A stretch of DNA of 64,000 nt, taken from Leptotrichia wadei. Its GTDB lineage: Bacteria; Fusobacteriota; Fusobacteriia; Fusobacteriales; Leptotrichiaceae. Shown here in pieces: positions 1-64,000 of the stretch. The DNA is taken from positions 62,001 through 126,000 of the forward strand of contig NZ_AP019829.2 of the NCBI RefSeq assembly GCF_007990545.2, in the 5' to 3' direction. The translations under genes were made by a program, and so were the position numbers. The notes below the pieces were generated by a model. It had not been told where the DNA came from and ran no database searches. It was given only the letters and a program-made list of their open reading frames with translations. Within the stretch, counting starts at the first letter, position 1. Each line of letters begins with the position of its first letter.

Positions 1-361
1 AAGAAGATAGCAAAGTTAATGCTTCTACATTTAGATGAAGCATATCTAAAATTTTACTAAGAGATTCATCTTTCACATTGTTATACGATCCAAATCCAGC
101 ATTATTTATCAAAGTTTCAATGTGATAATTGTTTAATTTTGAATATAGTTCAGGAATTTTATTGACATCGGTTAAATCAAAATCTATTGCAAGAATATCC
201 AAATTAGGATGTTTCTCCAAAATTTCGCTTTTTAAGTCTTCTAGTAAATTCTTTCTTCGTGCAATCAAAATAAGATTTTTATTTCTTTCTGCAAATTTTA
301 GAGCCACAGCTCTACCTATTCCCGAACTTGCTCCTGTTATAACAGTATATTTTGTTTTCAT
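1..361 (-). CDS. Short-chain dehydrogenase/reductase (SDR), 3' part outside the window
   Basis: The N-terminal 120 residues of an NAD(P)-dependent oxidoreductase with a Rossmann fold. The protein opens MKTKYTVITGASSGIGRAVA, which contains the SDR glycine-rich cofactor motif TGxxxGIG. The second family motif follows as LINNAGFGS (NNAG). The catalytic Ser-Tyr-Lys part lies beyond the window edge, so the substrate cannot be guessed. The start is the ATG preceded by GGAGG at 7-nt spacing. It diverges from a MerR regulator and has a MerR-type promoter, so it is probably that regulator's target. The family is clear; the activity is unknown. Confidence 0.9.
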   Translation of the reverse strand, partial: MKTKYTVITGASSGIGRAVALKFAERNKNLILIARRKNLLEDLKSEILEKHPNLDILAIDFDLTDVNKIPELYSKLNNYHIETLINNAGFGSYNNVKDESLSKILDMLHLNVEALTLLSS

Positions 362-391
362 AGTTATTACCTCCATAAATTTGATAAATAA

Positions 392-422
392 AGGATAGCA
401 GTTAGAGTATAGTATAAGTCAA
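392..422 (-). promoter_or_regulatory. MerR-type promoter of the SDR gene (19-bp spacer with operator dyad)
   Basis: Read on the minus strand, TTGACT and TATCCT are separated by 19 bp, the over-long spacer typical of promoters activated by MerR-family proteins. Between them is an imperfect dyad (TTAGAGTA / TAGTATAA on the plus strand, 402-417) centred in the spacer, where such regulators bind and untwist DNA. The divergent merR gene starts 27 bp away, so autoregulation is likely. The regulator-operator pairing is inferred from position. Confidence 0.7.
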
Positions 423-448
423 TAACTTTTTTGAAAGGAGAAAATAAA

Positions 449-838
449 ATGAAAAAGAATGAACAAAAAATAATGCAAATAAAGGAATTTTCAGAAAAAA
501 CAGGCTTAACTCCATACACAATAAGATTTTATGAAAAAAAGGAGCTGTTTCGTGTAAAAAGAGATGAGAAAAATAGAAGAATATATGATGAAACTGATAT
601 TGAATGGATAAAAATGTTAAAAAGATTAAAAGATATGGGAATGAAATTAAGTGAAATTAAGAAATATTCAGATTTACGATATGAAGGAAACGGAACGATA
701 AAAGAAAGAATGAAAATTTTGACAAATCATAAAAAATATGTAAACATAGAAATTGAAAAGTGGCAAAAATATTTACAAAATCTTGATGATAAACTTGAGA
801 TTTATGAGAGTTTTTTAAAAAGTATTTCTGAAAAATAA
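449..838 (+). CDS. MerR-family transcriptional regulator
   Basis: A 129-residue regulator. The N-terminal winged helix-turn-helix reads IKEFSEKTGLTPYTIRFYEK, the classic MerR signature, followed by the KR.Y....I..I..L...GM wing region. The C-terminal third is a predicted dimerising coiled coil (ILTNHKKYVNIEIEKWQKYL). It has no cysteine cluster for metal sensing, which puts it nearer the AdhR/YyaN-like, SDR-associated MerR proteins than the metal sensors. I chose the ATG because AAAGGAG lies 8 nt upstream; an in-frame TTG further upstream overlaps that site. It probably controls the divergent SDR gene and itself. Its inducer cannot be read from sequence. Confidence 0.9.
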   Translation: MKKNEQKIMQIKEFSEKTGLTPYTIRFYEKKELFRVKRDEKNRRIYDETDIEWIKMLKRLKDMGMKLSEIKKYSDLRYEGNGTIKERMKILTNHKKYVNIEIEKWQKYLQNLDDKLEIYESFLKSISEK

Positions 839-873
839 AAGGGTCATAAATATATAGAAATTAAGGAGAAAAT

Positions 874-1602
874 ATGTTTGCGGATACAAATATAACTTGG
901 GGATTTGTCTTGTTATCCCCTTTTATAATTCCAATATTAATTTTATTAACTTTCTGGTTTTTTGTTTCAAAACGAAAGTTTAATTTTCTTATCGCATTTA
1001 CAATTTTATCATTATTATTTGTTAGGTATCTTCGTTTTCCTTATGACACAGTTAACCGTAACAGTGAGATTAAAATATCACAAAATTTTTTGATAAAAAG
1101 AACTTTGAGTTCGGATTCAGAGCATGAAGTTTATAAACTTGTTGATAAGACGAAGCCTGAAGATTTGATTTTGTATTTAAATGGATTAGCTAAAATTAAT
1201 AATACTTGGGTTGGTTATATCGAGGAAACAGATTCTTACGAAGGAAAATATGGTGTCAAACCAGAAACATATTTTTTCATTAACGACAATAAAATTGAAT
1301 ATAACTTAGATGAGAAAACTTTAGAAAAAAGATTAGGTTTAAAAGAAATAAAATTACAGGATGCTGAATACTTTGTTGATAAATTTGGGAGTAAAAAAGA
1401 AATCTTATATCAATATCAATTAGATAAAACAGGAGATTTAGATGAAAATATTTCTTTAAATTCAGAATTAAGCAAGAAATTGGAAACAAAGTATAAAAAA
1501 GATAGAATATTTTATTTGATGTTTTGGAGTGTAGTGTTGCTTATGGAAATTATTTATCTGTTTATAAAAAATAGAAAAATTACAAAAAGTAATAAAGATT
1601 AG
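874..1602 (+). CDS. Hypothetical membrane protein
   Basis: A 242-residue protein I do not recognise. Two hydrophobic segments lie near the N-terminus (about residues 10-32 and 36-52) and one near the C-terminus (about 214-234). They frame a hydrophilic, Lys/Asp-rich central domain of about 160 residues, presumably extracytoplasmic. AAGGAG sits 6 nt before the ATG. It follows merR by 35 bp and precedes another membrane protein by 14 bp, so the three may be cotranscribed. No function is proposed. Confidence 0.75.
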   Translation: MFADTNITWGFVLLSPFIIPILILLTFWFFVSKRKFNFLIAFTILSLLFVRYLRFPYDTVNRNSEIKISQNFLIKRTLSSDSEHEVYKLVDKTKPEDLILYLNGLAKINNTWVGYIEETDSYEGKYGVKPETYFFINDNKIEYNLDEKTLEKRLGLKEIKLQDAEYFVDKFGSKKEILYQYQLDKTGDLDENISLNSELSKKLETKYKKDRIFYLMFWSVVLLMEIIYLFIKNRKITKSNKD

Positions 1603-1616
1603 AAGGAGAAAAAAGG

Positions 1617-2129
1617 ATGGAAAAAAATGAAAATAAATTTACATTAAAACCAAAAGACTTTTTAGTATTGATTTTATATACAATAATCTATTTGTTCTTT
1701 CAGATAACAATATATCCAGCATTGGCATTTTTATTTTGGTTAATTTTTACAATGCGGATAGAAGAAATAATTTTTAATGCTTTAGAATTTTTAAATCTTT
1801 CAAAAGGAACCATAAGTATTATTGATATTGTGATTACAGGAATTGCTTTGCTAACAGTGCTTATGTTTGTATTTTACTTGGGATATTTATGCAGTAAATT
1901 TTTTAAAAAAATTAATAAAACTTTGTTAGGTAGTGTAATGATAGCAATTTTAATCTATTTTTTGTATAAAGTTTTTACAGAAACAGATGAAAGTACAGCA
2001 ATGTTTGCACCGACAGCACGGGAAATACATATTTTCTGTACAGCATCACATATTTCTTACACAGTTGGAGTATTTTTTAGTGATAAAGTCAAGAAAATAT
2101 TAGATAGAATAAAATTTAAAAGAAAATAA
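1617..2129 (+). CDS. Hypothetical multi-pass membrane protein
   Basis: A 170-residue protein with about four predicted transmembrane helices (around residues 13-45, 62-90, 104-120 and 140-155) and a basic C-terminal tail ending KFKRK. A good AGAAGGAG ribosome site lies just upstream. The close spacing to the preceding membrane-protein gene suggests one transcript. I find no motif that identifies a family. A run of Ts and a new promoter follow it, so it probably ends the small operon that begins with merR. Confidence 0.7.
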   Translation: MEKNENKFTLKPKDFLVLILYTIIYLFFQITIYPALAFLFWLIFTMRIEEIIFNALEFLNLSKGTISIIDIVITGIALLTVLMFVFYLGYLCSKFFKKINKTLLGSVMIAILIYFLYKVFTETDESTAMFAPTAREIHIFCTASHISYTVGVFFSDKVKKILDRIKFKRK

Positions 2130-2149
2130 AGTTTTTTTACAAATCTAAT

Positions 2150-2178
2150 TTGCTTATGTCATTTTTATCTGTTATACT
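2150..2178 (+). promoter_or_regulatory. Promoter for cobQ
   Basis: TTGCTT and TATACT are separated by 17 bp, and the ATG of cobQ lies about 57 bp downstream. The short leader has no room for a cobalamin riboswitch, so cobQ appears not to share the B12 control seen before cbiM. Confidence 0.6.
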
Positions 2179-2234
2179 TATTTTAATAGAAATAAATAAA
2201 TTTTTTAGATAAATTTAAAATAGGAGCAGTATTT

Positions 2235-3740
2235 ATGGGAAGAAAACATAAAAATATAATGTTGCTGGGGACAGGTTCTAATGTGGGAAAAAGCATAATC
2301 AATGCAGGATTTTGCAGAATATTTTATCAGGATGGGTATAGTGTGGTGCCGTTTAAGTCGCAGAATATGGCTTTAAATTCGTTTATTACGAAGGATGGAA
2401 AAGAAATGGGGAGAGCTCAGGTGGTGCAGGCTGAAGCGGCTAATATCGAACCTCAGGCATTTATGAATCCAATTTTATTAAAGCCTACGACAGACAGAAA
2501 ATCACAGGTTATTGTGAATGGAAAAGTTTACAAAAATATGGATGCGAGGGAATATTTTGCCTATAAACATAATTTAAAAAAGGATATAATGGCGGCATAT
2601 AATCACATAAGGGATAATTTTGATATTTGCGTGCTGGAAGGGGCAGGAAGCCCTGCGGAAATTAACTTGAAGGAAGACGACATTGTAAATACAGGGATGG
2701 CGGAAATGGCTGATTCGCCTGTTATTTTGGTTGCTGATATTGACAGAGGCGGTGTTTTTGCGTCAATTTACGGGACAATTATGCTTCTTGAGGAAAGTGA
2801 GAAAAAACGTATAAAAGGTGTAATTATAAACAAATTTAGGGGGGATAAGAGCCTTTTGACTCCTGGAATTGAGATGATTGAAGAGTTGACAAATGTGCCT
2901 GTTCTGGGAGTAGTGCCGTTTGTGCCACTAGGAATTGAGGAAGAGGACAGTCTGGGAATCGACAAGTATAATGTGGAAAAAGAAGGGAAAATTCGGATTT
3001 CGGTTATTAAACTAAAACATATATCGAATTTTACAGACATTGACGCACTTAGTCATTATAACGATGTTTCCTTGAAATACGTTACAAAAAGCTCTGAACT
3101 TGGAGATGAGGACATTATTATTATTCCTGGCTCCAAAAATACTGTGGAAGACATGAAGGACTTGATTGATAAAAATATAAGCAGGGAAATTATAAGGCTT
3201 GCAAAAAGAGGAACGATAGTATTTGGAATTTGTGGCGGTTTTCAAATAATGGGACAAAAAATAATGGATCCTCAAAATATTGAGTCTAATCTAAAAGAAA
3301 TTTCAGGTTTAGATTTATTAGACATAGAAACAGTTATGGAAACGGCAAAAACAACAACACAGTATGAAAATAAAATAAAAAATGCAGATGGAATACTCGC
3401 TGGAATGGACGGCATTGAAATAAAAGGCTATGAAATACATCAAGGCTACAGTTATCCTGTACACGAAGAAAAAACCAAGATAAAATGTATCTTTGACGAT
3501 GAAAAGCTAAAAGGAGCTGTAAAAGGAAATGTTGTCGGAACCTATATTCACGGAATATTTGACAATTCTGAATTTACAAATCATTTTCTGAACGAAGTAA
3601 GAAAACTTAAAGGGCTAGACAAAGTCGATGAAGATTTTAGTTTCAAAGAATATAAAAACAGGGAATACGATAAATTGGCACAAATTTTGCGAGAAAATGT
3701 CGATATTGATAAGGTTTATGAAATAATGGGGATGGAATAA
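2235..3740 (+). CDS. cobQ: Cobyric acid synthase (adenosylcobyrinate a,c-diamide amidotransferase)
   Basis: Amidates carboxyls b, d, e and g of adenosyl-cobyrinic acid a,c-diamide, using glutamine and ATP in the cytoplasm. The N-terminal half is a DTBS/CobB-type ATPase with LLGTGSNVGKSIINAGFCRI as P-loop. The C-terminal half is a class I glutamine amidotransferase-like domain with the nucleophile elbow FGICGGFQIMG and a late GTYIHGIFDN histidine. Its 501 residues match the family. GGAG 10 nt before the ATG supports the start. It stands alone ahead of cobD in a dispersed cobalamin region. CbiP is the synonymous name in anaerobic pathways. Confidence 0.97.
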   Translation: MGRKHKNIMLLGTGSNVGKSIINAGFCRIFYQDGYSVVPFKSQNMALNSFITKDGKEMGRAQVVQAEAANIEPQAFMNPILLKPTTDRKSQVIVNGKVYKNMDAREYFAYKHNLKKDIMAAYNHIRDNFDICVLEGAGSPAEINLKEDDIVNTGMAEMADSPVILVADIDRGGVFASIYGTIMLLEESEKKRIKGVIINKFRGDKSLLTPGIEMIEELTNVPVLGVVPFVPLGIEEEDSLGIDKYNVEKEGKIRISVIKLKHISNFTDIDALSHYNDVSLKYVTKSSELGDEDIIIIPGSKNTVEDMKDLIDKNISREIIRLAKRGTIVFGICGGFQIMGQKIMDPQNIESNLKEISGLDLLDIETVMETAKTTTQYENKIKNADGILAGMDGIEIKGYEIHQGYSYPVHEEKTKIKCIFDDEKLKGAVKGNVVGTYIHGIFDNSEFTNHFLNEVRKLKGLDKVDEDFSFKEYKNREYDKLAQILRENVDIDKVYEIMGME

Positions 3741-3893
3741 ATTGACATTTGTAATAAAAATTTAGATTGTCCATGTGCTTTATCTTTCGATATGGTGACA
3801 AATGAAATCAGAAAATATATAATTAAAAATTTTCAAAAATGTTTTGCTGAAATTAAAGACATCGAAATAAAAAACGATATAATTAATTTTTAG
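3741..3893 (+). pseudogene. Cys-containing 50-codon open frame directly after the cobQ stop, no usual start
   Basis: The frame stays open for 50 codons in phase with cobQ after its TAA and begins IDICNKNLDCPCALSFDMV. There is no ATG, GTG or TTG ahead of the cysteine cluster; only an ATT abuts the cobQ stop. Fifty open codons are unusual in DNA this AT-rich, and the CxxxxxxCxC pattern looks protein-like. It may be a gene remnant that lost its start, a product of stop readthrough, or chance. I do not recognise the family. Confidence 0.25.
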
Positions 3894-3907
3894 GAGATTT
3901 AGAAAAA

Positions 3908-4561
3908 ATGAAGAGTGAATATGATAAAAATGATGATGAATTAGTAGAAAGATATAAAAACGAAAATTTAGAAATTTATAATTATAAAGGAATAACATTA
4001 GGGGATAGCATAGAAAAAATTTATCCTCTTATGAAAATTTATCATACAGAGTATTGTAAAAATGACAGAAGAGAAAGATATAACTTAATAATGGAAATAG
4101 AAAATTCATATATTCACATAGACATATATTCAAGAAAAGTAGTGGAGATAGAAATCTATGATGAAAATTATTTATTAGGCGAATTTAAAGTTGGAAGTGA
4201 GATGACAACTGAATTATGTGAAAAATACGATCTTTTAGATGTAGATGATGTAGATACAGGGGAAATATATTATTATCCTGAAAAAGGGTTTATGCACGCA
4301 GAATTTTGTGTAAACCCTGAAGATGTTATATCAAAAATAAATAAAATAACTTTTTCCATATATGTAGAAACTCCTTCAGAAAATAATGTTAAAGATACTT
4401 TAAAAGCCCAAAAAATAGAAGATATTTACTATTCATTATATAATTTTGGAGAAATAGAAATAGATATTGAAAATAAAGAAATTATTGGAAGATTAGAAGA
4501 AAATATATTTACATTTGATTTATTGAACGGTAATTTAAAAAATATTGAAATTAAAAAATAA
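3908..4561 (+). CDS. Hypothetical acidic cytoplasmic protein
   Basis: A 217-residue soluble protein, rich in Glu, Lys and Ile, with no signal peptide or membrane segment. The pattern GITLGDSIEKIYPL near residue 30 suggests a small alpha/beta domain and recalls immunity or effector-associated proteins, but I cannot place it in a family. AGGAG lies 11 nt before the ATG. It lies between cobQ and cobD without an obvious pathway link. Its codon usage resembles its neighbours. Confidence 0.65.
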   Translation: MKSEYDKNDDELVERYKNENLEIYNYKGITLGDSIEKIYPLMKIYHTEYCKNDRRERYNLIMEIENSYIHIDIYSRKVVEIEIYDENYLLGEFKVGSEMTTELCEKYDLLDVDDVDTGEIYYYPEKGFMHAEFCVNPEDVISKINKITFSIYVETPSENNVKDTLKAQKIEDIYYSLYNFGEIEIDIENKEIIGRLEENIFTFDLLNGNLKNIEIKK

Positions 4562-4655
4562 GAGATTGAAATAAAAATGAATTTGATTTTAAAGAAAATT
4601 TAGACAAAACAGTTAATATATTTTATCAGTATAAGTTTTGTACAAGGAGAGGAAA

Positions 4656-5762
4656 ATGGATTTTCATGGTGGTAATATTTATAAAATATTCAGGGAAAAA
4701 AATATAACAGAAATACTGGATTACAGTTCGAATATAAATCCTTACGGAGTGCCAGAGAGCCTAAAACGTAAGATTACAGAAAATATTGGGATTCTTGAGA
4801 GGTATCCTGACCCTGATTATGTGGAATTACGTGAAAAATTGGCTCAACTGAATAAAGTTGAACTGGAAAATATTGTGCTGGGAAATGGTGCAACAGAAGC
4901 TATATTTTTGTTCATAAAAGTGATAAAACCCAAAAAAGTGCTGATTGTATCGCCTACTTTTGGGGAATATGAAAGGGCAGTAAGAGCATGTAAAAATTCT
5001 GAAAGTCAAAAAATTGAAATTGAATATTTTGAATTAGAAGAAAAAGACGAGTTTAGGCTTAATATTGGGAAATTGAAAAAGGAACTTGAGAAAAAATATG
5101 ATTTGGTAATAATTTGCAATCCGAATAATCCGACTGGAAAATTTTTGAAAATGGCTGAAACAGAGGAAATTTTGAGAGAATGCAATAGATATGATACGAA
5201 GTTATTTATTGACGAGGCATTTATCGAATTTTTAGAGGATGGACTAAAGGAAAGCATTGTAAATAGTGGGGAAAATAAGAAAAATTTGTTTTTAACTCGT
5301 GCATTTACAAAATTTTTTGCTATTCCAGGACTACGATTGGGATATGGAATTTATTTTGACAAAAATTTGGAAAAGAAAATCGCTGAAAAAAAAGAACCGT
5401 GGAGCGTGAACAATATCGCTGAAATGGCTGGAATAACGGTTCTTGATGATACAGAATACATAGAAAAGACATTAAACTGGATAACAGAAGAAAAAAGATA
5501 CATGTATGAAAGACTGAATGAAATTTCAGGAATAAAGCCTTATAAGACTGAAGTAAACTTTATTTGCGTAAAAATAAAAGATGAACTGATTTCTAAAGGG
5601 CTGAATGTGAAAAAATTGCGGGAAAAAATGATGGAAGAAGGAATTTTGATAAGGGATGCGTCCAATTTTAAATTTTTGGATGAAAGATTTTTTAGACTGG
5701 CAATTAAAGATAGAAAGAGCAATGATAAGGTTGTTAGGGCTTTGAAAGAAATTTTAGAATAA
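4656..5762 (+). CDS. cobD: L-threonine-O-3-phosphate decarboxylase / histidinol-phosphate aminotransferase-like PLP enzyme
   Basis: A fold-type I PLP enzyme of 368 residues that likely makes (R)-1-amino-2-propanol phosphate for the nucleotide loop of cobalamin. Signatures: FHGGN and NPYG at the N-terminus, NPNNPTG, LFIDEAF (PLP-binding Asp), TRAFTKFFAIPGLRLGY (Schiff-base Lys and phosphate-binding Arg) and a C-terminal FRLAI. The N-terminal HGGNIY plus DYSSNINP pattern favours CobD over HisC. I start at the ATG because AAGGAGAGG precedes it; an upstream in-frame TTG overlaps that site. The cobQ neighbourhood supports the role. Confidence 0.88.
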   Translation: MDFHGGNIYKIFREKNITEILDYSSNINPYGVPESLKRKITENIGILERYPDPDYVELREKLAQLNKVELENIVLGNGATEAIFLFIKVIKPKKVLIVSPTFGEYERAVRACKNSESQKIEIEYFELEEKDEFRLNIGKLKKELEKKYDLVIICNPNNPTGKFLKMAETEEILRECNRYDTKLFIDEAFIEFLEDGLKESIVNSGENKKNLFLTRAFTKFFAIPGLRLGYGIYFDKNLEKKIAEKKEPWSVNNIAEMAGITVLDDTEYIEKTLNWITEEKRYMYERLNEISGIKPYKTEVNFICVKIKDELISKGLNVKKLREKMMEEGILIRDASNFKFLDERFFRLAIKDRKSNDKVVRALKEILE

Positions 5763-5763
5763 A

Positions 5764-5898
5764 AAATTTGAACTTATCAGATTTGATAATGATTCATATA
5801 TGAGAAATTCTAGTAATGAAGAAGAATTTGGTAGTGAAAGTTATAATTGGTGGAATACGTTTATTAGTATTTTAAATGGGGATTCTTATGATTTATAA
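5764..5898 (+). pseudogene. C-terminal gene fragment of unknown family
   Basis: An open frame without a usable start and out of phase with cobD. It contains EEEFGSESYNWWNTFISILN and ends GDSYDL. The aromatic-rich composition reads like a real protein C-terminus rather than random AT-rich DNA. It probably is the tail of a deleted gene. No family recognised. Confidence 0.3.
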
Positions 5899-5917
5899 GA
5901 TATTCCCTATTATTTTA

Positions 5918-6020
5918 TAGTAAAACTGCTTTAAAACTAAACTCAAAAGGCTATGATTATTTTACTCAAACCCTAAATCTATATAATTTTTAGTAGTTTA
6001 ATTTTAAATAGGTTTGAGTA
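5918..6020 (+). repeat. Dispersed intergenic repeat, copy A
   Basis: About 100 bp with clear similarity, in inverted orientation, to 21931-22033 (blocks TAAAAC.G.TTTAAA, TATATAATTTTTAG and AGTTTAATTTTAAATA are shared in order) and weaker similarity to 58195-58283. It lies between the gene fragment after cobD and the hemA promoter. It carries no reading frame. It may be a small mobile or structural repeat; its function is unknown. Confidence 0.6.
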
Positions 6021-6037
6021 TATTATTATAAATTAAA

Positions 6038-6066
6038 TTGACAAAAAATGGAAAAATTAATAGAAT
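6038..6066 (+). promoter_or_regulatory. Promoter for hemA-hemC-cobA/hemD
   Basis: A consensus-like TTGACA and TAGAAT are separated by 17 bp. The start of hemA lies about 160 bp downstream. The leader between contains only a small ACAG/CTGT hairpin and no cobalamin riboswitch that I can recognise. Confidence 0.7.
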
Positions 6067-6226
6067 ACAGGTAATCGTCTGTGAAGAGTAAAAATAAAAA
6101 AATTAAAATACTAAAACATCATTTTATATAACAAATAAATTTAGTAATATTCATTTTGCAGATAGAAATTAAAAGAAATTATTTAAAAAAATGATAAAAT
6201 TATATAAAAAAACGGAGAGAGAAAAA

Positions 6227-7267
6227 ATGAAGGAAAATTTAGTAAAAAATTTTTATATTCTAAGTTTTAGTTATAAAAATTTGAGTTTGGAAGAAAGGGA
6301 AAAGTTTGTAAAAGAGGGGTATAGACATATTTTAGGGAAATATTTGGAAAAAAGGATTATAAAGGGGTATGTGGCTGTTGAAACTTGCCTTAGGATAGAG
6401 CTTTATTTGGATGTTAGCAAGGAATTTGAAATTGAGAGTTTAAAGAGGGATTTTAGAATTGAGAAGATGAAGGATTATAAAGGGGCTGAAGCCGTGCATT
6501 ATTTACTGCGGGTGATTTGTGGGCTGGATTCGATAATAAAGGGAGAAGATCAGATTCTTGTGCAGCTTAAAAAGGCATATTTTGACGCTCTTGACAAAAA
6601 TGTTACGTCTTCATTTTTGAATATAATGTTTAATCAGGCGATAGAAACTGGGAAAAGATTTAGGGCGGAAAGCAAGATAAATGAAAAAAATATTTCACTT
6701 GATTCGATAGCTGTAAAATTTATAAGAACAAAATTTGAGAGCCTTGAAAATAAAAAAATATTTGTAATTGGAGTGGGAGATTTGAGCCAGTCGATTCTTG
6801 CGCTTCTTCACAAAATGAACAATTGCCATTTGACAATGACAAATAGAAGTTTACGACGGTCAATTGAATTACAGAAAGTGTATCCAGATGTTCAGACAGC
6901 AGAATTTAACGAGAAATATAATGTTATAAAAAATATGGACATTGTAATAAGTGCCACTTCTGCACCACATTTGATTCTTGAAACAGCGAAAATTCAAAAT
7001 ATTTTGAATGATGGAAAAAAACGATTTTTCCTTGATTTAGCCGTCCCGAGAGATATTGAGGCAAGTATAGGGGAGTTTGAAAATGCTTCGCTTTATCATT
7101 TGGAGGATATTTGGGATGAATATAATAAAAATGTGGAAAAGCGGGATGAAATTGTAGAAAAATATTCTTATATTATTGAGGAGCAGTTGAAAAAAATAGC
7201 GGAAAAACTTGAAAAAAGAAGAAAATATACAAATCAGAAAAATATTGAGATAGGTGAAAATGGATGA
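6227..7267 (+). CDS. hemA: Glutamyl-tRNA reductase
   Basis: Reduces glutamyl-tRNA to glutamate-1-semialdehyde with NADPH, the first committed step of C5 tetrapyrrole synthesis. The catalytic cysteine is in VAVETCLRIELYL, the family TCNR-type motif. A conserved region follows (LRVICGLDSIIKGEDQILVQ), then a Rossmann domain (IFVIGVGDLSQSIL) and a dimerisation helix at the C-terminus. At 346 residues it is shorter than the usual ~420 but complete. I moved the start to the ATG behind CGGAGAGAG, 12 codons inside the longest frame. It overlaps hemC by 4 nt (ATGA). Confidence 0.93.
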   Translation: MKENLVKNFYILSFSYKNLSLEEREKFVKEGYRHILGKYLEKRIIKGYVAVETCLRIELYLDVSKEFEIESLKRDFRIEKMKDYKGAEAVHYLLRVICGLDSIIKGEDQILVQLKKAYFDALDKNVTSSFLNIMFNQAIETGKRFRAESKINEKNISLDSIAVKFIRTKFESLENKKIFVIGVGDLSQSILALLHKMNNCHLTMTNRSLRRSIELQKVYPDVQTAEFNEKYNVIKNMDIVISATSAPHLILETAKIQNILNDGKKRFFLDLAVPRDIEASIGEFENASLYHLEDIWDEYNKNVEKRDEIVEKYSYIIEEQLKKIAEKLEKRRKYTNQKNIEIGENG

Positions 7268-8232
7268 AATCGAATAAAATAATTATTGGAACGAGAGGAA
7301 GCATCTTGGCACTTGCACAAGCGGAAAAAGTGAAGGAAATGCTTATTAACAAATATGATGAATTAAGAGAGAATGAGAATTTTTGCGAAATTGAAGGACT
7401 CGATAAAAAAAGTCCGCTGGAAATAGAACTGAAAGTTATAGTTACAAAGGGAGATAAAGATTTAAGAGACTTTACAAAAATAAAAGGAACTACGCAAAAG
7501 GACTTGTTTGTGAAGGAAATTGAAAAGGAAATGCTGGAAAATAAAATAGATCTGGCAGTGCATTCATTAAAGGATATGCCACAGAATACTCCAGAAGGGC
7601 TTTTGAATGCGTGTTTTCCAATGAGAGAAGACAACCGTGATGTGCTTGTTTCAAAAAACGGGAAAAAATTAAAAGAACTTGATGGAAATTCTGTAATTGG
7701 GACAGGGAGCATAAGACGGGAAAAGGAGCTTTTGAATCTGCGAAATGATGTAAAGATAAAAGCAATTCGAGGTAATATTCACACAAGGCTGAAAAAACTT
7801 GATGATGGGGAATATGATGCGATTGTGCTGGCTGCAGCTGGATTAAAAAGAGTTGGACTGGAAAACAGAATTACTGAATATTTTGATATAGATTCATTTA
7901 TGCCAGCACCAGGACAAGGGATTTTGTGTATTCAATGCAGGGAAAATGATAATAAAATACGACACCTTCTGAAAATTATAAATGATGATGAAGTTACAAT
8001 AATGTGTAAAGCTGAAAGAGAATTTTCAAAAATTTTTGATGGAGGATGCCATACTCCGATAGGCTGTTCATCGGTTATTGAAGGGAATACATTAAAATTA
8101 AAGGGAATATTTAATGATAATGGAGTCAGAATATTTAAAGAAGTTGAAGGAAATAGGGAAAATCCAAAGGAAACTGCACAAAAATTGGCTGAAGAAATAA
8201 AAAAAGAGGAGATGAAAAATGAGAAAAGGTAA
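7264..8232 (+). CDS. hemC: Hydroxymethylbilane synthase (porphobilinogen deaminase)
   Basis: Polymerises four porphobilinogens into the linear tetrapyrrole hydroxymethylbilane. Its 322 residues carry the family landmarks: IIGTRGSILALAQ at the N-terminus, DLAVHSLKDMP, TGSIRREKEL, IRGNIHTRLKKL and the cofactor loop FDGGCHTPIGC, whose first Cys anchors the dipyrromethane primer. Start and stop overlap the flanking genes (4 nt with hemA, 14 nt with cobA/hemD), indicating translational coupling. hemB and hemL, needed for the same route, are not in this window. Confidence 0.97.
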   Translation: MKSNKIIIGTRGSILALAQAEKVKEMLINKYDELRENENFCEIEGLDKKSPLEIELKVIVTKGDKDLRDFTKIKGTTQKDLFVKEIEKEMLENKIDLAVHSLKDMPQNTPEGLLNACFPMREDNRDVLVSKNGKKLKELDGNSVIGTGSIRREKELLNLRNDVKIKAIRGNIHTRLKKLDDGEYDAIVLAAAGLKRVGLENRITEYFDIDSFMPAPGQGILCIQCRENDNKIRHLLKIINDDEVTIMCKAEREFSKIFDGGCHTPIGCSSVIEGNTLKLKGIFNDNGVRIFKEVEGNRENPKETAQKLAEEIKKEEMKNEKR

Positions 8233-9709
8233 AGTTTATATTGCAGGAGCAGGCTGTGGAGATGAGGGGCTTATAACTTTAAAATTGAAAAACGTGATAG
8301 AAAAAGCGGACTGCATTGTTTATGATAGGCTTGTAAATGAAAATATCTTACAGTATGCAAAGCCTGATGTGGAAATGATTTATATGGGGAAAGAAAATAC
8401 TGCTGGAGGAAAATTGCAGGCAGAAATAAATAATAAATTAGTGGAAAAAGGTAAAGAAGGACTTGCAGTTCTAAGACTAAAAGGAGGAGATCCTTTTGTA
8501 TTTGGACGAGGAGGAGAGGAAATAGAGGCCTTGGTTGCTGAAAATATAGACTTTGAAGTGATTCCAGGGATAACTTCTTCAATCGCTGTGCCAGCTTATG
8601 CTGGAATTCCTGTTACTCACAGAGGAATAAACACTTCTTTTCATGTGTTTACTGGACATACCCAATTTAATGGAATAGAACTTGATTTCCCAGTTATTGC
8701 AAAATTGGAAGGAACTTTGGTTTTTTTAATGGGATTAAGCAACCTTGAAAAAATAACAGAAAATTTGATAAATAACGGAAAAAATCCGAAAACACCTGTC
8801 GCAATAATAAAAGATGGAACTACGACAAGACAGAAAACTTACACAGGAACATTGGAAACAATAGTAAATACAGTAAAAGAACATAATGTAAAATCGCCTG
8901 CCATTATATTGATTGGAGAAGTGGTGAATTTACGGGAAAAAATGAAATGGTTTGAGAATAAGCCGTTATTTGGGAAAAATATTCTTGTTACAAGAAATAG
9001 GGAAAAACAAGGAAATATATCAAATAAAATAAATGAACTTGGCGGACAGGCTTTGAGCCTTCCATTTATTAATATAGAGTATGTCGATTTTGAAATGCCT
9101 GATTTGAAGGAATATAGTACCCTTCTATTTAACAGCATAAATTCTGTTATTGGATTTATGAGAAAAGTAAAGGATATTCGTGCTTTGGGAAATGTTAAAA
9201 TAGGTGTAGTGGGAGAAAAAACTGCTGAAGAAATTGAAAAATATAAAATAATTCCAGATTTTTATCCAGAAGAATATACGGTAGAAAGACTGGCAAGCGA
9301 AAGTGTGAATTTTACTAAGGAAGGAGAAAAAATACTGTTTATAGTATCTGACATTTCTCCAGTAAATGAAAAAAAATATTCAGATTTATACAATCGAAAT
9401 TATGAAAAACTTGTAGTGTATAAAACTCAGAAAGTTGAAGTGGAAAAGGAAAAAGCTGAAAAATATGTAAAAGAAAGTGACATTTTAATGTTTTTAAGTT
9501 CATCAACCTTTAAAGCCTTTGCTGACAGCATAAACTTGAGTGAAAATGAGGAAATAAAAGAAATTTTGAAAAATAAGGTTATTGCTTCGATTGGGCCTGT
9601 TACTACGAGAACTATTGAAAAATATGGGGTGAAAGTTGGGATAGAAGGGGGAAAATATACTGAAAATGGGCTGTTTCAAGAAATATTGCAATATGTTGCA
9701 TTCAAATAG
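8219..9709 (+). CDS. cobA/hemD: Fused uroporphyrinogen-III C-methyltransferase / uroporphyrinogen-III synthase
   Basis: A bifunctional protein of 496 residues. Residues 1-245 are a tetrapyrrole methylase that converts uroporphyrinogen III to precorrin-2 with SAM (YIAGAGCGDEGLITL, RLKGGDPFVFGRGGEE, VIPGITSSIAVPAYAGIPVTHRG in segments). Residues from about 250 form the HemD cyclase that closes and inverts ring D (NILVTRNREKQGNISNKI, then a SSSTFKAF core and a GPVTTRTIEKYG motif). The fusion channels flux toward cobalamin or sirohaem. It ends the hem operon and is followed by a hairpin terminator. Confidence 0.95.
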   Translation: MRKGKVYIAGAGCGDEGLITLKLKNVIEKADCIVYDRLVNENILQYAKPDVEMIYMGKENTAGGKLQAEINNKLVEKGKEGLAVLRLKGGDPFVFGRGGEEIEALVAENIDFEVIPGITSSIAVPAYAGIPVTHRGINTSFHVFTGHTQFNGIELDFPVIAKLEGTLVFLMGLSNLEKITENLINNGKNPKTPVAIIKDGTTTRQKTYTGTLETIVNTVKEHNVKSPAIILIGEVVNLREKMKWFENKPLFGKNILVTRNREKQGNISNKINELGGQALSLPFINIEYVDFEMPDLKEYSTLLFNSINSVIGFMRKVKDIRALGNVKIGVVGEKTAEEIEKYKIIPDFYPEEYTVERLASESVNFTKEGEKILFIVSDISPVNEKKYSDLYNRNYEKLVVYKTQKVEVEKEKAEKYVKESDILMFLSSSTFKAFADSINLSENEEIKEILKNKVIASIGPVTTRTIEKYGVKVGIEGGKYTENGLFQEILQYVAFK

Positions 9710-9792
9710 AGAATCAGATTTTAGGGTATGGAGGTAAAGTTCTTTGTTGTCAAATGAAGGATCTAAAATTTTATATAAACAAAGAAATAAAA

Positions 9793-9845
9793 AAACTGCT
9801 CTTTTTATCTGATTTATATTCAAGATTTTTAGAGCAGTTTATATT
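9793..9845. terminator. Bidirectional terminator between cobA/hemD and htrA
   Basis: AAACTGCTCT pairs with AGAGCAGTTT across a 28-nt loop. T-rich runs follow on the plus strand and A-rich runs precede the first arm, so it can stop both converging transcripts. Confidence 0.8.
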
Positions 9846-9846
9846 T

Positions 9847-11073
9847 TTATCTACCAAATTGTTCTTGTTCTAGTTGTTGTTGTTTTTGTTGTAAAATACG
9901 TTGTTGTTCAATAGTATTTGGAGTTTTTGCAAGAGTTACTGATACTTCTGTTGTTTTTCCATTTCTAGATATAGTTAATTTTACAGATTGTCCGACTTTT
10001 TTAGCGGCTATTTCTCCGACAAAGGCACCTGCAGAATTTACTTCTTTTCCATCAACTGCTGTAATAACGTCATTTTTTGTGATTCCTGCAGCTGCGGCTG
10101 GACCATTTGGAACGGCACCTGCTACAAATACTCCATTTGAAGATTTTAAATTAAGAGCTTTTACTTTGTCTGCGTCTAAGTTGCCTAAATATACACCAAT
10201 GTATGGTTTTTCAAATTTACCAGTTGCAATAATTGAATCTTTTACAGTTGTTACTAAATTTGCTGGAATTGCAAAGCCAATTCCTACACTTCCTCCGCTT
10301 TGTGAATAAATTGCAGTATTTACTCCAATAACTTTTCCTGTAATGTCAATTAACGGACCTCCACTATTTCCTTGGTTAATTGCAGCATCAGTTTGAATAA
10401 AGTTTTCAATTTCTTCAATTCCAAGTGAACTACGTCCAGCTGCACTTACGATTCCAACAGTCATTGAATCGTTTAATCCCAATGGATTTCCAAAGGCGAT
10501 TGACCATTGTCCAATTTGAACTTGATCTGAATTTGCAAATTCTAAAGGTTTAAATGTTTCATTTGAATCTATTTTTAACACTGCGATATCAACTTCAGGT
10601 GAAGTTCCTACAAGTTTTGTACGATATTCACGTCCATTTGAGAATTTTACATAAATTTCATCTGCACCATCAATAACGTGATTATTTGTAACAACATAAC
10701 CATCCTTTGAAACTACAAATCCTGAACCAAGTGAACCGGATTCACGTTTTTCTTGTCCTCCCGAACGACCGTATAATAATTCTTCTAGTGGATTATAGGT
10801 ATTAACTGTTACAGTTTTTTTAGTTCTGATATTTACAATTGAATCTTGTACACTATTATGTACACTTACAAAGGCATCTTGTGTTTGTACTGCATTTTTA
10901 GTATATTTTTTCAGTTCTTCTGGAGAAACTGTTTTTTGCTGCTCAGTATTTGCTGTATTATTTGTATTTCCTGAATTATTTCCAGTTTTATTGGAACAGC
11001 TCAAAACTAAAAATAATATTGAAAGTAAAGTAAATTTTTTATTTTCTTTTTTTATAAAATTCATTTTTTTCAT
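9847..11073 (-). CDS. degP: HtrA/DegP-type serine protease, predicted lipoprotein
   Basis: A periplasmic quality-control protease. A lipoprotein-like signal ends LFLVLSC at about residue 26, then an Asn/Thr-rich linker. The trypsin-like domain holds the triad: His in VVTNNHVID, Asp in EVDIAVLKID and Ser in INQGNSGGPLID. One PDZ domain follows (YIGVYLGNLDADKVK to VDGKEVNSAG). The C-terminus is Gln-rich. At 408 residues with a single PDZ it resembles DegS/HtrA-like forms. The start is the first of two nearby Met codons, behind GAGG. It is monocistronic, divergent from ffh. Lipidation is inferred from the lipobox only. Confidence 0.93.
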   Translation of the reverse strand: MKKMNFIKKENKKFTLLSILFLVLSCSNKTGNNSGNTNNTANTEQQKTVSPEELKKYTKNAVQTQDAFVSVHNSVQDSIVNIRTKKTVTVNTYNPLEELLYGRSGGQEKRESGSLGSGFVVSKDGYVVTNNHVIDGADEIYVKFSNGREYRTKLVGTSPEVDIAVLKIDSNETFKPLEFANSDQVQIGQWSIAFGNPLGLNDSMTVGIVSAAGRSSLGIEEIENFIQTDAAINQGNSGGPLIDITGKVIGVNTAIYSQSGGSVGIGFAIPANLVTTVKDSIIATGKFEKPYIGVYLGNLDADKVKALNLKSSNGVFVAGAVPNGPAAAAGITKNDVITAVDGKEVNSAGAFVGEIAAKKVGQSVKLTISRNGKTTEVSVTLAKTPNTIEQQRILQQKQQQLEQEQFGR

Positions 11074-11386
11074 ATTTAATTACCTCATTTCTATTGTATC
11101 AAAATAACTTTAGTTTTTTTTCTAAAGAATTGGATATATTTTAGTGAATGAAAGTTTTTTATTCTTGTGATTTTCATTTGAATTTCATTTATTAGTAATA
11201 TTTTTGTAAATTTATAAATGTTTTGGCAGATACATTAAAATTTTTACTGATTAAATATTACTTTACAAACTATATTCCCCTGTCTTGTTTTTTCTCTTAT
11301 AATATGTTATCCTATATTCAGTAAAATTAAAAAAATATGTGAATAAATAGCTATAAAGATATAAAAAATAAGGAGACAAATTAATA
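11074..11386. other. Divergent intergenic region between htrA and ffh
   Basis: Very AT-rich and without a reading frame. It holds the ribosome sites of both genes, and TATAAT-like sequences at about 11299 (toward ffh) that would serve as promoters. I see no riboswitch, repeat or RNA gene in it. Confidence 0.4.
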
Positions 11387-12724
11387 ATGTTTAATAATTT
11401 AGGAGATAGATTTAAAGATATATTTAAAAAAGTCAGTGGACAGGGGAAGTTGACAGAAAATAATATGAAGGATGCTTTGAGGGAGGTACGTTTAGCATTA
11501 CTTGAAGCAGATGTAAATTATGGGGTAGCTAAGAATTTTGTAGCAAAAATTCGAGAAAAGGCTCTTGGAGAGCAGGTTATTAGTGGAGTTAATCCAACAC
11601 AGCAATTTATTAAAATTGTAAATGATGAATTGGTAGAAGTGCTGGGAGGTTCAAATGTTTCAATTGCTAAAGCTGAGAAAAATCCTACGATTGTGATGCT
11701 TTCTGGGCTTCAAGGGGCTGGGAAAACTACATTTTCTGGAAAATTGGCAAAACATCTAAAATCAAAAGGGGAAAAGCCGTTTCTGATTGGAGCAGATGTT
11801 TATAGACCTGCTGCGAAAAAGCAATTAAAGGTACTGGGAGAGCAAGTAAAAGTTCCAGTATTTACAATTGATGAGAGTACAGATGCTTTGGAAATCGTAA
11901 AGCAGGGAATTGAGGCTTCAAAAGCGGAACATGCTACTTATGTGATTATTGATACGGCAGGAAGACTGCATATTGATGAGCAGCTTATGCATGAATTGCA
12001 GGACATAAAGGACAGTTTTAACCCAAATGAGATTTTGCTTGTCGTTGATGGAATGACTGGGCAGGATGCAGTTAACGTGGCAAAAGAATTTAATGAACAG
12101 CTTGATATTACTGGAGTCGTACTTACAAAACTGGATGGAGATACCCGTGGAGGGGCTGCTCTTTCAGTAAAGGAAGTTGCAGGAAAGCCAATTAAATTTA
12201 TAAGTGAAGGGGAAAAACTGGATGACATTGCACCATTTCACCCAGACAGGCTTGCTTCACGTATTCTTGGAATGGGAGATGTCGTTTCGCTTGTAGAAAA
12301 GGCACAGGAAGCCATTGATGAAAAAGAAGCCAAGAAAATGGAAGAGAAATTTAGAAAGAACCAGTTTGACTTTGAAGATTTTTTAAAGCAGTTTAAAATG
12401 ATAAGAAAAATGGGATCAATTGCTGGAATTATGAAAATGATACCAGGAGTTGATTCAAGCATGATTGACATGGGAATGGCTGAAAAGGAAATGAAAAAAG
12501 TTGAAGCAATTATTTTTTCAATGACAGTTCAGGAAAGACGTGATCCGAAACTTCTAAAAAATGGAAGCCGTAAAATGAGAATTGCCAAAGGAAGCGGAGT
12601 TCAGGTAAATGACGTAAATAAATTGATAAAGCAGTTTGAACAAATGAAACAAATGATGAAAATGTTCAATAGTGGCGGTATTCCAGGACTTGGCGGAGGA
12701 TTTATGAAGGGAAGAAGAAAATAA
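11387..12724 (+). CDS. ffh: Signal recognition particle protein Ffh (SRP54)
   Basis: The GTPase of the signal recognition particle, which binds 4.5S RNA and N-terminal signal sequences and docks with FtsY. An N-terminal helical bundle is followed by the G domain: GLQGAGKTTFSGKL (P-loop), DTAGRLHID (switch) and TKLDGDTRGG (guanine specificity). The M domain from about residue 300 is methionine-rich (MIRKMGSIAGIMKMIPG, EQMKQMMKMF). Its 445 residues and Gly-rich FMKGRRK end are normal. AAGGAG lies 11 nt before the ATG. No 4.5S RNA gene was noticed beside it. Confidence 0.98.
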   Translation: MFNNLGDRFKDIFKKVSGQGKLTENNMKDALREVRLALLEADVNYGVAKNFVAKIREKALGEQVISGVNPTQQFIKIVNDELVEVLGGSNVSIAKAEKNPTIVMLSGLQGAGKTTFSGKLAKHLKSKGEKPFLIGADVYRPAAKKQLKVLGEQVKVPVFTIDESTDALEIVKQGIEASKAEHATYVIIDTAGRLHIDEQLMHELQDIKDSFNPNEILLVVDGMTGQDAVNVAKEFNEQLDITGVVLTKLDGDTRGGAALSVKEVAGKPIKFISEGEKLDDIAPFHPDRLASRILGMGDVVSLVEKAQEAIDEKEAKKMEEKFRKNQFDFEDFLKQFKMIRKMGSIAGIMKMIPGVDSSMIDMGMAEKEMKKVEAIIFSMTVQERRDPKLLKNGSRKMRIAKGSGVQVNDVNKLIKQFEQMKQMMKMFNSGGIPGLGGGFMKGRRK

Positions 12725-12801
12725 AATTGTAATTGAGATTATTTGTAAACTATATGAGTTTAAAATTTAATAAATATTATAGAAAAAGAAAGGTGGAATT
12801 A

Positions 12802-13296
12802 ATGATGAAAAGATTAATTTTAGTATTATTTATTATTTTTGGAACACTGTCGTTTTCAGCTTTTGACAAAGTTGTAATTGGAGTTATTAATGACAATTAT
12901 GAAAATCCAATAATATCAGGAACAATAAATAGAGGAGGACTTGCAAATCTTCTTTTTGGAATGAAAAAGGACGGAGATTTTGCAAGACAAATGTATCAAA
13001 ATCTTTCAGATGCAGATAAAATTGAATTTATTATAGAAAAGCACGATGAATCAGCACTTATTAGTCTTTTGAAAATATTTGAAAAAAGAAAGTATAAAGG
13101 TCAGATGGAAATAACAGAAGTAGCATCTTCAGAAAACAAAAACATACGTCAAATTGCTGAAAAAAACAAATGGACTTATAATGTCTATCCCTTCGCACGT
13201 GAAATATCTGGGACTGTAAAAATTTCAGGAAATGATATGAATAAAGGGGAATTTGTAGAAGGTCTGTTTCAAGATGCAAAATCAAAATTAAAATAA
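12802..13296 (+). CDS. Hypothetical exported protein
   Basis: A 164-residue protein with a Sec signal peptide (MMKRLILVLFIIFGTLSFSA) and a mature domain of about 140 residues rich in Lys, Glu and Asn. It has the segments VVIGVINDNYENPIISGTI and FEKRKYKGQMEITEV but no motif I recognise. I chose ATG ATG behind AAAGGTGG, 23 codons inside the longest frame, because the signal peptide then begins at residue 1. It follows ffh closely but is unlikely to share a function with it. Confidence 0.75.
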   Translation: MMKRLILVLFIIFGTLSFSAFDKVVIGVINDNYENPIISGTINRGGLANLLFGMKKDGDFARQMYQNLSDADKIEFIIEKHDESALISLLKIFEKRKYKGQMEITEVASSENKNIRQIAEKNKWTYNVYPFAREISGTVKISGNDMNKGEFVEGLFQDAKSKLK

Positions 13297-13320
13297 TTTT
13301 ATGAAAATTTAACAATATTT

Positions 13321-13508
13321 AGCAAGAAGTCTCCTTCTTCTATAAGTGGGAGATGAATTGCAGAATATAGCTTGAAATAACAGCTCTTATATAGTATAAT
13401 ATTCATAGTCAGGGCAGGGACTGCCCGAAGAGCTTGGTAAATATATTTGGCTAGCAAAAGCAGATACTTCCCAAGAAGCTTCCTCTTCTACAAGTGGGAG
13501 TAGTTCAC
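13321..13508 (+). mobile_element. Mini IS200/IS605-type element with both ends and no protein gene
   Basis: The left end (AGCAAGAAGTCTCC with hairpin, then GTGGGAGATGAATTGC) resembles the left end of the mutL IStron in this window (GTCGTGAGATGAATTAC). The right end is CTTCCTCTTCTACAAGTGGGAGTAGTTCAC in two halves, with a terminal GTAGTTCAC shared with the relic near 18.6 kb. Only 188 bp separate the ends, so neither tnpA nor tnpB is present. It is probably moved in trans by a TnpA elsewhere. No target duplication is expected for this family. Confidence 0.7.
13372..13400 (+). promoter_or_regulatory. Internal promoter of the mini IS element
   Basis: TTGAAA and TATAAT are separated by exactly 17 bp inside the element, pointing toward its right end. 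This is one of the best promoter matches in the window, yet no coding sequence follows within the element. Confidence 0.75.
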
Positions 13509-13541
13509 ATTAAAGGAATGAAAATTTCAATGCCTTTTTTT
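13407..13541 (+). ncRNA. Predicted omega-RNA-like transcript of the mini element, with terminator in the flank
   Basis: The promoter would start RNA near 13407. The RNA would contain a GGGCA/TGCCC hairpin (13412-13426), the segment AAAAGCAGATACTTCCC and the right-end hairpin, as in TnpB guide RNAs (omega RNA) whose guide is the sequence beyond the right end. Just outside, AAAGGAATGAAA and TTTCAATGCCTTT form an imperfect hairpin ending in a T run at 13512-13541, which can terminate it. That gives a short guide of about 30 nt from host sequence. The assignment rests on architecture, without a family match. Confidence 0.45.
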
Positions 13542-13576
13542 ATAAAAATATTAATTTGAAAGGAAAGAAAAAATAA

Positions 13577-14320
13577 ATGAAAAAAGCTATTTTAGTAACT
13601 AGCTTTGGGACATCACATAAAGATACACGAAAAAAATGTCTTGATTCAATCCAAAGGGAAGTAGAGGAAAAATATGGAAGTGAAAACGTGGAAAGAGCTT
13701 ATACTTCAGGAATTATAAGACGAATAATAGAAAAAAAAGAGGGAGTTCATATATTTGATCAGGAGGAAGGACTAAAAGTCTTAAAAGATAAAGGATTTGA
13801 AGAAATAATAACAATGTCTTTGCATATTTTAGATGGAATTGAATATTCAAAACTTGATGACAAATTTGGAAAAATATCAAAACCGCTTTTGGCAGATGAT
13901 GAAGATTTTAAGAAAATTGTAGAAAATAAAGAGTTTAATGATCTTGAAGGTGATGATGCCATAGTGTTTATGGGGCATGGAACTGAAATTGAGGCAGACT
14001 ATGCTTATCAAAAATTGCAAGAAGAATATTTGAAGGCTGGGAAGAGTAATATTTTTATAGCTACTGTTGAAGGAGAAGTGACTATTAAAGATATTATTGA
14101 AAAAATGAAGGGAAAAGGCTTTAAAAAAATACTATTAAAACCATTTATGATAGTAGCTGGAGATCATGCTAAAAATGATATGTCTTCTGATAATGAAGAT
14201 TCGTGGAAAACGATGCTAAAAAATGAAGGCTATGAAGTAACATCGGTTTTAAAAGGGATGGGAGAGTACAAGTTTATTCGTGAAATGTTTATGGATAAAT
14301 TGAAGGAAGTTTATATTTGA
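13577..14320 (+). CDS. cbiK: Anaerobic cobaltochelatase (sirohydrochlorin cobaltochelatase)
   Basis: Inserts Co2+ into sirohydrochlorin, the metal-first step of the anaerobic cobalamin route. The two metal-binding histidines are visible: VFMGHGTEIEADYAY in the middle and FMIVAGDHAKNDMSS near the C-terminus, both typical of CbiK. The N-terminus VTSFGTSHKDTRKKCLD is also diagnostic. Its 247 residues are of family length with no signal peptide, so it is the cytoplasmic form. It is followed directly by the riboswitch-controlled cobalt transporter operon, which supplies its metal. Confidence 0.96.
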   Translation: MKKAILVTSFGTSHKDTRKKCLDSIQREVEEKYGSENVERAYTSGIIRRIIEKKEGVHIFDQEEGLKVLKDKGFEEIITMSLHILDGIEYSKLDDKFGKISKPLLADDEDFKKIVENKEFNDLEGDDAIVFMGHGTEIEADYAYQKLQEEYLKAGKSNIFIATVEGEVTIKDIIEKMKGKGFKKILLKPFMIVAGDHAKNDMSSDNEDSWKTMLKNEGYEVTSVLKGMGEYKFIREMFMDKLKEVYI

Positions 14321-14321
14321 C

Positions 14322-14348
14322 TTGACAAATATAGGAAAATAATATAAC
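14322..14348 (+). promoter_or_regulatory. Promoter of the cbiMNQO operon
   Basis: TTGACA and TATAAC are separated by 15 bp, directly upstream of the cobalamin riboswitch and overlapping the end of cbiK. The spacing is shorter than ideal. Confidence 0.55.
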
Positions 14349-14354
14349 ATTTAT

Positions 14355-14525
14355 AGTGAATAATAGGCGTTTTACAAACTTAATAAGGAAATCGGTTAAA
14401 ATCCGATACAGCCCCCACTACTGTGAAACTGACGAAAGTAAAAAAATCCACTGAAATGTTTTAAATATTTTGGGAAGGGTACGAGTAGGATGAAGTTAGT
14501 CAGGAGACTTACCTAATATTTCTAT
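14355..14525 (+). promoter_or_regulatory. Cobalamin riboswitch
   Basis: The leader has the B12-riboswitch landmarks in order: TAGGCG..TTTACAA, AATAAGGAAATCGGTTAAAATCCGATACAGCCCCCACTACTGTGA in consecutive parts, and the B12 box AGTCAGGAGACTTACCT (14498-14514). Binding of adenosylcobalamin is expected to switch the downstream terminator on and shut off cobalt uptake. It is the only such riboswitch I find in the window. Confidence 0.93.
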
Positions 14526-14627
14526 ATAAAATTTTCTGGGAAGGGAAGATTTGATATACATCAATAAAATAAATCAATAGTGATTTATTCCATAAAATTA
14601 TTATGGAAATTTTGACGTGTATTAAAT

Positions 14628-14652
14628 TCGGCTTTGAGCTGATTTTTTTTTT
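14628..14652 (+). terminator. Riboswitch-controlled terminator before cbiM
   Basis: TCGGCT and AGCTGA form a 6-bp stem with a TTG loop, followed by ten Ts. It lies about 100 nt past the B12 box and 40 nt before the cbiM ATG, the position of a riboswitch expression platform. Confidence 0.8.
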
Positions 14653-14691
14653 AGATTGTCTAATGTCAAATAAGTTGTAGAAGGAGAAAGT

Positions 14692-15399
14692 ATGAAAAAG
14701 AGGACATTATTGTTTTTAGTTTTAACTAGTATGCTATTAATAGGTGTAAACGGTTATTCAATGCACATTATGGAAGGATTCTTACCAATAAATTGGGTTA
14801 TCGTGTGGTTTGTTGTGTGTATTCCGTTTTGGATTTTGGGGATAAAAAAACTTCAAGCTGTTTCTAAAGGGAGTGTAAAGGATAAAATGACACTTGCATT
14901 GGCAGGAGCATTTATTTTTGTATTGTCGGCATTGAAAATTCCGTCAGTTACTGGGAGTTCGTCGCATCCGACAGGAGTAGGACTTTCGGCTATTTTATAT
15001 GGACCATTTGTAACTTCAATTTTAGGGACAATTGTATTGATATTTCAAGCTGGATTGTTGGCTCATGGAGGGTTTACGACTCTTGGAGCGAATACGGCTT
15101 CAATGGCAATTGCTGGACCAATTGTTTCGTACTTGATTTATAAGGGACTTGCTAAGAAGAATAGAGCAGTTGCAATATTTTTGGCAGCGGCAATAGGGGA
15201 TCTTGCAACTTATGTTGTTACATCTTTTCAGTTGGCACTTGCATATCCGTCGCCTGAAGGTGGGGTACTTGCTTCATTTATTAAATTTGGAATGGTGTTT
15301 GCAGTAACTCAAATTCCACTTGCTATAATTGAGGGATTGCTTACAAATGTTGTGATGAATATACTTGACAAATATGAAGTGAAAGGGGTTGAAGTATAA
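14692..15399 (+). CDS. cbiM: Cobalt ECF transporter substrate-binding membrane protein CbiM
   Basis: The cobalt-capturing integral membrane component of an energy-coupling-factor transporter. After an N-terminal signal-like segment the mature N-terminus [12 protein letters not shown] appears, whose His coordinates Co2+. Six or seven transmembrane helices follow (residues about 20-225). [12 protein letters not shown] is a further conserved segment. It begins an overlapping operon: the stop TAA shares one base with the cbiN ATG. AGAAGGAG precedes the start. Expression is set by the upstream riboswitch. Confidence 0.97.
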
Positions 15400-15701
15400 T
15401 GGAGAAGAATAAAAATAAAAGTGTTTTTAAAAAGAATATTATTTTATTGGTTTTGATACTTTTAATAGGTGTTGTACCATTACTTCTTGTAAAATCTGAA
15501 TTTGGTGGTTCAGATGATAAAGGAGAAGAAGTAATTAAAACGATAAAACCTAATTATGAGCCTTGGGCTAAAAATTTAATAGAATTGCCTGGAGATGAAA
15601 CAGAAAGTTTACTTTTTGCGTTGCAGGCAGCAATAGGTGCAGGAGTTGTAGGATATGTTTTAGGATATTTCAAAGGTGAAAGAAAAAATGCTAATAGATA
15701 A
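15399..15701 (+). CDS. cbiN: Cobalt transporter auxiliary protein CbiN
   Basis: A 100-residue membrane protein with two transmembrane helices (about residues 12-29 and 72-89) and an extracytoplasmic loop. It assists Co2+ loading of CbiM. The family signature FGGSDDKGEEVI and YEPWAKNLIELPGDETESLLFALQ (in two parts) is clear. Start overlaps the cbiM stop by one base, and its end overlaps cbiQ by 14 nt. Confidence 0.95.
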   Translation: MEKNKNKSVFKKNIILLVLILLIGVVPLLLVKSEFGGSDDKGEEVIKTIKPNYEPWAKNLIELPGDETESLLFALQAAIGAGVVGYVLGYFKGERKNANR

Positions 15702-16371
15702 AATATCATATACGAATCCCATAAAAAATATTAATCCTGGAATAAAATTTACGCTGTCAATGATGACATTAGTTTTTTTGCTTTACACAGGAAGTAAAGT
15801 AGTATTTATTTTTAATCTTATACTATTTAATTTACTTCTTTTATTTGTAGTAAAAGTGAAAGCGAAAGATTTACTAAAGCTGAATTTTATTCCAGCTTTA
15901 TTTATTTTAACAACTGTAATTTCATTATGGCTGATAAAGGCGGATATTTGGATATTTTTGTTACGTTCATTTTCGTCAATATCAGTAATTTATTTTCTTA
16001 TTTGCTCAACACCAGTTGTAGATTTAGATTATATATTTGAAAAAATGAGATTTCCAAAAATATTTAGAGAAATGTTTTTGTTGATTTACAGATACATATT
16101 CTTGCTATTTGATAATAAAGAAAAGCTCAAAAATGCACAGGAAGTGAGGCTTGGATACAGTAGTTTTAGAAATGGGATGAAATCATTTCCAATGTTAGTG
16201 GTAGCTATATTAAAAAAAACATATTACTATAATCTTAATTCTATAAAGGCTGTAGAATCAAGACTGGGAAAGGAATTTATCTTTTCTCATAGAAAATACA
16301 AAAAAATTGGATTTGAAACAATTTTTGTAATAATAATAGTTGTAATAAATTTATATTTGGTGGTAAAATAA
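15688..16371 (+). CDS. cbiQ: Cobalt ECF transporter T component CbiQ
   Basis: The transmembrane coupling protein that links CbiM to the CbiO ATPase. MLIDKISYTNPIKNINPG is the usual CbiQ N-terminus, so I start at this ATG rather than an in-frame GTG four codons upstream that coincides with the ribosome site. It has several membrane helices, then a cytoplasmic coupling region with AQEVRLGYSS and AVESRLGKEF, matching the two Ala-Arg-Gly signature motifs of T components. Its 227 residues are of normal length. Confidence 0.94.
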   Translation: MLIDKISYTNPIKNINPGIKFTLSMMTLVFLLYTGSKVVFIFNLILFNLLLLFVVKVKAKDLLKLNFIPALFILTTVISLWLIKADIWIFLLRSFSSISVIYFLICSTPVVDLDYIFEKMRFPKIFREMFLLIYRYIFLLFDNKEKLKNAQEVRLGYSSFRNGMKSFPMLVVAILKKTYYYNLNSIKAVESRLGKEFIFSHRKYKKIGFETIFVIIIVVINLYLVVK

Positions 16372-16372
16372 A

Positions 16373-17179
16373 ATGCTTAAACTTGAAAATATAACTTTTT
16401 CGTATGATAATGAAACAGAAGCGTTAAAAAATGTGACTTTGAATATTGAAAAAGGAAAGAAAACATTATTTCTTGGGGAAAATGGCTCAGGAAAATCAAC
16501 TTTATTTTTAATAATGAATGGACTTTTGAAGGCACAAAAAGGAGGCATTTATTTTGAGGGAGAGAAGGTTAAATATAAAAAAAAGAACTTAGAGGAATTG
16601 AGAAGAAAAGTTGGAATAATTTTTCAAGATCCTGAAATACAGATTTTTGCTCCATTAGTTTTTCAGGAAGTGGCTTATGGGCCTGAAAATCTTGGATATT
16701 CTGAGGAAAAAGTAGAAGAAAATGTTAATAGAGCAATGAAGGAAATCAATATTGAGGATTTGAAGGATAGACCTTGTCATCATTTGAGTTATGGTCAGAA
16801 AAAAAGGGTTTCAATAGCAGCGATTACGGCAATGGAGCCAGAATTGCTAATTTTAGATGAGCCTACAGCATGGTTGGATTCGAAAAATACAAAAAGAGTT
16901 TCTGAAATTTTAGATAATTTTTCTGAAGCTGGGAAAACACTTGTAGTTTCGACACACGATACAGATTTTGCATATGAATTTGCTGACTATATTTATGTTC
17001 TTGATAAAGGGAAAATTGTAAGACAAGGTAGTAGAGATGAGGTTTTTGAGGATTTTGAATTTTTGAAAAAATTAAATTTGAATGTGCCAAACATTTTGAA
17101 AATTAAAAGTTATCTCAAGTATAAAAATCTTGATGAAAATGATTATTATAAATTTTTAGAGGAAAAAAATTTGTTATGA
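16373..17179 (+). CDS. cbiO: Cobalt ECF transporter ATPase CbiO
   Basis: The ABC-type ATPase of the cobalt transporter, 268 residues. Walker A is GENGSGKST, the Q-loop FQDPEIQIFAP, the signature LSYGQKKRVSIA, Walker B LLILDEPTAWLD and the switch histidine STHDTDF. The Q-loop PE-QIFAP form is typical of ECF ATPases. One ATPase gene in the operon implies a homodimer. It starts one base after the cbiQ stop and its own stop overlaps the cbiA ATG by 4 nt. Confidence 0.97.
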   Translation: MLKLENITFSYDNETEALKNVTLNIEKGKKTLFLGENGSGKSTLFLIMNGLLKAQKGGIYFEGEKVKYKKKNLEELRRKVGIIFQDPEIQIFAPLVFQEVAYGPENLGYSEEKVEENVNRAMKEINIEDLKDRPCHHLSYGQKKRVSIAAITAMEPELLILDEPTAWLDSKNTKRVSEILDNFSEAGKTLVVSTHDTDFAYEFADYIYVLDKGKIVRQGSRDEVFEDFEFLKKLNLNVPNILKIKSYLKYKNLDENDYYKFLEEKNLL

Positions 17180-18534
17180 AAAAAATATTAATATCAGGAA
17201 CGATGAGCGGAAGCGGTAAAACTACAGTAAGCAGTATTTTGATGTCTGCTTTGGAAAATGTGGCTCCTTTTAAAGTGGGACCAGATTACATTGATCCGAC
17301 TCATCATGAGGTATTTACAGGACACCATTCACACAATTTGGATATTTTTATGACAGATGATGAGGACGCTGTGAGACAAATATTTGAGATGTATTCGCAA
17401 GGTAGAGATATTTCTGTTGTTGAGGGTGTTATGGGACTTTATGATGGAATTGGGAACGAAAAGGATAATTTTAGTACGGCTCATTTAGCGAGAGTACTTG
17501 ATATTCCTGTAATTTTAGTTGTAAATGCTAAGGCGATTTCAACAAGTATTGCGGCAGAAGTTCTTGGATTTAAGATGTTTGATGAACGAGTGAATATAAA
17601 AGGTGTGATTCTTAACAATGTTTCTTCACAAAAATTATATGAGAGCTTGAAGGAAGCAGTTGAGAAATATACGGGAATCGAGTGTTTAGGCTACATTCCT
17701 AGAAATGAGCAGCTTGCTACAGAGAGTCGGCATTTAGGCTTAAAACAGGCTTTTGAAGAGGATAATGCAAGGAAACAGCAATTGTTCAAGGAAATTGCAC
17801 AAAATTGCTTAAATTTAGAGCGGATAAAAGAAATTGCACAAGAATTTGAGTCAAGTCGAAATATGGACAATTATGCGAAAATAGGACATCTAAAAGATAA
17901 ATTTAAAGGAAAAAGAGTAGCGATTGCAAGAGATGAAGCGTTCTCGTTTTACTATGAAGCAAATATTGATTTGATGAAATTTTGTGGAGTGGAAATAGTT
18001 GAGTTTAGTCCAATTCGAGATAAAAAACTTCCTGAAAATATAGATTTTATCTACTTTGGTGGAGGTTATCCTGAATTATTTTCAAAAGAGTTGAGTAAAA
18101 ATATTTCGATGAAAAATAGTATTGTTGAAGCGTGTAAAAATGGCGTGAGAATATTTGCAGAATGTGGTGGATTTATGTATTTGGCAAAAAAATTACGTTT
18201 ATTAAATGGTGAAATTTTTGATATGTGTGGAATTTTTGATATTGAAATTGGGATGAGAAAACGTTTAAATATTGGAAGGTTTGGGTATATCAATATTGAA
18301 ACTGCAAATGGGATAAAGTTGCGAGGACATGAATTTCATTATTCGGAAATTTTGGAAAATAATGAAGTGAGTGAAAATGACTCGGAAGGCTATTTTTATA
18401 ATATTTACAAGAATAATGGGAAAGAATGGAACTGTGGATATGTGAAAAATAATGCGATAGCTGGATATCCACATATTCATTTTTACTCGAATGTGGAGTT
18501 TTTTGAGTTTTTGTTGGATGTGAAAAGAGATTAA
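17176..18534 (+). CDS. cbiA: Cobyrinic acid a,c-diamide synthase
   Basis: Amidates the a and c side chains of cobyrinate with glutamine and ATP. The N-terminal ATPase has the P-loop SGTMSGSGKTTVSS and KVGPDYIDPTHH; the C-terminal glutaminase-like domain has the nucleophile in FAECGGFMYLAKKLR and a late HEFHYSE histidine motif. Its 452 residues match the family. It is coupled to cbiO by a 4-nt overlap, so it shares the riboswitch. An IS200/IS605 relic lies just beyond the stop. Confidence 0.96.
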   Translation: MKKILISGTMSGSGKTTVSSILMSALENVAPFKVGPDYIDPTHHEVFTGHHSHNLDIFMTDDEDAVRQIFEMYSQGRDISVVEGVMGLYDGIGNEKDNFSTAHLARVLDIPVILVVNAKAISTSIAAEVLGFKMFDERVNIKGVILNNVSSQKLYESLKEAVEKYTGIECLGYIPRNEQLATESRHLGLKQAFEEDNARKQQLFKEIAQNCLNLERIKEIAQEFESSRNMDNYAKIGHLKDKFKGKRVAIARDEAFSFYYEANIDLMKFCGVEIVEFSPIRDKKLPENIDFIYFGGGYPELFSKELSKNISMKNSIVEACKNGVRIFAECGGFMYLAKKLRLLNGEIFDMCGIFDIEIGMRKRLNIGRFGYINIETANGIKLRGHEFHYSEILENNEVSENDSEGYFYNIYKNNGKEWNCGYVKNNAIAGYPHIHFYSNVEFFEFLLDVKRD

Positions 18535-18567
18535 GAAACTTTTGAAGAGAAATTTTAACAAAAAGAT

Positions 18568-18607
18568 AGCAAGATGTCTCCGCCTTCTATAATTGAGAGT
18601 AGTTCAC
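18568..18607 (+). mobile_element. Solo right-end relic of an IS200/IS605-type element
   Basis: The 40 bp AGCAAGATGTCTCCGCCTTC / TATAATTGAGAGTAGTTCAC match the right end of the 13.3-kb mini element, including the terminal GAGTAGTTCAC. No left end, promoter or gene accompanies it. It lies in the spacer between cbiA and cbiC. Confidence 0.55.
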
Positions 18608-18681
18608 GATTGTTGAAAAAATGAGAAATTTTTAATTTTTTTGAAAAATAATGAATTAGAAGAGTGAAAAATGATAAAAAG

Positions 18682-18721
18682 AAAGGAGAGTGTGGTAGTT
18701 ATTATCACACAATGAAATATG
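18682..18721 (+). promoter_or_regulatory. Split ribosome-binding site of cbiC with an interposed hairpin
   Basis: AAAGGAG lies 30 nt before the ATG, too far for normal initiation. Between them GTGTGGTA and TATCACAC form an 8-bp stem with a 5-nt loop (18690-18710). Once folded, the Shine-Dalgarno is 9 nt from the ATG. No other ribosome site serves cbiC. An ATG 7 nt upstream in another frame stops after six codons. Confidence 0.7.
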
Positions 18722-19375
18722 TCATATATTAAAGATCCAAAATCAATAGAAGTGAGAAGTTTTGAAATAATAACTGAAGGATTGGCTGGAAAAGCTGATC
18801 ATTTTAGTGAGGAAGAGCAATTGATTGTGAAAAGATTGATTCATACGACAGGAGATTTTGATTATGTAAATATTGTTGAATTTCAAAATAATCCGATTGA
18901 GTCAGCAAAAGAGGCGTTGGAAGCTGGGAATTGCAGAATTTATTGCGATACAAATATGATTGTTAATGGACTGAATAAAAATGGGTTGAAAAAATTTGGA
19001 GCTGAGGCGTATTGCTTGGTGGCGGATCCAGATGTGGCGAAAGAAGCGAAAGAAAGAGGGATTACACGTTCAATGGTTGGATTGGAAAGAGCATTAAAGG
19101 ATCCTCAAACGAAAATTTTTCTAATTGGAAATGCACCGACAGCATTGTTCACATTGCTTGAAAAAATGGATAAAGAGGGAGAAAATGTTCCAAAATTGAT
19201 AGTTGGAGTGCCAGTTGGATTTGTGGGATGTCCTGAATCGAAGGCTGAACTTTCAAAATATGATGTTCCATTTATTAGAACAAATGGGACAAAAGGTGGA
19301 AGCACAGTTGCAGTTGGTGTAATGCACGGAATCCTTTATCAAATGTACGAAAGGGATAAATATTTTAATAATTAA
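18719..19375 (+). CDS. cbiC: Cobalt-precorrin-8 methylmutase
   Basis: Moves the C11 methyl group to C12 to give cobyrinic acid, by a 1,5-sigmatropic shift. The catalytic His is in VKRLIHTTGDFDYVN near residue 43. Later family motifs are CDTNMIVNG, GNAPTALFTLLE, VGVPVGFVGCPESK and NGTKGGSTVAVG. Its 218 residues are normal. It is separated from cbiA by 184 bp holding an IS relic, and it initiates from the unusual hairpin-split ribosome site. cbiD follows 95 bp later. Confidence 0.96.
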   Translation: MSYIKDPKSIEVRSFEIITEGLAGKADHFSEEEQLIVKRLIHTTGDFDYVNIVEFQNNPIESAKEALEAGNCRIYCDTNMIVNGLNKNGLKKFGAEAYCLVADPDVAKEAKERGITRSMVGLERALKDPQTKIFLIGNAPTALFTLLEKMDKEGENVPKLIVGVPVGFVGCPESKAELSKYDVPFIRTNGTKGGSTVAVGVMHGILYQMYERDKYFNN

Positions 19376-19470
19376 TTACAATTTTATGTGAAAATTAATT
19401 AGTGAATTTAATAATATCTGAAAGTTTATTTCAATTTTTGTATTTTAATATAATTTTGGAGAAGTAAAAA

Positions 19471-20577
19471 ATGGGAAATTATGTATATTTTAACGGTAGA
19501 AAATTGCGATATGGATATACTACTGGAAGTTCAGCAACGGCAGCGACTAAAGCAGCATTGTTACTTTTGCTGGGGAAAGTCGAAAAAATCGAAGAAGTTG
19601 AAATAGACGTTCCAGCAGGTGAGAGAATAAAAATTGGGATTAAATCTTTTGAAAAGACAAAGGATTATGCGATGGCAACTGTTGTGAAAGATGGGGGAGA
19701 TGACCCTGATGTGACACACGGTTTAGAGATTGTTTCAAAAGTGAGTTTTAGAAAAGATAATAAAATCAATATTTTTGGAGGAAAAGGTGTTGGAAAAGTT
19801 ACAAAAGTTGGACTTCCTGTTGAAGTTGGAAAATCAGCGATTAATTCAACGCCAATGAAAATGTTGACAAATATTGTTGAGGAGTTTCTTCCAAATGGAA
19901 AAGGAGTCGATGTTGAAATAAGTGTGCCTTTGGGTGAAGAAGCTGCAAAAAAAACGATGAATGCAAAGCTGGGAATTATCGGTGGAATCTCGATTCTTGG
20001 AACAATGGGAATTGTGCGACCGATGTCTGAAGAGTCATGGAAAGCCTCTTTGGCGATAGAATTGAAGCAAAATTTGACATATTTCAATACGAAAACAGCG
20101 ATTTTTCTTTTTGGAAATCGTGGAAAAATGTTTTTGAGTAAGGAATTTCCTGAAAGGGCTGAAGAAGGCGTTGTAATCAGTAACTTTGTTGGATATATGT
20201 TTGATAAGGCCTGTGAATACGAGGTTAAAAAAGTTTACTTTATTGGTGAACTAGGAAAATTTGTAAAAGTGGCAGGAGGAATTTTTCATACTCATAGCCG
20301 AGTTTCTGATGCAAAAATGGAAATACTAGCTGCAAATGCTCTATTAGTTGGCGAAAAATTGGAAAATGTCTATAAAATTTTGGAATCAAATACAACTGAA
20401 GAAGCCTCTGGATACATTGAAAAAAAGGAAGTTTTCAATTTACTAGCTGAAAAGGCAAAGCAAAAATGTGAAGAACATTGCAGAAAAAATGGCTGGGACT
20501 TGGAAGTAGAAACGTTGATTTTATCGGCTGAGAAAAAGGTTATTGGACAAAGCAAGGACTTTTTTAAAGATTTTTAA
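19471..20577 (+). CDS. cbiD: Cobalt-precorrin-5B C1-methyltransferase
   Basis: Methylates C1 of the contracted corrin ring in the anaerobic pathway, a step with its own protein family unrelated to the tetrapyrrole methylases. LRYGYTTGSSATAATKAALL is the CbiD N-terminal signature; VVKDGGDDPDVTHG and PVEVGKSAINSTPMKML follow. Its 368 residues match the family. GGAG lies 9 nt before the ATG. It is in the cbiC-D-E-T gene order, with short gaps that suggest cotranscription. Confidence 0.97.
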   Translation: MGNYVYFNGRKLRYGYTTGSSATAATKAALLLLLGKVEKIEEVEIDVPAGERIKIGIKSFEKTKDYAMATVVKDGGDDPDVTHGLEIVSKVSFRKDNKINIFGGKGVGKVTKVGLPVEVGKSAINSTPMKMLTNIVEEFLPNGKGVDVEISVPLGEEAAKKTMNAKLGIIGGISILGTMGIVRPMSEESWKASLAIELKQNLTYFNTKTAIFLFGNRGKMFLSKEFPERAEEGVVISNFVGYMFDKACEYEVKKVYFIGELGKFVKVAGGIFHTHSRVSDAKMEILAANALLVGEKLENVYKILESNTTEEASGYIEKKEVFNLLAEKAKQKCEEHCRKNGWDLEVETLILSAEKKVIGQSKDFFKDF

Positions 20578-20641
20578 AATTTTTTTTGCTTGTTATAAAA
20601 ATAAAGACAGTAAGAAATTATAGTTTTTGAAAAGAGGAAAA

Positions 20642-21268
20642 ATGGAAAAAATACAAATTTTAGGACTAGGGCCTGGAAATTTAGACTATACATTGCCGAT
20701 TGTTTTGAAAAAAATTAAGGAATCGGAAGTGATTGTCGGTGGAAAACGGCATATTGAAAGTTTAGGAGAATGTGTGGAAAATAAGGAATATTGCTACATT
20801 TCAGCTGATTTGCAAAAAGTTCTGGATTTCATAAACGAGAATCGAAATAAAAAGATTTCTGTGATTGTATCTGGAGATACTGGATTTTATAGCCTTTTGA
20901 CTTTTATGAAAAAACATTTTGAAAGTGAAGAGCTGGAAGTTGTGCCAGGAATTTCATCGGTTCAGTATATGTTCGCAAAAATTTCAGAATATTGGTATGA
21001 TGCTTGTATTGCCAGTGTTCATGGGAAGGAATTCGATTTTGTGGAAAAATTGAATGAGTATGAAAAAATTGGATTATTGACTGATTTTAAAGAAAATACG
21101 CCACAAAAAATTGCTCAAAAATTGCTAGAAAATAATTTTGATAATGTGGAAATTTTTGTTGGGGAAAATTTGTCTTATGAAAATGAAAAAATTTATCATT
21201 TTAAGGCGAAAGAGTTGGCAAATTATGAAGATAAATTTGGAATGAATGTTGTGATTTTGAAAAAATAA
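20642..21268 (+). CDS. cbiE: Cobalt-precorrin-7 C5-methyltransferase
   Basis: A SAM-dependent tetrapyrrole methylase of 208 residues. ILGLGPGNLDYTLP is the N-terminal SAM-binding loop, VIVGGKRHIESLGE is typical for CbiE, and VIVSGDTGFYSLLTF and EVVPGISSVQYM complete the fold. I start at the ATG behind AAGAGG. The separate cbiT next door performs the C15 methylation and decarboxylation; in many organisms both are fused as CobL. Confidence 0.93.
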   Translation: MEKIQILGLGPGNLDYTLPIVLKKIKESEVIVGGKRHIESLGECVENKEYCYISADLQKVLDFINENRNKKISVIVSGDTGFYSLLTFMKKHFESEELEVVPGISSVQYMFAKISEYWYDACIASVHGKEFDFVEKLNEYEKIGLLTDFKENTPQKIAQKLLENNFDNVEIFVGENLSYENEKIYHFKAKELANYEDKFGMNVVILKK

Positions 21269-21339
21269 AAAAAAGTTTTTGTAATAAAAAGAAAGTTTTT
21301 AACAAAATAAAAAAATTAAATGTAAGAAGTGGAGAGAAA

Positions 21340-21906
21340 ATGTATCATATAAAAGATAAGGACTTTATTCGTGGAAAAGTTCCAATGACAAAGGAAGAAA
21401 TAAGAGCGGTGAGTATTGCGAAAATGGAAATTTCTGATGAAGATATTTGTCTTGACATCGGTGGCGGAACTGGTTCGGTTAGTATTGAAATGGCTAAATT
21501 TGCTAAAAATGGTCATGTTTATACGATTGAGCAAAAAGAGGAAGCCGTTGACTTAATAAAACAAAATATGGAAAAATTTGAGATAAAAAATATGACTGTA
21601 ATTTCTGGGAAAGCACCAGAAGATTTGCCACAAGGAATAACTTTTGACAAAGTGTTTATCGGTGGTTCAGGCGGAAATTTATCAGAAATTATTAACTATT
21701 CTTATGAAAATTTAAAAGAAAGTGGAATAATCGCTTTGAACTTCATCGTTTTAGAAAACACATTTGAAGCACTTGAATGTTTAAAAAAATCAAAGTTTGA
21801 GGATATTGATATTTCTCAAATAATTGTGGCGAAAAATAGAAAAGTGAAGGATTTTAACATGATGATGTCAGAAAATCCGATTTATGTGATTTCTGCGAGA
21901 AAATAA
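21340..21906 (+). CDS. cbiT: Cobalt-precorrin-6B C15-methyltransferase (decarboxylating)
   Basis: A class I SAM methyltransferase of 188 residues that methylates C15 and removes the acetate carboxyl at C12. The SAM motif is CLDIGGGTGSVSIEMAK. The N-terminus FIRGKVPMTKEEIRAVSIAK is diagnostic for CbiT, where the GK.PMTK segment binds substrate. GGAG precedes the ATG by 6 nt. It ends the cbiC-D-E-T run and is followed by an inverted copy of the intergenic repeat. Confidence 0.95.
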   Translation: MYHIKDKDFIRGKVPMTKEEIRAVSIAKMEISDEDICLDIGGGTGSVSIEMAKFAKNGHVYTIEQKEEAVDLIKQNMEKFEIKNMTVISGKAPEDLPQGITFDKVFIGGSGGNLSEIINYSYENLKESGIIALNFIVLENTFEALECLKKSKFEDIDISQIIVAKNRKVKDFNMMMSENPIYVISARK

Positions 21907-21930
21907 TATATACATAGATTGTATAATATA

Positions 21931-22033
21931 TTGCGACAAACTTATTTAAAATTAAACTGCTAAAAATTATATAAATTTAGAGTTTGAACAAAATAGTCAT
22001 AGTTTTTGAGTTCAGCTTTAAAACGGTTTTACT
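21931..22033 (-). repeat. Dispersed intergenic repeat, copy B
   Basis: The reverse complement aligns along its length with copy A near 6 kb, at roughly four bases in five by eye. Shared blocks include TATATAATTTTTAG and AGTTTAATTTTAAATA. It lies between cbiT and the autotransporter promoter. Confidence 0.6.
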
Positions 22034-22088
22034 ACATATACTAATCAAAATATGTATCATTTTTTCTATAAAATTTTTAAGATATTAA

Positions 22089-22116
22089 TTGTTTTTTTCT
22101 TATTTTATGGTATAAT
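22089..22116 (+). promoter_or_regulatory. Promoter of the autotransporter gene
   Basis: TTGTTT and an extended -10 element ATGGTATAAT lie about 150 bp before the ATG, leaving a long structured leader. The same ATGGTATAAT sequence recurs at four other likely promoters in this window. Confidence 0.5.
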
Positions 22117-22175
22117 TAAATGAATGAATAAATTGTAATAATTATAAAAATATAAATATTTAAATTTAAAAAAAG

Positions 22176-22270
22176 AAAGGAGGCGCTACTTTTTAGAGTA
22201 ATTTGACAAATATATGAAAATTTATTGTCAGTGTAATATAATAAATTAAAATTAAGTAGCGAAAAAAATG
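22176..22270 (+). promoter_or_regulatory. Split ribosome-binding site of the autotransporter gene with an interposed stem
   Basis: AAAGGAGG lies 84 nt before the ATG. It is followed immediately by CGCTACTT (22184-22191), which pairs perfectly with AAGTAGCG (22254-22261), and the ATG follows 6 nt after that arm. The 62 nt enclosed contain a second stem (TGACAA/TTGTCA). No Shine-Dalgarno lies nearer the ATG. Folding would place the ribosome site 6 nt from the start. Confidence 0.6.
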
Positions 22271-25200
22271 AAAAAAACACTACTATTAATCAGTTTGATT
22301 ACCGTGTTATCTAGCTGTGGCGGAGGTGGAGGTGGAGGCGGAAGTTCGCAGACATCTCAAGCAACCCCCATACCAAATCCAAGCAGGCCGTCGGAAAATC
22401 CATCTCAAATCCCTGGAAATATTGGTGGCAAAAGTAATTTTAATCCAAGTCAAAATATTGGAAATTCTGAATCAAATAATAATTCTAGCTCTGGACAAAG
22501 TGCTGGAAATTCCACAACAAACAACAGTTCTAATTCTGGACAACAAAGTCAAGTACCCATCCCAAATAATTTTGAAAAACCTGCAAATCAAGGTGTAATG
22601 ACAGGAAAAGGCGTACAAGTTGCAGTTTTGGATGAGGATTTTATAACTAATAATGAAACAATGAAATATTACAAAAGAGGACAAACTTTTGAGAAAGTAA
22701 AAGAAGATGAATTTAAAGGAAGATTGAATTCAAATTATGCAGTTGCTACGGGTCATAGTCCAAGTAAAAATGATCACGGATTGAGAGTAGCTACAATACT
22801 TGGTGGTGAAAGTGGTAATGGAGCTAAAGGAGCAACAATACACGGAGTATCTTTGGGAACACAAAGTGCTGGATTAATTATAAATGTGGATAGATACAAA
22901 GAATTACATGCTAAAGGTGTAAGAATATACAATCAATCTCTTGGAATACCTCAAGAATTTTCTTCTACAACTTATAGAAAGGATTTATGGGAATCTATTA
23001 AAACTGTTGGAAATTGGACTCAAGATAAAATGGATCAAAAGGTAGATGAGTTAATAAATTTCTATAAAAAAGCTGTTAATGAAGGTTCACTATTTGTCTG
23101 GGCAGCTGGAAATTATAAAGCAGATAAAACTGAGCTTACAGCAGTGTCTGTTCAGTCGGGGTTACCAATAGCAATTCCTTCATTACAAAAAGGTTGGATA
23201 GCAGTGGTAGGTTTGGAAGAACAGGCTGATGGAAGTGCAAAAGATTTTCCAAAACATTTTGCGTGGGCAGGAGAAAGTGCAGCATATTGGACTATTTCTG
23301 CAAATGGACGTTGTGAATTGCCAGGTTGTTCTTCACCGGGTTCATCAAATGCAGCTCCAAGAGTTACAGCGACGGCAGCAAAAGTTAAAGAAAGATTTCC
23401 TTGGATGACAGGACACGAAATTCAGCAGACGATTTTAACAACTGCAACTAAAATAAATACATTATTAATCGGCAATGGTGATGTAAGTTCAAGATATGGA
23501 TGGGGATATTTGAATGAAGAAAAAGCATTAAAAGGACCTGCTCAATTTGATAATATTCTTCTTGTTGGTAAAAACGCTTCAGATAACGGATTAAAAGGGC
23601 AATTTAACGCAAATATCGGAAATTCAATGACTTCTATTTTTGAAAATGATATTAAAGGTGATGGCGGATTAAGAAAATCTGGAAATGGAACATTGATTTT
23701 AACAGGGAATAATAGTTATGCTGGAGATACTACCATAGATGAAGGAAAATTAGAAATATATGGAAATAATACTTCTGATATAACAATAAATTCACAAGGG
23801 ACACTAGTAACATATCCGACAGCTATAATAAACAAAAAAGATGGTGTTCCAAAAAGTGTTTACAATAATGGTGGAACTTTTGAAAACAGAGGTTCAGGAG
23901 CTGTTATAACAGGAAATTACATAGCAACAGCTGGTTCTATAACAAAAGCAGAAATAGGTTCTAAACTTATAGTTAATGGAACAGTGAATTTAAATGGAGA
24001 GAGTGCAACATTACAAACTTTAAGTAATGGAAGATATATTACAGCAAAACCGTTATCGATGACTGTGATTGAAGCAGAAAAAGGGGTTGAAGGTAATTTT
24101 TGGAAAGTGGAAACACCTGAATTGGTTAATGGTACAACTGAAGTAAAAGGAAATAAATTAAGTGTGAAATTGAGTAGAAAAAATGTGTTAGATTATGTGA
24201 AAAAAATAGCAGGAACTGACGAGATGCAAGAAAATACGGCGCAAAATATTGAAACAGCTTTTCAAACATTAGATAAAAAAATTGAGAACGGAACGGCGGA
24301 AAATGTTTCGCAGTTTGAGAAAAAAGCTGCAAAATTACAATCGCTTTCTTCTACAGCAAGAGCAGCAATTTTAGACAGTTTATCAGGACAAATTTACGCA
24401 TCAGCTCAAGCGTTGACTTTTGGACATTCACAAACTGTAAATAAAGATTTATCCAATAGACTTGTAATGCTTGGAACACTTGACAATGTCGGGGATAAAT
24501 TTGGACTTTGGGTATCAGGTTTTGGAGCAAATGGTAAACTAAAACAAGACGGATATGGAACAGGAGACACAAAAGTACTTGGTGGACAAGTTGGAATTGA
24601 CAAACAATTTGGTGAAAATTTAATTTTAGGGACAGCGTTGTCTTATTCAAAAGCCGATGTTAAGTTTGACAGATACGGAGGAAAATCCGATGCAAATAAT
24701 TTTGGTTTTTCGTTGTACGGAAGATTAGGCAATAAAAATAATCCATTATATTTGCAAGGTCGTTTGGGAGCAGGATTTGTTGACAGTGATGTTGAAAGGG
24801 ACATCATTTTAGGTAGTAATGATTATTCTCAAGCAAAGATTAATCACAATGACAAAGTCTATTCAGGGTACTTGGAAACAGGATATGATATAAAAAATAA
24901 AAATGGAGATTTTGTCGTAACACCATTTGTTGGATTGACTCACGACACAGTTCAAAGAGGTTCGTTTTCTGAAAAAGATAGCCAATTTGGACTTACAGCG
25001 GAGAAAAAAACTTATAATCAAACCGCAGCATTAGTAGGACTTAGAGTCGGAAAATCTGTAAATTGGAATAGTGGAAGCAAAACGACTTTCCAGGGATATG
25101 TAACACACCAAAAAGCTTTTAAAGATGAGGATTTGAGCTTTGATGCAAGATATACAGGACTTCCAGGAGCAAAATTCAAAGTAAAAGGTATTGGACTTTC

Positions 25201-25348
25201 AAAAAATAAAACTTGGGTAGGAGCAGGTGCACTAACTGAAGTAAATAAAAGTTTTGGTTGGTATGTAAACTATGATGGTTCAATTGACAGTGGAAAAGGT
25301 AAAGGAAGTAACAATGTTTACACGACAGGAGTTAGAATTAATTTCTAA
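22268..25348 (+). CDS. Subtilisin-like serine protease autotransporter
   Basis: A type V secreted protease of 1026 residues. The signal ends VLSSC followed by eight glycines, a lipobox-like start, then a Ser/Asn/Pro-rich linker to about residue 105. The S8 domain has Asp in VAVLDEDF, His in KNDHGLRVATILGG, oxyanion Asn in WAAGNYKAD and Ser in PGSSNAAPRVTAT. A passenger-associated repeat (GNGTLILTGNNSYAGDTTI) marks the beta-helix. The last ~270 residues form an outer-membrane beta-barrel ending RINF. It is fusolisin-like in plan. Its start depends on a stem-split ribosome site. Confidence 0.93.
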   Translation: MKKTLLLISLITVLSSCGGGGGGGGSSQTSQATPIPNPSRPSENPSQIPGNIGGKSNFNPSQNIGNSESNNNSSSGQSAGNSTTNNSSNSGQQSQVPIPNNFEKPANQGVMTGKGVQVAVLDEDFITNNETMKYYKRGQTFEKVKEDEFKGRLNSNYAVATGHSPSKNDHGLRVATILGGESGNGAKGATIHGVSLGTQSAGLIINVDRYKELHAKGVRIYNQSLGIPQEFSSTTYRKDLWESIKTVGNWTQDKMDQKVDELINFYKKAVNEGSLFVWAAGNYKADKTELTAVSVQSGLPIAIPSLQKGWIAVVGLEEQADGSAKDFPKHFAWAGESAAYWTISANGRCELPGCSSPGSSNAAPRVTATAAKVKERFPWMTGHEIQQTILTTATKINTLLIGNGDVSSRYGWGYLNEEKALKGPAQFDNILLVGKNASDNGLKGQFNANIGNSMTSIFENDIKGDGGLRKSGNGTLILTGNNSYAGDTTIDEGKLEIYGNNTSDITINSQGTLVTYPTAIINKKDGVPKSVYNNGGTFENRGSGAVITGNYIATAGSITKAEIGSKLIVNGTVNLNGESATLQTLSNGRYITAKPLSMTVIEAEKGVEGNFWKVETPELVNGTTEVKGNKLSVKLSRKNVLDYVKKIAGTDEMQENTAQNIETAFQTLDKKIENGTAENVSQFEKKAAKLQSLSSTARAAILDSLSGQIYASAQALTFGHSQTVNKDLSNRLVMLGTLDNVGDKFGLWVSGFGANGKLKQDGYGTGDTKVLGGQVGIDKQFGENLILGTALSYSKADVKFDRYGGKSDANNFGFSLYGRLGNKNNPLYLQGRLGAGFVDSDVERDIILGSNDYSQAKINHNDKVYSGYLETGYDIKNKNGDFVVTPFVGLTHDTVQRGSFSEKDSQFGLTAEKKTYNQTAALVGLRVGKSVNWNSGSKTTFQGYVTHQKAFKDEDLSFDARYTGLPGAKFKVKGIGLSKNKTWVGAGALTEVNKSFGWYVNYDGSIDSGKGKGSNNVYTTGVRINF

Positions 25349-25362
25349 TTGAGTTAAATTCT

Positions 25363-25418
25363 AAAAAATACATCCTTTAATATTCAAAAGAATTTGATAT
25401 TATGGGATGTATTTTTTT
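25363..25418 (+). terminator. Terminator after the autotransporter gene
   Basis: AAAAATACATCC pairs with GGATGTATTTTT, with a T run in the second arm. It lies 15 bp after the stop codon. Confidence 0.8.
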
Positions 25419-25463
25419 GAAGAAAAGATCTGAATTTAACTAAGTTTTTAATAAAAAAATTTA

Positions 25464-25492
25464 TTGACACTCGAAGTGCGTAGTGATAAGAT
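25464..25492 (+). promoter_or_regulatory. Promoter of the META-domain lipoprotein gene
   Basis: TTGACA and TAAGAT are separated by 17 bp. The spacer contains CACTCGAAGTGCGTAGTG, with an inverted CACT/AGTG that could be an operator. Confidence 0.6.
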
Positions 25493-25591
25493 ACTTGATA
25501 TTAGATAAATTAATTTTAGAAATAGCCAATAAATAGGATAAAATTATAAATTTTATAAAATAAAAAATTTAAAAAGAGAAGAGGAATTAAA

Positions 25592-26377
25592 ATGAAAAAA
25601 ACATTTTATTTATTTGGAATTTTAACAGTTTTTCTGTTTAGTTGTATTGGATTAAGTACAAAAGTAAAAAAGAGAACTGTTTACAATTTGAATAAAACTT
25701 CTTGGGAATTATCACAAATTAGTAAAAAAGGTCAAAAATTGCCAATTCCAGAAGGGGCAAATATTACGATTAATTTTTCAGACGGTAAAATTAGTGGATT
25801 TTCAGGTGTGAATAGTTATTTTGGAGGATATAAAATAAAAAATAATTCAATTTTAACTGCTGAAACAGCGGCAACCTTGATGGCTGGACCAGAAGAATTA
25901 ATGAAAATTGAGTTAAAATTTTTTGATATTTTGCAAAATTCTCCAAGAATAAATTATAATAACACAACTTTGAGCTTGAGAAATAAAAATGGAGAAGTTT
26001 GGACGTTTAAAAAATTAGATTTGAGTAAAAAATTAAAAAATACAAAATGGAAACTTGTCGAAATGGGACAAACTTCCTTTCCAGAAAAAGAAGGAGAAAT
26101 AACAATTTCTTTTGCTGAAAACAAGATTAATGGAAATTCTGGAATAAACAACTATTTTGGAAATTGTGAAATCAAGAATGACAGCATTAAAATTGGACCA
26201 GTTGGTTCTACAAAAATGGCTGGACCAGAAAATTTAATGAAAATTGAATTTGAATATTTAAAATTATTACAAGATTCTAAAACTATAGAATTTAATAATA
26301 ATCTTTTGATTTTGACTACTAATGATGGGAAAGTTTTGAAATTTGAAAAGATTGATGACAGAGCTTATCATTATTAG
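25592..26377 (+). CDS. Lipoprotein with two tandem META (HslJ-like) domains
   Basis: A predicted lipoprotein of 261 residues: the signal ends VFLFSC at about residue 18. Two META domains follow, each opening with TxWxL (TSWELSQI near 33, TKWKLVEM near 150) and containing the G.SG.N.YFG core and the MAGPE.LMKIE segment that defines the family. The two copies are clearly homologous, so the gene arose by internal duplication. META proteins such as HslJ relate to heat-shock or antibiotic tolerance in E. coli; the exact role is unknown. A hairpin terminator follows. Confidence 0.88.
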   Translation: MKKTFYLFGILTVFLFSCIGLSTKVKKRTVYNLNKTSWELSQISKKGQKLPIPEGANITINFSDGKISGFSGVNSYFGGYKIKNNSILTAETAATLMAGPEELMKIELKFFDILQNSPRINYNNTTLSLRNKNGEVWTFKKLDLSKKLKNTKWKLVEMGQTSFPEKEGEITISFAENKINGNSGINNYFGNCEIKNDSIKIGPVGSTKMAGPENLMKIEFEYLKLLQDSKTIEFNNNLLILTTNDGKVLKFEKIDDRAYHY

Positions 26378-26412
26378 GTGTTAGAGATATAGAATTTTAT
26401 AAATTTTATCTA

Positions 26413-26438
26413 GAGTGTCCATAATTTTGTGTAAACTC
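26413..26438 (+). mobile_element. Solo IS256-type terminal repeat (relic)
   Basis: The 26-bp end begins GAGTGTCCATAATTTTGTGT and ends AAACTC. It matches 24 of 26 bases of a second copy at 35306-35331 in the same orientation. The form resembles terminal repeats of IS256-family elements. No transposase gene adjoins it. It lies between the META gene and a truncated peptidase. Confidence 0.6.
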
Positions 26439-26455
26439 AAAATATAATATATGGT

Positions 26456-26485
26456 ACAGGATGGTAGTTTTAGCATCCTGTTTTT
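26456..26485 (+). terminator. Terminator downstream of the META gene and IS relic
   Basis: ACAGGATG pairs with CATCCTGT around a 10-nt loop and is followed by TTTTT. Confidence 0.75.
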
Positions 26486-26496
26486 AAATTCTTCCT

Positions 26497-26817
26497 TCAA
26501 AATAAATATAAATCATGAACAACCACATAGTGTAAAAAATTATTTGTGGTTTGAATATGTGCTATTATAGGAAAAGACACACTATTATCAATTTTTTTAT
26601 CCTCTTTCACTGCCTTTGAATCAAATCCCAAATAATCCAGCCCTTTTATCATTCCTGCAAGATTAGTTTCGTTTCTATCTGTTCCTGATATTTGCCGTAA
26701 CTTGGCAATTGAAAAATTTGAATTATATTGCTTAGCTATTGTTAATATACAGGCAGGTCCGCAATCCTTCTCATCCTTTTGTAAAACACAACAATATCTT
26801 TTAAATATCGAAAAAAT
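26497..26817 (-). pseudogene. Truncated peptidase C39 domain of a bacteriocin-processing ABC transporter
   Basis: The frame encodes VLQKDEKDCGPACILTIAKQ (catalytic Cys in DCGPAC), then QISGTDRNETNLAGMIKGL, and the catalytic His in FLHYVVVHDL. These are the Cys and His boxes of the C39 peptidase that removes double-glycine leaders. It stops after about 107 codons, where a full transporter would go on for roughly 600 more. There is no ATG; an ATT six bases after AGGTGG could start it. An IS256-type end lies about 60 bp beyond the cut. It is a remnant of a bacteriocin export gene. Confidence 0.75.
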
Positions 26818-26944
26818 CTTTTTCCACCTCTCTTTCTTTAAAAATAAAGAGTTCCTAAAAACTAGAAACTCTCTATTTAAATAAAAGTTTTATTAGGATT
26901 AGGTTAAGGGTTATAATTTTATAATAAATACATATTTATTTAAT

Positions 26945-27124
26945 CTATCTGTTAATTTTAAGAAACTTTAATATAATTTTTCCAAGCAATACAACAATAG
27001 CACCTGTAATTGCAGCTGTTATTAAACCTATAACCCATCCATATTCATCAATTATTCTACCACCAATTATGGCTGACGATATTGAAGCCATTATAACTAT
27101 CATATTTTGATATTTCTTATTCAT
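26945..27124 (-). CDS. Small membrane protein, probable bacteriocin immunity protein
   Basis: A 59-residue protein with two hydrophobic helices (about residues 8-22 and 29-50) joined by GGRIIDEYGW and a basic end LKFLKINR. I start at the ATG behind AAGGAGG, not at the longer frame. It sits between the tail of a bacteriocin-like peptide and a C39 peptidase fragment, the usual place for an immunity gene. Size and topology also fit. It contains IIGG, but the preceding segment is hydrophobic rather than a classical double-glycine leader, so I do not call it the bacteriocin itself. Confidence 0.5.
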   Translation of the reverse strand: MNKKYQNMIVIMASISSAIIGGRIIDEYGWVIGLITAAITGAIVVLLGKIILKFLKINR

Positions 27125-27150
27125 AAATTTTACCTCCTTAAAAATTTCGA

Positions 27151-27228
27151 TTACCATCCTAATTTGAAAGCTCCTCTATCAAAAGCATATCCTACTCCTC
27201 CTGCAAAAGAGCCTTCAATAGTTGATGT
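27151..27228 (-). pseudogene. C-terminal fragment of a bacteriocin-like peptide
   Basis: A 25-codon frame reads TIEGSFAGGVGYAFDRGAFK then LGW and a stop, ending 27 bp before the immunity-like gene. The Gly-rich, GxxxG-containing, aromatic-ended sequence is typical of class II bacteriocin C-termini. A TAG precedes it in frame and there is no leader or start codon, so the 5' part has been lost. Confidence 0.5.
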
Positions 27229-27251
27229 CTAAAATATAAAATATTTCTAAA

Positions 27252-27755
27252 TTAATAATTCAAATAGAATGCTTCTTTCAATTCTTCATAAGTTTTTGAT
27301 CCACCCAAATCTTTTTGAATTTTAGAATCCTTAATAATTAAATTGTATGGAACAGTTTTTACTTTGAAGGCTTTCATAAGTGAGTCTGTGGAGTCATAAT
27401 ATACTGGGAAGGTAAATTTATTTTCTTCCACATATTTTTTAGTTGATGATAAATTGGTTTTTCTTCTTGTGAATACAACTACGACATTTATATTATCTTT
27501 ATTTTCTTCATAAAATTTTTGTACAGCAGATAGTTCACGCTGACAATAAGGACACCATTCAGCAGCAAAAATAAAAAGTGTAGGTTTTCCATCTCCAAAT
27601 AGTTTTTTACTTTTTGTATATTTTCCCTGAAAATCTCTTAATTCGAAATTAGGTAATTTTGCACCTTCTGTTACATCAACATCAAGAGGTTTTACATTTG
27701 CAAATCCCAAAATACTTGTCATAAATAATGAAATAATAATCAATAATTTTTTCAT
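27252..27755 (-). CDS. Periplasmic thioredoxin-like (TlpA/ResA-type) disulfide oxidoreductase
   Basis: A 167-residue exported redox protein. A signal peptide (MKKLLIIISLFMTSILGFA) precedes a thioredoxin fold. The active site is AAEWCPYCQREL, a CPYC motif near residue 69, and the cis-proline is in KTVPYNLIIKD. The insert NFELRDFQGKYTKSKKLFGD is TlpA/AhpC-like. It probably reduces periplasmic disulfides or methionine sulfoxide enzymes. The ATG follows AAGAAGGG. The fragment of a bacteriocin peptide lies downstream, without an obvious functional tie. Confidence 0.88.
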   Translation of the reverse strand: MKKLLIIISLFMTSILGFANVKPLDVDVTEGAKLPNFELRDFQGKYTKSKKLFGDGKPTLFIFAAEWCPYCQRELSAVQKFYEENKDNINVVVVFTRRKTNLSSTKKYVEENKFTFPVYYDSTDSLMKAFKVKTVPYNLIIKDSKIQKDLGGSKTYEELKEAFYLNY

Positions 27756-27986
27756 TTTTATCCCTTCTTTCTTATTTTTTTATTTAAAATGTTTTATAAA
27801 GTTTATCATATTAAGTATATATTTTCAATTATATTTAACTTTTTAAATCCTAATTTCACTATATTTTTTTATAAACAATCATACAAATTAAAAGAAAAAA
27901 ACTTAAATAACAGGATAAACTAAACAAAGATTAGAAAATTTATATTAAAATATATTCAGTTTTACTAATAAAAGGAGAATTTTAAA

Positions 27987-28565
27987 TTGGAATTAAGAAA
28001 AATAAAATCAATAAAACAAATTAGAAATATTTACAAATTATATCAAAATTCATTTCCAAAAGAGGAAAAAAAGCCATTCGGATTAATATTAATCGGAGTA
28101 TTAAGAGGAAATTTTGAAGTTTTTTCAATCGAGAAGAAAAAAACTGATGAGAAAAACAGAAATTCGTACGAATTTAAAGGTCTAGCAATCGCACTGAAAC
28201 ATAGAGACTTGGTTTTGCTAGATTATTTGGCAATAACCAAAGAAGCTAGAAGTTATGGATATGGCTCTAAAACGCTATCTTTTTTGAAGGAATATTACAA
28301 AAATTATCGTTTTTTTCTTGAGATTGAAAATGCTGAGGATGAAAATGCTAAAAATTACGAAGAGCGTCAAAGTCGAAAGAAATTTTATTTGAAAAATGGA
28401 TTTTCGCCATTTCCTTTCAATGTTGAGTTATTTGGAATTGAGATGGAAATTTTAGGATACAATTGTTCTTGCGAATTTTCAGAATATTTTGAACTTTACA
28501 AAAATCAATTTGGTGGAATTATGAAAAAGAAAATTTCAGAAAATATTTTTTTGGTGGAAAAATAA
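27987..28565 (+). CDS. GNAT-family N-acetyltransferase
   Basis: A 192-residue protein. The acetyl-CoA-binding motif A is visible as LLDYLAITKEARSYGYGSKTL (the last part R..G.G), preceded by the beta strands of the GNAT fold. After it comes LEIENAEDENAKNYEERQSR and RKKFYLKNGFSPFP, a common C-terminal motif in this branch. It starts at TTG, since AAGGAG lies 10 nt upstream and no ATG is available before the conserved region. The acceptor substrate is unknown. It has its own promoter region, separate from the DUF488 gene downstream. Confidence 0.82.
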   Translation: MELRKIKSIKQIRNIYKLYQNSFPKEEKKPFGLILIGVLRGNFEVFSIEKKKTDEKNRNSYEFKGLAIALKHRDLVLLDYLAITKEARSYGYGSKTLSFLKEYYKNYRFFLEIENAEDENAKNYEERQSRKKFYLKNGFSPFPFNVELFGIEMEILGYNCSCEFSEYFELYKNQFGGIMKKKISENIFLVEK

Positions 28566-28642
28566 TTTAAAAATTGTTGTGTTATCGAAATATTTACGTA
28601 ACAAATATGGTATAATATTTAAAATGATTTTATGAAAAATGA

Positions 28643-28671
28643 TTGACAAATAGTTGTAAAATTGATAAGAT
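28643..28671 (+). promoter_or_regulatory. Promoter of the DUF488 gene
   Basis: TTGACA and TAAGAT are separated by 17 bp, with the ATG about 27 bp downstream. A second possible promoter with ATGGTATAAT lies at 28607-28616. Confidence 0.6.
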
Positions 28672-28697
28672 TTTTGATTTTAGAAAAGGAGAGAACT

Positions 28698-29069
28698 ATG
28701 AAATTTGAAATTAAATGGAAAAGAGCTTATGAAAAAATTGAAAAAGCAGATGGCTTTAGAATATTAGTTGATAAATTGTGGCCTCGAGGGCTAAAAAAGG
28801 AAAATGCAAAAATTGATTATTGGGCAAAAATTATTACGCCATCGAAAGAATTGAGACAAAATTATCATAAAGGGATTATTGACTTTGAAAATTTTTCTGA
28901 AAATTACAGAAAAGAATTGGAAGAAAATTCGGATTTTAAGGAATTTGAGGATGTAATATTGGAAGAGTTGAAAAAGGGAAATGTGACAATGGTTTATGCA
29001 AGTAAAACTCCAGAATTGAGCCATATTCCTGTATTAAAGAAATTTATTGAGGAAAAGTTGGGAAAATAG
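28698..29069 (+). CDS. DUF488-family protein
   Basis: A 123-residue cytoplasmic protein of the YeaO-like DUF488 group. The signature is VDKLWPRGLKKENAKIDYWA, followed by ITPSKELRQNYH and a C-terminal SKTPELSHIPVLKKFIEE. Members have been linked to haem or stress contexts, but no reaction is established. I start at the ATG behind AAAAGGAGAG, 12 codons inside the longest frame. It precedes cbiL by 115 bp. Confidence 0.88.
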   Translation: MKFEIKWKRAYEKIEKADGFRILVDKLWPRGLKKENAKIDYWAKIITPSKELRQNYHKGIIDFENFSENYRKELEENSDFKEFEDVILEELKKGNVTMVYASKTPELSHIPVLKKFIEEKLGK

Positions 29070-29184
29070 TTGAAAGCAAAAAAATTTTTACATAATTAAT
29101 GAAAATTATCTAAAAGTAAAAAAGTTAGAATTTGAAAAAATGAGTGAATTTTTTAAGGGAAGTGAGAAGAGAAAGGAGTGAAAT

Positions 29185-29910
29185 ATGAAAAAAGGTAAAT
29201 TTTACGGTATTGGTGTCGGAGTAGGAGATCCTGAAAATATAACTGTTAAAGCGACGAAAAGGTTGCATGAGGTAGATGTAATTGTACTGCCTGAGGCGAA
29301 AAGTGGAGAAGGAAGTACAGCTTTTAATATTGTAAAAGAGTATGTAAAGCCTGATGTGGAGCAGCTATTTTTGGAGTTTCCGATGATAAAAGATGTGGAA
29401 GCGAGAAAAGTTTTTAGAAAAAATAATGCGGATGTAATAAGTGCTGAATTGGAAAAAGGGAAAAAGGTAGCATTTTTAACGATAGGAGATCCGATGACTT
29501 ATAGCACTTACACTTACGTCTTGGAACATATTTCAGATGATGTGGAAATTGAAACTATTGCGGGAATAACTTCATTTAACAGTATTGCGGCAAGGCTTAA
29601 TATACCGCTAATGATTGGAGATGAAGATTTAAAAGTAGTTTCTGTCAATAGAAAGACTGATGTTTATAAAGAAATTGAAAATAATCAAAATTTAGTGTTA
29701 ATGAAAATTAGCCGAGATTTTGAGAAAATAAAAAAAGCGATTATTGAAACTGGGAATAAAGAAAATGCTGTAATTGTTTCAGATTGCGGGAAAGAGAATG
29801 AAGTTTTTTATTGGGATATTGAGAGTGTAGAGAAGGTTCCTTATTTTTCGACAATGATATTGAAGAAGGGAGGAGTTAAGGAGTGGAAGAGATTTCTAAA
29901 AACACTTTAA
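29185..29910 (+). CDS. cbiL: Cobalt-precorrin-2 C20-methyltransferase
   Basis: A SAM-dependent tetrapyrrole methylase of 241 residues acting on cobalt-factor II at C20. GKFYGIGVGVGDPENITVKA in part is the N-terminal SAM loop of CbiL, with KATKRLHEVDVIVLPEAKS following. VAFLTIGDPMTYSTYTYVLE and ETIAGITSFNSIAARL complete the pattern. AAAGGAG is ideally placed. It is detached from the main cbi cluster by the autotransporter, META and bacteriocin genes. A membrane-protein gene overlaps its end by 28 nt. Confidence 0.93.
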   Translation: MKKGKFYGIGVGVGDPENITVKATKRLHEVDVIVLPEAKSGEGSTAFNIVKEYVKPDVEQLFLEFPMIKDVEARKVFRKNNADVISAELEKGKKVAFLTIGDPMTYSTYTYVLEHISDDVEIETIAGITSFNSIAARLNIPLMIGDEDLKVVSVNRKTDVYKEIENNQNLVLMKISRDFEKIKKAIIETGNKENAVIVSDCGKENEVFYWDIESVEKVPYFSTMILKKGGVKEWKRFLKTL

Positions 29911-30770
29911 AAAAAATAGAACTGGCAAAGTTTATAATTCTTCAAATTTTATTTTTTGTATTTTATTTTTTCATAGGAAAATATGATTGGGATTATGGTT
30001 TTGATTTGCCATTTCGATTATTTTTTGGAGGAATGTTTTCAATAATAACTGGAATAATTTTTGGCTTAATGTTTTATTTCATGGGGAAAAAAACCGAATA
30101 TGAAAATGATAAAATTTTGAAATTGCCAATATTTTTTATAATTTTATCAGTAGTATTATTATTTAGAATAGATATTATTGGAGTTATAAAATTATGTTTT
30201 TTCAACGGATTATTCATTTTAGGAATATTTAGAAGTAAAATAAAGAGGAGAAGTTATTTGTCTAAAGTTTCTAAAATTATATTGTGGTTTATTACAATGT
30301 ATTTTTTGATTCCTAGTTTTGCAATTTGTTTTGGAGTTCAAATATTTACAATTCCAATGGAAAGTTATGAAGATAGAATGCAATTTAGTATTTTAATCCC
30401 ATTTGTTATGATTAATATTTGTTTTGGATTTTTTATAAAAAAATTTTTTAATGATGAAGAAATTGAGCTTGTAAGGATGCTTACAATAGTAGGATGTTTA
30501 GTGATTATGGGAATATTTATTTTTATGGGTTTTAATTGGTATAAAGAAGACTATTATGCAATAATTTATACTTTTCCATATAAAGTTTTGATGTATTTTA
30601 AAGAAACTCAGATTAGTATTGAAAAAATCGGGATTATAAAGACGTTGGAGTCGAGGTATTTTGTTTATGCGATAGTTGTTAATATGGGATTTTATTTGGG
30701 AACTTTGAAAATAAATAATAAAAATGAAAGGGGAAATTGTGTTGAAAACAAGATTGATGGGGATATTTAA
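29883..30770 (+). CDS. Hypothetical multi-pass membrane protein
   Basis: A 295-residue integral membrane protein with about seven hydrophobic helices spread over residues 15-275. No conserved domain is recognised. It starts at GTG inside cbiL, behind GGGAGG, with a 28-nt overlap, so translation is probably coupled to cbiL. The overlap suggests coexpression, perhaps fortuitous; nothing in its sequence links it to cobalamin. Confidence 0.65.
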   Translation: MEEISKNTLKKIELAKFIILQILFFVFYFFIGKYDWDYGFDLPFRLFFGGMFSIITGIIFGLMFYFMGKKTEYENDKILKLPIFFIILSVVLLFRIDIIGVIKLCFFNGLFILGIFRSKIKRRSYLSKVSKIILWFITMYFLIPSFAICFGVQIFTIPMESYEDRMQFSILIPFVMINICFGFFIKKFFNDEEIELVRMLTIVGCLVIMGIFIFMGFNWYKEDYYAIIYTFPYKVLMYFKETQISIEKIGIIKTLESRYFVYAIVVNMGFYLGTLKINNKNERGNCVENKIDGDI

Positions 30771-30816
30771 TAAGAAGTAGTTAAAATTTAAGAACTAAAA
30801 GAAAGAAGGAATTATT

Positions 30817-31500
30817 ATGAAAAAAATATTATTTATTTTGTTACTTGGAGTAGCAATTCAAGGACTAGCAGAAACAATTGTAAAAGGAACTTATGATACG
30901 AAGAAAAAAAGATACATAGAATTAAGTCAAATTTTTGAAAAGGAAATAAATTTGAGTTATGTATTGCCAAATGATAAAAAGAATATAGTAACGTATAAAA
31001 CTGAAAATTTTGATATTATAGTGAGAAAAAGTGATTTATTGGAATTATACAATAAAAATAGAGATAAAAAAGAAAAGAATATAAAAAATAGTATTTCAGA
31101 TAAAGATAAAAAATTGGATTATGTTCGTAATTATATTGCTGAATTGGTGGAAAACAACAAAGCAGTTATTTATGAAAGAAAAACAAAAAAAGAAATAAAA
31201 AATATTGTAAAGATAAAATATAATAACAATACTTATTATGATGCTGGAAGAGGTTCAAATTACGATGGTTATAAATTTTATACAGATAAGAGTTTGTCGC
31301 AAGAAATTATGAAATTTGATATTATAACACAATTTGGAGTTGCACTTCATAGCAGTTTGGGAGATAATCCGTATAATAGGGAATTGACAGAAAAGGAAAA
31401 AGAATACAGAGAAAAAAATGGAAATCATTTTGAAGAATTAAAGGAATTATATAAGAAAGCGGTTCAAAATCCGAATGTGGAACAAAAAATTAGTTATTAG
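30817..31500 (+). CDS. Hypothetical exported protein
   Basis: A 227-residue protein with a Sec signal peptide (MKKILFILLLGVAIQGLAET). The mature part is Lys, Asn and Tyr-rich, with YIELSQIFEKEINLSYVLPN and a central coiled-coil-like stretch around residues 75-105. No family recognised. GAAGG precedes the ATG. It is one of several small secreted proteins in the 30-42 kb stretch, but it does not obviously belong to the paralogous set described for the later genes. Confidence 0.7.
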   Translation: MKKILFILLLGVAIQGLAETIVKGTYDTKKKRYIELSQIFEKEINLSYVLPNDKKNIVTYKTENFDIIVRKSDLLELYNKNRDKKEKNIKNSISDKDKKLDYVRNYIAELVENNKAVIYERKTKKEIKNIVKIKYNNNTYYDAGRGSNYDGYKFYTDKSLSQEIMKFDIITQFGVALHSSLGDNPYNRELTEKEKEYREKNGNHFEELKELYKKAVQNPNVEQKISY

Positions 31501-31550
31501 TAAAAAATATTTGATAAGTTATTTTTGAAATTAATATAAATGGGGGAAAA

Positions 31551-31754
31551 ATGAGCAAAATTGAAAAAGGAATTGAGAGTAGTATGGTTTATTTGCAAAT
31601 CAAAGAATTGATGGAAAATGCAAAGAAACAGGTGTTTGTAAAGATTAATAATATTCTTGTGCAGACTTATTGGGAAATTGGGAAAATTATTGTAGAAGAT
31701 GAACAGAAAAATAAAGAGAGAGCGGAATATTTGATAGAAAATAAAAAAATATAA
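31551..31754 (+). pseudogene. N-terminal fragment of a YhcG-like (DUF1016) PDDEXK nuclease-family protein
   Basis: Sixty-seven codons matching the DUF1016 N-terminal region: IKELMENAKKQVFVKINNIL then VQTYWEIGKIIVEDEQ (the N..L...YW.IG..I pattern). It ends soon after ERAEYLIENKK, just where the family continues with a YG...L..LS segment and then a C-terminal nuclease domain. A GGGGG ribosome site is present, so a short protein could still be made. It is most likely the stump of a deleted restriction-like gene. Confidence 0.6.
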
Positions 31755-31773
31755 AAAAGAAAGAGGTAATTTT

Positions 31774-32535
31774 ATGAAAAAAGTATACTTCATAGGAGCA
31801 GGACCAGGAGATCCTGAATTGATTACAGTAAAAGGGCAAAAAATTGTAAAGGAAGCAGATGTAATAATTTATGCGGGGTCGTTGGTTCCAAAAGAGGTTA
31901 TTGATTGTCATAAGGATGGAGCTGAAATTTATAATTCCGCTTCAATGAACTTGGACGAAGTGATGGAAGTTATGATAAAGGCACAGAAAAAAGGAAAACT
32001 GGTAGCAAGGGTTCATACTGGAGATCCAAGTATTTTTGGAGCAATAAGGGAACAAATGGATATTCTGGATGAATATGGGATTGAATATGAAGTAATTCCA
32101 GGAGTGAGTTCATTTGTAGCTGCCGCTGCTGCAATAAAAAAAGAATTTACCTTGCCTGATGTGAGTCAGACGATAATTTGTACAAGACTGGAAGGAAGAA
32201 CAACTGTCCCTGAAACAGAGAGTCTTGAAAGCCTTGCTTCACATAAATGTTCGATGGCAATATTCCTATCTGTGCAAATGATTGATGAAGTTGTAAAAAG
32301 ATTATTAAAGCATTATGATAAAACAACACCAATTGCAATTGTTCAAAGAGCAACTTGGGAAGATCAGAAAATTGTTATGGGAACATTGGAAAACATTGCT
32401 CAAAAAGTGAAAGATGAGAAAATTACGAAAACTGCACAAATTTTGGTTGGAAACTTTATGGGGGATAAATATTCTAAATCTAAACTTTATGATAAGACAT
32501 TTTCGCATGAGTTTAGAAGAGGGGTTGAAGAATAA
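31774..32535 (+). CDS. cbiF: Cobalt-precorrin-4 C11-methyltransferase
   Basis: A 253-residue SAM-dependent methylase. VYFIGAGPGDPELITVKGQ is the SAM loop, VIIYAGSLVPKEVI the CbiF-specific segment, VARVHTGDPSIFGAIREQM the second, and EVIPGVSSFVAAAAA the third. It lies between a DUF1016 fragment and a secreted-protein gene, again apart from the main cbi cluster. Its TAA shares one base with the next ATG, so that gene is translationally coupled. cbiH, which acts just before it in the pathway, is not in the window. Confidence 0.95.
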   Translation: MKKVYFIGAGPGDPELITVKGQKIVKEADVIIYAGSLVPKEVIDCHKDGAEIYNSASMNLDEVMEVMIKAQKKGKLVARVHTGDPSIFGAIREQMDILDEYGIEYEVIPGVSSFVAAAAAIKKEFTLPDVSQTIICTRLEGRTTVPETESLESLASHKCSMAIFLSVQMIDEVVKRLLKHYDKTTPIAIVQRATWEDQKIVMGTLENIAQKVKDEKITKTAQILVGNFMGDKYSKSKLYDKTFSHEFRRGVEE

Positions 32536-33170
32536 TGAAAAAACTAATAACAATAATTCTATTTATATTTTCCATGCAAATTTTTGCAGAGCAATATCAA
32601 GTAATAAAGCAAAAAAATGTTACTTTATCAAAAGAGCAGATTGATTTGGAGAATAAGAAAATTGAAGAAACAGTGAGTAAATATCCTAAAAAAGTATTAC
32701 AAGAAATGATTTCATATTATTTTTCTGTAGCAAGTAAAGTAAATAATGAAATGAGCAAAGAAGAAAAAGAGAGTATGCAATTGCTATCAAAAGAACTTCC
32801 TAGTTTTTTTTCTGAAATATTTGACAATTCAAAATTTAATGTAAAAACTATAAAATATTTATCAAATACAAAAGTTTCTGTTACTTATGAAGTGGTTATT
32901 CCTGATTCGGATAAAATTTTAGATGATAAAGAAATGAAAAAAAGATTTTTTAAAAAATATGGATATGAAATGAAAGACGATGAAGATTTTTTAAGTCCTT
33001 CAGAAGTAAAAAAACGGAAAGATATAATAAATGAAATGTTAAGAGAAGGAGTGCGAAATCCTAAAAATTATATGACGGATAAAGTAACGAATGAATTAAA
33101 TAAAATCGGGAATGAGTGGAAGTTTAAAGATGTTGAAAAATTTGAAGAGATGTTAAATAAAATGAAGTGA
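32535..33170 (+). CDS. Hypothetical exported protein, paralogous family member 1
   Basis: A 211-residue protein with signal peptide MKKLITIILFIFSMQIFAEQ. Its C-terminal half (VKTIKYLSNTKVSVTYEVVI, then a long Lys/Glu helix, then GNEWKFKDVEKFEEML) matches the plan of the two secreted proteins at 41.0 and 41.8 kb: a short beta segment of the form IxYLSNxxxxVxY, an acidic helical middle and a terminal GxWxxxxL. These appear to be paralogues resembling DUF-type lipoprotein-like folds. Function unknown. It overlaps cbiF by one base. Confidence 0.7.
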   Translation: MKKLITIILFIFSMQIFAEQYQVIKQKNVTLSKEQIDLENKKIEETVSKYPKKVLQEMISYYFSVASKVNNEMSKEEKESMQLLSKELPSFFSEIFDNSKFNVKTIKYLSNTKVSVTYEVVIPDSDKILDDKEMKKRFFKKYGYEMKDDEDFLSPSEVKKRKDIINEMLREGVRNPKNYMTDKVTNELNKIGNEWKFKDVEKFEEMLNKMK

Positions 33171-33205
33171 TAAAATACTATTTATTACCTAGGGATTAAA
33201 AAAAT

Positions 33206-34219
33206 ATGGAAATTATAAAACTTGAAAATCAGAAAAATGATTCTTTTTTTGAAGCAGAATGTTTTTTGCATATTGGAGAAGCAAAAGAAGATAAAAATTA
33301 TGTGGCATTTGATTTGAGAAGGGAAGATGATCTGCTGTATAGCTGTTCTTATTATGATTTTGAGAAAGAAAAGGGAGATAAAATATTTCATTGTTTTGAT
33401 GGGCAGGATTATTCGTGGAAATGTTATGAAAATGAAGTTACGAATGATGAAAAATTGAAAAATGAAATTTTCGGAAATTATGATATTTTGAGAAACAGCA
33501 CAATTAGGTATTTGAAAGAAATAATTCATAAAAATAAGGTTGATTTTTCAAAAAAATTAATTGAACTTCTTGAGAAAATAAAAGCGGGAGAAAAAATAGA
33601 CAAGAAGGAATTTCGAATAGAACTGAAAAAAGTTGGACTGTATAAATCAATTTGGAAAGAAAAAACAGAAATTTTTGATGATGTTGTAACACGGGAAATT
33701 GGTTTTGAGAATATAATGAAATTTATTGAAGAAAATAATGTGAACAGGGTTATCTTTGAGGATGGTAAATTTTTAGAAAAGGAAGAAATAAGAAAATATA
33801 TTAAAGAATACACAATTGTAGAATTTCGTGATTTTAAGCCAATTAAAGATTTTGATATGATAAAAATGACTTTGGAAGAATGGAATAATCTTAAGAAATG
33901 GAAAAAATTGGAAGTAGAAAATAATATTATTGAAATTGAAGAAAAAGATTTTGAAAAAGATGTTTCAATTTATAGGTTAAATGGCAAAAAAATAAATGCT
34001 AAAATAGAAGTTACAGATTTTGTGGAAATTAAAAATAAATTTCTTCGATATTTCAATAAATGGTTTAGTAAGGGAAAAGACGATAATTTGAGAGAAAAAG
34101 TAGTTATAAAAGGCGTTATACGAGATGGGAGAAAGTTCTATAATTGGATTTTTTTGGATAAAAATAATAAGATTACTACAAGAGAAGAATATGATGAATT
34201 TGGTAAAAGATGTGATTAA
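33206..34219 (+). CDS. Hypothetical cytoplasmic protein
   Basis: A 337-residue soluble protein of mixed alpha/beta composition with no signal peptide or membrane helix. Segments include CFLHIGEAKEDKNYVAFDLR, the repeated acidic DKKEF and EKDFEKD patches, and a C-terminal WIFLDKNNKITTREEYDEF. I do not recognise a family. The ribosome site is weak (AGGGA 9 nt before the ATG). Its last bases precede the DKNYY protein gene by 16 bp, so the two are probably cotranscribed. Confidence 0.65.
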   Translation: MEIIKLENQKNDSFFEAECFLHIGEAKEDKNYVAFDLRREDDLLYSCSYYDFEKEKGDKIFHCFDGQDYSWKCYENEVTNDEKLKNEIFGNYDILRNSTIRYLKEIIHKNKVDFSKKLIELLEKIKAGEKIDKKEFRIELKKVGLYKSIWKEKTEIFDDVVTREIGFENIMKFIEENNVNRVIFEDGKFLEKEEIRKYIKEYTIVEFRDFKPIKDFDMIKMTLEEWNNLKKWKKLEVENNIIEIEEKDFEKDVSIYRLNGKKINAKIEVTDFVEIKNKFLRYFNKWFSKGKDDNLREKVVIKGVIRDGRKFYNWIFLDKNNKITTREEYDEFGKRCD

Positions 34220-34235
34220 AAAAGGAGTGCAGATT

Positions 34236-35303
34236 ATGAAAAGACAGTTTTTCAAAATATTTGTTTTATTATTTTTTATAGGAAATTTATCATTTACGGG
34301 GAATGTTAGTAATAAATGGAAAGTTTTTGGAAATAAAGAATATGATATAGAAATAAGCAAAGGAAGAAGAAGATTAAATGATGAAATTTCAGTAGATGAT
34401 GAAGGTGTTTATTATTTAGGTATAAAAGTAAAAAATTCAGAAAATCTTGTAAATATTAAACAAGAAAAATTAAAAATAAATTTTAAAAATCTTGAATTGA
34501 TTAAACCAAATGTAAAAAATATAGTAGAGAAAAAATATTTTTTGAAAGATGGGGAAAGAATATTTGCTATTTATGGAACATTAATTAATGAACTAAAAGG
34601 AGTGGATTATAATACATTTAAGTTAATATCTGAAGACGTTGCACTAGATAAGGACAAAATTTATATATTTGGAATAGGGGAAATTATTGTTGAACAAGGT
34701 TATCATGGTCCATATTTTTCTATGGAAAAAATAACAGGAACACCTCCTGCTGAAGATTTTAAATTTATAAATGAAAATTTGAAACATAACAAAATGTTTT
34801 TTGAGAATAATAAAAAATTATATTTTTTGTCTGATGGATGGCTAAATGAATATAGAGCGAAGGAATTAAAAAATATTGATAAAAAAACTTTTAAACCTTT
34901 GGAGTATGAATTTATAAAAGATAAGAAAAGTGTCTATTACTATAATTCAGAAATAGATGATTTTGTAAAATTAGAAGGTGCAGATACAAAAACATTTGAA
35001 GTTATAGGAAATGGTTATGCGAAAGATAGGAATAAAATTTATTTTTATGATATTTTTAGAATAAATAAATACCCAATTAAAGTTTTTGCAGATAAAAATT
35101 CGTTTACAATATTTGAAAATATGGATGCAGAGGGATTTTCTTACGCAAAAGATAAAGACCATATTTATTGTAATGGGAAAATATTAGAGGGTGCAGATTA
35201 TGAGAGTTTTAAAACTTCAAGAGATGAGAGATATAGCATAAATAAAGGAACAGTAAAAGATAAAAATCACGAATATTTGAAATGTACAATCAAAACTTTT
35301 TAA
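34236..35303 (+). CDS. Exported DKNYY-repeat protein
   Basis: A 355-residue protein with a signal peptide (KRQFFKIFVLLFFIGNLSF). The mature part carries DKNYY-type repeats: LDKDKIYIFG, IKDKKSVYYYN, AKDRNKIYFYD and AKDKDHIYCNG, spaced about 45-60 residues apart. The DKNYY family is common in Fusobacteria and Gram-negative oral bacteria, with no known reaction. I start at the ATG behind AAAGGAG, 37 codons into the longest frame. An IS256-type end follows the stop by 2 bp. Confidence 0.82.
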   Translation: MKRQFFKIFVLLFFIGNLSFTGNVSNKWKVFGNKEYDIEISKGRRRLNDEISVDDEGVYYLGIKVKNSENLVNIKQEKLKINFKNLELIKPNVKNIVEKKYFLKDGERIFAIYGTLINELKGVDYNTFKLISEDVALDKDKIYIFGIGEIIVEQGYHGPYFSMEKITGTPPAEDFKFINENLKHNKMFFENNKKLYFLSDGWLNEYRAKELKNIDKKTFKPLEYEFIKDKKSVYYYNSEIDDFVKLEGADTKTFEVIGNGYAKDRNKIYFYDIFRINKYPIKVFADKNSFTIFENMDAEGFSYAKDKDHIYCNGKILEGADYESFKTSRDERYSINKGTVKDKNHEYLKCTIKTF

Positions 35304-35305
35304 GA

Positions 35306-35331
35306 GAGTGTCCATAACTTTGTGTAATCTC
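35306..35331 (+). mobile_element. Solo IS256-type terminal repeat (relic)
   Basis: Begins GAGTGTCCATAACTTTGTGT and ends AATCTC, 24 of 26 bases like the copy at 26413 and in the same orientation. It lies exactly between the stop of the DKNYY gene and the broken end of a DUF2798 gene. No transposase remains. Confidence 0.6.
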
Positions 35332-35432
35332 AATTTTTCAACAAGAGTCAAATTATAGGCACTCATTCCACAAACTATTAAAAAACACATTGTAACTCCA
35401 AAAATAATTCCCTCTTTTTTATTTCTAGGCAT
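35332..35432 (-). pseudogene. DUF2798 membrane protein gene truncated at the IS256-type end
   Basis: The 5' part of a small membrane protein gene: MPRNKKEGIIFGVTMCFLIV then CGMSAYNLTLV, the N-terminus and first helix of DUF2798 proteins. After about 32 codons the frame enters the IS256-type end and loses similarity; a second helix is missing. AAGGAGG precedes the ATG, so the stump may still be translated. The insertion plus loss of the IS body explain the truncation. Confidence 0.65.
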
Positions 35433-35606
35433 TAATTTCCTCCTTTAAAATTATAATTTTTACTATTCTATCATAAAAAAAATTTTTATGTAAGTTTTTT
35501 TTAGTTTACTAGAAATTTCAATATTAAAATTTTCTAACACTATTCTAAATCAACATAACTATATGGTATAATATTTTATAAATAAAATAAAAAAGGGAAG
35601 ATAAAA

Positions 35607-36374
35607 ATGATTACGACATTATGTTATTTAGAAAAAGATGAAAAATATTTAATGCTACATAGAACCAAAAAGGAAAATGATATAAATAAAGGAAAATGGC
35701 TAGGAATTGGCGGAAAATTGGAAGCTGGGGAAACACCTGAAGAGTGCTTAAAAAGAGAAGTTCAAGAAGAAACTGGCTACGAATTGAATAGTTATGAATT
35801 TCGTGGACTTGTGATTTTTAATTACAACGATGATGAGTCGCTATTTATGTATCTTTATACAAGTTCGGATTTTTCAGGAAATCAGCATGAATGTGACGAA
35901 GGCAACTTAAAATGGATTCCCAAAAAAGAAATTTTTGATTTAAAATTGTGGGAAGGCGACAAAATATTTTTAGAATTATTGTTTAAAAATACACCATTTT
36001 TTTATTTGAATTTAAATTATGAAAATGACAATTTATTGAGCTCAAAACTTGAATTTAAAGAAAAATACAGCTGTTTTGAAGTTTTTGTTCCAGAAAATTA
36101 TGTGGAAAAAATTGTGGAAAACTTACAAAAATACAATCTTTTGACAGAAGGATTTTATGCAGATGTTTATTCTACAATTGATGGAATTGGACATTGGAAA
36201 ACTTTGGAAGGTGGGAATCCTTTTGATGGAGAAGTTGGAAAATCCAGTGTTGCTAATGAAAAAATTATGAAATTTAGAGTGAAAAAAGAATTTTGTGAGT
36301 TAGCGTATTATTTAATTAAGGAGGTTCATCCTTATGAAACGCCTGTGATTAATGTGTTTGAGATGGAAGTTTAG
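35607..36374 (+). CDS. NUDIX hydrolase fused to a YqfO/CutA-like domain
   Basis: A 255-residue protein. Residues 1-135 are a Nudix domain with box GKLEAGETPEECLKREVQEE (G5xE7REUxEE), resembling 8-oxo-dGTP diphosphatases (MutT-like). From about residue 150 a second domain follows: KYSCFEVFVPENYVEKIVEN, GIGHWKTLEGGNPFDGEVG and VHPYETPVINVFEME, which is the COG3323 domain found inside YqfO/NIF3 proteins and related in fold to CutA/PII. The fusion may tie nucleotide sanitation to metal or metabolite sensing. AAAAGGGAAG precedes the ATG. Confidence 0.85.
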   Translation: MITTLCYLEKDEKYLMLHRTKKENDINKGKWLGIGGKLEAGETPEECLKREVQEETGYELNSYEFRGLVIFNYNDDESLFMYLYTSSDFSGNQHECDEGNLKWIPKKEIFDLKLWEGDKIFLELLFKNTPFFYLNLNYENDNLLSSKLEFKEKYSCFEVFVPENYVEKIVENLQKYNLLTEGFYADVYSTIDGIGHWKTLEGGNPFDGEVGKSSVANEKIMKFRVKKEFCELAYYLIKEVHPYETPVINVFEMEV

Positions 36375-36397
36375 AATTTTATGGACTAGAGGGATTT

Positions 36398-37765
36398 ATG
36401 AAAATAAAATTATTTAAAATTTTTAAATATTTTAAAGATATAATTTTTTGGAATCGAGAAAAATATAATAAATATTACAAAGCGTTGAAAAAATTTTATC
36501 CTGAATATTATTTATCAATAAATGATTATGAAGAAGATGATGTTGATGAAGAGATTGAGGAAACAATCTTAGAAACAGAAAAATTTCAATATTTTAAAAA
36601 TGGTGAGGTAGAAAAATTATTAAAAGAATATTATGAGTCATCAAATATTTCATTTTCCTTTTTGGAAAGAAAAAATTTTTTTGATAAATTGAAAAAAGAA
36701 TGTACGACACAAGATATAAATAAAATTTACAGTTTGATTTTTGAAGGTGATAAGTGTGTTGAAACTGATAATTTGAGATTTGCGAATAAAATAGATAAGA
36801 TTTTAAATCAAAATAAATTTGATAAGGATTTTTTTAAATATAACCTTATGAATAATGGTAAAAGTGAATTGAAGGAAATATTAAAAAAATACGAAGCCAA
36901 TTCAGAAAAAGGGATAAAAAAATTTATTAAAAAATATTTTTTTCTAAAATATAACAAAATTTTGGGTTTATGTATAAATAGTAATGAAAATATTTTAAAA
37001 AATTGGATTTTTTCAAAACCATTTTTCTTAAATATAGAAAATATGATGTTTAAATATAAAATGAAAAAAATAAGTAATGAAGCAATTTCAGGCTATGTTT
37101 TTTATATAACTTTAATTCCTTTATGTCTACAATTTACAGGAATTATGCTTATGTTAATGGGAAGTTTACAAATTAATTATTGGATAATTTCATTAGTTAT
37201 AGGAATAATCTTCCTTATTTTAGATTGGGATGCACTTATAAATTATAGAGAGATAGAGGGAGGTTTTTCAGCAGGAATGACAAATTGTTATTTATTTTTT
37301 GAACCAATTATTTATTTAATTTATCATTTAAAATATCAGAATTTTAGTTATGAGAGTTTTTATCAACTTTTAGGATTAAATTTAATATTTATTATATATT
37401 TTATTATAAAACAGAGAATAGTTTATCTTCGTGTAAAAAAAGTATCTAAATATTTTATAGACAGTATTTTGGGGAAAACTTATACGAAAGAACTAATAGT
37501 TGAAAATGAAATACAAGAAATTAAAAAATCAGATTTGATAGAAAATTGGATAAAACTTTTAAAAAGTAAACTTTCTAAATTAGTATTAAAAAAATATGTA
37601 TTTAGAAAAGTACCAGAATATGAAGGATTAATTGAAGATTTTATTCATTTTGAATCAGATGATAAAAAGAAAATTTTGGAAATTTTAAAATCTAAAGAAA
37701 TTATAGAAAAAAGTAAAATACCAAAAAAAGAAAAGAAATTATTGTATAAAAGATTAAAATTATAG
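36398..37765 (+). CDS. Hypothetical membrane protein with large cytoplasmic N-terminal part
   Basis: A 455-residue protein. The first 220 residues are hydrophilic and Lys/Glu-rich. About four transmembrane helices follow between residues 235 and 345, separated by the loop DWDALINYREIEGGFSAGMTN. The C-terminal 100 residues are again charged. No domain is recognised. The ribosome site is AGAGGG, 5 nt before the ATG. It lies between the Nudix gene and cbiG, so it may be cotranscribed with cbiG. Confidence 0.65.
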   Translation: MKIKLFKIFKYFKDIIFWNREKYNKYYKALKKFYPEYYLSINDYEEDDVDEEIEETILETEKFQYFKNGEVEKLLKEYYESSNISFSFLERKNFFDKLKKECTTQDINKIYSLIFEGDKCVETDNLRFANKIDKILNQNKFDKDFFKYNLMNNGKSELKEILKKYEANSEKGIKKFIKKYFFLKYNKILGLCINSNENILKNWIFSKPFFLNIENMMFKYKMKKISNEAISGYVFYITLIPLCLQFTGIMLMLMGSLQINYWIISLVIGIIFLILDWDALINYREIEGGFSAGMTNCYLFFEPIIYLIYHLKYQNFSYESFYQLLGLNLIFIIYFIIKQRIVYLRVKKVSKYFIDSILGKTYTKELIVENEIQEIKKSDLIENWIKLLKSKLSKLVLKKYVFRKVPEYEGLIEDFIHFESDDKKKILEILKSKEIIEKSKIPKKEKKLLYKRLKL

Positions 37766-37793
37766 ATTTAAAAAATATAAAAAAGGAGATAAA

Positions 37794-38807
37794 ATGAGAA
37801 CAGCAGTATATTGTGTAAGTAAAAACGGATATGAAACCTGTCTAAAAATACGAAATAATGTTTATAAAAATTTGCATATTTATGTATCACAAAGAGTGGC
37901 AAATATGCTTAATCTTGAAAGTGAAAATGTGGAAAATTTGTTTGTGATAAATGAGCGAGTGCCAATTTTATTAGAAAAAACATTTGATAAATATGATTTA
38001 CATATTTTCGTTGCGGCGATTGGAGCAGTTGTGAGAATTATTGAAGGAAAATTTAAGAGTAAAGATACTGACCCAGCAGTTATAACGATTGATGACCACG
38101 CTAATTTTGTGATTTCATTGCTTTCAGGACATCTTGGAGGGGCAAATGAAGAATGTAAAAAAATTGCGGATGGAATTGGAGCAATCCCAGTAATTACAAC
38201 AGCATCTGATGTTGGTGGAAAAATTGCGGTTGACACATTGTCAAAAAAAATTAAAGCAAAATTAGAAAGTTTGGACGATGCCAAAAGAGTTACTTCGCTT
38301 ATCGTAAATGGAGAAAATGTAAGCATTCATTTGCCAAAAAATATCGTAGAAAGCAATAAAAATTGTGCTGGAGCAATAATTGTCTCAAACAGAAAAAATA
38401 TTGAAATTTCTAAAATTATTCCCAAAAATATTATTCTCGGAATCGGTTGCAAAAGAAATACAGCGAAAGAAAAAATCATCGAAAAAATAAATTATGTAAT
38501 GAAAACTCAAAATTTAGAAATAGACTCGATAAAAAAAGTCGCATCCGCTTGGGTAAAATCTGATGAAGTTGGACTTTTAGAAGCAATGACTGAATTAAAT
38601 ATTCCAATAGAATTTTTTGAAAAAGAAAAAATTTTGGAAGTAGAAGATTTAGTCGAAGAGCGTTCAGAATTTGTAAAAAATCAAATTGGAGTATACGGAG
38701 TTTCTGAGCCTTGTGCCTATCTAGCTTCGAGTAGAAAAGGAAATTTTTTGGTAAAAAAAGTGAAGCTAGAAGGGATTACGATTTCAATTTTTGAGGAGGA
38801 GATGTGA
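37794..38807 (+). CDS. cbiG: Cobalt-precorrin-5A hydrolase
   Basis: Opens the delta-lactone of cobalt-precorrin-5A and releases acetaldehyde, the ring-contraction clean-up step. The N-terminal domain contains DLHIFVAAIGAVVRIIEGKF and FVISLLSGHLGGANEECKKI (LLSGHxGGAN is diagnostic), and the C-terminal domain KNIILGIGCKRNTAKEKI and ASAWVKSDEVGLLEA, with EPCAYLASS near the end. Its 337 residues are normal for CbiG. AAAGGAG precedes the ATG. The next gene, for an HXXEE protein, overlaps or abuts it. Confidence 0.95.
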   Translation: MRTAVYCVSKNGYETCLKIRNNVYKNLHIYVSQRVANMLNLESENVENLFVINERVPILLEKTFDKYDLHIFVAAIGAVVRIIEGKFKSKDTDPAVITIDDHANFVISLLSGHLGGANEECKKIADGIGAIPVITTASDVGGKIAVDTLSKKIKAKLESLDDAKRVTSLIVNGENVSIHLPKNIVESNKNCAGAIIVSNRKNIEISKIIPKNIILGIGCKRNTAKEKIIEKINYVMKTQNLEIDSIKKVASAWVKSDEVGLLEAMTELNIPIEFFEKEKILEVEDLVEERSEFVKNQIGVYGVSEPCAYLASSRKGNFLVKKVKLEGITISIFEEEM

Positions 38808-38809
38808 GA

Positions 38810-39322
38810 ATGGAAATATATAAATTGTCATTTATAGCAATAGTGTTGTTTATGATACACGAATTTGAAGAAATAATTTTTGTAAAAAAATTTATAGAAA
38901 AAAATAAAGTTGTAAAAGATATGAAAAATGAATTATTTGTGAAGAAAAAAGGGAATTATCCATCCACAGAAACAATTTCATTAATGATTGCTGAAGAATT
39001 TATAATTTTATCAACATTACTTTTTATAGCAAGTGAGATTAGTATGTATGAAATGGTACTGTCATTATTTATTGTATATATTGCACATTTAGTACCTCAT
39101 ATGTATGATGCGCTTAGATATAGAAAGTTTTCACCAGGAAGTCGGACTTCTTTTATAATTTTCCCTTTAGGAATTTTAACAATCTGGAATGTTATTTTAA
39201 ATAAAGAAATTAATTTAGTTATTTTAATTTTATGTGTTATAATAATTGGATTTCTGATGATTTTAAATTTGCTATTTTTACATAAAATTAGTAAAAAAAT
39301 TGATAGGTATTTGTGGAAATAA
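38810..39322 (+). CDS. HXXEE-domain membrane protein
   Basis: A 170-residue integral membrane protein. The HXXEE motif is MIHEFEEIIFVKKF at the end of the first helix; a second cluster, IAHLVPHMYDALRYRKFSPG, follows, and there are about four to five helices. The conserved His and Glu residues suggest a metal-dependent membrane enzyme, but no reaction is established. GAGGAGG precedes the ATG by 10 nt; an in-frame GTG two codons earlier is too close to that site. It overlaps the cbiG end region and is probably coupled to it. Confidence 0.8.
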   Translation: MEIYKLSFIAIVLFMIHEFEEIIFVKKFIEKNKVVKDMKNELFVKKKGNYPSTETISLMIAEEFIILSTLLFIASEISMYEMVLSLFIVYIAHLVPHMYDALRYRKFSPGSRTSFIIFPLGILTIWNVILNKEINLVILILCVIIIGFLMILNLLFLHKISKKIDRYLWK

Positions 39323-39381
39323 AAAAAAATTATAAAAATATTTAAAATAAAAAATATATAATCAATATAAGAAATTTAAAG

Positions 39382-39428
39382 AAAGGAGCTTGTATAATGT
39401 AACTATATTATACAAGTAAAATAACATG
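39382..39428 (+). promoter_or_regulatory. Split ribosome-binding site with a perfect 10-bp hairpin
   Basis: AAAGGAG (39382-39388) abuts CTTGTATAAT (39389-39398), which pairs perfectly with ATTATACAAG (39407-39416) around an 8-nt loop. Nine bases later comes the ATG. Linear spacing is 37 nt; folded spacing is 9 nt. It is the strongest of the three split ribosome sites found here. Confidence 0.8.
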
Positions 39429-40862
39429 AAAAAAATATTTCTAATCATAGTCCTTTTTTTAATAAATCTAAATTTAGCCGCCTTAACAATGAAAGAAAAA
39501 ATCCAGCAAGATTTGTCAAAAGCAGGTGTTAAACAAGAAATAATTGATGAAACTGTAAAATTGGATAAGAAATTTGGAGAAGGATTTGTAGAAGAAGATG
39601 GAGATGGGAAAAGGGCAACTGAAAGTAAGGATGAATGGGAAAAACTTTATCAGAAAGATAAAAGAAATTATGTTGCCTTGGAAAGATTGATAGAATCGTA
39701 TTTTGTGACTGGGATACCAAACGATCCTCAGAAGAAAAAATATGTTTCAGAATATTTGAAAATGGATATTCCTGAAGATAGAAAAAATTTCGTTTTGGGA
39801 AAGGACTTCTGGAATTGTTCCAAAAACAAAGATACAAAAAATGAGTATTTTGAAAAAGTTAAAAAGATTAGCAATAATCAGTATTATTTGAAGGGAATAG
39901 ATTTTTTTGAATATATATCAAAAGAAACGGAAAATATAAAAGAAGATGGAAATTCTAAGTTAATGAAACAGAAAATAGATGAAATAACGCAAAAAATGGA
40001 TGAAATTGATAAAATACTTGATAATAAAAATTTGCTAGAAAAATACAGAATTTCTGATGAAGAAGCCTATTCTGATCAATTAACTTTTTTTATGGTTTGT
40101 GGTATCTTAAAAGCGTTTACAGGTGATACTGAAGGAATGGTCAATGATTTTATAAATAAAATTGCGAATAAAAAGATTTCTAAGGAAGTGGCGGAATATA
40201 ATAAAAATAAGGAAATGATGACTGTTATGACTATTCAGATGGTAATGGCTTTGAAAGGATTTTTTGGAGAAATGTCAGAAAAAGAAATTACAAAACTTGA
40301 AAAATTGACAAAAAAACTTCAAGGCACTGAAATGTTTAAAAGGATTATGGAAAATTCGGAAAAGGGTGAAACTATTGAAAACGATAGTTATTTAGAAGAA
40401 AAGAGAAAAAATTTTGAATCACTTTCAGATGATGATCAAATAAAACAAATTGTTAATCAAAAAAAATTTGACTATATCGAAACGAGAATAGACAAGGAGA
40501 AAAAGATTTTTGATTGGACATTTGGATGTAGCGGATTAAATTGTAAACTTATTTTTTTAGGAAAAAATAAAGATTTTGAGAAAAAAATAAAATTAAAAGA
40601 TCTGAAAGAAAAAGAAAAAATTGTTAGAATTCTTATTTTTGGAAAAAAAGAAGAAGATGAAGAAATTTCAGAAGGAGTATTTTTAAGAAGAGGAACTGAC
40701 AGCAAAGACAATAAATTTTATGTTTACGATGATAAAAATGAAGATAAAATATTAACAGTTTTTGCAGCTCAAAATGAAAATTTAGATTTTTTTAAATTTG
40801 TAAATGAAATATTGGGAGAAGATTATAGAAATATTGAAGCGAAATATGGTGGAAGAGATTAA
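39426..40862 (+). CDS. Hypothetical large exported protein
   Basis: A 478-residue protein with a signal peptide (MKKIFLIIVLFLINLNLAAL). The mature region is highly charged and predicted mostly helical (for example MKQKIDEITQKMDEIDKILD). It has CSKNKDTKNE and GCSGLNCKLIF segments with cysteines that could pair in the periplasm. No family recognised. Translation starts from a ribosome site separated from the ATG by a 10-bp hairpin. It stands ahead of two smaller secreted paralogues. Confidence 0.7.
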   Translation: MKKIFLIIVLFLINLNLAALTMKEKIQQDLSKAGVKQEIIDETVKLDKKFGEGFVEEDGDGKRATESKDEWEKLYQKDKRNYVALERLIESYFVTGIPNDPQKKKYVSEYLKMDIPEDRKNFVLGKDFWNCSKNKDTKNEYFEKVKKISNNQYYLKGIDFFEYISKETENIKEDGNSKLMKQKIDEITQKMDEIDKILDNKNLLEKYRISDEEAYSDQLTFFMVCGILKAFTGDTEGMVNDFINKIANKKISKEVAEYNKNKEMMTVMTIQMVMALKGFFGEMSEKEITKLEKLTKKLQGTEMFKRIMENSEKGETIENDSYLEEKRKNFESLSDDDQIKQIVNQKKFDYIETRIDKEKKIFDWTFGCSGLNCKLIFLGKNKDFEKKIKLKDLKEKEKIVRILIFGKKEEDEEISEGVFLRRGTDSKDNKFYVYDDKNEDKILTVFAAQNENLDFFKFVNEILGEDYRNIEAKYGGRD

Positions 40863-40984
40863 AAAATATTAATATTAAAAAATAATTAGATAAAAGAATA
40901 AATGAAAAAAATTATTTTCAATATTTTAAGAAAGTATGTTATAATTTTGACAAAGAAAAATAAAAGATAAAGTGAGGAGAGTTT

Positions 40985-41671
40985 ATGAAAAAATTATTAT
41001 TTGTATTGATGTTGGCAGTAATGGGAAATGCACTTGCAGGGACGACAGTGCAAAAAAATCGGAATACATCGATGAATATGGTATCAGGAAGTGAGAAAAT
41101 TAAAATTGAAAATGCCTTTCAAAAAGATATGGAAAATATTAAGAAAATAGTTGAAAATCAGACTTTAGCGGAAGTGATTAAAGATTCTTTTAGTAATAAT
41201 GCAGATTTATTATTTGACAAAGATTATAAAATTAGTGATTTAAATAAAAAAAAGATATTAGAAAAATTTTCTAAAGGATGTTCTGATATTTATTTGAAAA
41301 ATATGAAATTAAGATTTGAAGTTAAAAATATTAAATCTATTGATAATAAAAATGTTGAAGTAGTGTATAATGTAAAAATGAAGGATTTTGATAAGGCGTT
41401 GGAGGGAATAGAAAAAAGATTTGAAGAGAATGTTAGAATTAATGTTTTAAAAAAATCAGGTTATAAAAGTGAAGATGAAATAGAAGCTTTAATGGTAAAA
41501 AATGGAAATGAATCAGAAAAAGTGCGGATTTATGACATTATGGTAGATGAAATTTTGGATATTATGGGAAAAGCCTTGGAAAATACAAGTTTAGAAACAG
41601 TAATTTCAGCAAATGAAAAAGCAGTATTGACTGAAGTAAACGGACAATGGGAATTAAGTGAACTAAAGTAA
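40985..41671 (+). CDS. Hypothetical exported protein, paralogous family member 2
   Basis: A 228-residue protein with signal peptide MKKLLFVLMLAVMGNALA. After a variable region comes VKNIKSIDNKNVEVVYNVKM, a helical part with SGYKSEDEIEALMVKNGNES and a C-terminal LTEVNGQWELSELK. The layout and the (S/G)xxSEDEIEALMxxxGNExxK segment match the neighbour at 41.8 kb, and more distantly the protein at 32.5 kb. It has its own promoter-like TTATAAT upstream. Function unknown; probably periplasmic. Confidence 0.75.
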   Translation: MKKLLFVLMLAVMGNALAGTTVQKNRNTSMNMVSGSEKIKIENAFQKDMENIKKIVENQTLAEVIKDSFSNNADLLFDKDYKISDLNKKKILEKFSKGCSDIYLKNMKLRFEVKNIKSIDNKNVEVVYNVKMKDFDKALEGIEKRFEENVRINVLKKSGYKSEDEIEALMVKNGNESEKVRIYDIMVDEILDIMGKALENTSLETVISANEKAVLTEVNGQWELSELK

Positions 41672-41754
41672 AAAAATTTAATTTATTAAAAAATTTTTTT
41701 GAAAATATGGTATAATATTAATAGAAAGATAAAAATATTATTAAGGAGAAGAGC

Positions 41755-42420
41755 ATGAAAAAATTATTATTTTTAATTATGATGATTGTTGCAGGAAATG
41801 CTTTTACAGCAGGAACACAGGCAAATGAGGATATGGCAATAAAAAGAGCACTTCAAAGCAGACTGAATTCATTTTTCTTCACAATTGTAAATGAAGGAAT
41901 AAGAGATAATGAAAGAAATCTTGAAAAGGAAGCATACAGCAAATTGTTTAAAAAGGATTATATTATCAGCAATTCTTTAAAAAGAGAGATTGTGGAAAAA
42001 TACGCAAGAGAAATTTCAAGAATTACAGCAAATGAAACAAAGTTAAAATTTGATGTAAAACAAATAGATTATCTTTCAAATGGTGAGGCAGAAGTAGTTT
42101 ATGATATAAAATCTAAGAGTTTGAAAAGTGTTCCAGATATGCTAGAAGTAGATGATGAAACAGAAAGAATAATTTTGGAAAGAGCTAAAATGAGCGAAAG
42201 TGAATTGGAGGCAATTATGAAGGAAAGAGGAAATGAACCTGCTAAACGAAATTATTATAATATTGCAATTGAAGAAAGAATAAATATGTATGAAAAAGAA
42301 GCTAAAAAAGTTACAGATGAAGAAGTGATATTACAAGATTTATCAGCATTAATGGTAAAAGTAGATGGAAAATGGGAATCAGAAAATTTAGAAAAAGCAC
42401 TAAGAGGAATTAAGGAATAA
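41755..42420 (+). CDS. Hypothetical exported protein, paralogous family member 3
   Basis: A 221-residue protein with signal peptide MKKLLFLIMMIVAGNAFTAG. VKQIDYLSNGEAEVVYDIKS and KMSESELEAIMKERGNEPAK and the terminal VKVDGKWESENLEKAL correspond to the segments of the preceding paralogue, so the two arose by tandem duplication. An ATGGTATAAT extended -10 element (41707-41716) gives it its own promoter. AAGGAG precedes the ATG by 7 nt. The long hairpin after it ends the transcript. Confidence 0.75.
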   Translation: MKKLLFLIMMIVAGNAFTAGTQANEDMAIKRALQSRLNSFFFTIVNEGIRDNERNLEKEAYSKLFKKDYIISNSLKREIVEKYAREISRITANETKLKFDVKQIDYLSNGEAEVVYDIKSKSLKSVPDMLEVDDETERIILERAKMSESELEAIMKERGNEPAKRNYYNIAIEERINMYEKEAKKVTDEEVILQDLSALMVKVDGKWESENLEKALRGIKE

Positions 42421-42492
42421 AAAATATTGAAGTATATTTAAAAATTGAATATCTATAGTGATTTTTCTATAAATTTATGTTATTGTTATCTT

Positions 42493-42562
42493 AACATAGT
42501 AAGAATGATCCTTTCTAATTTTGTAGGAGATATCAGTATATCATTTTTACTATGTTTTTTTA
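42493..42562 (+). terminator. Long-stem terminator
   Basis: AACATAGTAAGAATGAT pairs with ATCATTTTTACTATGTT at 16 of 17 positions across a 30-nt loop and ends in seven Ts. The stem is unusually long for a simple terminator and could also be the scar of a small inverted-repeat element. Confidence 0.7.
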
Positions 42563-42634
42563 TATGTTTTAGGTGTTGCACTTGATTATACAATACACCC
42601 AATATTAAAATGTTGAAAAATTACAAAAAAAGTG

Positions 42635-42663
42635 TTGACAAAATCAATTTTTTTTTGTATAAT
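42635..42663 (+). promoter_or_regulatory. Promoter of the tRNA gene
   Basis: Perfect TTGACA and TATAAT elements separated by 17 bp. The tRNA begins 39 bp after the -10 element. This is the best consensus promoter in the window. Confidence 0.9.
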
Positions 42664-42702
42664 GATTTATGTCTGTAAAGGATAAAAATATGAAGATGTT
42701 GT

Positions 42703-42777
42703 TGGGCTGTCGCCAAGCGGTAAGGCACTGGACTTTGACTCCAGCATGCAATGGTTCGAATCCATTCAGCCCAGCCA
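42703..42777 (+). tRNA. tRNA-Gln (anticodon TTG)
   Basis: A cloverleaf folds with acceptor stem TGGGCTG/CAGCCCA, D-arm with CCAAGCGGTAAGG, anticodon stem CTGGA/TCCAG enclosing CTTTGAC, and T-arm GGTTCGAATCC. The anticodon is TTG, reading glutamine codons. The 3' CCA is encoded. A hairpin terminator follows and no other tRNA is adjacent. Confidence 0.96.
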
Positions 42778-42807
42778 TTTTAAAAATTAAATTATAGTGT
42801 ATAGATG

Positions 42808-42834
42808 CTACTAAATTATAGTAGTTTTTTTTTT
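42808..42834 (+). terminator. Terminator of the tRNA-Gln gene
   Basis: CTACTA and TAGTAG form a 6-bp stem with a 5-nt loop, followed by ten Ts. Confidence 0.8.
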
Positions 42835-42915
42835 GATTAAAAATTATAATTTAATATTTATTTTCTTGAATTTTAGTATTTTAAACAAAGCTATAAAATT
42901 TATTAATTTTTGCCG

Positions 42916-42944
42916 TTGAAAATTCAAAAAAAATGTGGTATACT
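42916..42944 (+). promoter_or_regulatory. Promoter of gap
   Basis: TTGAAA and TATACT are separated by 17 bp, with TGTGG just before the -10 element. It lies about 60 bp before the gap ATG. Confidence 0.75.
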
Positions 42945-42972
42945 CAAAATGTAAGGAATAATATATAATTAA

Positions 42973-44019
<1,047 letters not shown>

Positions 44020-44055
44020 TTGATTTAATTAAATTCTAAAAAGATCAACTTTAGG

Positions 44056-44085
44056 AAATCGGCTAGAAATAGTCGGTTTTCTTTT
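44056..44085 (+). terminator. Terminator of gap
   Basis: AAATCGGCTA and TAGTCGGTTT make a 10-bp stem with a stable GAAA tetraloop, then a T-rich tail. Confidence 0.85.
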
Positions 44086-44222
44086 TATCTATAATTTCTT
44101 ATTTTTCTTTTCATCATTTTAAATTTTCTTTTTGAAAAATCAATTTATATTTTGTAAAATATATGTTATACTATAATAAAAATAATTAAAAATTATTTTA
44201 AAGCAACAATAAGGAGGGATTT

Positions 44223-44897
44223 ATGGTTAAAATAGAAATGGCAAAACCAATAAATTTTAATGAACTTATCACATCAAAGGAAGCTGAAGTTGTAAGCATG
44301 AGAATCTTAAATCAGCCAAATAGCTATATTTCTTTATTTTCTTTGGCAAAAGATGAGGAAATAACGGCAGAGGCTATGCTCGGGAATCGTTATTATTACT
44401 GTTTTAATGGTAATGGAGAGATTTTTATTGAAAGTAATAAGAAAATAATTTCCAGTGGAGATTTTCTTGAAATAACAGCAAATCATAATTATTCTATTGA
44501 AGCGAGAGATAATTTAAAGTTAATTGAAATTGGAGAAAAGATGGGAGATAAGAATATGGAAAATAAGACGTTAAAAATGCTAGAAAGTGCAAATGCATTT
44601 AATCTTGCTGAAGTTGTTGAATATCAGGAAGGGAAAATTGTAAGTAAAAATTTAGTGGCAAAACCAAATTTGGTAATGACAATTATGTCTTTTTGGAAAG
44701 GTGAAAGCCTTGATCCGCATAAGGCTCCTGGAGATGCCTTGGTTACCGTGCTTGATGGGGAAGGTAAGTATTATGTTGATGGAAAGCCATTTATCGTTAA
44801 AAAAGGTGAAAGTGCAGTTCTTCCTGCAAATATACCTCATGCTGTAGAAGCTGAAACGGGAAATTTCAAAATGCTATTGATACTTGTTAAAGAATAA
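44223..44897 (+). CDS. Bicupin-domain protein
   Basis: A 224-residue protein with two cupin beta-barrels. The N-terminal one (residues 1-110) contains AMLGNRYYYCFNGNGEIFIE and a SGDFLEI turn but lacks a full His set. The C-terminal one (115-224) has SLDPHKAPGDALVTVLDGEG and KKGESAVLPANIPHAV, with His residues of the metal-binding GX5HXH-like and GX5PXGX2HX3N-like motifs partly conserved. It may be a metal-dependent small-molecule-binding protein. AAGGAGGG gives strong translation. The substrate is unknown. Confidence 0.82.
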   Translation: MVKIEMAKPINFNELITSKEAEVVSMRILNQPNSYISLFSLAKDEEITAEAMLGNRYYYCFNGNGEIFIESNKKIISSGDFLEITANHNYSIEARDNLKLIEIGEKMGDKNMENKTLKMLESANAFNLAEVVEYQEGKIVSKNLVAKPNLVMTIMSFWKGESLDPHKAPGDALVTVLDGEGKYYVDGKPFIVKKGESAVLPANIPHAVEAETGNFKMLLILVKE

Positions 44898-44965
44898 AAA
44901 TTTGTAACTTTATTTTTTTATAAAATAATAATTTTATTGAAAAAAATTATATATTAGATGAAAAG

Positions 44966-45004
44966 CTGTATAGAAATAGTGAAGTACTTTTATACAGTTT
45001 TTTA
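44966..45004 (+). terminator. Terminator after the bicupin gene
   Basis: CTGTATA pairs with TATACAG, followed by a run of six Ts. Confidence 0.7.
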
Positions 45005-45074
45005 TACGAAAGCTGATTATACGTTATCTCAAATCAACGTAAATAAACTATAAGGGAGAAATTTAAAAATAAAA

Positions 45075-45590
45075 ATGATGGAATCTTTTAAAAATTTTAT
45101 AAAAGTAACTTTAATTGGAGCACCGCTTTTAAATAAAATGATAGGAATATTTCTTATATCAATGCTACCTATAATTGAGCTTCGTGGTGCAATACCGATC
45201 GGAGCTGCTATTGGATTGCCTTGGTACTTAAATATGATTGTTTCGATTGTAGGAAATATGCTTCCTGTGCCATTTATCCTGTTGTTTTCAATAAAAGCTT
45301 TTGAATTTATGAAAAGACGTAATATCTTGGTAAAATTTATTGAAAAAATAGAAAATCGTGCTAAAAAACGTAGTGAAGGACTTGCAACAGGAGAATTTAT
45401 TGGACTGATGCTGTTTGTGGCAATTCCATTTCCAGGAACAGGTGCTTGGACAGGTGCATTAATTGCGGCATTGCTTCAGTTCGAGAGAAAAAAATCGTTT
45501 TTTTATATTGGATTGGGAGTAATAATAGCTGCAACTGTGATGACTTTGGCATCTTATGGGGTAATAAGCTTTTTTGCACCAAAACATTAA
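45075..45590 (+). CDS. COG2426-family small multidrug export-like membrane protein
   Basis: A 171-residue membrane protein. The family motif is ISMLPIIELRGAIPIGAAIG, followed by a second conserved PFPGTGAWTGALIAALL turn; about four helices are present. The paired re-entrant motifs resemble DedA-superfamily membrane proteins, so the old multidrug-export name is doubtful. GGGAG lies 14 nt before ATG ATG, a slightly long spacing. It lies alone between two terminators, upstream of tmRNA. Confidence 0.85.
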   Translation: MMESFKNFIKVTLIGAPLLNKMIGIFLISMLPIIELRGAIPIGAAIGLPWYLNMIVSIVGNMLPVPFILLFSIKAFEFMKRRNILVKFIEKIENRAKKRSEGLATGEFIGLMLFVAIPFPGTGAWTGALIAALLQFERKKSFFYIGLGVIIAATVMTLASYGVISFFAPKH

Positions 45591-45608
45591 AAAATTTTAA
45601 ATAGGCTG

Positions 45609-45637
45609 TTGAAAAATAAAGATTTTTATGGTAAAAT
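45609..45637 (+). promoter_or_regulatory. Promoter of ssrA
   Basis: TTGAAA and TAAAAT are separated by 17 bp, 30 bp before the 5' end of tmRNA. Confidence 0.65.
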
Positions 45638-45666
45638 TATTTAAAGTTAAATATTAGAGTAATTAA

Positions 45667-46004
45667 GGGAATGTTTTGGTTTCGACAGGATAAAAAGATT
45701 ATTATCGGCAAGTAAGCGGGAGCTTTAAAACCCATTTAAAAATAATCGGAAACGATAATTACGCATTAGCTGCCTAAGATAGCGGCTCATCTCTTTTGGG
45801 AATGCCATTTTCTCATTAGATGATGTCATTTTTAATGGCTTACCTAAATGTATGATTATGTCATTTAGGGAAATTCTATAATCTTGCCTTTAGACTTTTG
45901 TCTGTTTAATATCTAACGGTTAAAGCGTTAAATAGACTAAACTTGTAGAAGATAGTAAGGACTTTCTATTTTGGACACGGGTTCGATTCCCGTCATTTCC
46001 ACCA
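45667..46004 (+). ncRNA. ssrA: Transfer-messenger RNA (tmRNA)
   Basis: Rescues stalled ribosomes. The tRNA-like part is formed by GGGAATGTTTTGGTTTCGAC at the 5' end and GGTTCGATTCCCGTCATTTCC plus ACCA at the 3' end (G-A-rich 7-bp acceptor, the GGG/CCC part with a G-U pair). The tag-coding region ends GGAAACGATAATTACGC and ATTAGCTGCCTAA, giving a tag that ends GNDNYALAA. The rest fits pseudoknot-rich standard one-piece tmRNA. A hairpin terminator follows. Confidence 0.95.
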
Positions 46005-46045
46005 AAACAGAAAATAAAAGGTAAAATTTTAGATAGATTAAAAGA

Positions 46046-46077
46046 AGCGGGTCATTGGGCTCGTTTTTCTTTTTTTA
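46046..46077 (+). terminator. Terminator of ssrA
   Basis: CGGGTC pairs with GGGCTCG (with G-U pairs) around ATTG, followed by a long T-rich tract. Confidence 0.75.
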
Positions 46078-46172
46078 AATTTTTTATCTCTTTTAAATAA
46101 AGTCAAAATATGAGATAATATAAAAAACAAATAGAAGAAAAATGGTATTTAAAATTAGGAGAATGAAGTGAA

Positions 46173-47078
46173 ATGAGAGAAGCAGAAACAAAAATAGGTA
46201 TTGGAAAATCACATAGCAAAATCATATTAATTGGAGAACATTCTGTCGTTTACGGATATCCTGCTATTGCTATTCCATTGAAAAAAATTGAAATAGAATG
46301 TGTAGTGGAAAAGGCAAAAAATAGTTTTTTTTGTAATGAAACAGACACTCTTTCAGTTGCTATTTTTACTGCATTAAAATATTTAAGAAAAGAAAATGTA
46401 AAAATAAAGTATAGAGTAATTTCTCAAATCCCTCAAAAACGTGGGATGGGCTCTTCTGCGGCAGTCAGCATTGCGGCAATTCGTGCAATATTTAACTATT
46501 TTGGAGAAAATTTAGAAGATGAATTATTGGAAAAATTAGTAAATACAGCAGAAATTGTGGCTCACCAAACTCCAAGCGGATTGGATGCAAAAACTTGTCT
46601 TAGTGACAAAGCCATAAAATTTATAAAAAATAAAGGGTTTTCATACATTGATTTAAATCTTGATGCATATCTTGTAATTGCAGATACGGGTATTTATGGG
46701 AATACTAGTGAAGCGATTCAAAATGTGAAAAATTTAGGGAGCAAAGCTGATGTTCCTTTAAAAAAACTAGGTGAATTGACAGATGAAATGGCTAAAATTT
46801 TATCTGAAAATAGTGAACCCAAAGGAGAAAAGGTCGATAAAATAGGAAAAATTATGACAAAGGCAAACACAGAACTCAAAAACTTGAACATAACCATAAA
46901 AAAAACAGATTTATTTGTAAAAACAGCGATTGAAAATGGGGCAAATGGAGCAAAAATTTCTGGTGGAGGATTAGGAGGCTGTGTAATTGCACTTGCAAAA
47001 AATTTGAAAATTGTAGAAAAGATAAAGGATGGATTTACCAAATGTGGAGCGGAAAATATTTGGGTAGAGAAAATTTAA
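46173..47078 (+). CDS. mvk: Mevalonate kinase
   Basis: Phosphorylates mevalonate with ATP in the mevalonate route to isopentenyl diphosphate. GHMP-kinase motifs are clear: IGEHSVVYGYPAIAIP at the N-terminus, QKRGMGSSAAVSIAAIRAI (nucleotide loop), HQTPSGLDAKTCLSDKA (catalytic Asp in SGLD) and KISGGGLGGCVIALAK. Its 301 residues are normal. AGGAG lies 13 nt before the ATG. mvaD follows 20 bp later. A phosphomevalonate kinase is not in the window. Confidence 0.96.
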   Translation: MREAETKIGIGKSHSKIILIGEHSVVYGYPAIAIPLKKIEIECVVEKAKNSFFCNETDTLSVAIFTALKYLRKENVKIKYRVISQIPQKRGMGSSAAVSIAAIRAIFNYFGENLEDELLEKLVNTAEIVAHQTPSGLDAKTCLSDKAIKFIKNKGFSYIDLNLDAYLVIADTGIYGNTSEAIQNVKNLGSKADVPLKKLGELTDEMAKILSENSEPKGEKVDKIGKIMTKANTELKNLNITIKKTDLFVKTAIENGANGAKISGGGLGGCVIALAKNLKIVEKIKDGFTKCGAENIWVEKI

Positions 47079-47098
47079 TAAAAAATAAAGGAGAAAAA

Positions 47099-48082
47099 AT
47101 GGTAAAAGTTAAATCTTATGCTAATATTGCGATTGTAAAATACTGGGGAAAAAAAGATGCGAAAAAAATGATACCTGCCACAAGCAGTATTTCCCTTACT
47201 CTTAACGATATGTTTACAGAAACAGAGATGGAATTTATAAGTGATGAGGATATTAAAATTTCAGTTGAAAAAGAAATGAAAAATGGAGATTACAAAGATA
47301 AATTCTCGGATATGGCAGACTTGTTTTATTTGAATGGAGAATTGCAGGATAGTGTACATACAGAAAAGATTAGTAAAGTTGTGGATTTATTTAGGGAAAA
47401 TAGAAGTCAGAAGGTAAAAATTTCTACAACCAATAATATGCCAACAGCTGCTGGCCTTTCTTCCAGTTCGAGCGGTTTATCGGCTGTAATAAAGGCTTGT
47501 AATGAACTTTTTGGAAAAAACTATACACAATCTGAACTTGCACAAATTTCAAAATTTGGATCTGGCTCTTCTTCGAGAAGTTTTTTTGGACCAATTGCGG
47601 CTTGGGACAAGGATACTGGAGAGATTTGTGAAGTTAAGACAGATTTGAAACTGGCGATGATTGTGCTTGTGCTAAATGAAAATAAAAAGAAAATTTCAAG
47701 CCGAAATGGAATGGAACTTTGTGCCAAAACTTCGACGTATTTTGATGAATGGGTAAAGCAGTCTGAAATTGATTTTATAAATATGAAAAAATATCTTGCT
47801 GAAAATGATTTTGAAAAAGTGGGAACTTTGACAGAAGAGAATGCTCTTAGAATGCACAAGACAACTGAAACTGCAAATCCTCCATTTTCGTATTTTAATG
47901 AAAAAACTTACGAAGCAATGGATTTTGTAAAAAATTTGAGAAATAATGGGAAGAAATGCTATTTTACGATGGATGCTGGACCTAATGTGAAGGTGCTTTG
48001 TCTAGAAGAGAATTTGGAAAAATTGGCAGGGATTTTTGGGAAAAAATATAAGGTTATTGTAAGTAAAACTGTTAAATTATGA
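47099..48082 (+). CDS. mvaD: Diphosphomevalonate decarboxylase
   Basis: Decarboxylates mevalonate-5-diphosphate to isopentenyl diphosphate with ATP. SYANIAIVKYWGKKD is the family N-terminus, MPTAAGLSSSSSGLSAVIKA the nucleotide loop, and TMDAGPNVKVLCLE carries the catalytic Asp. Its 327 residues are of family length. I start at the ATG behind AAAGGAG; the longer frame begins inside mvk. It probably shares a transcript with mvk and the small membrane-protein gene downstream. Confidence 0.97.
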   Translation: MVKVKSYANIAIVKYWGKKDAKKMIPATSSISLTLNDMFTETEMEFISDEDIKISVEKEMKNGDYKDKFSDMADLFYLNGELQDSVHTEKISKVVDLFRENRSQKVKISTTNNMPTAAGLSSSSSGLSAVIKACNELFGKNYTQSELAQISKFGSGSSSRSFFGPIAAWDKDTGEICEVKTDLKLAMIVLVLNENKKKISSRNGMELCAKTSTYFDEWVKQSEIDFINMKKYLAENDFEKVGTLTEENALRMHKTTETANPPFSYFNEKTYEAMDFVKNLRNNGKKCYFTMDAGPNVKVLCLEENLEKLAGIFGKKYKVIVSKTVKL

Positions 48083-48103
48083 TTTTAGAAAGGTTTTTGA
48101 ATA

Positions 48104-48661
48104 ATGGGTAAATTAAGAAAATTTGATATAGTTACAGGTATATTATTTGGAATTGCGACAATAATTTTAATTTATTTATTTTTTAATAATGAAATATTTT
48201 TTACATGGGCATTTCAGCGACATCGGAATATACTGAGCTGGTATATAAGACCACTATTCATTGTTCCAATAATCTGGAGTGCGTACAAAAAGCTGTTTTC
48301 AGGAATTTCAATCTCTATTTTTGGTCTATTTACGAGTATGTTCTGGTTTTCAAAGCCAAATATAACTAATCCTGAAATTGTAAAATTTTTAAATTTTGAA
48401 TCAAATTATTTGAAAAGCGGATGGACAATAGATAAAATTGTCTTGTTTTTTACTGTTATAATTTTTTTTATTTTTATTATAATTTCAACTTGGACAAAAA
48501 ATTGGAAATTACTTTTAGTAATTTTAATAGCAGCTGCATTTTTTAAAATATTTAACAGCTATCTTTTAACTGGCAAGAGTGCATTTTCAATGTTGATGCC
48601 TGCGGTTACTGGATTAATTGTTTGTGTGATGGCTGTATTTTTCTTAAAAAAGAAAAACTGA
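48104..48661 (+). CDS. Hypothetical membrane protein
   Basis: A 185-residue protein with about five transmembrane helices (around residues 10-28, 47-62, 66-82, 113-132 and 138-180). No family motif is recognised. The ribosome site is AGAAAGG. It sits between mvaD and mutL, 20 bp from each, so these genes look cotranscribed. Confidence 0.7.
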   Translation: MGKLRKFDIVTGILFGIATIILIYLFFNNEIFFTWAFQRHRNILSWYIRPLFIVPIIWSAYKKLFSGISISIFGLFTSMFWFSKPNITNPEIVKFLNFESNYLKSGWTIDKIVLFFTVIIFFIFIIISTWTKNWKLLLVILIAAAFFKIFNSYLLTGKSAFSMLMPAVTGLIVCVMAVFFLKKKN

Positions 48662-48680
48662 TGAAAAAGGAGGAGAAATT

Positions 48681-50237
48681 GTGGGATATATAAAAATACT
48701 AGATGAAAAAGTATCAAATATTATTGCCGCTGGGGAAGTTGTAGAAAATCCAGCTTCAATGATTAAGGAGATGATTGAAAATTCACTGGATGCGAAGGCT
48801 TCGATGATAAAAATAGAGGTTTTTAAAGGCGGAGTGGATGTTAAAGTAAATGATAATGGAGTTGGGATGGATAAGGACGATACGCTTTTGTCGGTGGAGC
48901 GGCATGCTACTTCTAAGATTAAGGAAAAGGAAGATGTTTTTAACTTAAATACTTATGGATTTCGTGGAGAGGCTCTGTCATCTATCGCAGCGGTATCAAA
49001 ACTTACGATTACTACACGTTCTGAAAATAGTCCTATGGGATATAAAATTGGCTGTTATGGCGGAGTTGTGAGAAAGTTTGAGGAAGTTTCAAGAAATGTT
49101 GGAACAGAAATGGAAGTTAGGGATTTATTTTATAATACGCCTGCTAGGAGAAAATTTTTGAGAAAGATGTCAACAGAGTATGGAAAAATTAGGGATATTG
49201 TGCTAAAGGAGGCACTTTCCAACAGCAATGTGGCATTTTCACTTGAGCTGGATGGGAAAAGTACGATAAAGACAAGTGGAAAAGGAATTGAAAATACAAT
49301 TCTTGAATTATTTGGAAAATCGGTTTTAAAAAATTTGAAAAAATTTGAATATGGATATTTGGGAAATGTGGAAATTTTACGAAGTTCAAAGGATTTTATG
49401 TTTACTTTTGTAAATAATAGGTATGTGAAGTCGGCAACTATTGAGAGAGCTGTTATAGATGGCTATTACACTAAGTTAATGAAGGGAAAATATCCTTTTG
49501 CCATTATTTTTTATAATGCTGATCCAAAGGAAATAGATGTGAATGTTCATCCATCTAAAAAAATAGTAAAATTCTCAAATGATAAAATTGTTTATAATGA
49601 GATAAAATCAGCAATTGATGACTTTTTTTACTATAATGACAGGGAAAATTGGCAGCCAAACATTGATTTAATAAAGAAAAATATTAATATTAATGAAAAT
49701 ATCGCTGTGGAAAAGGATGATTTATTTTCTGATGACATTTTAAAGGGGGAAAATCAGAAGATTTTGAGTTTGGAAACTTTTGATGGGAAAGAATGTAGTG
49801 AAAAATCAGAAGGGAAAAATGAATTTTTAAAAGATAATGTTGAAAAAAGTAATGAAAATAATGGTTTTACAAATAATGAAGAGAAGAAGGATAAAGAAGA
49901 AAATAATTTGAATCTTGATGAAATTTGGAAAAAAATGAATGGGAATTTGGATAAATCTGTGGAAAACAATGTGGAAAACTCGCAAAATATCGAAAATTCT
50001 AATTTGCTAAAGAGTAAAAAAGATAATAGAAACTGGAGTAAAAATAGTAATTTTGAAAATTATGAAAACTTTAACGAAAGAAAAAATTCTAATAGTGTAA
50101 ATGAAAATACTGCAAGTGAATATTATAAAGTGGGAACGTTTGAAAAGCATATTGGAAAACAGATTCATTATGATATTTTGGGACAGATTTTTGATACGTA
50201 TATTTTGGTTCGGAAAGACGAGGAACTGGAAATTTAT
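48681..50237 (+). CDS. mutL: DNA mismatch repair protein MutL, 5' exon (519 codons)
   Basis: The N-terminal part of MutL. The GHKL ATPase motifs are present: IAAGEVVENPASMIKEMIEN (catalytic Glu), VKVNDNGVGMD, TYGFRGEALSSI and LFYNTPARRKFL. An Asn/Glu-rich linker covers residues 330-480. The C-terminal domain then begins (YKVGTFEKHIGKQIHYDILG, QIFDTYILVRKDEELEIY). The open frame ends at a TAA that I take as the first bases of an intron, not as the gene end. Translation starts at GTG behind AAAGGAGG. Joined to the 3' exon it gives a 682-residue protein. Confidence 0.93.
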
Positions 50238-50720
50238 TAAATAGTGCAAGAACACTCGTGACTTTTAGTCGTGAGATGAATTACACGAAAATTTTAGTAA
50301 GCATATAGGGAAACTTGTATGTAGACACGGAGCAAAACTGTGCAACAAAGAAACTGAACTGCTGGGAACTCTTAAAGCTAGTATGACCACAACATAATAC
50401 TTTCGTTCAAATATGGTATAAGTGTGAAGGTAGCGAAAGCAGAAAAAATATACTAGATGGTGCAAGGTTAAATCCTAAACATTATGATAATAGACAATCA
50501 GCAGCTAAGCCTGAAAAGGAAAGTTCAACGACTATCCCTCGTGAGGGGAGTACAATACAAGCGATTGGTATTGGAAGTGGTTTCGCCTAAGTCCTTGAAA
50601 TAGGATATGGATAAGATATAGTCTGTGCTTGTTAGAGATAACAAGAAGTTCATAAGAGAACTGCATAAGTAGTAGCGTACTTATGTGAACGACGCTTCCC
50701 GCTGTTGTGGGGTTTTAAAA
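50238..50720 (+). ncRNA. Group I intron ribozyme core of the IStron
   Basis: The conserved core elements appear in order. The P/Q region includes AGACAATCAGCAGCTAAGCC (50492-50511). R is TTCAACGACTATCCC (50524-50538), and S is AAGATATAGTCTG (50613-50625). GACTA and TAGTC make P7. A CCCTCGTGAGGGG hairpin follows R. This resembles the T4 td-type intron core. For P1, exon bases AATTTAT (50231-50237) can pair with ATGAATT (50276-50282); a GTGAG alternative at 50271-50275 gives a U-G pair at the splice site. The 3' splice site is at the far end of the element, after tnpB. Confidence 0.85.
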
Positions 50721-50818
50721 ACTTTAAAAATATTTAAAAATAAATAAAAAATATTACTTTTTTGACAGATAAAATGTAGAATACATGGTATAATATCTCT
50801 GATGAAAAGGTGATATCT

Positions 50819-52063
50819 ATGTATTTAACTTTAAAACAGCAGGTAAAACATCTTAGTAAAAAGGAGTTTAGGAATTTAAAATACTTATCTCATATAGCCA
50901 AGAACTTAACTAATGAAGCTATATATAATGTTAGACAACACTATTTTCAAAATAAAAAGTATTTAAGCTATAACGAAAACTATAAAATGCTTAAAAATAG
51001 TGAGAACTATAAGAAGTTAAATTCTAATATGGCTCAACAAATTCTAAAAGAAGTAGACGGAAGTTTCAAATCATTTTTTGGGCTTTTAAAACTTGCTAAG
51101 AATGGTCAATACAATAGTAAAATAAAATTACCTAATTATCTTGCTAAAGATGGTTTTACAACTCTTGTTATAGGTTTTGTAAGATTAAAAGATGATATTC
51201 TGATAGTTCCTTATTCAAATTCGTTTAAGAAAACTCATCAGGAAGTTAAAATTAAGCTACCACCAGTATTAAAAAACAAGAAAATAAAAGAGATCAGAAT
51301 AATACCAAAACAACATTCTAGGTACTTTGAAATTCAATATACTTATGAGGTAGAAGAAGTTCAAAGGAAGTTAAATAAAAACAATGCACTAGGAATTGAT
51401 TTAGGTATAGATAATCTTTGTACTTGTGTAACTAATAATGGAGCTTCATTCCTAATAGATGGTAGAAAATTAAAATCAATAAATCAATACTATAACAAGA
51501 CAAATGCAAAATTGCAAAGCATTAAAGATAAGCAAAAGATAGAGCATATAACATTAAGGCAAAAGAGAATAGCCAGAAAGAGAAATAATCGTATAAATGA
51601 TTATCTTTCAAAAGCAGCAAGAATAATAATAAATTATTGTCTTAATAATGATATAGGAAGAATAATTCTGGGATATAATGAAGATTTTCAAAGAAATTCA
51701 AATATAGGAAATATAAATAATCAAAACTTTGTAAATATACCATACGGAAAATTAAGAGATAAATTAATATATCTATGTAAACTATATGGAATAGAATTTA
51801 AACTGCAAGAAGAGAGTTATACGTCAAAAGCAAGTTTCTTTGATAGAGATGAAATTCCAATATATGATAAAGAAAATTCGCAAAAATATATATTCAGTGG
51901 AAAAAGAATAAAAAGAGGACTATATCAAACAAGTAAAGGCTATCAATTAAATGCAGATTGTAACGGAGCATTAAATATATTAAGAAAAAGTAAAGTTGTG
52001 GATTTAAGTATCCTATACAATAGAGGTGAGCTGAACACACCTAAAAGAATAAGGGTAGTGTAA
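50819..52063 (+). CDS. tnpB: TnpB (RNA-guided nuclease of the IStron)
   Basis: A 414-residue OrfB/TnpB protein, guided by an omega RNA from the element's right end. The RuvC-like site has Asp194 in LGIDLGIDN and Asp380 in QLNADCNGALNILRK. The second acidic residue may be Glu288 in ILGYNED or Glu331/332 in QEESYTSKAS. The zinc-ribbon CxxC pairs of many TnpBs are missing: the region reads SKASFFDRDEIP. ATG is chosen over the GTG three codons upstream because AAAAGG lies 8 nt before it. A promoter with ATGGTATAAT at 50785-50794 lies inside the ribozyme's 3' flank. Confidence 0.93.
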   Translation: MYLTLKQQVKHLSKKEFRNLKYLSHIAKNLTNEAIYNVRQHYFQNKKYLSYNENYKMLKNSENYKKLNSNMAQQILKEVDGSFKSFFGLLKLAKNGQYNSKIKLPNYLAKDGFTTLVIGFVRLKDDILIVPYSNSFKKTHQEVKIKLPPVLKNKKIKEIRIIPKQHSRYFEIQYTYEVEEVQRKLNKNNALGIDLGIDNLCTCVTNNGASFLIDGRKLKSINQYYNKTNAKLQSIKDKQKIEHITLRQKRIARKRNNRINDYLSKAARIIINYCLNNDIGRIILGYNEDFQRNSNIGNINNQNFVNIPYGKLRDKLIYLCKLYGIEFKLQEESYTSKASFFDRDEIPIYDKENSQKYIFSGKRIKRGLYQTSKGYQLNADCNGALNILRKSKVVDLSILYNRGELNTPKRIRVV

Positions 52064-52142
52064 AGCTATCAAACTTCTTAGAAAATTTTTAAATATTTTT
52101 AAAGATTTTAGAACCCTGCGACTTTAGTCGTGGGAGGTTCAG

Positions 52143-52634
52143 GATCAGCACATTATTCACGAGAGAATTTTGTATGAAGAATTAAAGGATAAGTTTTATA
52201 ATAAAAAAATTGAATCACAGCATTTATTGTTACCACTAAAGATGGAAGTTACACAAATTGAAAAAAATATTATTTTTGAAAATATAAATATTTTTAATGA
52301 TTTTGGATTTGATATTGATGAGTTTTCAGAAAACGAGATTGTGATTCGTGCTGTGCCTGCCTTTGATTTTCGGGATAGTATTGAAAATGTATTTTTACAG
52401 CTTTTGTTGGATTTAAAAAATGAAGTTGAAATAAAGGATTTGAGAGAAAACATTATTATTTCAATGTCGTGCAAGGGAGCTGTAAAGGCTGGGCAGAAGC
52501 TGGATATGTTTGAAATGCAGAATATGGTACGAAGGATTCATGAAGTGGGAAAATATACGTGTCCGCACGGTAGACCAATTATTGTAAAATTGTCTAAAAA
52601 TGATTTGGATAAAATGTTTGGAAGAAAAAAATAA
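52143..52634 (+). CDS. mutL: DNA mismatch repair protein MutL, 3' exon
   Basis: The C-terminal endonuclease part of MutL, 163 residues. It begins with DQHIIHERILYEE, matching the DQHA(X)2E(X)4E endonuclease motif with Ile in place of Ala, and ends with MVRRIHEVGKYTCPHGRPII, holding the CPHGRP zinc-site motif. No independent start or ribosome site precedes the motif, so it must be expressed by splicing to the 5' exon. Its TAA shares one base with the ATG of a 21-codon ORF. Loss of this part would abolish nicking in MutL proteins of bacteria lacking MutH. Confidence 0.92.
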   Translation, partial: DQHIIHERILYEELKDKFYNKKIESQHLLLPLKMEVTQIEKNIIFENINIFNDFGFDIDEFSENEIVIRAVPAFDFRDSIENVFLQLLLDLKNEVEIKDLRENIIISMSCKGAVKAGQKLDMFEMQNMVRRIHEVGKYTCPHGRPIIVKLSKNDLDKMFGRKK

Positions 52635-52699
52635 TGGCAAAACAGGGGAAAATTAGTAAAAAAATGAAAAAAACTTTTGACAATAAGGGAAAAATATGA
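52634..52699 (+). CDS. Possible 21-residue basic micro-ORF linking mutL and rlmH
   Basis: The frame starts in TAATG, overlapping the mutL stop by one base, and ends in ATGA, overlapping the rlmH start by four. The peptide is MAKQGKISKKMKKTFDNKG plus two residues, strongly basic. It has no separate ribosome site. It may be a coupling device that carries ribosomes from mutL to rlmH, or a real microprotein. The two exact overlaps are the reason to list it. Confidence 0.35.
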   Translation: MAKQGKISKKMKKTFDNKGKI

Positions 52700-53166
52700 T
52701 AAGAATTAATGTAGTATGTATTGGAAAAGTAAAAAAAAAATATATAAGAGAGGGAATAGCTGAATTTTCAAAGAGGTTATCAAAGTATACAAAATTTGAA
52801 ATTATAGAACTGGCTGAAGAAGATGATAACAAAGGGATTGAAAATGCAATAAATTCTGAAACTGAAAGAATAATAAATGTTATTTCAAAAAAAAATTATT
52901 CATATAATATTTTGCTTGATTTAAAAGGAAAAATGCTTACTTCAGAAGAAATGGCTGATAAAATTGAAAAAATTTCAATGACAAATAGTGAAATTAATTT
53001 TATAATTGGCGGTTCAAATGGAGTTGATGATAATTTACGGGAAATTGTAGATTACAGACTGTGTTTTTCAAAGATGACATTTCCACATCAGCTTATGCGG
53101 CTAATTTTGTCAGAGCAAATATATAGATGGATTTCAATCAATAATAATATAAAATATCATAAATAA
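52696..53166 (+). CDS. rlmH: 23S rRNA pseudouridine-1915 N3-methyltransferase
   Basis: A SPOUT-class methyltransferase of 156 residues that modifies pseudouridine 1915 in helix 69 of 23S rRNA. INFIIGGSNGVDDNLREIVD is the SAM-binding trefoil loop, and the C-terminus FPHQLMRLILSEQIYRWISI is diagnostic of RlmH. The start is coupled to the small ORF after mutL. A DUF1292 gene follows 12 bp later. Confidence 0.96.
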   Translation: MIRINVVCIGKVKKKYIREGIAEFSKRLSKYTKFEIIELAEEDDNKGIENAINSETERIINVISKKNYSYNILLDLKGKMLTSEEMADKIEKISMTNSEINFIIGGSNGVDDNLREIVDYRLCFSKMTFPHQLMRLILSEQIYRWISINNNIKYHK

Positions 53167-53178
53167 TGGAGGGAAGTT

Positions 53179-53607
53179 ATGTATTCTGCTGGGGAAGAAT
53201 TTGAAAAAACTAATAGCGAGGGGGAAGTTGAAGAATATACGTGTCTTTCAAATGTTACGGTGGGAGATAAGGAATATTTAGTTTGTGATAGTGAAACTGG
53301 GGAAAAGAAGGTTTTTTACTATGACAGTATTGAAGAGGAACTGTATGATTTAGATGAAGATGAGGAAGATCAGGTTCTGGAAATATGGAATGATGAATAT
53401 TATGGATCTGATAAGGATTATATGTACTGGAATGAAGATTTTGGTGAATATGATAAGGATGAAAATGAAGATGGAGAATTTAACGAAAATAATTTTGATT
53501 CATTGAATGAGAATGATGAAAATGAATTTTTTGAAGATGAAGAAGAAACCGATGATGAAGATTTATCAGAATTTTTAGATGATTTTTTTGATGATGAAAA
53601 TGAATAG
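53179..53607 (+). CDS. DUF1292-family acidic protein
   Basis: A 142-residue protein. The first 75 residues match DUF1292 (YrzB-like): EEYTCLSNVTVGDKEYLVCD then GEKKVFYYDSIEEELYDLDE. The remainder is an extreme Asp/Glu/Asn-rich tail (for example EDEEETDDEDLSEFLDDFFD), longer than in typical members, which is probably disordered. GGAGG precedes the ATG. It lies in a tidy run with rlmH, a DUF1934-like gene and lysS. Function unknown. Confidence 0.85.
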   Translation: MYSAGEEFEKTNSEGEVEEYTCLSNVTVGDKEYLVCDSETGEKKVFYYDSIEEELYDLDEDEEDQVLEIWNDEYYGSDKDYMYWNEDFGEYDKDENEDGEFNENNFDSLNENDENEFFEDEEETDDEDLSEFLDDFFDDENE

Positions 53608-53637
53608 ATTGGTTTAATAAAAAATAAAAAAAGGGAT

Positions 53638-54021
53638 ATGATGAAAGTAAAAATAAAAAGTCTGGATAATTTTAATCAAAATTATGAAAAATTATTTGAG
53701 CTGGAAAAGGTATTGGAACAAAAAGAAAAAAAAGAGTATTATTATGGCGATGAATATGGAAATTGTAAAATTATTGATAAGGGTGATTCCATCGAGATTT
53801 ATCGATATGGTGAAATTAATTCTAGACAGATTTTTCAAAGTAATAAAAATACGCCATTTACTTATATTACAAAACAGTTTCATGGTAAATACAAAATTTT
53901 TACAAAAAAAATTCAAAAAGAAAATAGAAAAATAGTGTTGGAATATGATATAATACATAGTAATGAAGTAATAAATAGTATAAATTTAGAATTACAATTT
54001 ATAGATGTTCCAAGTAAATAA
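53638..54021 (+). CDS. DUF1934 (YwiB-like) family candidate
   Basis: A 127-residue soluble protein. The pattern KVKIKSLDNF, YYYGDEYGNCKIIDKGDSIE, IYRYGEINSRQIFQ and LEYDIIHSNEVINSINLELQF suggests a calycin-like beta barrel as in YwiB, where a G.Y..I..G..... R.GE pattern is usual. The match is loose. Two adjacent ATGs exist; GGGAT precedes them, so the start is uncertain by one codon. It lies 31 bp after the DUF1292 gene and 35 bp before lysS. Confidence 0.55.
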   Translation: MMKVKIKSLDNFNQNYEKLFELEKVLEQKEKKEYYYGDEYGNCKIIDKGDSIEIYRYGEINSRQIFQSNKNTPFTYITKQFHGKYKIFTKKIQKENRKIVLEYDIIHSNEVINSINLELQFIDVPSK

Positions 54022-54055
54022 ATATTTTATAAAAAAAATAGAAAGGAAAAAGTGA

Positions 54056-55540
54056 ATGAGCAATCAAAACCAGAATGATAATGGTATTATAAAAGAAAAA
54101 TTAAAAAAAGTAGAAGAACTAAAGGAAATTGGTGTTGAACCATATGGAAGAAAGTATGAGAAATTAAATAATATTTCTGAAATAAATCAATATGATGAAA
54201 CTTGTGATAAAGTGTTTAAGACAGCAGGAAGAATTGTTGCTTTCAGAAGAATGGGTAAAAATGGATTTGGGAAAATCCAAGATCCAACTGGACAAATTCA
54301 ATATTATGTGAAAAAAGAAGAAGTTGGAGAAAATCAATACGAAATTTATAAAAAGATGGGCCTTGGAGATTTTATTGGACTTGAAGGACATTTATTTAGA
54401 ACTAAGACTGGAGAATTGACTTTAAGAGTAGATTCTTTTGAAGTGCTGTCTAAAAATATACGTCCGCTTCCAGAAAAATTTCACGGATTAACTAATGTAG
54501 AAACTCGTTACAGACAAAGATATGTTGATTTAGTAATGAATAGAGAAGTTATGGAAACTATGAAAAAAAGATTCCAAGTTATTAGATTTTTTAGAAGCTA
54601 TTTAGAAAAAAAAGGATTTACGGAAGTTGAAACTCCAATGATGCACCCAATCGCAGGTGGAGCAACTGCAAGACCATTTGTAACGCATCACAACGCATTA
54701 GATATGGAATTATTTTTGAGAATTGCACCAGAACTTTATTTAAAAAGACTTTTAGTTGGTGGATTTGAAAAAGTATTTGAAATTAACAGAAGTTTTAGGA
54801 ATGAAGGAATTTCTGTAAAACATAATCCTGAATTTACAATGATGGAACTTTATCAAGCGTATGCTGATTTTAATGATATGATGGACTTGACAGAAGATTT
54901 GATTTCTAGCTTGACAATGGAATTACACGGAAAATATGAAATCCAATATGAAGATAAAAAAATAAATATGGCAAAACCTTGGAGAAGAGTTACAATGAAA
55001 GAAATTGTAAAAGAAACTACAGGATTTGATTTTGATTCAATTTCAAGCGATGAAGAAGCTGTTTCAATTGCAAAAGAATTCGGAATTCCTTTAGAAAAAG
55101 ATAAAACTTATACAAAATTTGGAATCTTAAATTTATTCTTTGAAGAAAAAGTTGAAGAAACATTGATTAGCCCAACATTTGTAACAGAATATCCAAAAGA
55201 AATTTCACCGCTTTCAAAAAATCAAAAAGGTGAAACTGAATGGGTAGATAGATTTGAGCTATTTATTTCTGGAAGAGAATTTGCAAATGCATATTCAGAA
55301 TTAAATGATCCAAGAGATCAAAAAGAAAGATTTGAAGAGCAAGTTAAATTGAAAGAAGCAGGAGATGATGAAGCACAAGGAATGGATTTAGATTACATCA
55401 GAGCTTTGGAATATGGAATGCCGCCTGCAGGAGGATTAGGAATTGGAATTGATAGATTAGTTATGTTACAAACTAATTCAGCATCAATTAGAGACGTAAT
55501 CTTGTTCCCAACATTAAGAAAAGAAGACATCGAATTATAA
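54056..55540 (+). CDS. lysS: Lysyl-tRNA synthetase, class II
   Basis: Charges tRNA-Lys. The N-terminal OB-fold anticodon-binding domain (residues 50-145) contains [20 protein letters not shown]. The class II catalytic core follows: motif 1 around [20 protein letters not shown], motif 2 [20 protein letters not shown] and motif 3 [13 protein letters not shown]. Its 494 residues are typical. AAAGGA precedes the ATG by 10 nt. It ends the mutL-to-lysS gene run and is followed by a terminator. Confidence 0.98.
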
Positions 55541-55605
55541 TTTTTTGAATTAATTTATTAATCAAAAAATGAAAGATAAACATGAAATTAGTTGTGAGAA
55601 TCTAG

Positions 55606-55645
55606 AAAAATAGGCAATCTCAGAAGTAGAGGATGTCTATTTTTT
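55606..55645 (+). terminator. Terminator of lysS
   Basis: AAAAATAGGCAATCTC pairs imperfectly with GAGGATGTCTATTTTT, and the T run continues beyond. Confidence 0.75.
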
Positions 55646-55758
55646 TTTATAAAAATTTTAAAAAATTAAAAGTTCTCATTTTTCTTTAATCTTTATGTGA
55701 TACTATTACAATGTAATAAAGGAACAGCAATTACAAATAGAAAATGCGGAGGAGGATT

Positions 55759-56076
55759 ATGAAAAATAAATTCTTAAAAGTAGTATTGCTAGGTTGTTTG
55801 GTATTAGGTTCTTTGAGTTTTGCTGGAAGTAAAGATTATAAAAAATCAAATTTCAGCCATAAAAAAAGTTCTTATAAAAGATCAAAAATAACCCCAGCAA
55901 GAGCTAAACAAATAGCATTGGCAAAAGTTCCAGGTGCAACGCTGAGAAATATTAAAGATTTTGAGTTTGATGAAGATTCTTATGAAGGAGAAATTCATTA
56001 CAGAGGTTACACTTATGAGTTTGAAATCGATGCGTACACTGGAAGAATCACAGATTGGGATGTAGATAGAGATTAG
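55759..56076 (+). CDS. Exported PepSY-domain protein
   Basis: A 105-residue protein with signal peptide (MKNKFLKVVLLGCLVLGSLS then FA), a basic linker (KKSNFSHKKSSYKRSK) and one PepSY domain: ITPARAKQIALAKVPGATLR, FEFDEDSYEGEIHYRGYTYE and FEIDAYTGRITDWDVD. PepSY domains occur in protease propeptides and small periplasmic proteins, and may inhibit proteases or bind metal. I start at the ATG behind GGAGGAGG; an upstream ATG overlaps that site. Decayed copies lie downstream. Confidence 0.88.
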   Translation: MKNKFLKVVLLGCLVLGSLSFAGSKDYKKSNFSHKKSSYKRSKITPARAKQIALAKVPGATLRNIKDFEFDEDSYEGEIHYRGYTYEFEIDAYTGRITDWDVDRD

Positions 56077-56089
56077 GAAATAAAGAGTT

Positions 56090-56430
56090 TTATGAAGAGA
56101 AGGTCAAAGTTAAAAAGGAGTAAAGGTTACACAGGAATTTGTATACAAAAATGAAGTAACAAAAGTAAAAAGGATAGGATTCTTGGTCGAATCCGAATTA
56201 TGAAGAAAAAAGTTTTTTAAAGTTAAGTCGATATCGATAAAAAAGGAGTTTAGGAGGCATTGTTTCCCTAGAGGAAAAAAGTTATTTATAGATAGATTAG
56301 ATAAAAAAAGATAAGTCTAAAGAAATTTAGATATGTTTTGAAGAAAAAGGTCATTATGTATAAGTAGGGAAGTTAAAGTACAGAGGTTCTGTTTTAAGGA
56401 GAAATTGAGAAAAAGGTTGAGAAGAAATTA
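56090..56430 (+). pseudogene. Decayed PepSY-gene copies
   Basis: The stretch has many stops but keeps traces of the upstream gene. Near 56124 AGGTTACACAGGAATTTGTA recalls AGGTTACACTTATGAGTTTG of the intact copy. Near 56330-56400 the frame reads FEEKGHYV, stop, VGKLKYRGSVL, recalling FDEDSYEGEIHYRGYTYE. This suggests one or two ancient tandem duplicates in decay. No intact reading frame, RNA gene or other feature is seen here. Confidence 0.4.
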
Positions 56431-56623
56431 TAGTTTTGAGAGAAGTTATTTTGTAAGCTGAATGTCTTGTAAAATACTTCTTTTTTAGTTATAGTAGTTA
56501 ATACTATTCCTGTTAGAATAATTAATTTCTGTTTGCAAGGGGTCAAGATCTTTTGTTAAAAAATAAATAAAATATAGTTTTTGTTTTTGAAAGAATAGTT
56601 TTAATGGAAAGAATAAAAATAAT

Positions 56624-56655
56624 AAAAAGGTGCTATAAAAACACCTTTTTAAATT
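56624..56655. terminator. Bidirectional terminator
   Basis: AAAAAGGTG pairs with CACCTTTTT around a 9-nt loop. It can stop plus-strand transcripts and, through the A run, minus-strand ones after the flavodoxin gene. Confidence 0.8.
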
Positions 56656-56784
56656 TTTTGGAGAGAAAATCAACTTGTGAAAATTGATTTATCTTAGTTA
56701 TATATAAATATAGCTAAAATCATATTTATTTGTCTTTTGTGAATAATTATTTTTTTTTAAATATTTTCACAGACATAGTTTTAT

Positions 56785-57279
56785 TTAAAATTCCTTTTGG
56801 ATTTGTTCAACCCATGCGTCAATTCTTTCATCTGTCAATTCAGATTGATTAACTTCATCTAGAGCAAGCCCTAAAAATTCTCCATCTTTTGCTGCTCTTG
56901 ATTCATTGAATTCATATCCTTCAGTTGAAGTTTTTCCAATGATTGTTGCTCCAGTTTTTTGGATTTCTTCATCAATGATGGCGATTCCGTCCATAAACGT
57001 ATCAGAGAAAGTTCCTTGGTCTCCGCTTCCAAAATATCCTACTTTCTTACTGCTTAAATCTTTGCTTGCTAAATCATCTAAAACTGCTGCCCAGTCATCT
57101 TGCAAATCTCCAAATCCCCAAGTAGAAGTACCTAAAAGAAGTACATCATAATCTTCTAATTTATCCTCATTTCCATCAATATTAAAAACTTCTGCTCCAT
57201 CAATTTTTTCTGCAATCTTATGAGCAATATCCTCAGTTACTCCTGTTGTTGATCCGAAAAAAATTCCTACTTTTGCCAT
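56785..57279 (-). CDS. fld: Flavodoxin (long-chain type)
   Basis: An FMN electron carrier of 164 residues. The phosphate-binding loop is FFGSTTGVTEDIAHKIA, and the FMN-ring loops are LLLGTSTWGFGDLQDDW and GSGDQGTFSDTFMDG. The extra beta-strand loop (TSTEGYEFNESRAAKDGEFL) marks the long-chain class. It probably serves anaerobic redox enzymes such as pyruvate-flavodoxin oxidoreductase. GAGG precedes the ATG. It is monocistronic. Confidence 0.96.
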   Translation of the reverse strand: MAKVGIFFGSTTGVTEDIAHKIAEKIDGAEVFNIDGNEDKLEDYDVLLLGTSTWGFGDLQDDWAAVLDDLASKDLSSKKVGYFGSGDQGTFSDTFMDGIAIIDEEIQKTGATIIGKTSTEGYEFNESRAAKDGEFLGLALDEVNQSELTDERIDAWVEQIQKEF

Positions 57280-57481
57280 TTTAATCCTCCGTGTTTATTA
57301 GTTTAGTTTTAAATATGCTTTTGCACATTTATTTGCTTTTACATTTTTGGATAATTTTATCCTAATTTTTATTTCAAATCAAAGAAATGAAGTAAATTTT
57401 TTATATAAAAAATATACCATATTTTACTTTGATTGTCAAATTTTTTTGCATTTGAATATTTTAAAATAACAAAAAAATTTG

Positions 57482-58030
57482 TTAGATATGCCACATATAA
57501 TAATCTTCCTCTGTTTTTGGGATGATTCTAGCCGGAATACCTACCGCTACCGCATTATCTGGAATATCCTTTAAAACAACTGAATTTGCTCCAATTTTCA
57601 CATTATTTCCAACTACAATATTTCCCAGCAGTTTTGCTCCTGTTCCTACTATAACGTTATTTTTTAATGTAGGGTGTCTTTTAGTTTTGGAAGTGCTTAC
57701 TCCACCTAGGGTTACACCATGATAAATGACACAGTTATCGCCTATTTCAGCAGTTTCTCCAATTACGATTCCCATTCCGTGATCGAAAAATACTTTACTT
57801 CCTAATTTTGCTCCTGGATGAATTTCTATTCCCGTAAAAAAACGTGAAATTTGAGAAATTAATCTTGCTAAAAAATATAATTTATGTTTTTGAAAAAAGT
57901 GGGCAATTTTATGATTAATAATCGCATGTAGCGATGGATAAAGGAAAACTTCTATTTTATATCTGACAGCTGGATCTTTTTCTGCTATATTATTTATTTC
58001 ACTTACTAACCATTTAAAAATAATAATCAC
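57482..58030 (-). CDS. cysE: Serine O-acetyltransferase
   Basis: Acetylates serine with acetyl-CoA to make O-acetylserine for cysteine. The N-terminal helical part ([20 protein letters not shown]) is followed by a left-handed beta-helix of hexapeptides with [19 protein letters not shown] and [14 protein letters not shown], holding the active-site His. The annotated GTG is only 1 nt behind AAGGAG. Alignment to the usual MFK start and the spacing point instead to an ATT (58021-58019) as the real initiation codon, giving a protein about three residues shorter. cysK lies upstream on the same strand. Confidence 0.92.
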
Positions 58031-58194
58031 ACTCCTTAAAATTTATATTTGAATTATATAATAAAACTGTTTTAAAAACAACTTTTTATTGAAATTTTAT
58101 TTCTTTATGAAAAATATAATGTATATGTTTGACAATTCTTTTTTTTAGTCAAGTTTTTTTGCTTCATAATATTTAATTTATTAAATTCTAAAGA

Positions 58195-58283
58195 GTTAAA
58201 ATTGAATTAGTGAAAACTAAGTATAACTAATACTTGAGCAGAATACTTATAACTTTTAGTTTAGTTTTAAAAGTAGTTTTGCT
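58195..58283 (-). repeat. Dispersed intergenic repeat, diverged copy C
   Basis: The reverse complement begins AGCAAAACTACTTTTAAAAC and continues TAAACTAAAAG, aligned with TAAAACTGCTTTAAAACTAA of copy A. Similarity fades after about 60 bp. It lies in the 359-bp gap between cysK and cysE. Confidence 0.4.
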
Positions 58284-58321
58284 GTAATTTTATTTTCCAA
58301 AGTATTGAAAATATGAAAACA

Positions 58322-58366
58322 GGCAATTCATCCCGTTATTTTATGTAAAAGTCAGAGAATCCTTGC
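58322..58366 (-). mobile_element. Left-end relic of an IS200/IS605-type element
   Basis: On the minus strand the sequence CAAGGATTCTCTGACTTT is followed by AACGGGATGAATTGCC. This follows the order of the left end of the mini element at 13.3 kb (CAAGAAGTCTCC ... GTGGGAGATGAATTGC). No right end or gene adjoins. It lies just past the cysK stop. Confidence 0.4.
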
Positions 58367-58389
58367 CCAAGTTAGTTAAATTTTATTAA

Positions 58390-59307
58390 TTATAAACTGT
58401 TTCTAAATGCTTCAATTGATAAGTATTTTTCTCCACCATCTGGTAAAATTGCTACAACTTTTTTACCTTTTCCTAATTTTTTAGCTACTTCATAAGCTGC
58501 TGCAATTGCACTTCCAGAAGAAATTCCAATAAATAGTCCATTTTCCTTTGAAGCTCTTGTTGCAAATTCTACCGCTTGTTCATTAGTTACTTTTATAATT
58601 CCGTCTACAAGGCTGGCATCGTAGTTTCCAGGAATAAATCCTGCTCCAAGTCCTTGTTGAAAGTGTTTTCCAGGTTGTTCACCTGACAATACTGCAGAAG
58701 TTGCAGGTTCAACGGCAAATACTTTAACTCCTGGTCTTTCTTCCTTTAATCTTTTTCCAACCCCTGATAACGTTCCTGCAGTTCCAACTCCAGATATAAA
58801 AGCATCAATTTGAGGAAAATCATCTAAAATTTCTTTTGCAGTTGTTTCATAGTGTTTTGCAGGGTTTGCAGGATTTTCAAATTGTTGAGGCAAGAAATAT
58901 CCATTTTCAGCTGCTAATTTTTCAGCTTCGGCAATTGCCCCTTTCATACCTTTTGCTCCTTCAGTTAATATTAATTCAGCTCCATAAGCTGCTAAAATGC
59001 TTCTTCTTTCCACGCTCATTGAATCAGGCATTACAATTACCACTCTATAACCTTTTGCTTTACCGATTAATGCAAGTGCAATACCAGTATTTCCAGAAGT
59101 AGGTTCAACAATTGTTCCACCTGGTTTCAATTTTCCTTCTTTTTCAGCTGCTTCTATCATTCCAAGAGCCGCTCTATCCTTTACACTTCCACCAATATTA
59201 TATTTTTCAAGTTTAACATAAATATCAGCAATATTTTCATCATTTAAGAATTTTAATTTCACCACAGGCGTATTTCCAATTAAGTCTAAGATATTTTCGT
59301 AAATCAT
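58390..59307 (-). CDS. cysK: Cysteine synthase A (O-acetylserine sulfhydrylase)
   Basis: Makes cysteine from O-acetylserine and sulfide with PLP. The Schiff-base lysine is in [16 protein letters not shown] near residue 42, the substrate loop is [14 protein letters not shown], and the phosphate loop is [15 protein letters not shown]. Its 305 residues match CysK. GGAGG precedes the ATG. cysE lies downstream, 360 bp away, so the pair may be one unit or two. The C-terminal part does not show truncation. Confidence 0.97.
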
Positions 59308-59488
59308 TATAAATTACCTCCATATTTAAATATATTATTTTTTGTTTTATTAATTTGTATCTACAATTATTATAGCACTAATTTTTTTTAAAATCAATAG
59401 AAAAATATAAATATTTTTAAAATTTTCTCTTAATTCAAAATTTTTTAAGTTATAGTAAATATATTTGGTAATTTAAATTTAACAATAA

Positions 59489-59507
59489 CAAGGGGATCTT
59501 CCCCTTG
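59489..59507 (-). terminator. Probable terminator of pepF
   Basis: A perfect palindrome CAAGGGGA/TCCCCTTG with a TCT loop. On the minus strand it follows the pepF stop by about 40 bp and is followed by TTATTGTT, a weak T tract. Confidence 0.6.
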
Positions 59508-59544
59508 CTAAATGTATCTGCTTAAGTAAAAAATAATATTAATT

Positions 59545-61239
59545 TTACAAGTTCATATCATCAACATTATCCAAATATTCCTTAATTTTTGGAATTACAA
59601 AAGCCAATGTCCCTTCTTCAAACGGATTTTTCAAATTAGCTGATTTCATAAGTTCAAAGAATGGTTTGCTTCCTCCAAGTTTACATAAATTCAAATAATC
59701 TTGCCATGCTTTTTCTCTGTTTTCTCTTGATTTTATCCAGAATTGGAAGGCACATACTTGAGCTAGAGTGTAGTCGATGTAGTAAAATGGCGAACTGAAA
59801 ATATGCCCTTGTCTAAACCAGAAAATTCCATTTTTTAATTCTTCGACTTCTCCGTAATCTCTTGTTGGTAAATATTTTTTTTCTATTTCAATCCATTTTT
59901 CACGACGTTCTTTTGGCGTAGCTTCTGGATTTTCATACACCCAGTGCTGAAATTCATCAACAGTTACTCCGTAAGGAATGAATAAAAGAGCTTCTGATAA
60001 ATGAATAAATTTATATTTGTCAGTATCGTTTTCAAAAAACAAGTCCATCCACGGCCAAGTTAAAAATTCCATGCTCATCGAATGAATTTCACAAGCCTCA
60101 TAAGATGGCCATAAGTATTCAGGAACTTCAAATCCACGGCTTTGATAAACTTGGAAAGCATGTCCAGCTTCATGTGTCAAAACATCAATATCGTGTGAAG
60201 TTCCATTAAAATTGGCAAAAATAAACGGTGCCTTGTGTTCTGGAATGTAAGTGCAGTATCCGCCGCTCATTTTTCCCTTTTTAGAAAGCAAGTCAAGTAA
60301 ATTATTTTCAGTCATAAATGTAAAAAATTCATCAGTTTCCTTCGATAATTCCTTATACATTGTCTTCCCATTGTTTAAAATCCATTCAGGCGACCCATGC
60401 GGATCAGCATTTCCAGAATTAAATTTTATAGCTTCATCATAAAATCTAAGTTTTTCCACTCCAAGTCTTTTCCCTTGTCTTTCACGAAGTTCAGTATGTA
60501 GCGGCACAATATTTTCAAGCACTTGCTTTCTGTAGTCTTCTACCATTTTTGCATCATATTCAAGTCTTGATAATTGTTTATATCCGAATTCCACAAAATT
60601 TTTATATCCCATTTTTTGAGCCATTCTAGTTCTGACTTTTACAAGCGAATCATAAATATTATCAAATTCATCTTGATTTTCAGCAAAAAATTGAGCAACT
60701 TTTTTAGCCGCTTCAATTCTTATATTTCTATCTTTTGACTGTGTATAAGGAACCATTTGTGACAAATTAAGCTCTTTTCCATCAAAATCTATTTTTGCAC
60801 TGGCAATTAATTTTGAATATTTACTAGATAATCTGTTTTCTTCTTGAGCATCTGGAATAATTTCAGGTGAAAATGTTTTCAATGTGTTTTCTGCCAAATC
60901 AAATAAAAATTTTCCATATTTTTGGATAAGTTCATCTTTAAATTTTGAATTTACAAGAGCCTTATAAAAATCATTTGTAAATCCAAAAAGAATAGGGCTA
61001 ATTTCATCCATATACTCATTTTCCTTATCATAAAACTCATCATTCGTATCAATGCTATGACGAACTGAAACAAGTGTCTGCATAGTTTCAATATGATTTC
61101 TCAGTTTTATAATTTCATCAAATGCAACAACTTGTCCTTTCATATTTTTAGCCTTTTTAAAACTTTCTATAAGTCTAGAAAATTCTGCCTTTATTTTTTC
61201 CAAATCCAAATGTTCGTATTCGTATTCATTAAATTTCAT
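59545..61239 (-). CDS. pepF: M3-family oligoendopeptidase (PepF-like)
   Basis: A cytoplasmic zinc metallopeptidase of 564 residues that degrades oligopeptides. The zinc motif is DVLTHEAGHAFQVYQSRG (HExxH, with H and E at HEAGH), and the third ligand Glu lies downstream in SYEACEIHSMSMEFLTW. The N-terminal half is helical, as in the M3 family. GGGAGAA precedes the ATG. The 564-residue length is that of the shorter M3 oligoendopeptidase group, not of the roughly 600-residue PepF proper, so the gene name is provisional. Confidence 0.93.
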   Translation of the reverse strand: MKFNEYEYEHLDLEKIKAEFSRLIESFKKAKNMKGQVVAFDEIIKLRNHIETMQTLVSVRHSIDTNDEFYDKENEYMDEISPILFGFTNDFYKALVNSKFKDELIQKYGKFLFDLAENTLKTFSPEIIPDAQEENRLSSKYSKLIASAKIDFDGKELNLSQMVPYTQSKDRNIRIEAAKKVAQFFAENQDEFDNIYDSLVKVRTRMAQKMGYKNFVEFGYKQLSRLEYDAKMVEDYRKQVLENIVPLHTELRERQGKRLGVEKLRFYDEAIKFNSGNADPHGSPEWILNNGKTMYKELSKETDEFFTFMTENNLLDLLSKKGKMSGGYCTYIPEHKAPFIFANFNGTSHDIDVLTHEAGHAFQVYQSRGFEVPEYLWPSYEACEIHSMSMEFLTWPWMDLFFENDTDKYKFIHLSEALLFIPYGVTVDEFQHWVYENPEATPKERREKWIEIEKKYLPTRDYGEVEELKNGIFWFRQGHIFSSPFYYIDYTLAQVCAFQFWIKSRENREKAWQDYLNLCKLGGSKPFFELMKSANLKNPFEEGTLAFVIPKIKEYLDNVDDMNL

Positions 61240-61344
61240 ATTTTATATTCTCCCTTCAGTTTTTTCCTGATTTAATTATATCATAAAAAAAATGGAAATT
61301 AAGTATAATTTTTATATCTTCTTATTTCAAAGATTTACTTTATG

Positions 61345-61379
61345 ATTATCAAACATAAGATTTATATATTTTTGATAAT
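61345..61379. promoter_or_regulatory. Inverted repeat upstream of the integrase gene
   Basis: ATTATCAAA and TTTGATAAT form a 9-bp inverted repeat separated by 17 bp in the spacer between pepF and the recombinase gene. It could be an operator or a recombinase-binding site. No direct evidence chooses between them. Confidence 0.35.
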
Positions 61380-61463
61380 TTATTATTGTAGTTTAAATTT
61401 TTTTTAAACTTGATTTTTAAAGTTGTATTACTATAGTTTAGGTTCTATATTCAGGAGGGCAAA

Positions 61464-62423
61464 ATGGAAATAATGAATAAAAATATGAGTATATCTAAAT
61501 GTATGGACATATGGTTAAAAAATGAGCATAATTATATAAAGGAATCAACTTACTTTCTTTATTTGGCAATTATTGAAAATCATTTGAAAACATATTTTAA
61601 AAGAAGAAGAGTTAATACAATTTCAAATAAAGATTTTCAATCTTTCATTTTGGATAAGTTAAATTATGGCAGACTGGATGGCAGGGGAGGGTTATCAAAA
61701 AAAACTGTAAAAGATATGACAGTTGTATTAAAATCTATATTAACATTTGCAATGAATCATAAAATTATAGATAGAATGGAATTTGAATTTAAAATTCCTA
61801 GAAAGAAAAAGGCTAGGAAAGTTGAAGTATTTAATGTTGAAGAAAGAAGAAGAATTTATAAATACGTGAAAAATAATCTTTGCAATCAAACGCTAGGAAT
61901 ACTTATTTGTATATGCACTGGTCTTAGAATAGGTGAAATATGTGCATTAAAGTGGGAGGATGTGGATTTACGAACAGAAGTTATTAATGTTAATCATACG
62001 ATTCAGAGGATATATATTAATACAGCTAAAAAGAGCAAGATTATCATTTCATCACCCAAAACAGAAAGTTCAAGGCGAAAAATTCCTATTGCCACAGAAT
62101 TAATGTTTTTATTACAAAGATTTAAATCTAATAGTGATTTTTATGTCATTTCTGGCAATGAAAAATATATTGAGCCAAGAACCTACAGAAAATTTTTCAC
62201 AAAAATGTTAAATATTTTAAAAATTTCAAAATTGAAATTTCATTCATTAAGACACACTTTTGCAACACAAGCTATTGAAAATGGCATAGATTATAAAACT
62301 GTATCTGAAATTTTAGGACATGCTTCTGTTGGAATAACTTTAAATTTATATGTTCATCCTGATTTAGAATATAAAAAAGAATGTCTGAACAAAATTTTTA
62401 ATAATTTTGTAAAAAAATCTTAA
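61464..62423 (+). CDS. Tyrosine recombinase (phage-type integrase)
   Basis: A 319-residue site-specific recombinase. An N-terminal SAM-like arm-binding domain (KCMDIWLKNEHNYIKEST) precedes the catalytic domain. The catalytic residues are visible: Arg in CTGLRIGEICALKW, Lys in the beta hairpin ISSPKTESSRRKIP, His-x-x-Arg in FHSLRHTFATQAI, His in LGHASVGIT and the nucleophilic Tyr in LNLYVHPDLE. AGGAGGG precedes the ATG. It lies between pepF and a polysaccharide gene with no phage genes nearby, so it may invert or integrate a local segment. Confidence 0.93.
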   Translation: MEIMNKNMSISKCMDIWLKNEHNYIKESTYFLYLAIIENHLKTYFKRRRVNTISNKDFQSFILDKLNYGRLDGRGGLSKKTVKDMTVVLKSILTFAMNHKIIDRMEFEFKIPRKKKARKVEVFNVEERRRIYKYVKNNLCNQTLGILICICTGLRIGEICALKWEDVDLRTEVINVNHTIQRIYINTAKKSKIIISSPKTESSRRKIPIATELMFLLQRFKSNSDFYVISGNEKYIEPRTYRKFFTKMLNILKISKLKFHSLRHTFATQAIENGIDYKTVSEILGHASVGITLNLYVHPDLEYKKECLNKIFNNFVKKS

Positions 62424-62569
62424 AACCTGATTTATGAAAATATTTAAATAAATAAATTAATAAAATCAAAGTAAAAAATAAAACAAAAACTTGTAGCAGT
62501 ACAGCTTTAAACAATAATAAAATTATTTTTATTTATTAATTTAAAAATTTTTTTTAAAGTGTCGTTTAC

Positions 62570-62598
62570 TTGAATTTGAGAATAAAATATGATATACT
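62570..62598 (+). promoter_or_regulatory. Promoter of the sugar transferase gene
   Basis: TTGAAT and TATACT are separated by 17 bp. The ATG lies about 165 bp downstream, leaving a long leader with a terminator-like hairpin. Confidence 0.7.
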
Positions 62599-62672
62599 CA
62601 TACTGTAATATTTATAAATTATAATAGTTTTATTTTGGATATAACGAGTAAAAAAAATATTAAAACTTTAGG

Positions 62673-62701
62673 CAGGAACAAAATATTATTGCTCCTGTTT
62701 T
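62673..62701 (+). terminator. Terminator-like hairpin in the leader of the sugar transferase gene
   Basis: CAGGAACAA and TTGCTCCTG form a 9-bp stem with one mismatch, then TTTT. It lies between the promoter and the ATG, 60 bp before the gene, so it could act in attenuation or processive antitermination of a long polysaccharide operon. Its short T tract makes it weak. Confidence 0.45.
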
Positions 62702-62762
62702 AAGGTAAATTTACATTTATTGCCCTAATTTTAGATTAACAATTGTTAAGTGAGGATGAACT

Positions 62763-64000
62763 ATGAAATTAAATAAAGATATTCGGATACGTATACTTTA
62801 TATATTTATTTTATATATTGTTTATAGTCTTCTACTGGATAAATATAATTATGTAGCAAGGTATCTGACCAATTTTATATTTATCTTGTTCATATTTGTA
62901 AAATTCATATTCGGACAGCTTGATTTCTATGCGGAACGTTTCAGATTTAAAGATGTCTTTATAACATTGGGAATTGATGTAATATTTTCGGTTATGCTGT
63001 ATGCTTTCTGGAAACAATTTAATATTTTTTATATCTATTTATTAATTTTTGTGTTTCAGGTGATTTTCAGAAAAATAGTATGCTCCATTTATATGAAAAA
63101 GCAAAATGTATTAATATTTGGTTCCAATCATATAAAAAATAATATTCAGGAGGATATTATTAATACCCTTGATTACAATTATGTTGGGTATATTTCAAAT
63201 AATAAAAGTGGGGCAACAAAGTATTTGATTGGAAATTATGACCAGATGGAAGAAATTATCTCTAAAAAGGAAATAGATGTATTAGTAATTGTAAAGAATA
63301 TAAAAAGTCCTGATTTTAAGAAATATTTAAAAAGAATTTTTGATTTAAAGATCAACGGACTAAAAATAATAAACTATGAAGAATTTAATGAAGATATTCA
63401 AAAAAAAATAGATATAAATCAAATAAATGAAGAATGGCTCTTACAATCAAACGGATTTGATATTTTAAGTAATGAAATGCAGAAAAATATAAAACGTGGA
63501 ATAGATTTGATTCTCGCCCTTACTCTAATGGTGATTCTATCACCACTTGCATTAATTACTGCAATAATAATTAAGATGGAATCTAAAGGTCCAGTTATAT
63601 TCAAACAAACTAGAATAGGTGAAAATATGAAACCTTTCAAGGTATACAAATTCAGAAGCATGAAAATACATGACCCTGAAAAATATTCAAAATACACACT
63701 AGATAATGACACAAGAGTCACAAATTTTGGAAAGTTTATGAGAAAAACAAGAATTGATGAACTTCCACAATTGTGGAATATCATAAAAGGAACAATGAGT
63801 TTCATAGGCCCACGTCCAGAATGGGATATTTTAGCAAAAGATTATGCAAAGCAAATAAACCATTATAATCTTAGACACCTTATAAAGCCTGGAATAACAG
63901 GTTGGGCACAGGTAATGTTCCCGTATGGGGAAAGTTTAGAGGATGCAAAGAGAAAGCTTGAGTACGATTTGTATTATCTGAAACATCAGGATTTAGTACT
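62763..64000 (+). CDS. Polyprenyl-phosphate sugar-1-phosphate transferase (WcaJ/CpsE type), 3' end outside the window
   Basis: The first 412 codons of the enzyme that begins polysaccharide repeat-unit assembly by loading a sugar-1-phosphate onto undecaprenyl phosphate. Four or five membrane helices occupy residues 8-115, then a CoA-binding-like NAD domain (VLIFGSNHIKNNIQEDIINT). The catalytic PglC-like domain begins at residue 240 with a membrane helix (RGIDLILALTLMVILSPLAL), then KQTRIGENMKPFKVYKFRSM and DELPQLWNIIKGTMSFIGPR and the WAQV segment. It is preceded by GAGG. The downstream operon is beyond the window. Confidence 0.92.
   Translation, partial: MKLNKDIRIRILYIFILYIVYSLLLDKYNYVARYLTNFIFILFIFVKFIFGQLDFYAERFRFKDVFITLGIDVIFSVMLYAFWKQFNIFYIYLLIFVFQVIFRKIVCSIYMKKQNVLIFGSNHIKNNIQEDIINTLDYNYVGYISNNKSGATKYLIGNYDQMEEIISKKEIDVLVIVKNIKSPDFKKYLKRIFDLKINGLKIINYEEFNEDIQKKIDINQINEEWLLQSNGFDILSNEMQKNIKRGIDLILALTLMVILSPLALITAIIIKMESKGPVIFKQTRIGENMKPFKVYKFRSMKIHDPEKYSKYTLDNDTRVTNFGKFMRKTRIDELPQLWNIIKGTMSFIGPRPEWDILAKDYAKQINHYNLRHLIKPGITGWAQVMFPYGESLEDAKRKLEYDLYYLKHQDLV

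Follow-up and report, generated by a model that had tools for sequence, protein, structure and literature searches.

The literature searchable for this analysis documents hairpins between a Shine–Dalgarno (SD) sequence and its start codon for only a couple of phage genes. In genes 25 and 38 of phage T4, an intervening hairpin cuts an SD–AUG spacing of 22–27 nt to 5–11 nt (PMC3014915). The shortened spacing improves initiation at both genes, and destabilization of the hairpin lowers it (PMC3014915; Nivinskas 1999 and Malys & Nivinskas 2009, cited therein). Dispersed palindromes are known from the REP elements, which lie mostly downstream of genes and whose GTAG-tagged members are tied to RAYTs (PMC3733652). 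As far as summarized in PMC4437187, the natural transformation of Acinetobacter baylyi additionally provides a process, double illegitimate recombination, by which short heterologous segments are integrated with little or no homology (Hulter & Wackernagel 2008).

The locus described here shares features with all three. It lies in the window, a stretch of 64,000 nt of the Leptotrichia wadei genome G000 (C1:62001–126000), and its leader recalls, by anatomy alone, the accommodated or 'split' ribosome binding sites (RBSs) of T4 genes 25 and 38, since an SD–AUG distance of 37 nt in linear sequence becomes 9 nt across the stem. However, the T4 sites, whose function has been measured, belong to two phage genes that are conserved by descent, whereas the Leptotrichia hairpin, known here from its sequence, is a repeat gained at many chromosomal genes, and its layout recurs in a bacterial order. 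The REP and GTAG-tagged palindromes are likewise 20–40 nt long and dispersed, with a conserved 5′ tag (PMC3733652); the Leptotrichia palindrome differs from REPs in that it occurs at SDs only, carries GGAG as its tag, is low in copy number and is most abundant in a genome without a Y1 or Y2 transposase match. With double illegitimate recombination it would have in common that short segments are integrated at little or no homology, as inferred in Leptotrichia from the junctions. The window hairpin is one copy of a small dispersed Leptotrichia palindromic repeat that has been inserted repeatedly into SDs. We propose that it probably spreads by copying through microhomology and is tolerated at SDs as an accommodated site.

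Anatomy of the window hairpin and frequency of its layout

The features of the window to which the text refers are as follows.

39349–39386, forward strand: leader tract with a possible −10 element (TATAAT), found also before murI in G010 (query positions 1–71) and in part at other copies
39382–39388, forward strand: upstream SD AAAGGAG, directly 5′ of the stem, within AAAGAAAGGAG (39378–39388)
39387–39417, forward strand: 31 nt gained in comparison with G005 and G007, whose empty site reads AAAGG/AAAATAATATG
39389–39416, forward strand: 28-nt palindrome CTTGTATAAT-GTAACTAT-ATTATACAAG, 10 perfect base pairs, or 12 if one G–U pair is counted (left arm 39389–39398, 8-nt loop 39399–39406, right arm 39407–39416)
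39417–39425, forward strand: 9-nt spacer TAAAATAAC from the stem to the start codon
39426–39428, forward strand: start codon ATG of the 478-aa open reading frame (ORF)
39426–40862, forward strand: the 478-aa ORF, with a signal-peptide-like N-terminus (secreted-type) and a weak match to DUF4473 (2.1e-5, just under the curated cut-off)
18682–18721, forward strand: cbiC leader AAAGGAG-A-GTGTGGTA-GTTAT-TATCACAC-AATGAAAT-ATG, the second SD–hairpin–ATG arrangement in the window, belonging to family (b)

The first-pass annotation, which described AAAGGAG, a perfect 10-bp stem, an 8-nt loop and 9 nt to the ATG, is exact in these particulars. Its count of three such sites in the window reduces to two, the present one and the cbiC leader, as no third fits the layout. 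Once a G–U pair is allowed, the stem closes on a 4-nt loop at a predicted −10.1 kcal/mol at 37 °C. The 101-nt fold around the hairpin has a z-score of −4.88, and 0 of 200 shuffles were equally stable; together with the spacer shuffles below, this sets the hairpin apart from chance. Folding of positions 39378–39460 in isolation also pairs the SD AAAGAAAGGAG with a stretch of CCTTTTTTT near the beginning of the coding sequence, which speaks against the accommodated reading given below.

The hairpin copy probably arrived with its gene through horizontal exchange, as suggested by the DNA from cbiG to the 478-aa ORF (37786–40888, a cbiG–HXXEE–DUF4473-like block), which is 96.4% identical to that of G012; the CbiC proteins of the same two genomes are ∼20% different. 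The exchange of this block is likely to be recent.

According to the first-pass annotation, a layout no more frequent than in shuffled leaders would refute its reading; the layout withstood this comparison. In 464 kb of G000, AAAGGAG lies 20–54 nt 5′ of a start at 10 sites, 4 of which have a correctly placed stem of at least 7 bp; shuffled spacers lead one to expect 0.13, and 4 were reached in 0 of 1000 shuffles. A wider scan anchored on AGGAG, which covered 864 kb of G000 plus 400 kb from a Fusobacteriaceae genome, returned 8 such stems at 226 sites, against 0–4 for eleven control words, a modest excess which indicates that the layout is rare genome-wide. The clear signal is confined to the strong SD AAAGGAG, and 120 kb of G012 by itself gave no excess of stems of at least 7 bp.

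Two sequence families and a third stem with one layout

The palindrome of the window, CTTGTATAATGTAACTATATTATACAAG, defines family (a) and is present 15 times, in 5 of the 13 Leptotrichia genomes (one copy in G000, two in G004, three each in G008 and G012, and six in G010). A search of 27 genomes from other genera did not find it, and a reversed-pattern control gave 0 matches. Thirteen copies are exact and the other two have one loop change each, with the stem unchanged throughout. All 15 lie 5′ of a start codon in one orientation, in a left-flank context of GAAAGGAGC / GAAAGGAG and with AAGGAGC just before them; a search for variants by half-motif with 2 mismatches retrieved unrelated sites only. 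The carriers are nine non-homologous genes: the window gene, mpk (our label for a small membrane protein starting MPKIIIES...), htpX, speE, murI, a PRA-PH/MazG-like gene adjoining rpmB, prfB, a small acidic protein and one further membrane protein. Names of carriers without a Pfam hit were read from the sequences by eye.

Family (b) has the layout GGAG-GTATGATA..TATCATAC-(7–11 nt)-ATG and occurs at many genes across Fusobacteriales; it is older than the family (a) palindrome and recurs over the whole order. The pattern used for its search, GGAG-N-RYRYGRT..AYCRYRY, was built from the cbiC leader and gave 31 matches in the genus versus 2 for the reversed control. By eye, 29 of the 30 matches inspected have an AAGGAG-type SD before them and, 5–11 nt further on, a start codon (GTG in one case); the exception (G012:9275) probably falls within a coding region. 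Carriers in the genus include genes for an FAD oxidoreductase, a Nudix hydrolase, an RND transporter, CbiC, a HisZ-like protein, a C26 peptidase, and carbonic-anhydrase-like and kinase-like proteins. In other genera of the order the motif precedes by 7–10 nt the starts of genes read as sufC, rsmH, coaBC, an ABC permease and an old-yellow-enzyme homologue. Loci L341–L347, from both Fusobacteriaceae and Leptotrichiaceae, show GGAG-N-GTATGATA..TATCATAC between SD and start at unrelated genes.

The cbiC leader of G000, AAAGGAG-A-GTGTGGTA-gttat-TATCACAC-AATGAAATATG, has the same layout in G002 and G003, whereas G007 and G011, whose CbiC proteins are 95–96% identical, have a plain AAGGAGAATAAATTATG and no hairpin; thus, the cbiC hairpin also appears to have been inserted after the SD. 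In the Nudix leader, 98% of the pair cells of the helix are kept, with one fully compensatory double change; its covariation is not above that of shuffles, six sequences being too few for this measure.

A third, unrelated stem, CTACTAAA/TTTAGTAG, precedes rpmB in 13/13 Leptotrichia genomes, where ribosomal-protein autoregulation is a possible role. The leader of this L28 gene (L153:8164 and L148, both on the reverse strand, and orthologues) runs from SD through hairpin to start, with an extra GGTG/GGG after the stem. At L125:11041–11080 (reverse strand), a hairpin flanked by two SDs, AAGGAGG-TTTTGAC-ccctt-GTCAAAG-AGGAGGAAAATATG, precedes a 553-aa ORF.

The idea of a shared architecture without shared sequence is therefore correct only in part, since the window stem is one of 15 near-identical copies and the cbiC stem belongs to another sequence-related family. 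What stands is that two families have one layout, which supports repeated insertion as well as selection acting on the layout. Selection for the sequence itself would be expected if a protein bound the hairpin, or bound the DNA palindrome as an operator, to control a regulon. The 15 copies, with zero stem changes and only two loop changes, are in keeping with such a site, as are the TATAAT-like sequence on which the palindrome is built and the retention of the consensus GTATGATA/TATCATAC by family (b) across Fusobacteriales. However, the carriers of family (a) vary between genomes and have no common pathway, sister-species orthologues do without the palindrome, and a DNA operator need not sit exactly between SD and AUG; we regard a regulatory site as rather improbable.

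Filled and empty sites and the spread of the palindrome

Empty orthologues are available for speE (G004), htpX (G005, G007 and G009), murI (G008), the PRA-PH gene (G008), mpk (G000) and the window gene (G005 and G007). Relative to close empty orthologues, the gain is exactly 31 nt inside the SD, AAAGG/AGCTTG...CAAGG/A, which leaves SD-like sequence on both sides. The window gene shows this gain when compared with G005 and G007, and the suggestion that palindromes were repeatedly inserted after ribosome sites thus holds for this instance. The gain is equally clean in speE, where the empty AAAGAAAGGAAAAACTATGG of G004 corresponds to AAAGAAAGG-AGCTTGTATAATCTAACTATATTATACAAGG-AAAAACTATGG in G012. 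The right junction at AAGGA is the same in htpX (G010 versus G007), murI and the PRA-PH gene (both G010 versus G008), mpk (G012 and G004 versus G000) and the window gene (G000, G004, G008 and G012 versus G005 and G007).

The left side of family (a) insertions varies by locus. In the PRA-PH gene, 8 recipient bases between a left match AAAAAATTTAAA and AAGGA have been replaced, and in mpk the replaced stretch is longer, running from TTCAATA on (left match TCAATA). With the longest shared leader as a 72-nt query, the matches start at positions 1, 1, 1, 1, 1, 4, 4, 8, 19, 19, 20, 20, 22, 29 and 30 and always end at 68–72. The 5′ extent of the copied segment thus appears to vary, as seen for the leader tract at 39349–39386; the left tract may in part be native SD context, which holds for part of the PRA-PH case.

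A constant 3′ end, a graded 5′ end and replaced DNA point to short-segment microhomology copying rather than to a cut-and-paste process with two fixed ends. Short leader segments would be copied from one SD region to another, with the SD AAGGA as the right microhomology and a variable AT-rich match as the left one, by template switching or double illegitimate recombination. The targeting of SDs follows from such copying, while insertions within genes would be purged by selection; in G000, 56% of the occurrences of AAAGAAAGGA and 19% of those of AAGGA are SD-positioned.

The same palindrome might instead be mobilized as a REP/IS200-like element by a Y1 (TnpA/RAYT) transposase, which would insert the hairpin 3′ of AAGGA with GGAG as the foot tetranucleotide. 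A short dispersed palindrome with a fixed 5′ tetranucleotide is indeed what non-autonomous REP/RAYT or IS200–IS605 elements present, insertion is strand- and site-specific, the element ends in a copy of its target, and Y1 transposases were found in 10 of the 13 genomes. Nevertheless, G010, with six copies the richest of all, has no Y1 or Y2 match, G002 and G003 possess Y1 yet have zero copies, and only the right end is constant, the left boundaries being variable and recipient DNA replaced. This makes a Y1 element unlikely, and short-tract copying between leaders fits better than a transposase, as judged from the junctions; a lost or unrecognized transposase is a possible mover.

Other origins were also considered. 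A 35-nt look-alike palindrome with the same arms forms the end of an IS91-like element, but only in the copies of G004 and G008 (L047 and L058); an IS91-family end was ruled out because the arms are unpaired in other copies (L230 and L232), the common part being the promoter-like string TTGTATAAT. A search of IMG/VR for a phage origin gave no exact match, and no similar plasmid was found.

A proposed role of the hairpin in translation initiation

In nearly all cases, the stem begins 0–2 nt after GGAG and ends 4–11 nt before the start. In the mRNA, the hairpin would fold directly against the SD, possibly stacking on the SD/anti-SD helix, so that the SD–AUG distance across the stem stays at 7–14 nt, and this would explain why the insertion is tolerated. 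An accommodated RBS, in which the hairpin shortens the SD–AUG distance, is accordingly the most likely function, as judged from spacing and conservation: the layout is kept in the window gene of four genomes and, with other stems, in all 13 rpmB leaders and in those of the Nudix, RND and FAD oxidoreductase genes.

Most family (a) insertions leave AAGGA on their 3′ side as a spare SD, at normal spacing to the ATG. It is conceivable, if doubtful, that the insertion is neutral, the hairpin doing nothing and being merely tolerated while the regenerated AAGGA serves as the real SD. Against this, G000, G008 and G012 have lost the spare SD at the window gene, as has G010 at htpX, all with an intact upstream SD and stem, and in family (b) the Nudix, RND and cbiC leaders lack a second SD altogether. 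In the window gene, the base after CAAG is T in G000, G008 and G012 and the original G in G004; the insertion therefore ends in ACAAGG in G004 but in ACAAGT in the window, and the downstream SD-like AAGGA is gone. With the spare SD mutated to CAAGT, the window gene would be expected to rely for its translation on the upstream SD together with the folded hairpin.

The first-pass annotation also raised a thermosensor, for which the location in the initiation region and the presence of htpX among the carriers would speak. An RNA thermometer has its SD paired in the cold and freed within the physiological range; here, the SD lies outside the stem, which is still predicted at −8.7 kcal/mol at 42 °C and −6.6 kcal/mol at 50 °C. 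With a hairpin too stable and an SD too exposed, such a role is highly improbable. The covariance models of Rfam 15 gave no match at the window site or in related leaders, and a search for an intrinsic terminator found none.

The layout thus recurs in a bacterial order and comprises two sequence families, with natural before/after pairs in sister species. These pairs make two ideas directly testable, namely that a hairpin can stand in for SD–AUG spacing and that short leader segments spread without a transposase. More broadly, and tentatively, Fusobacteriales may use hairpin-accommodated RBSs as a recurrent, selected design, and their leaders may form a pool of transferable parts, in which an SD-carrying palindrome would be copied from RBS to RBS through the SD consensus without a dedicated transposase.
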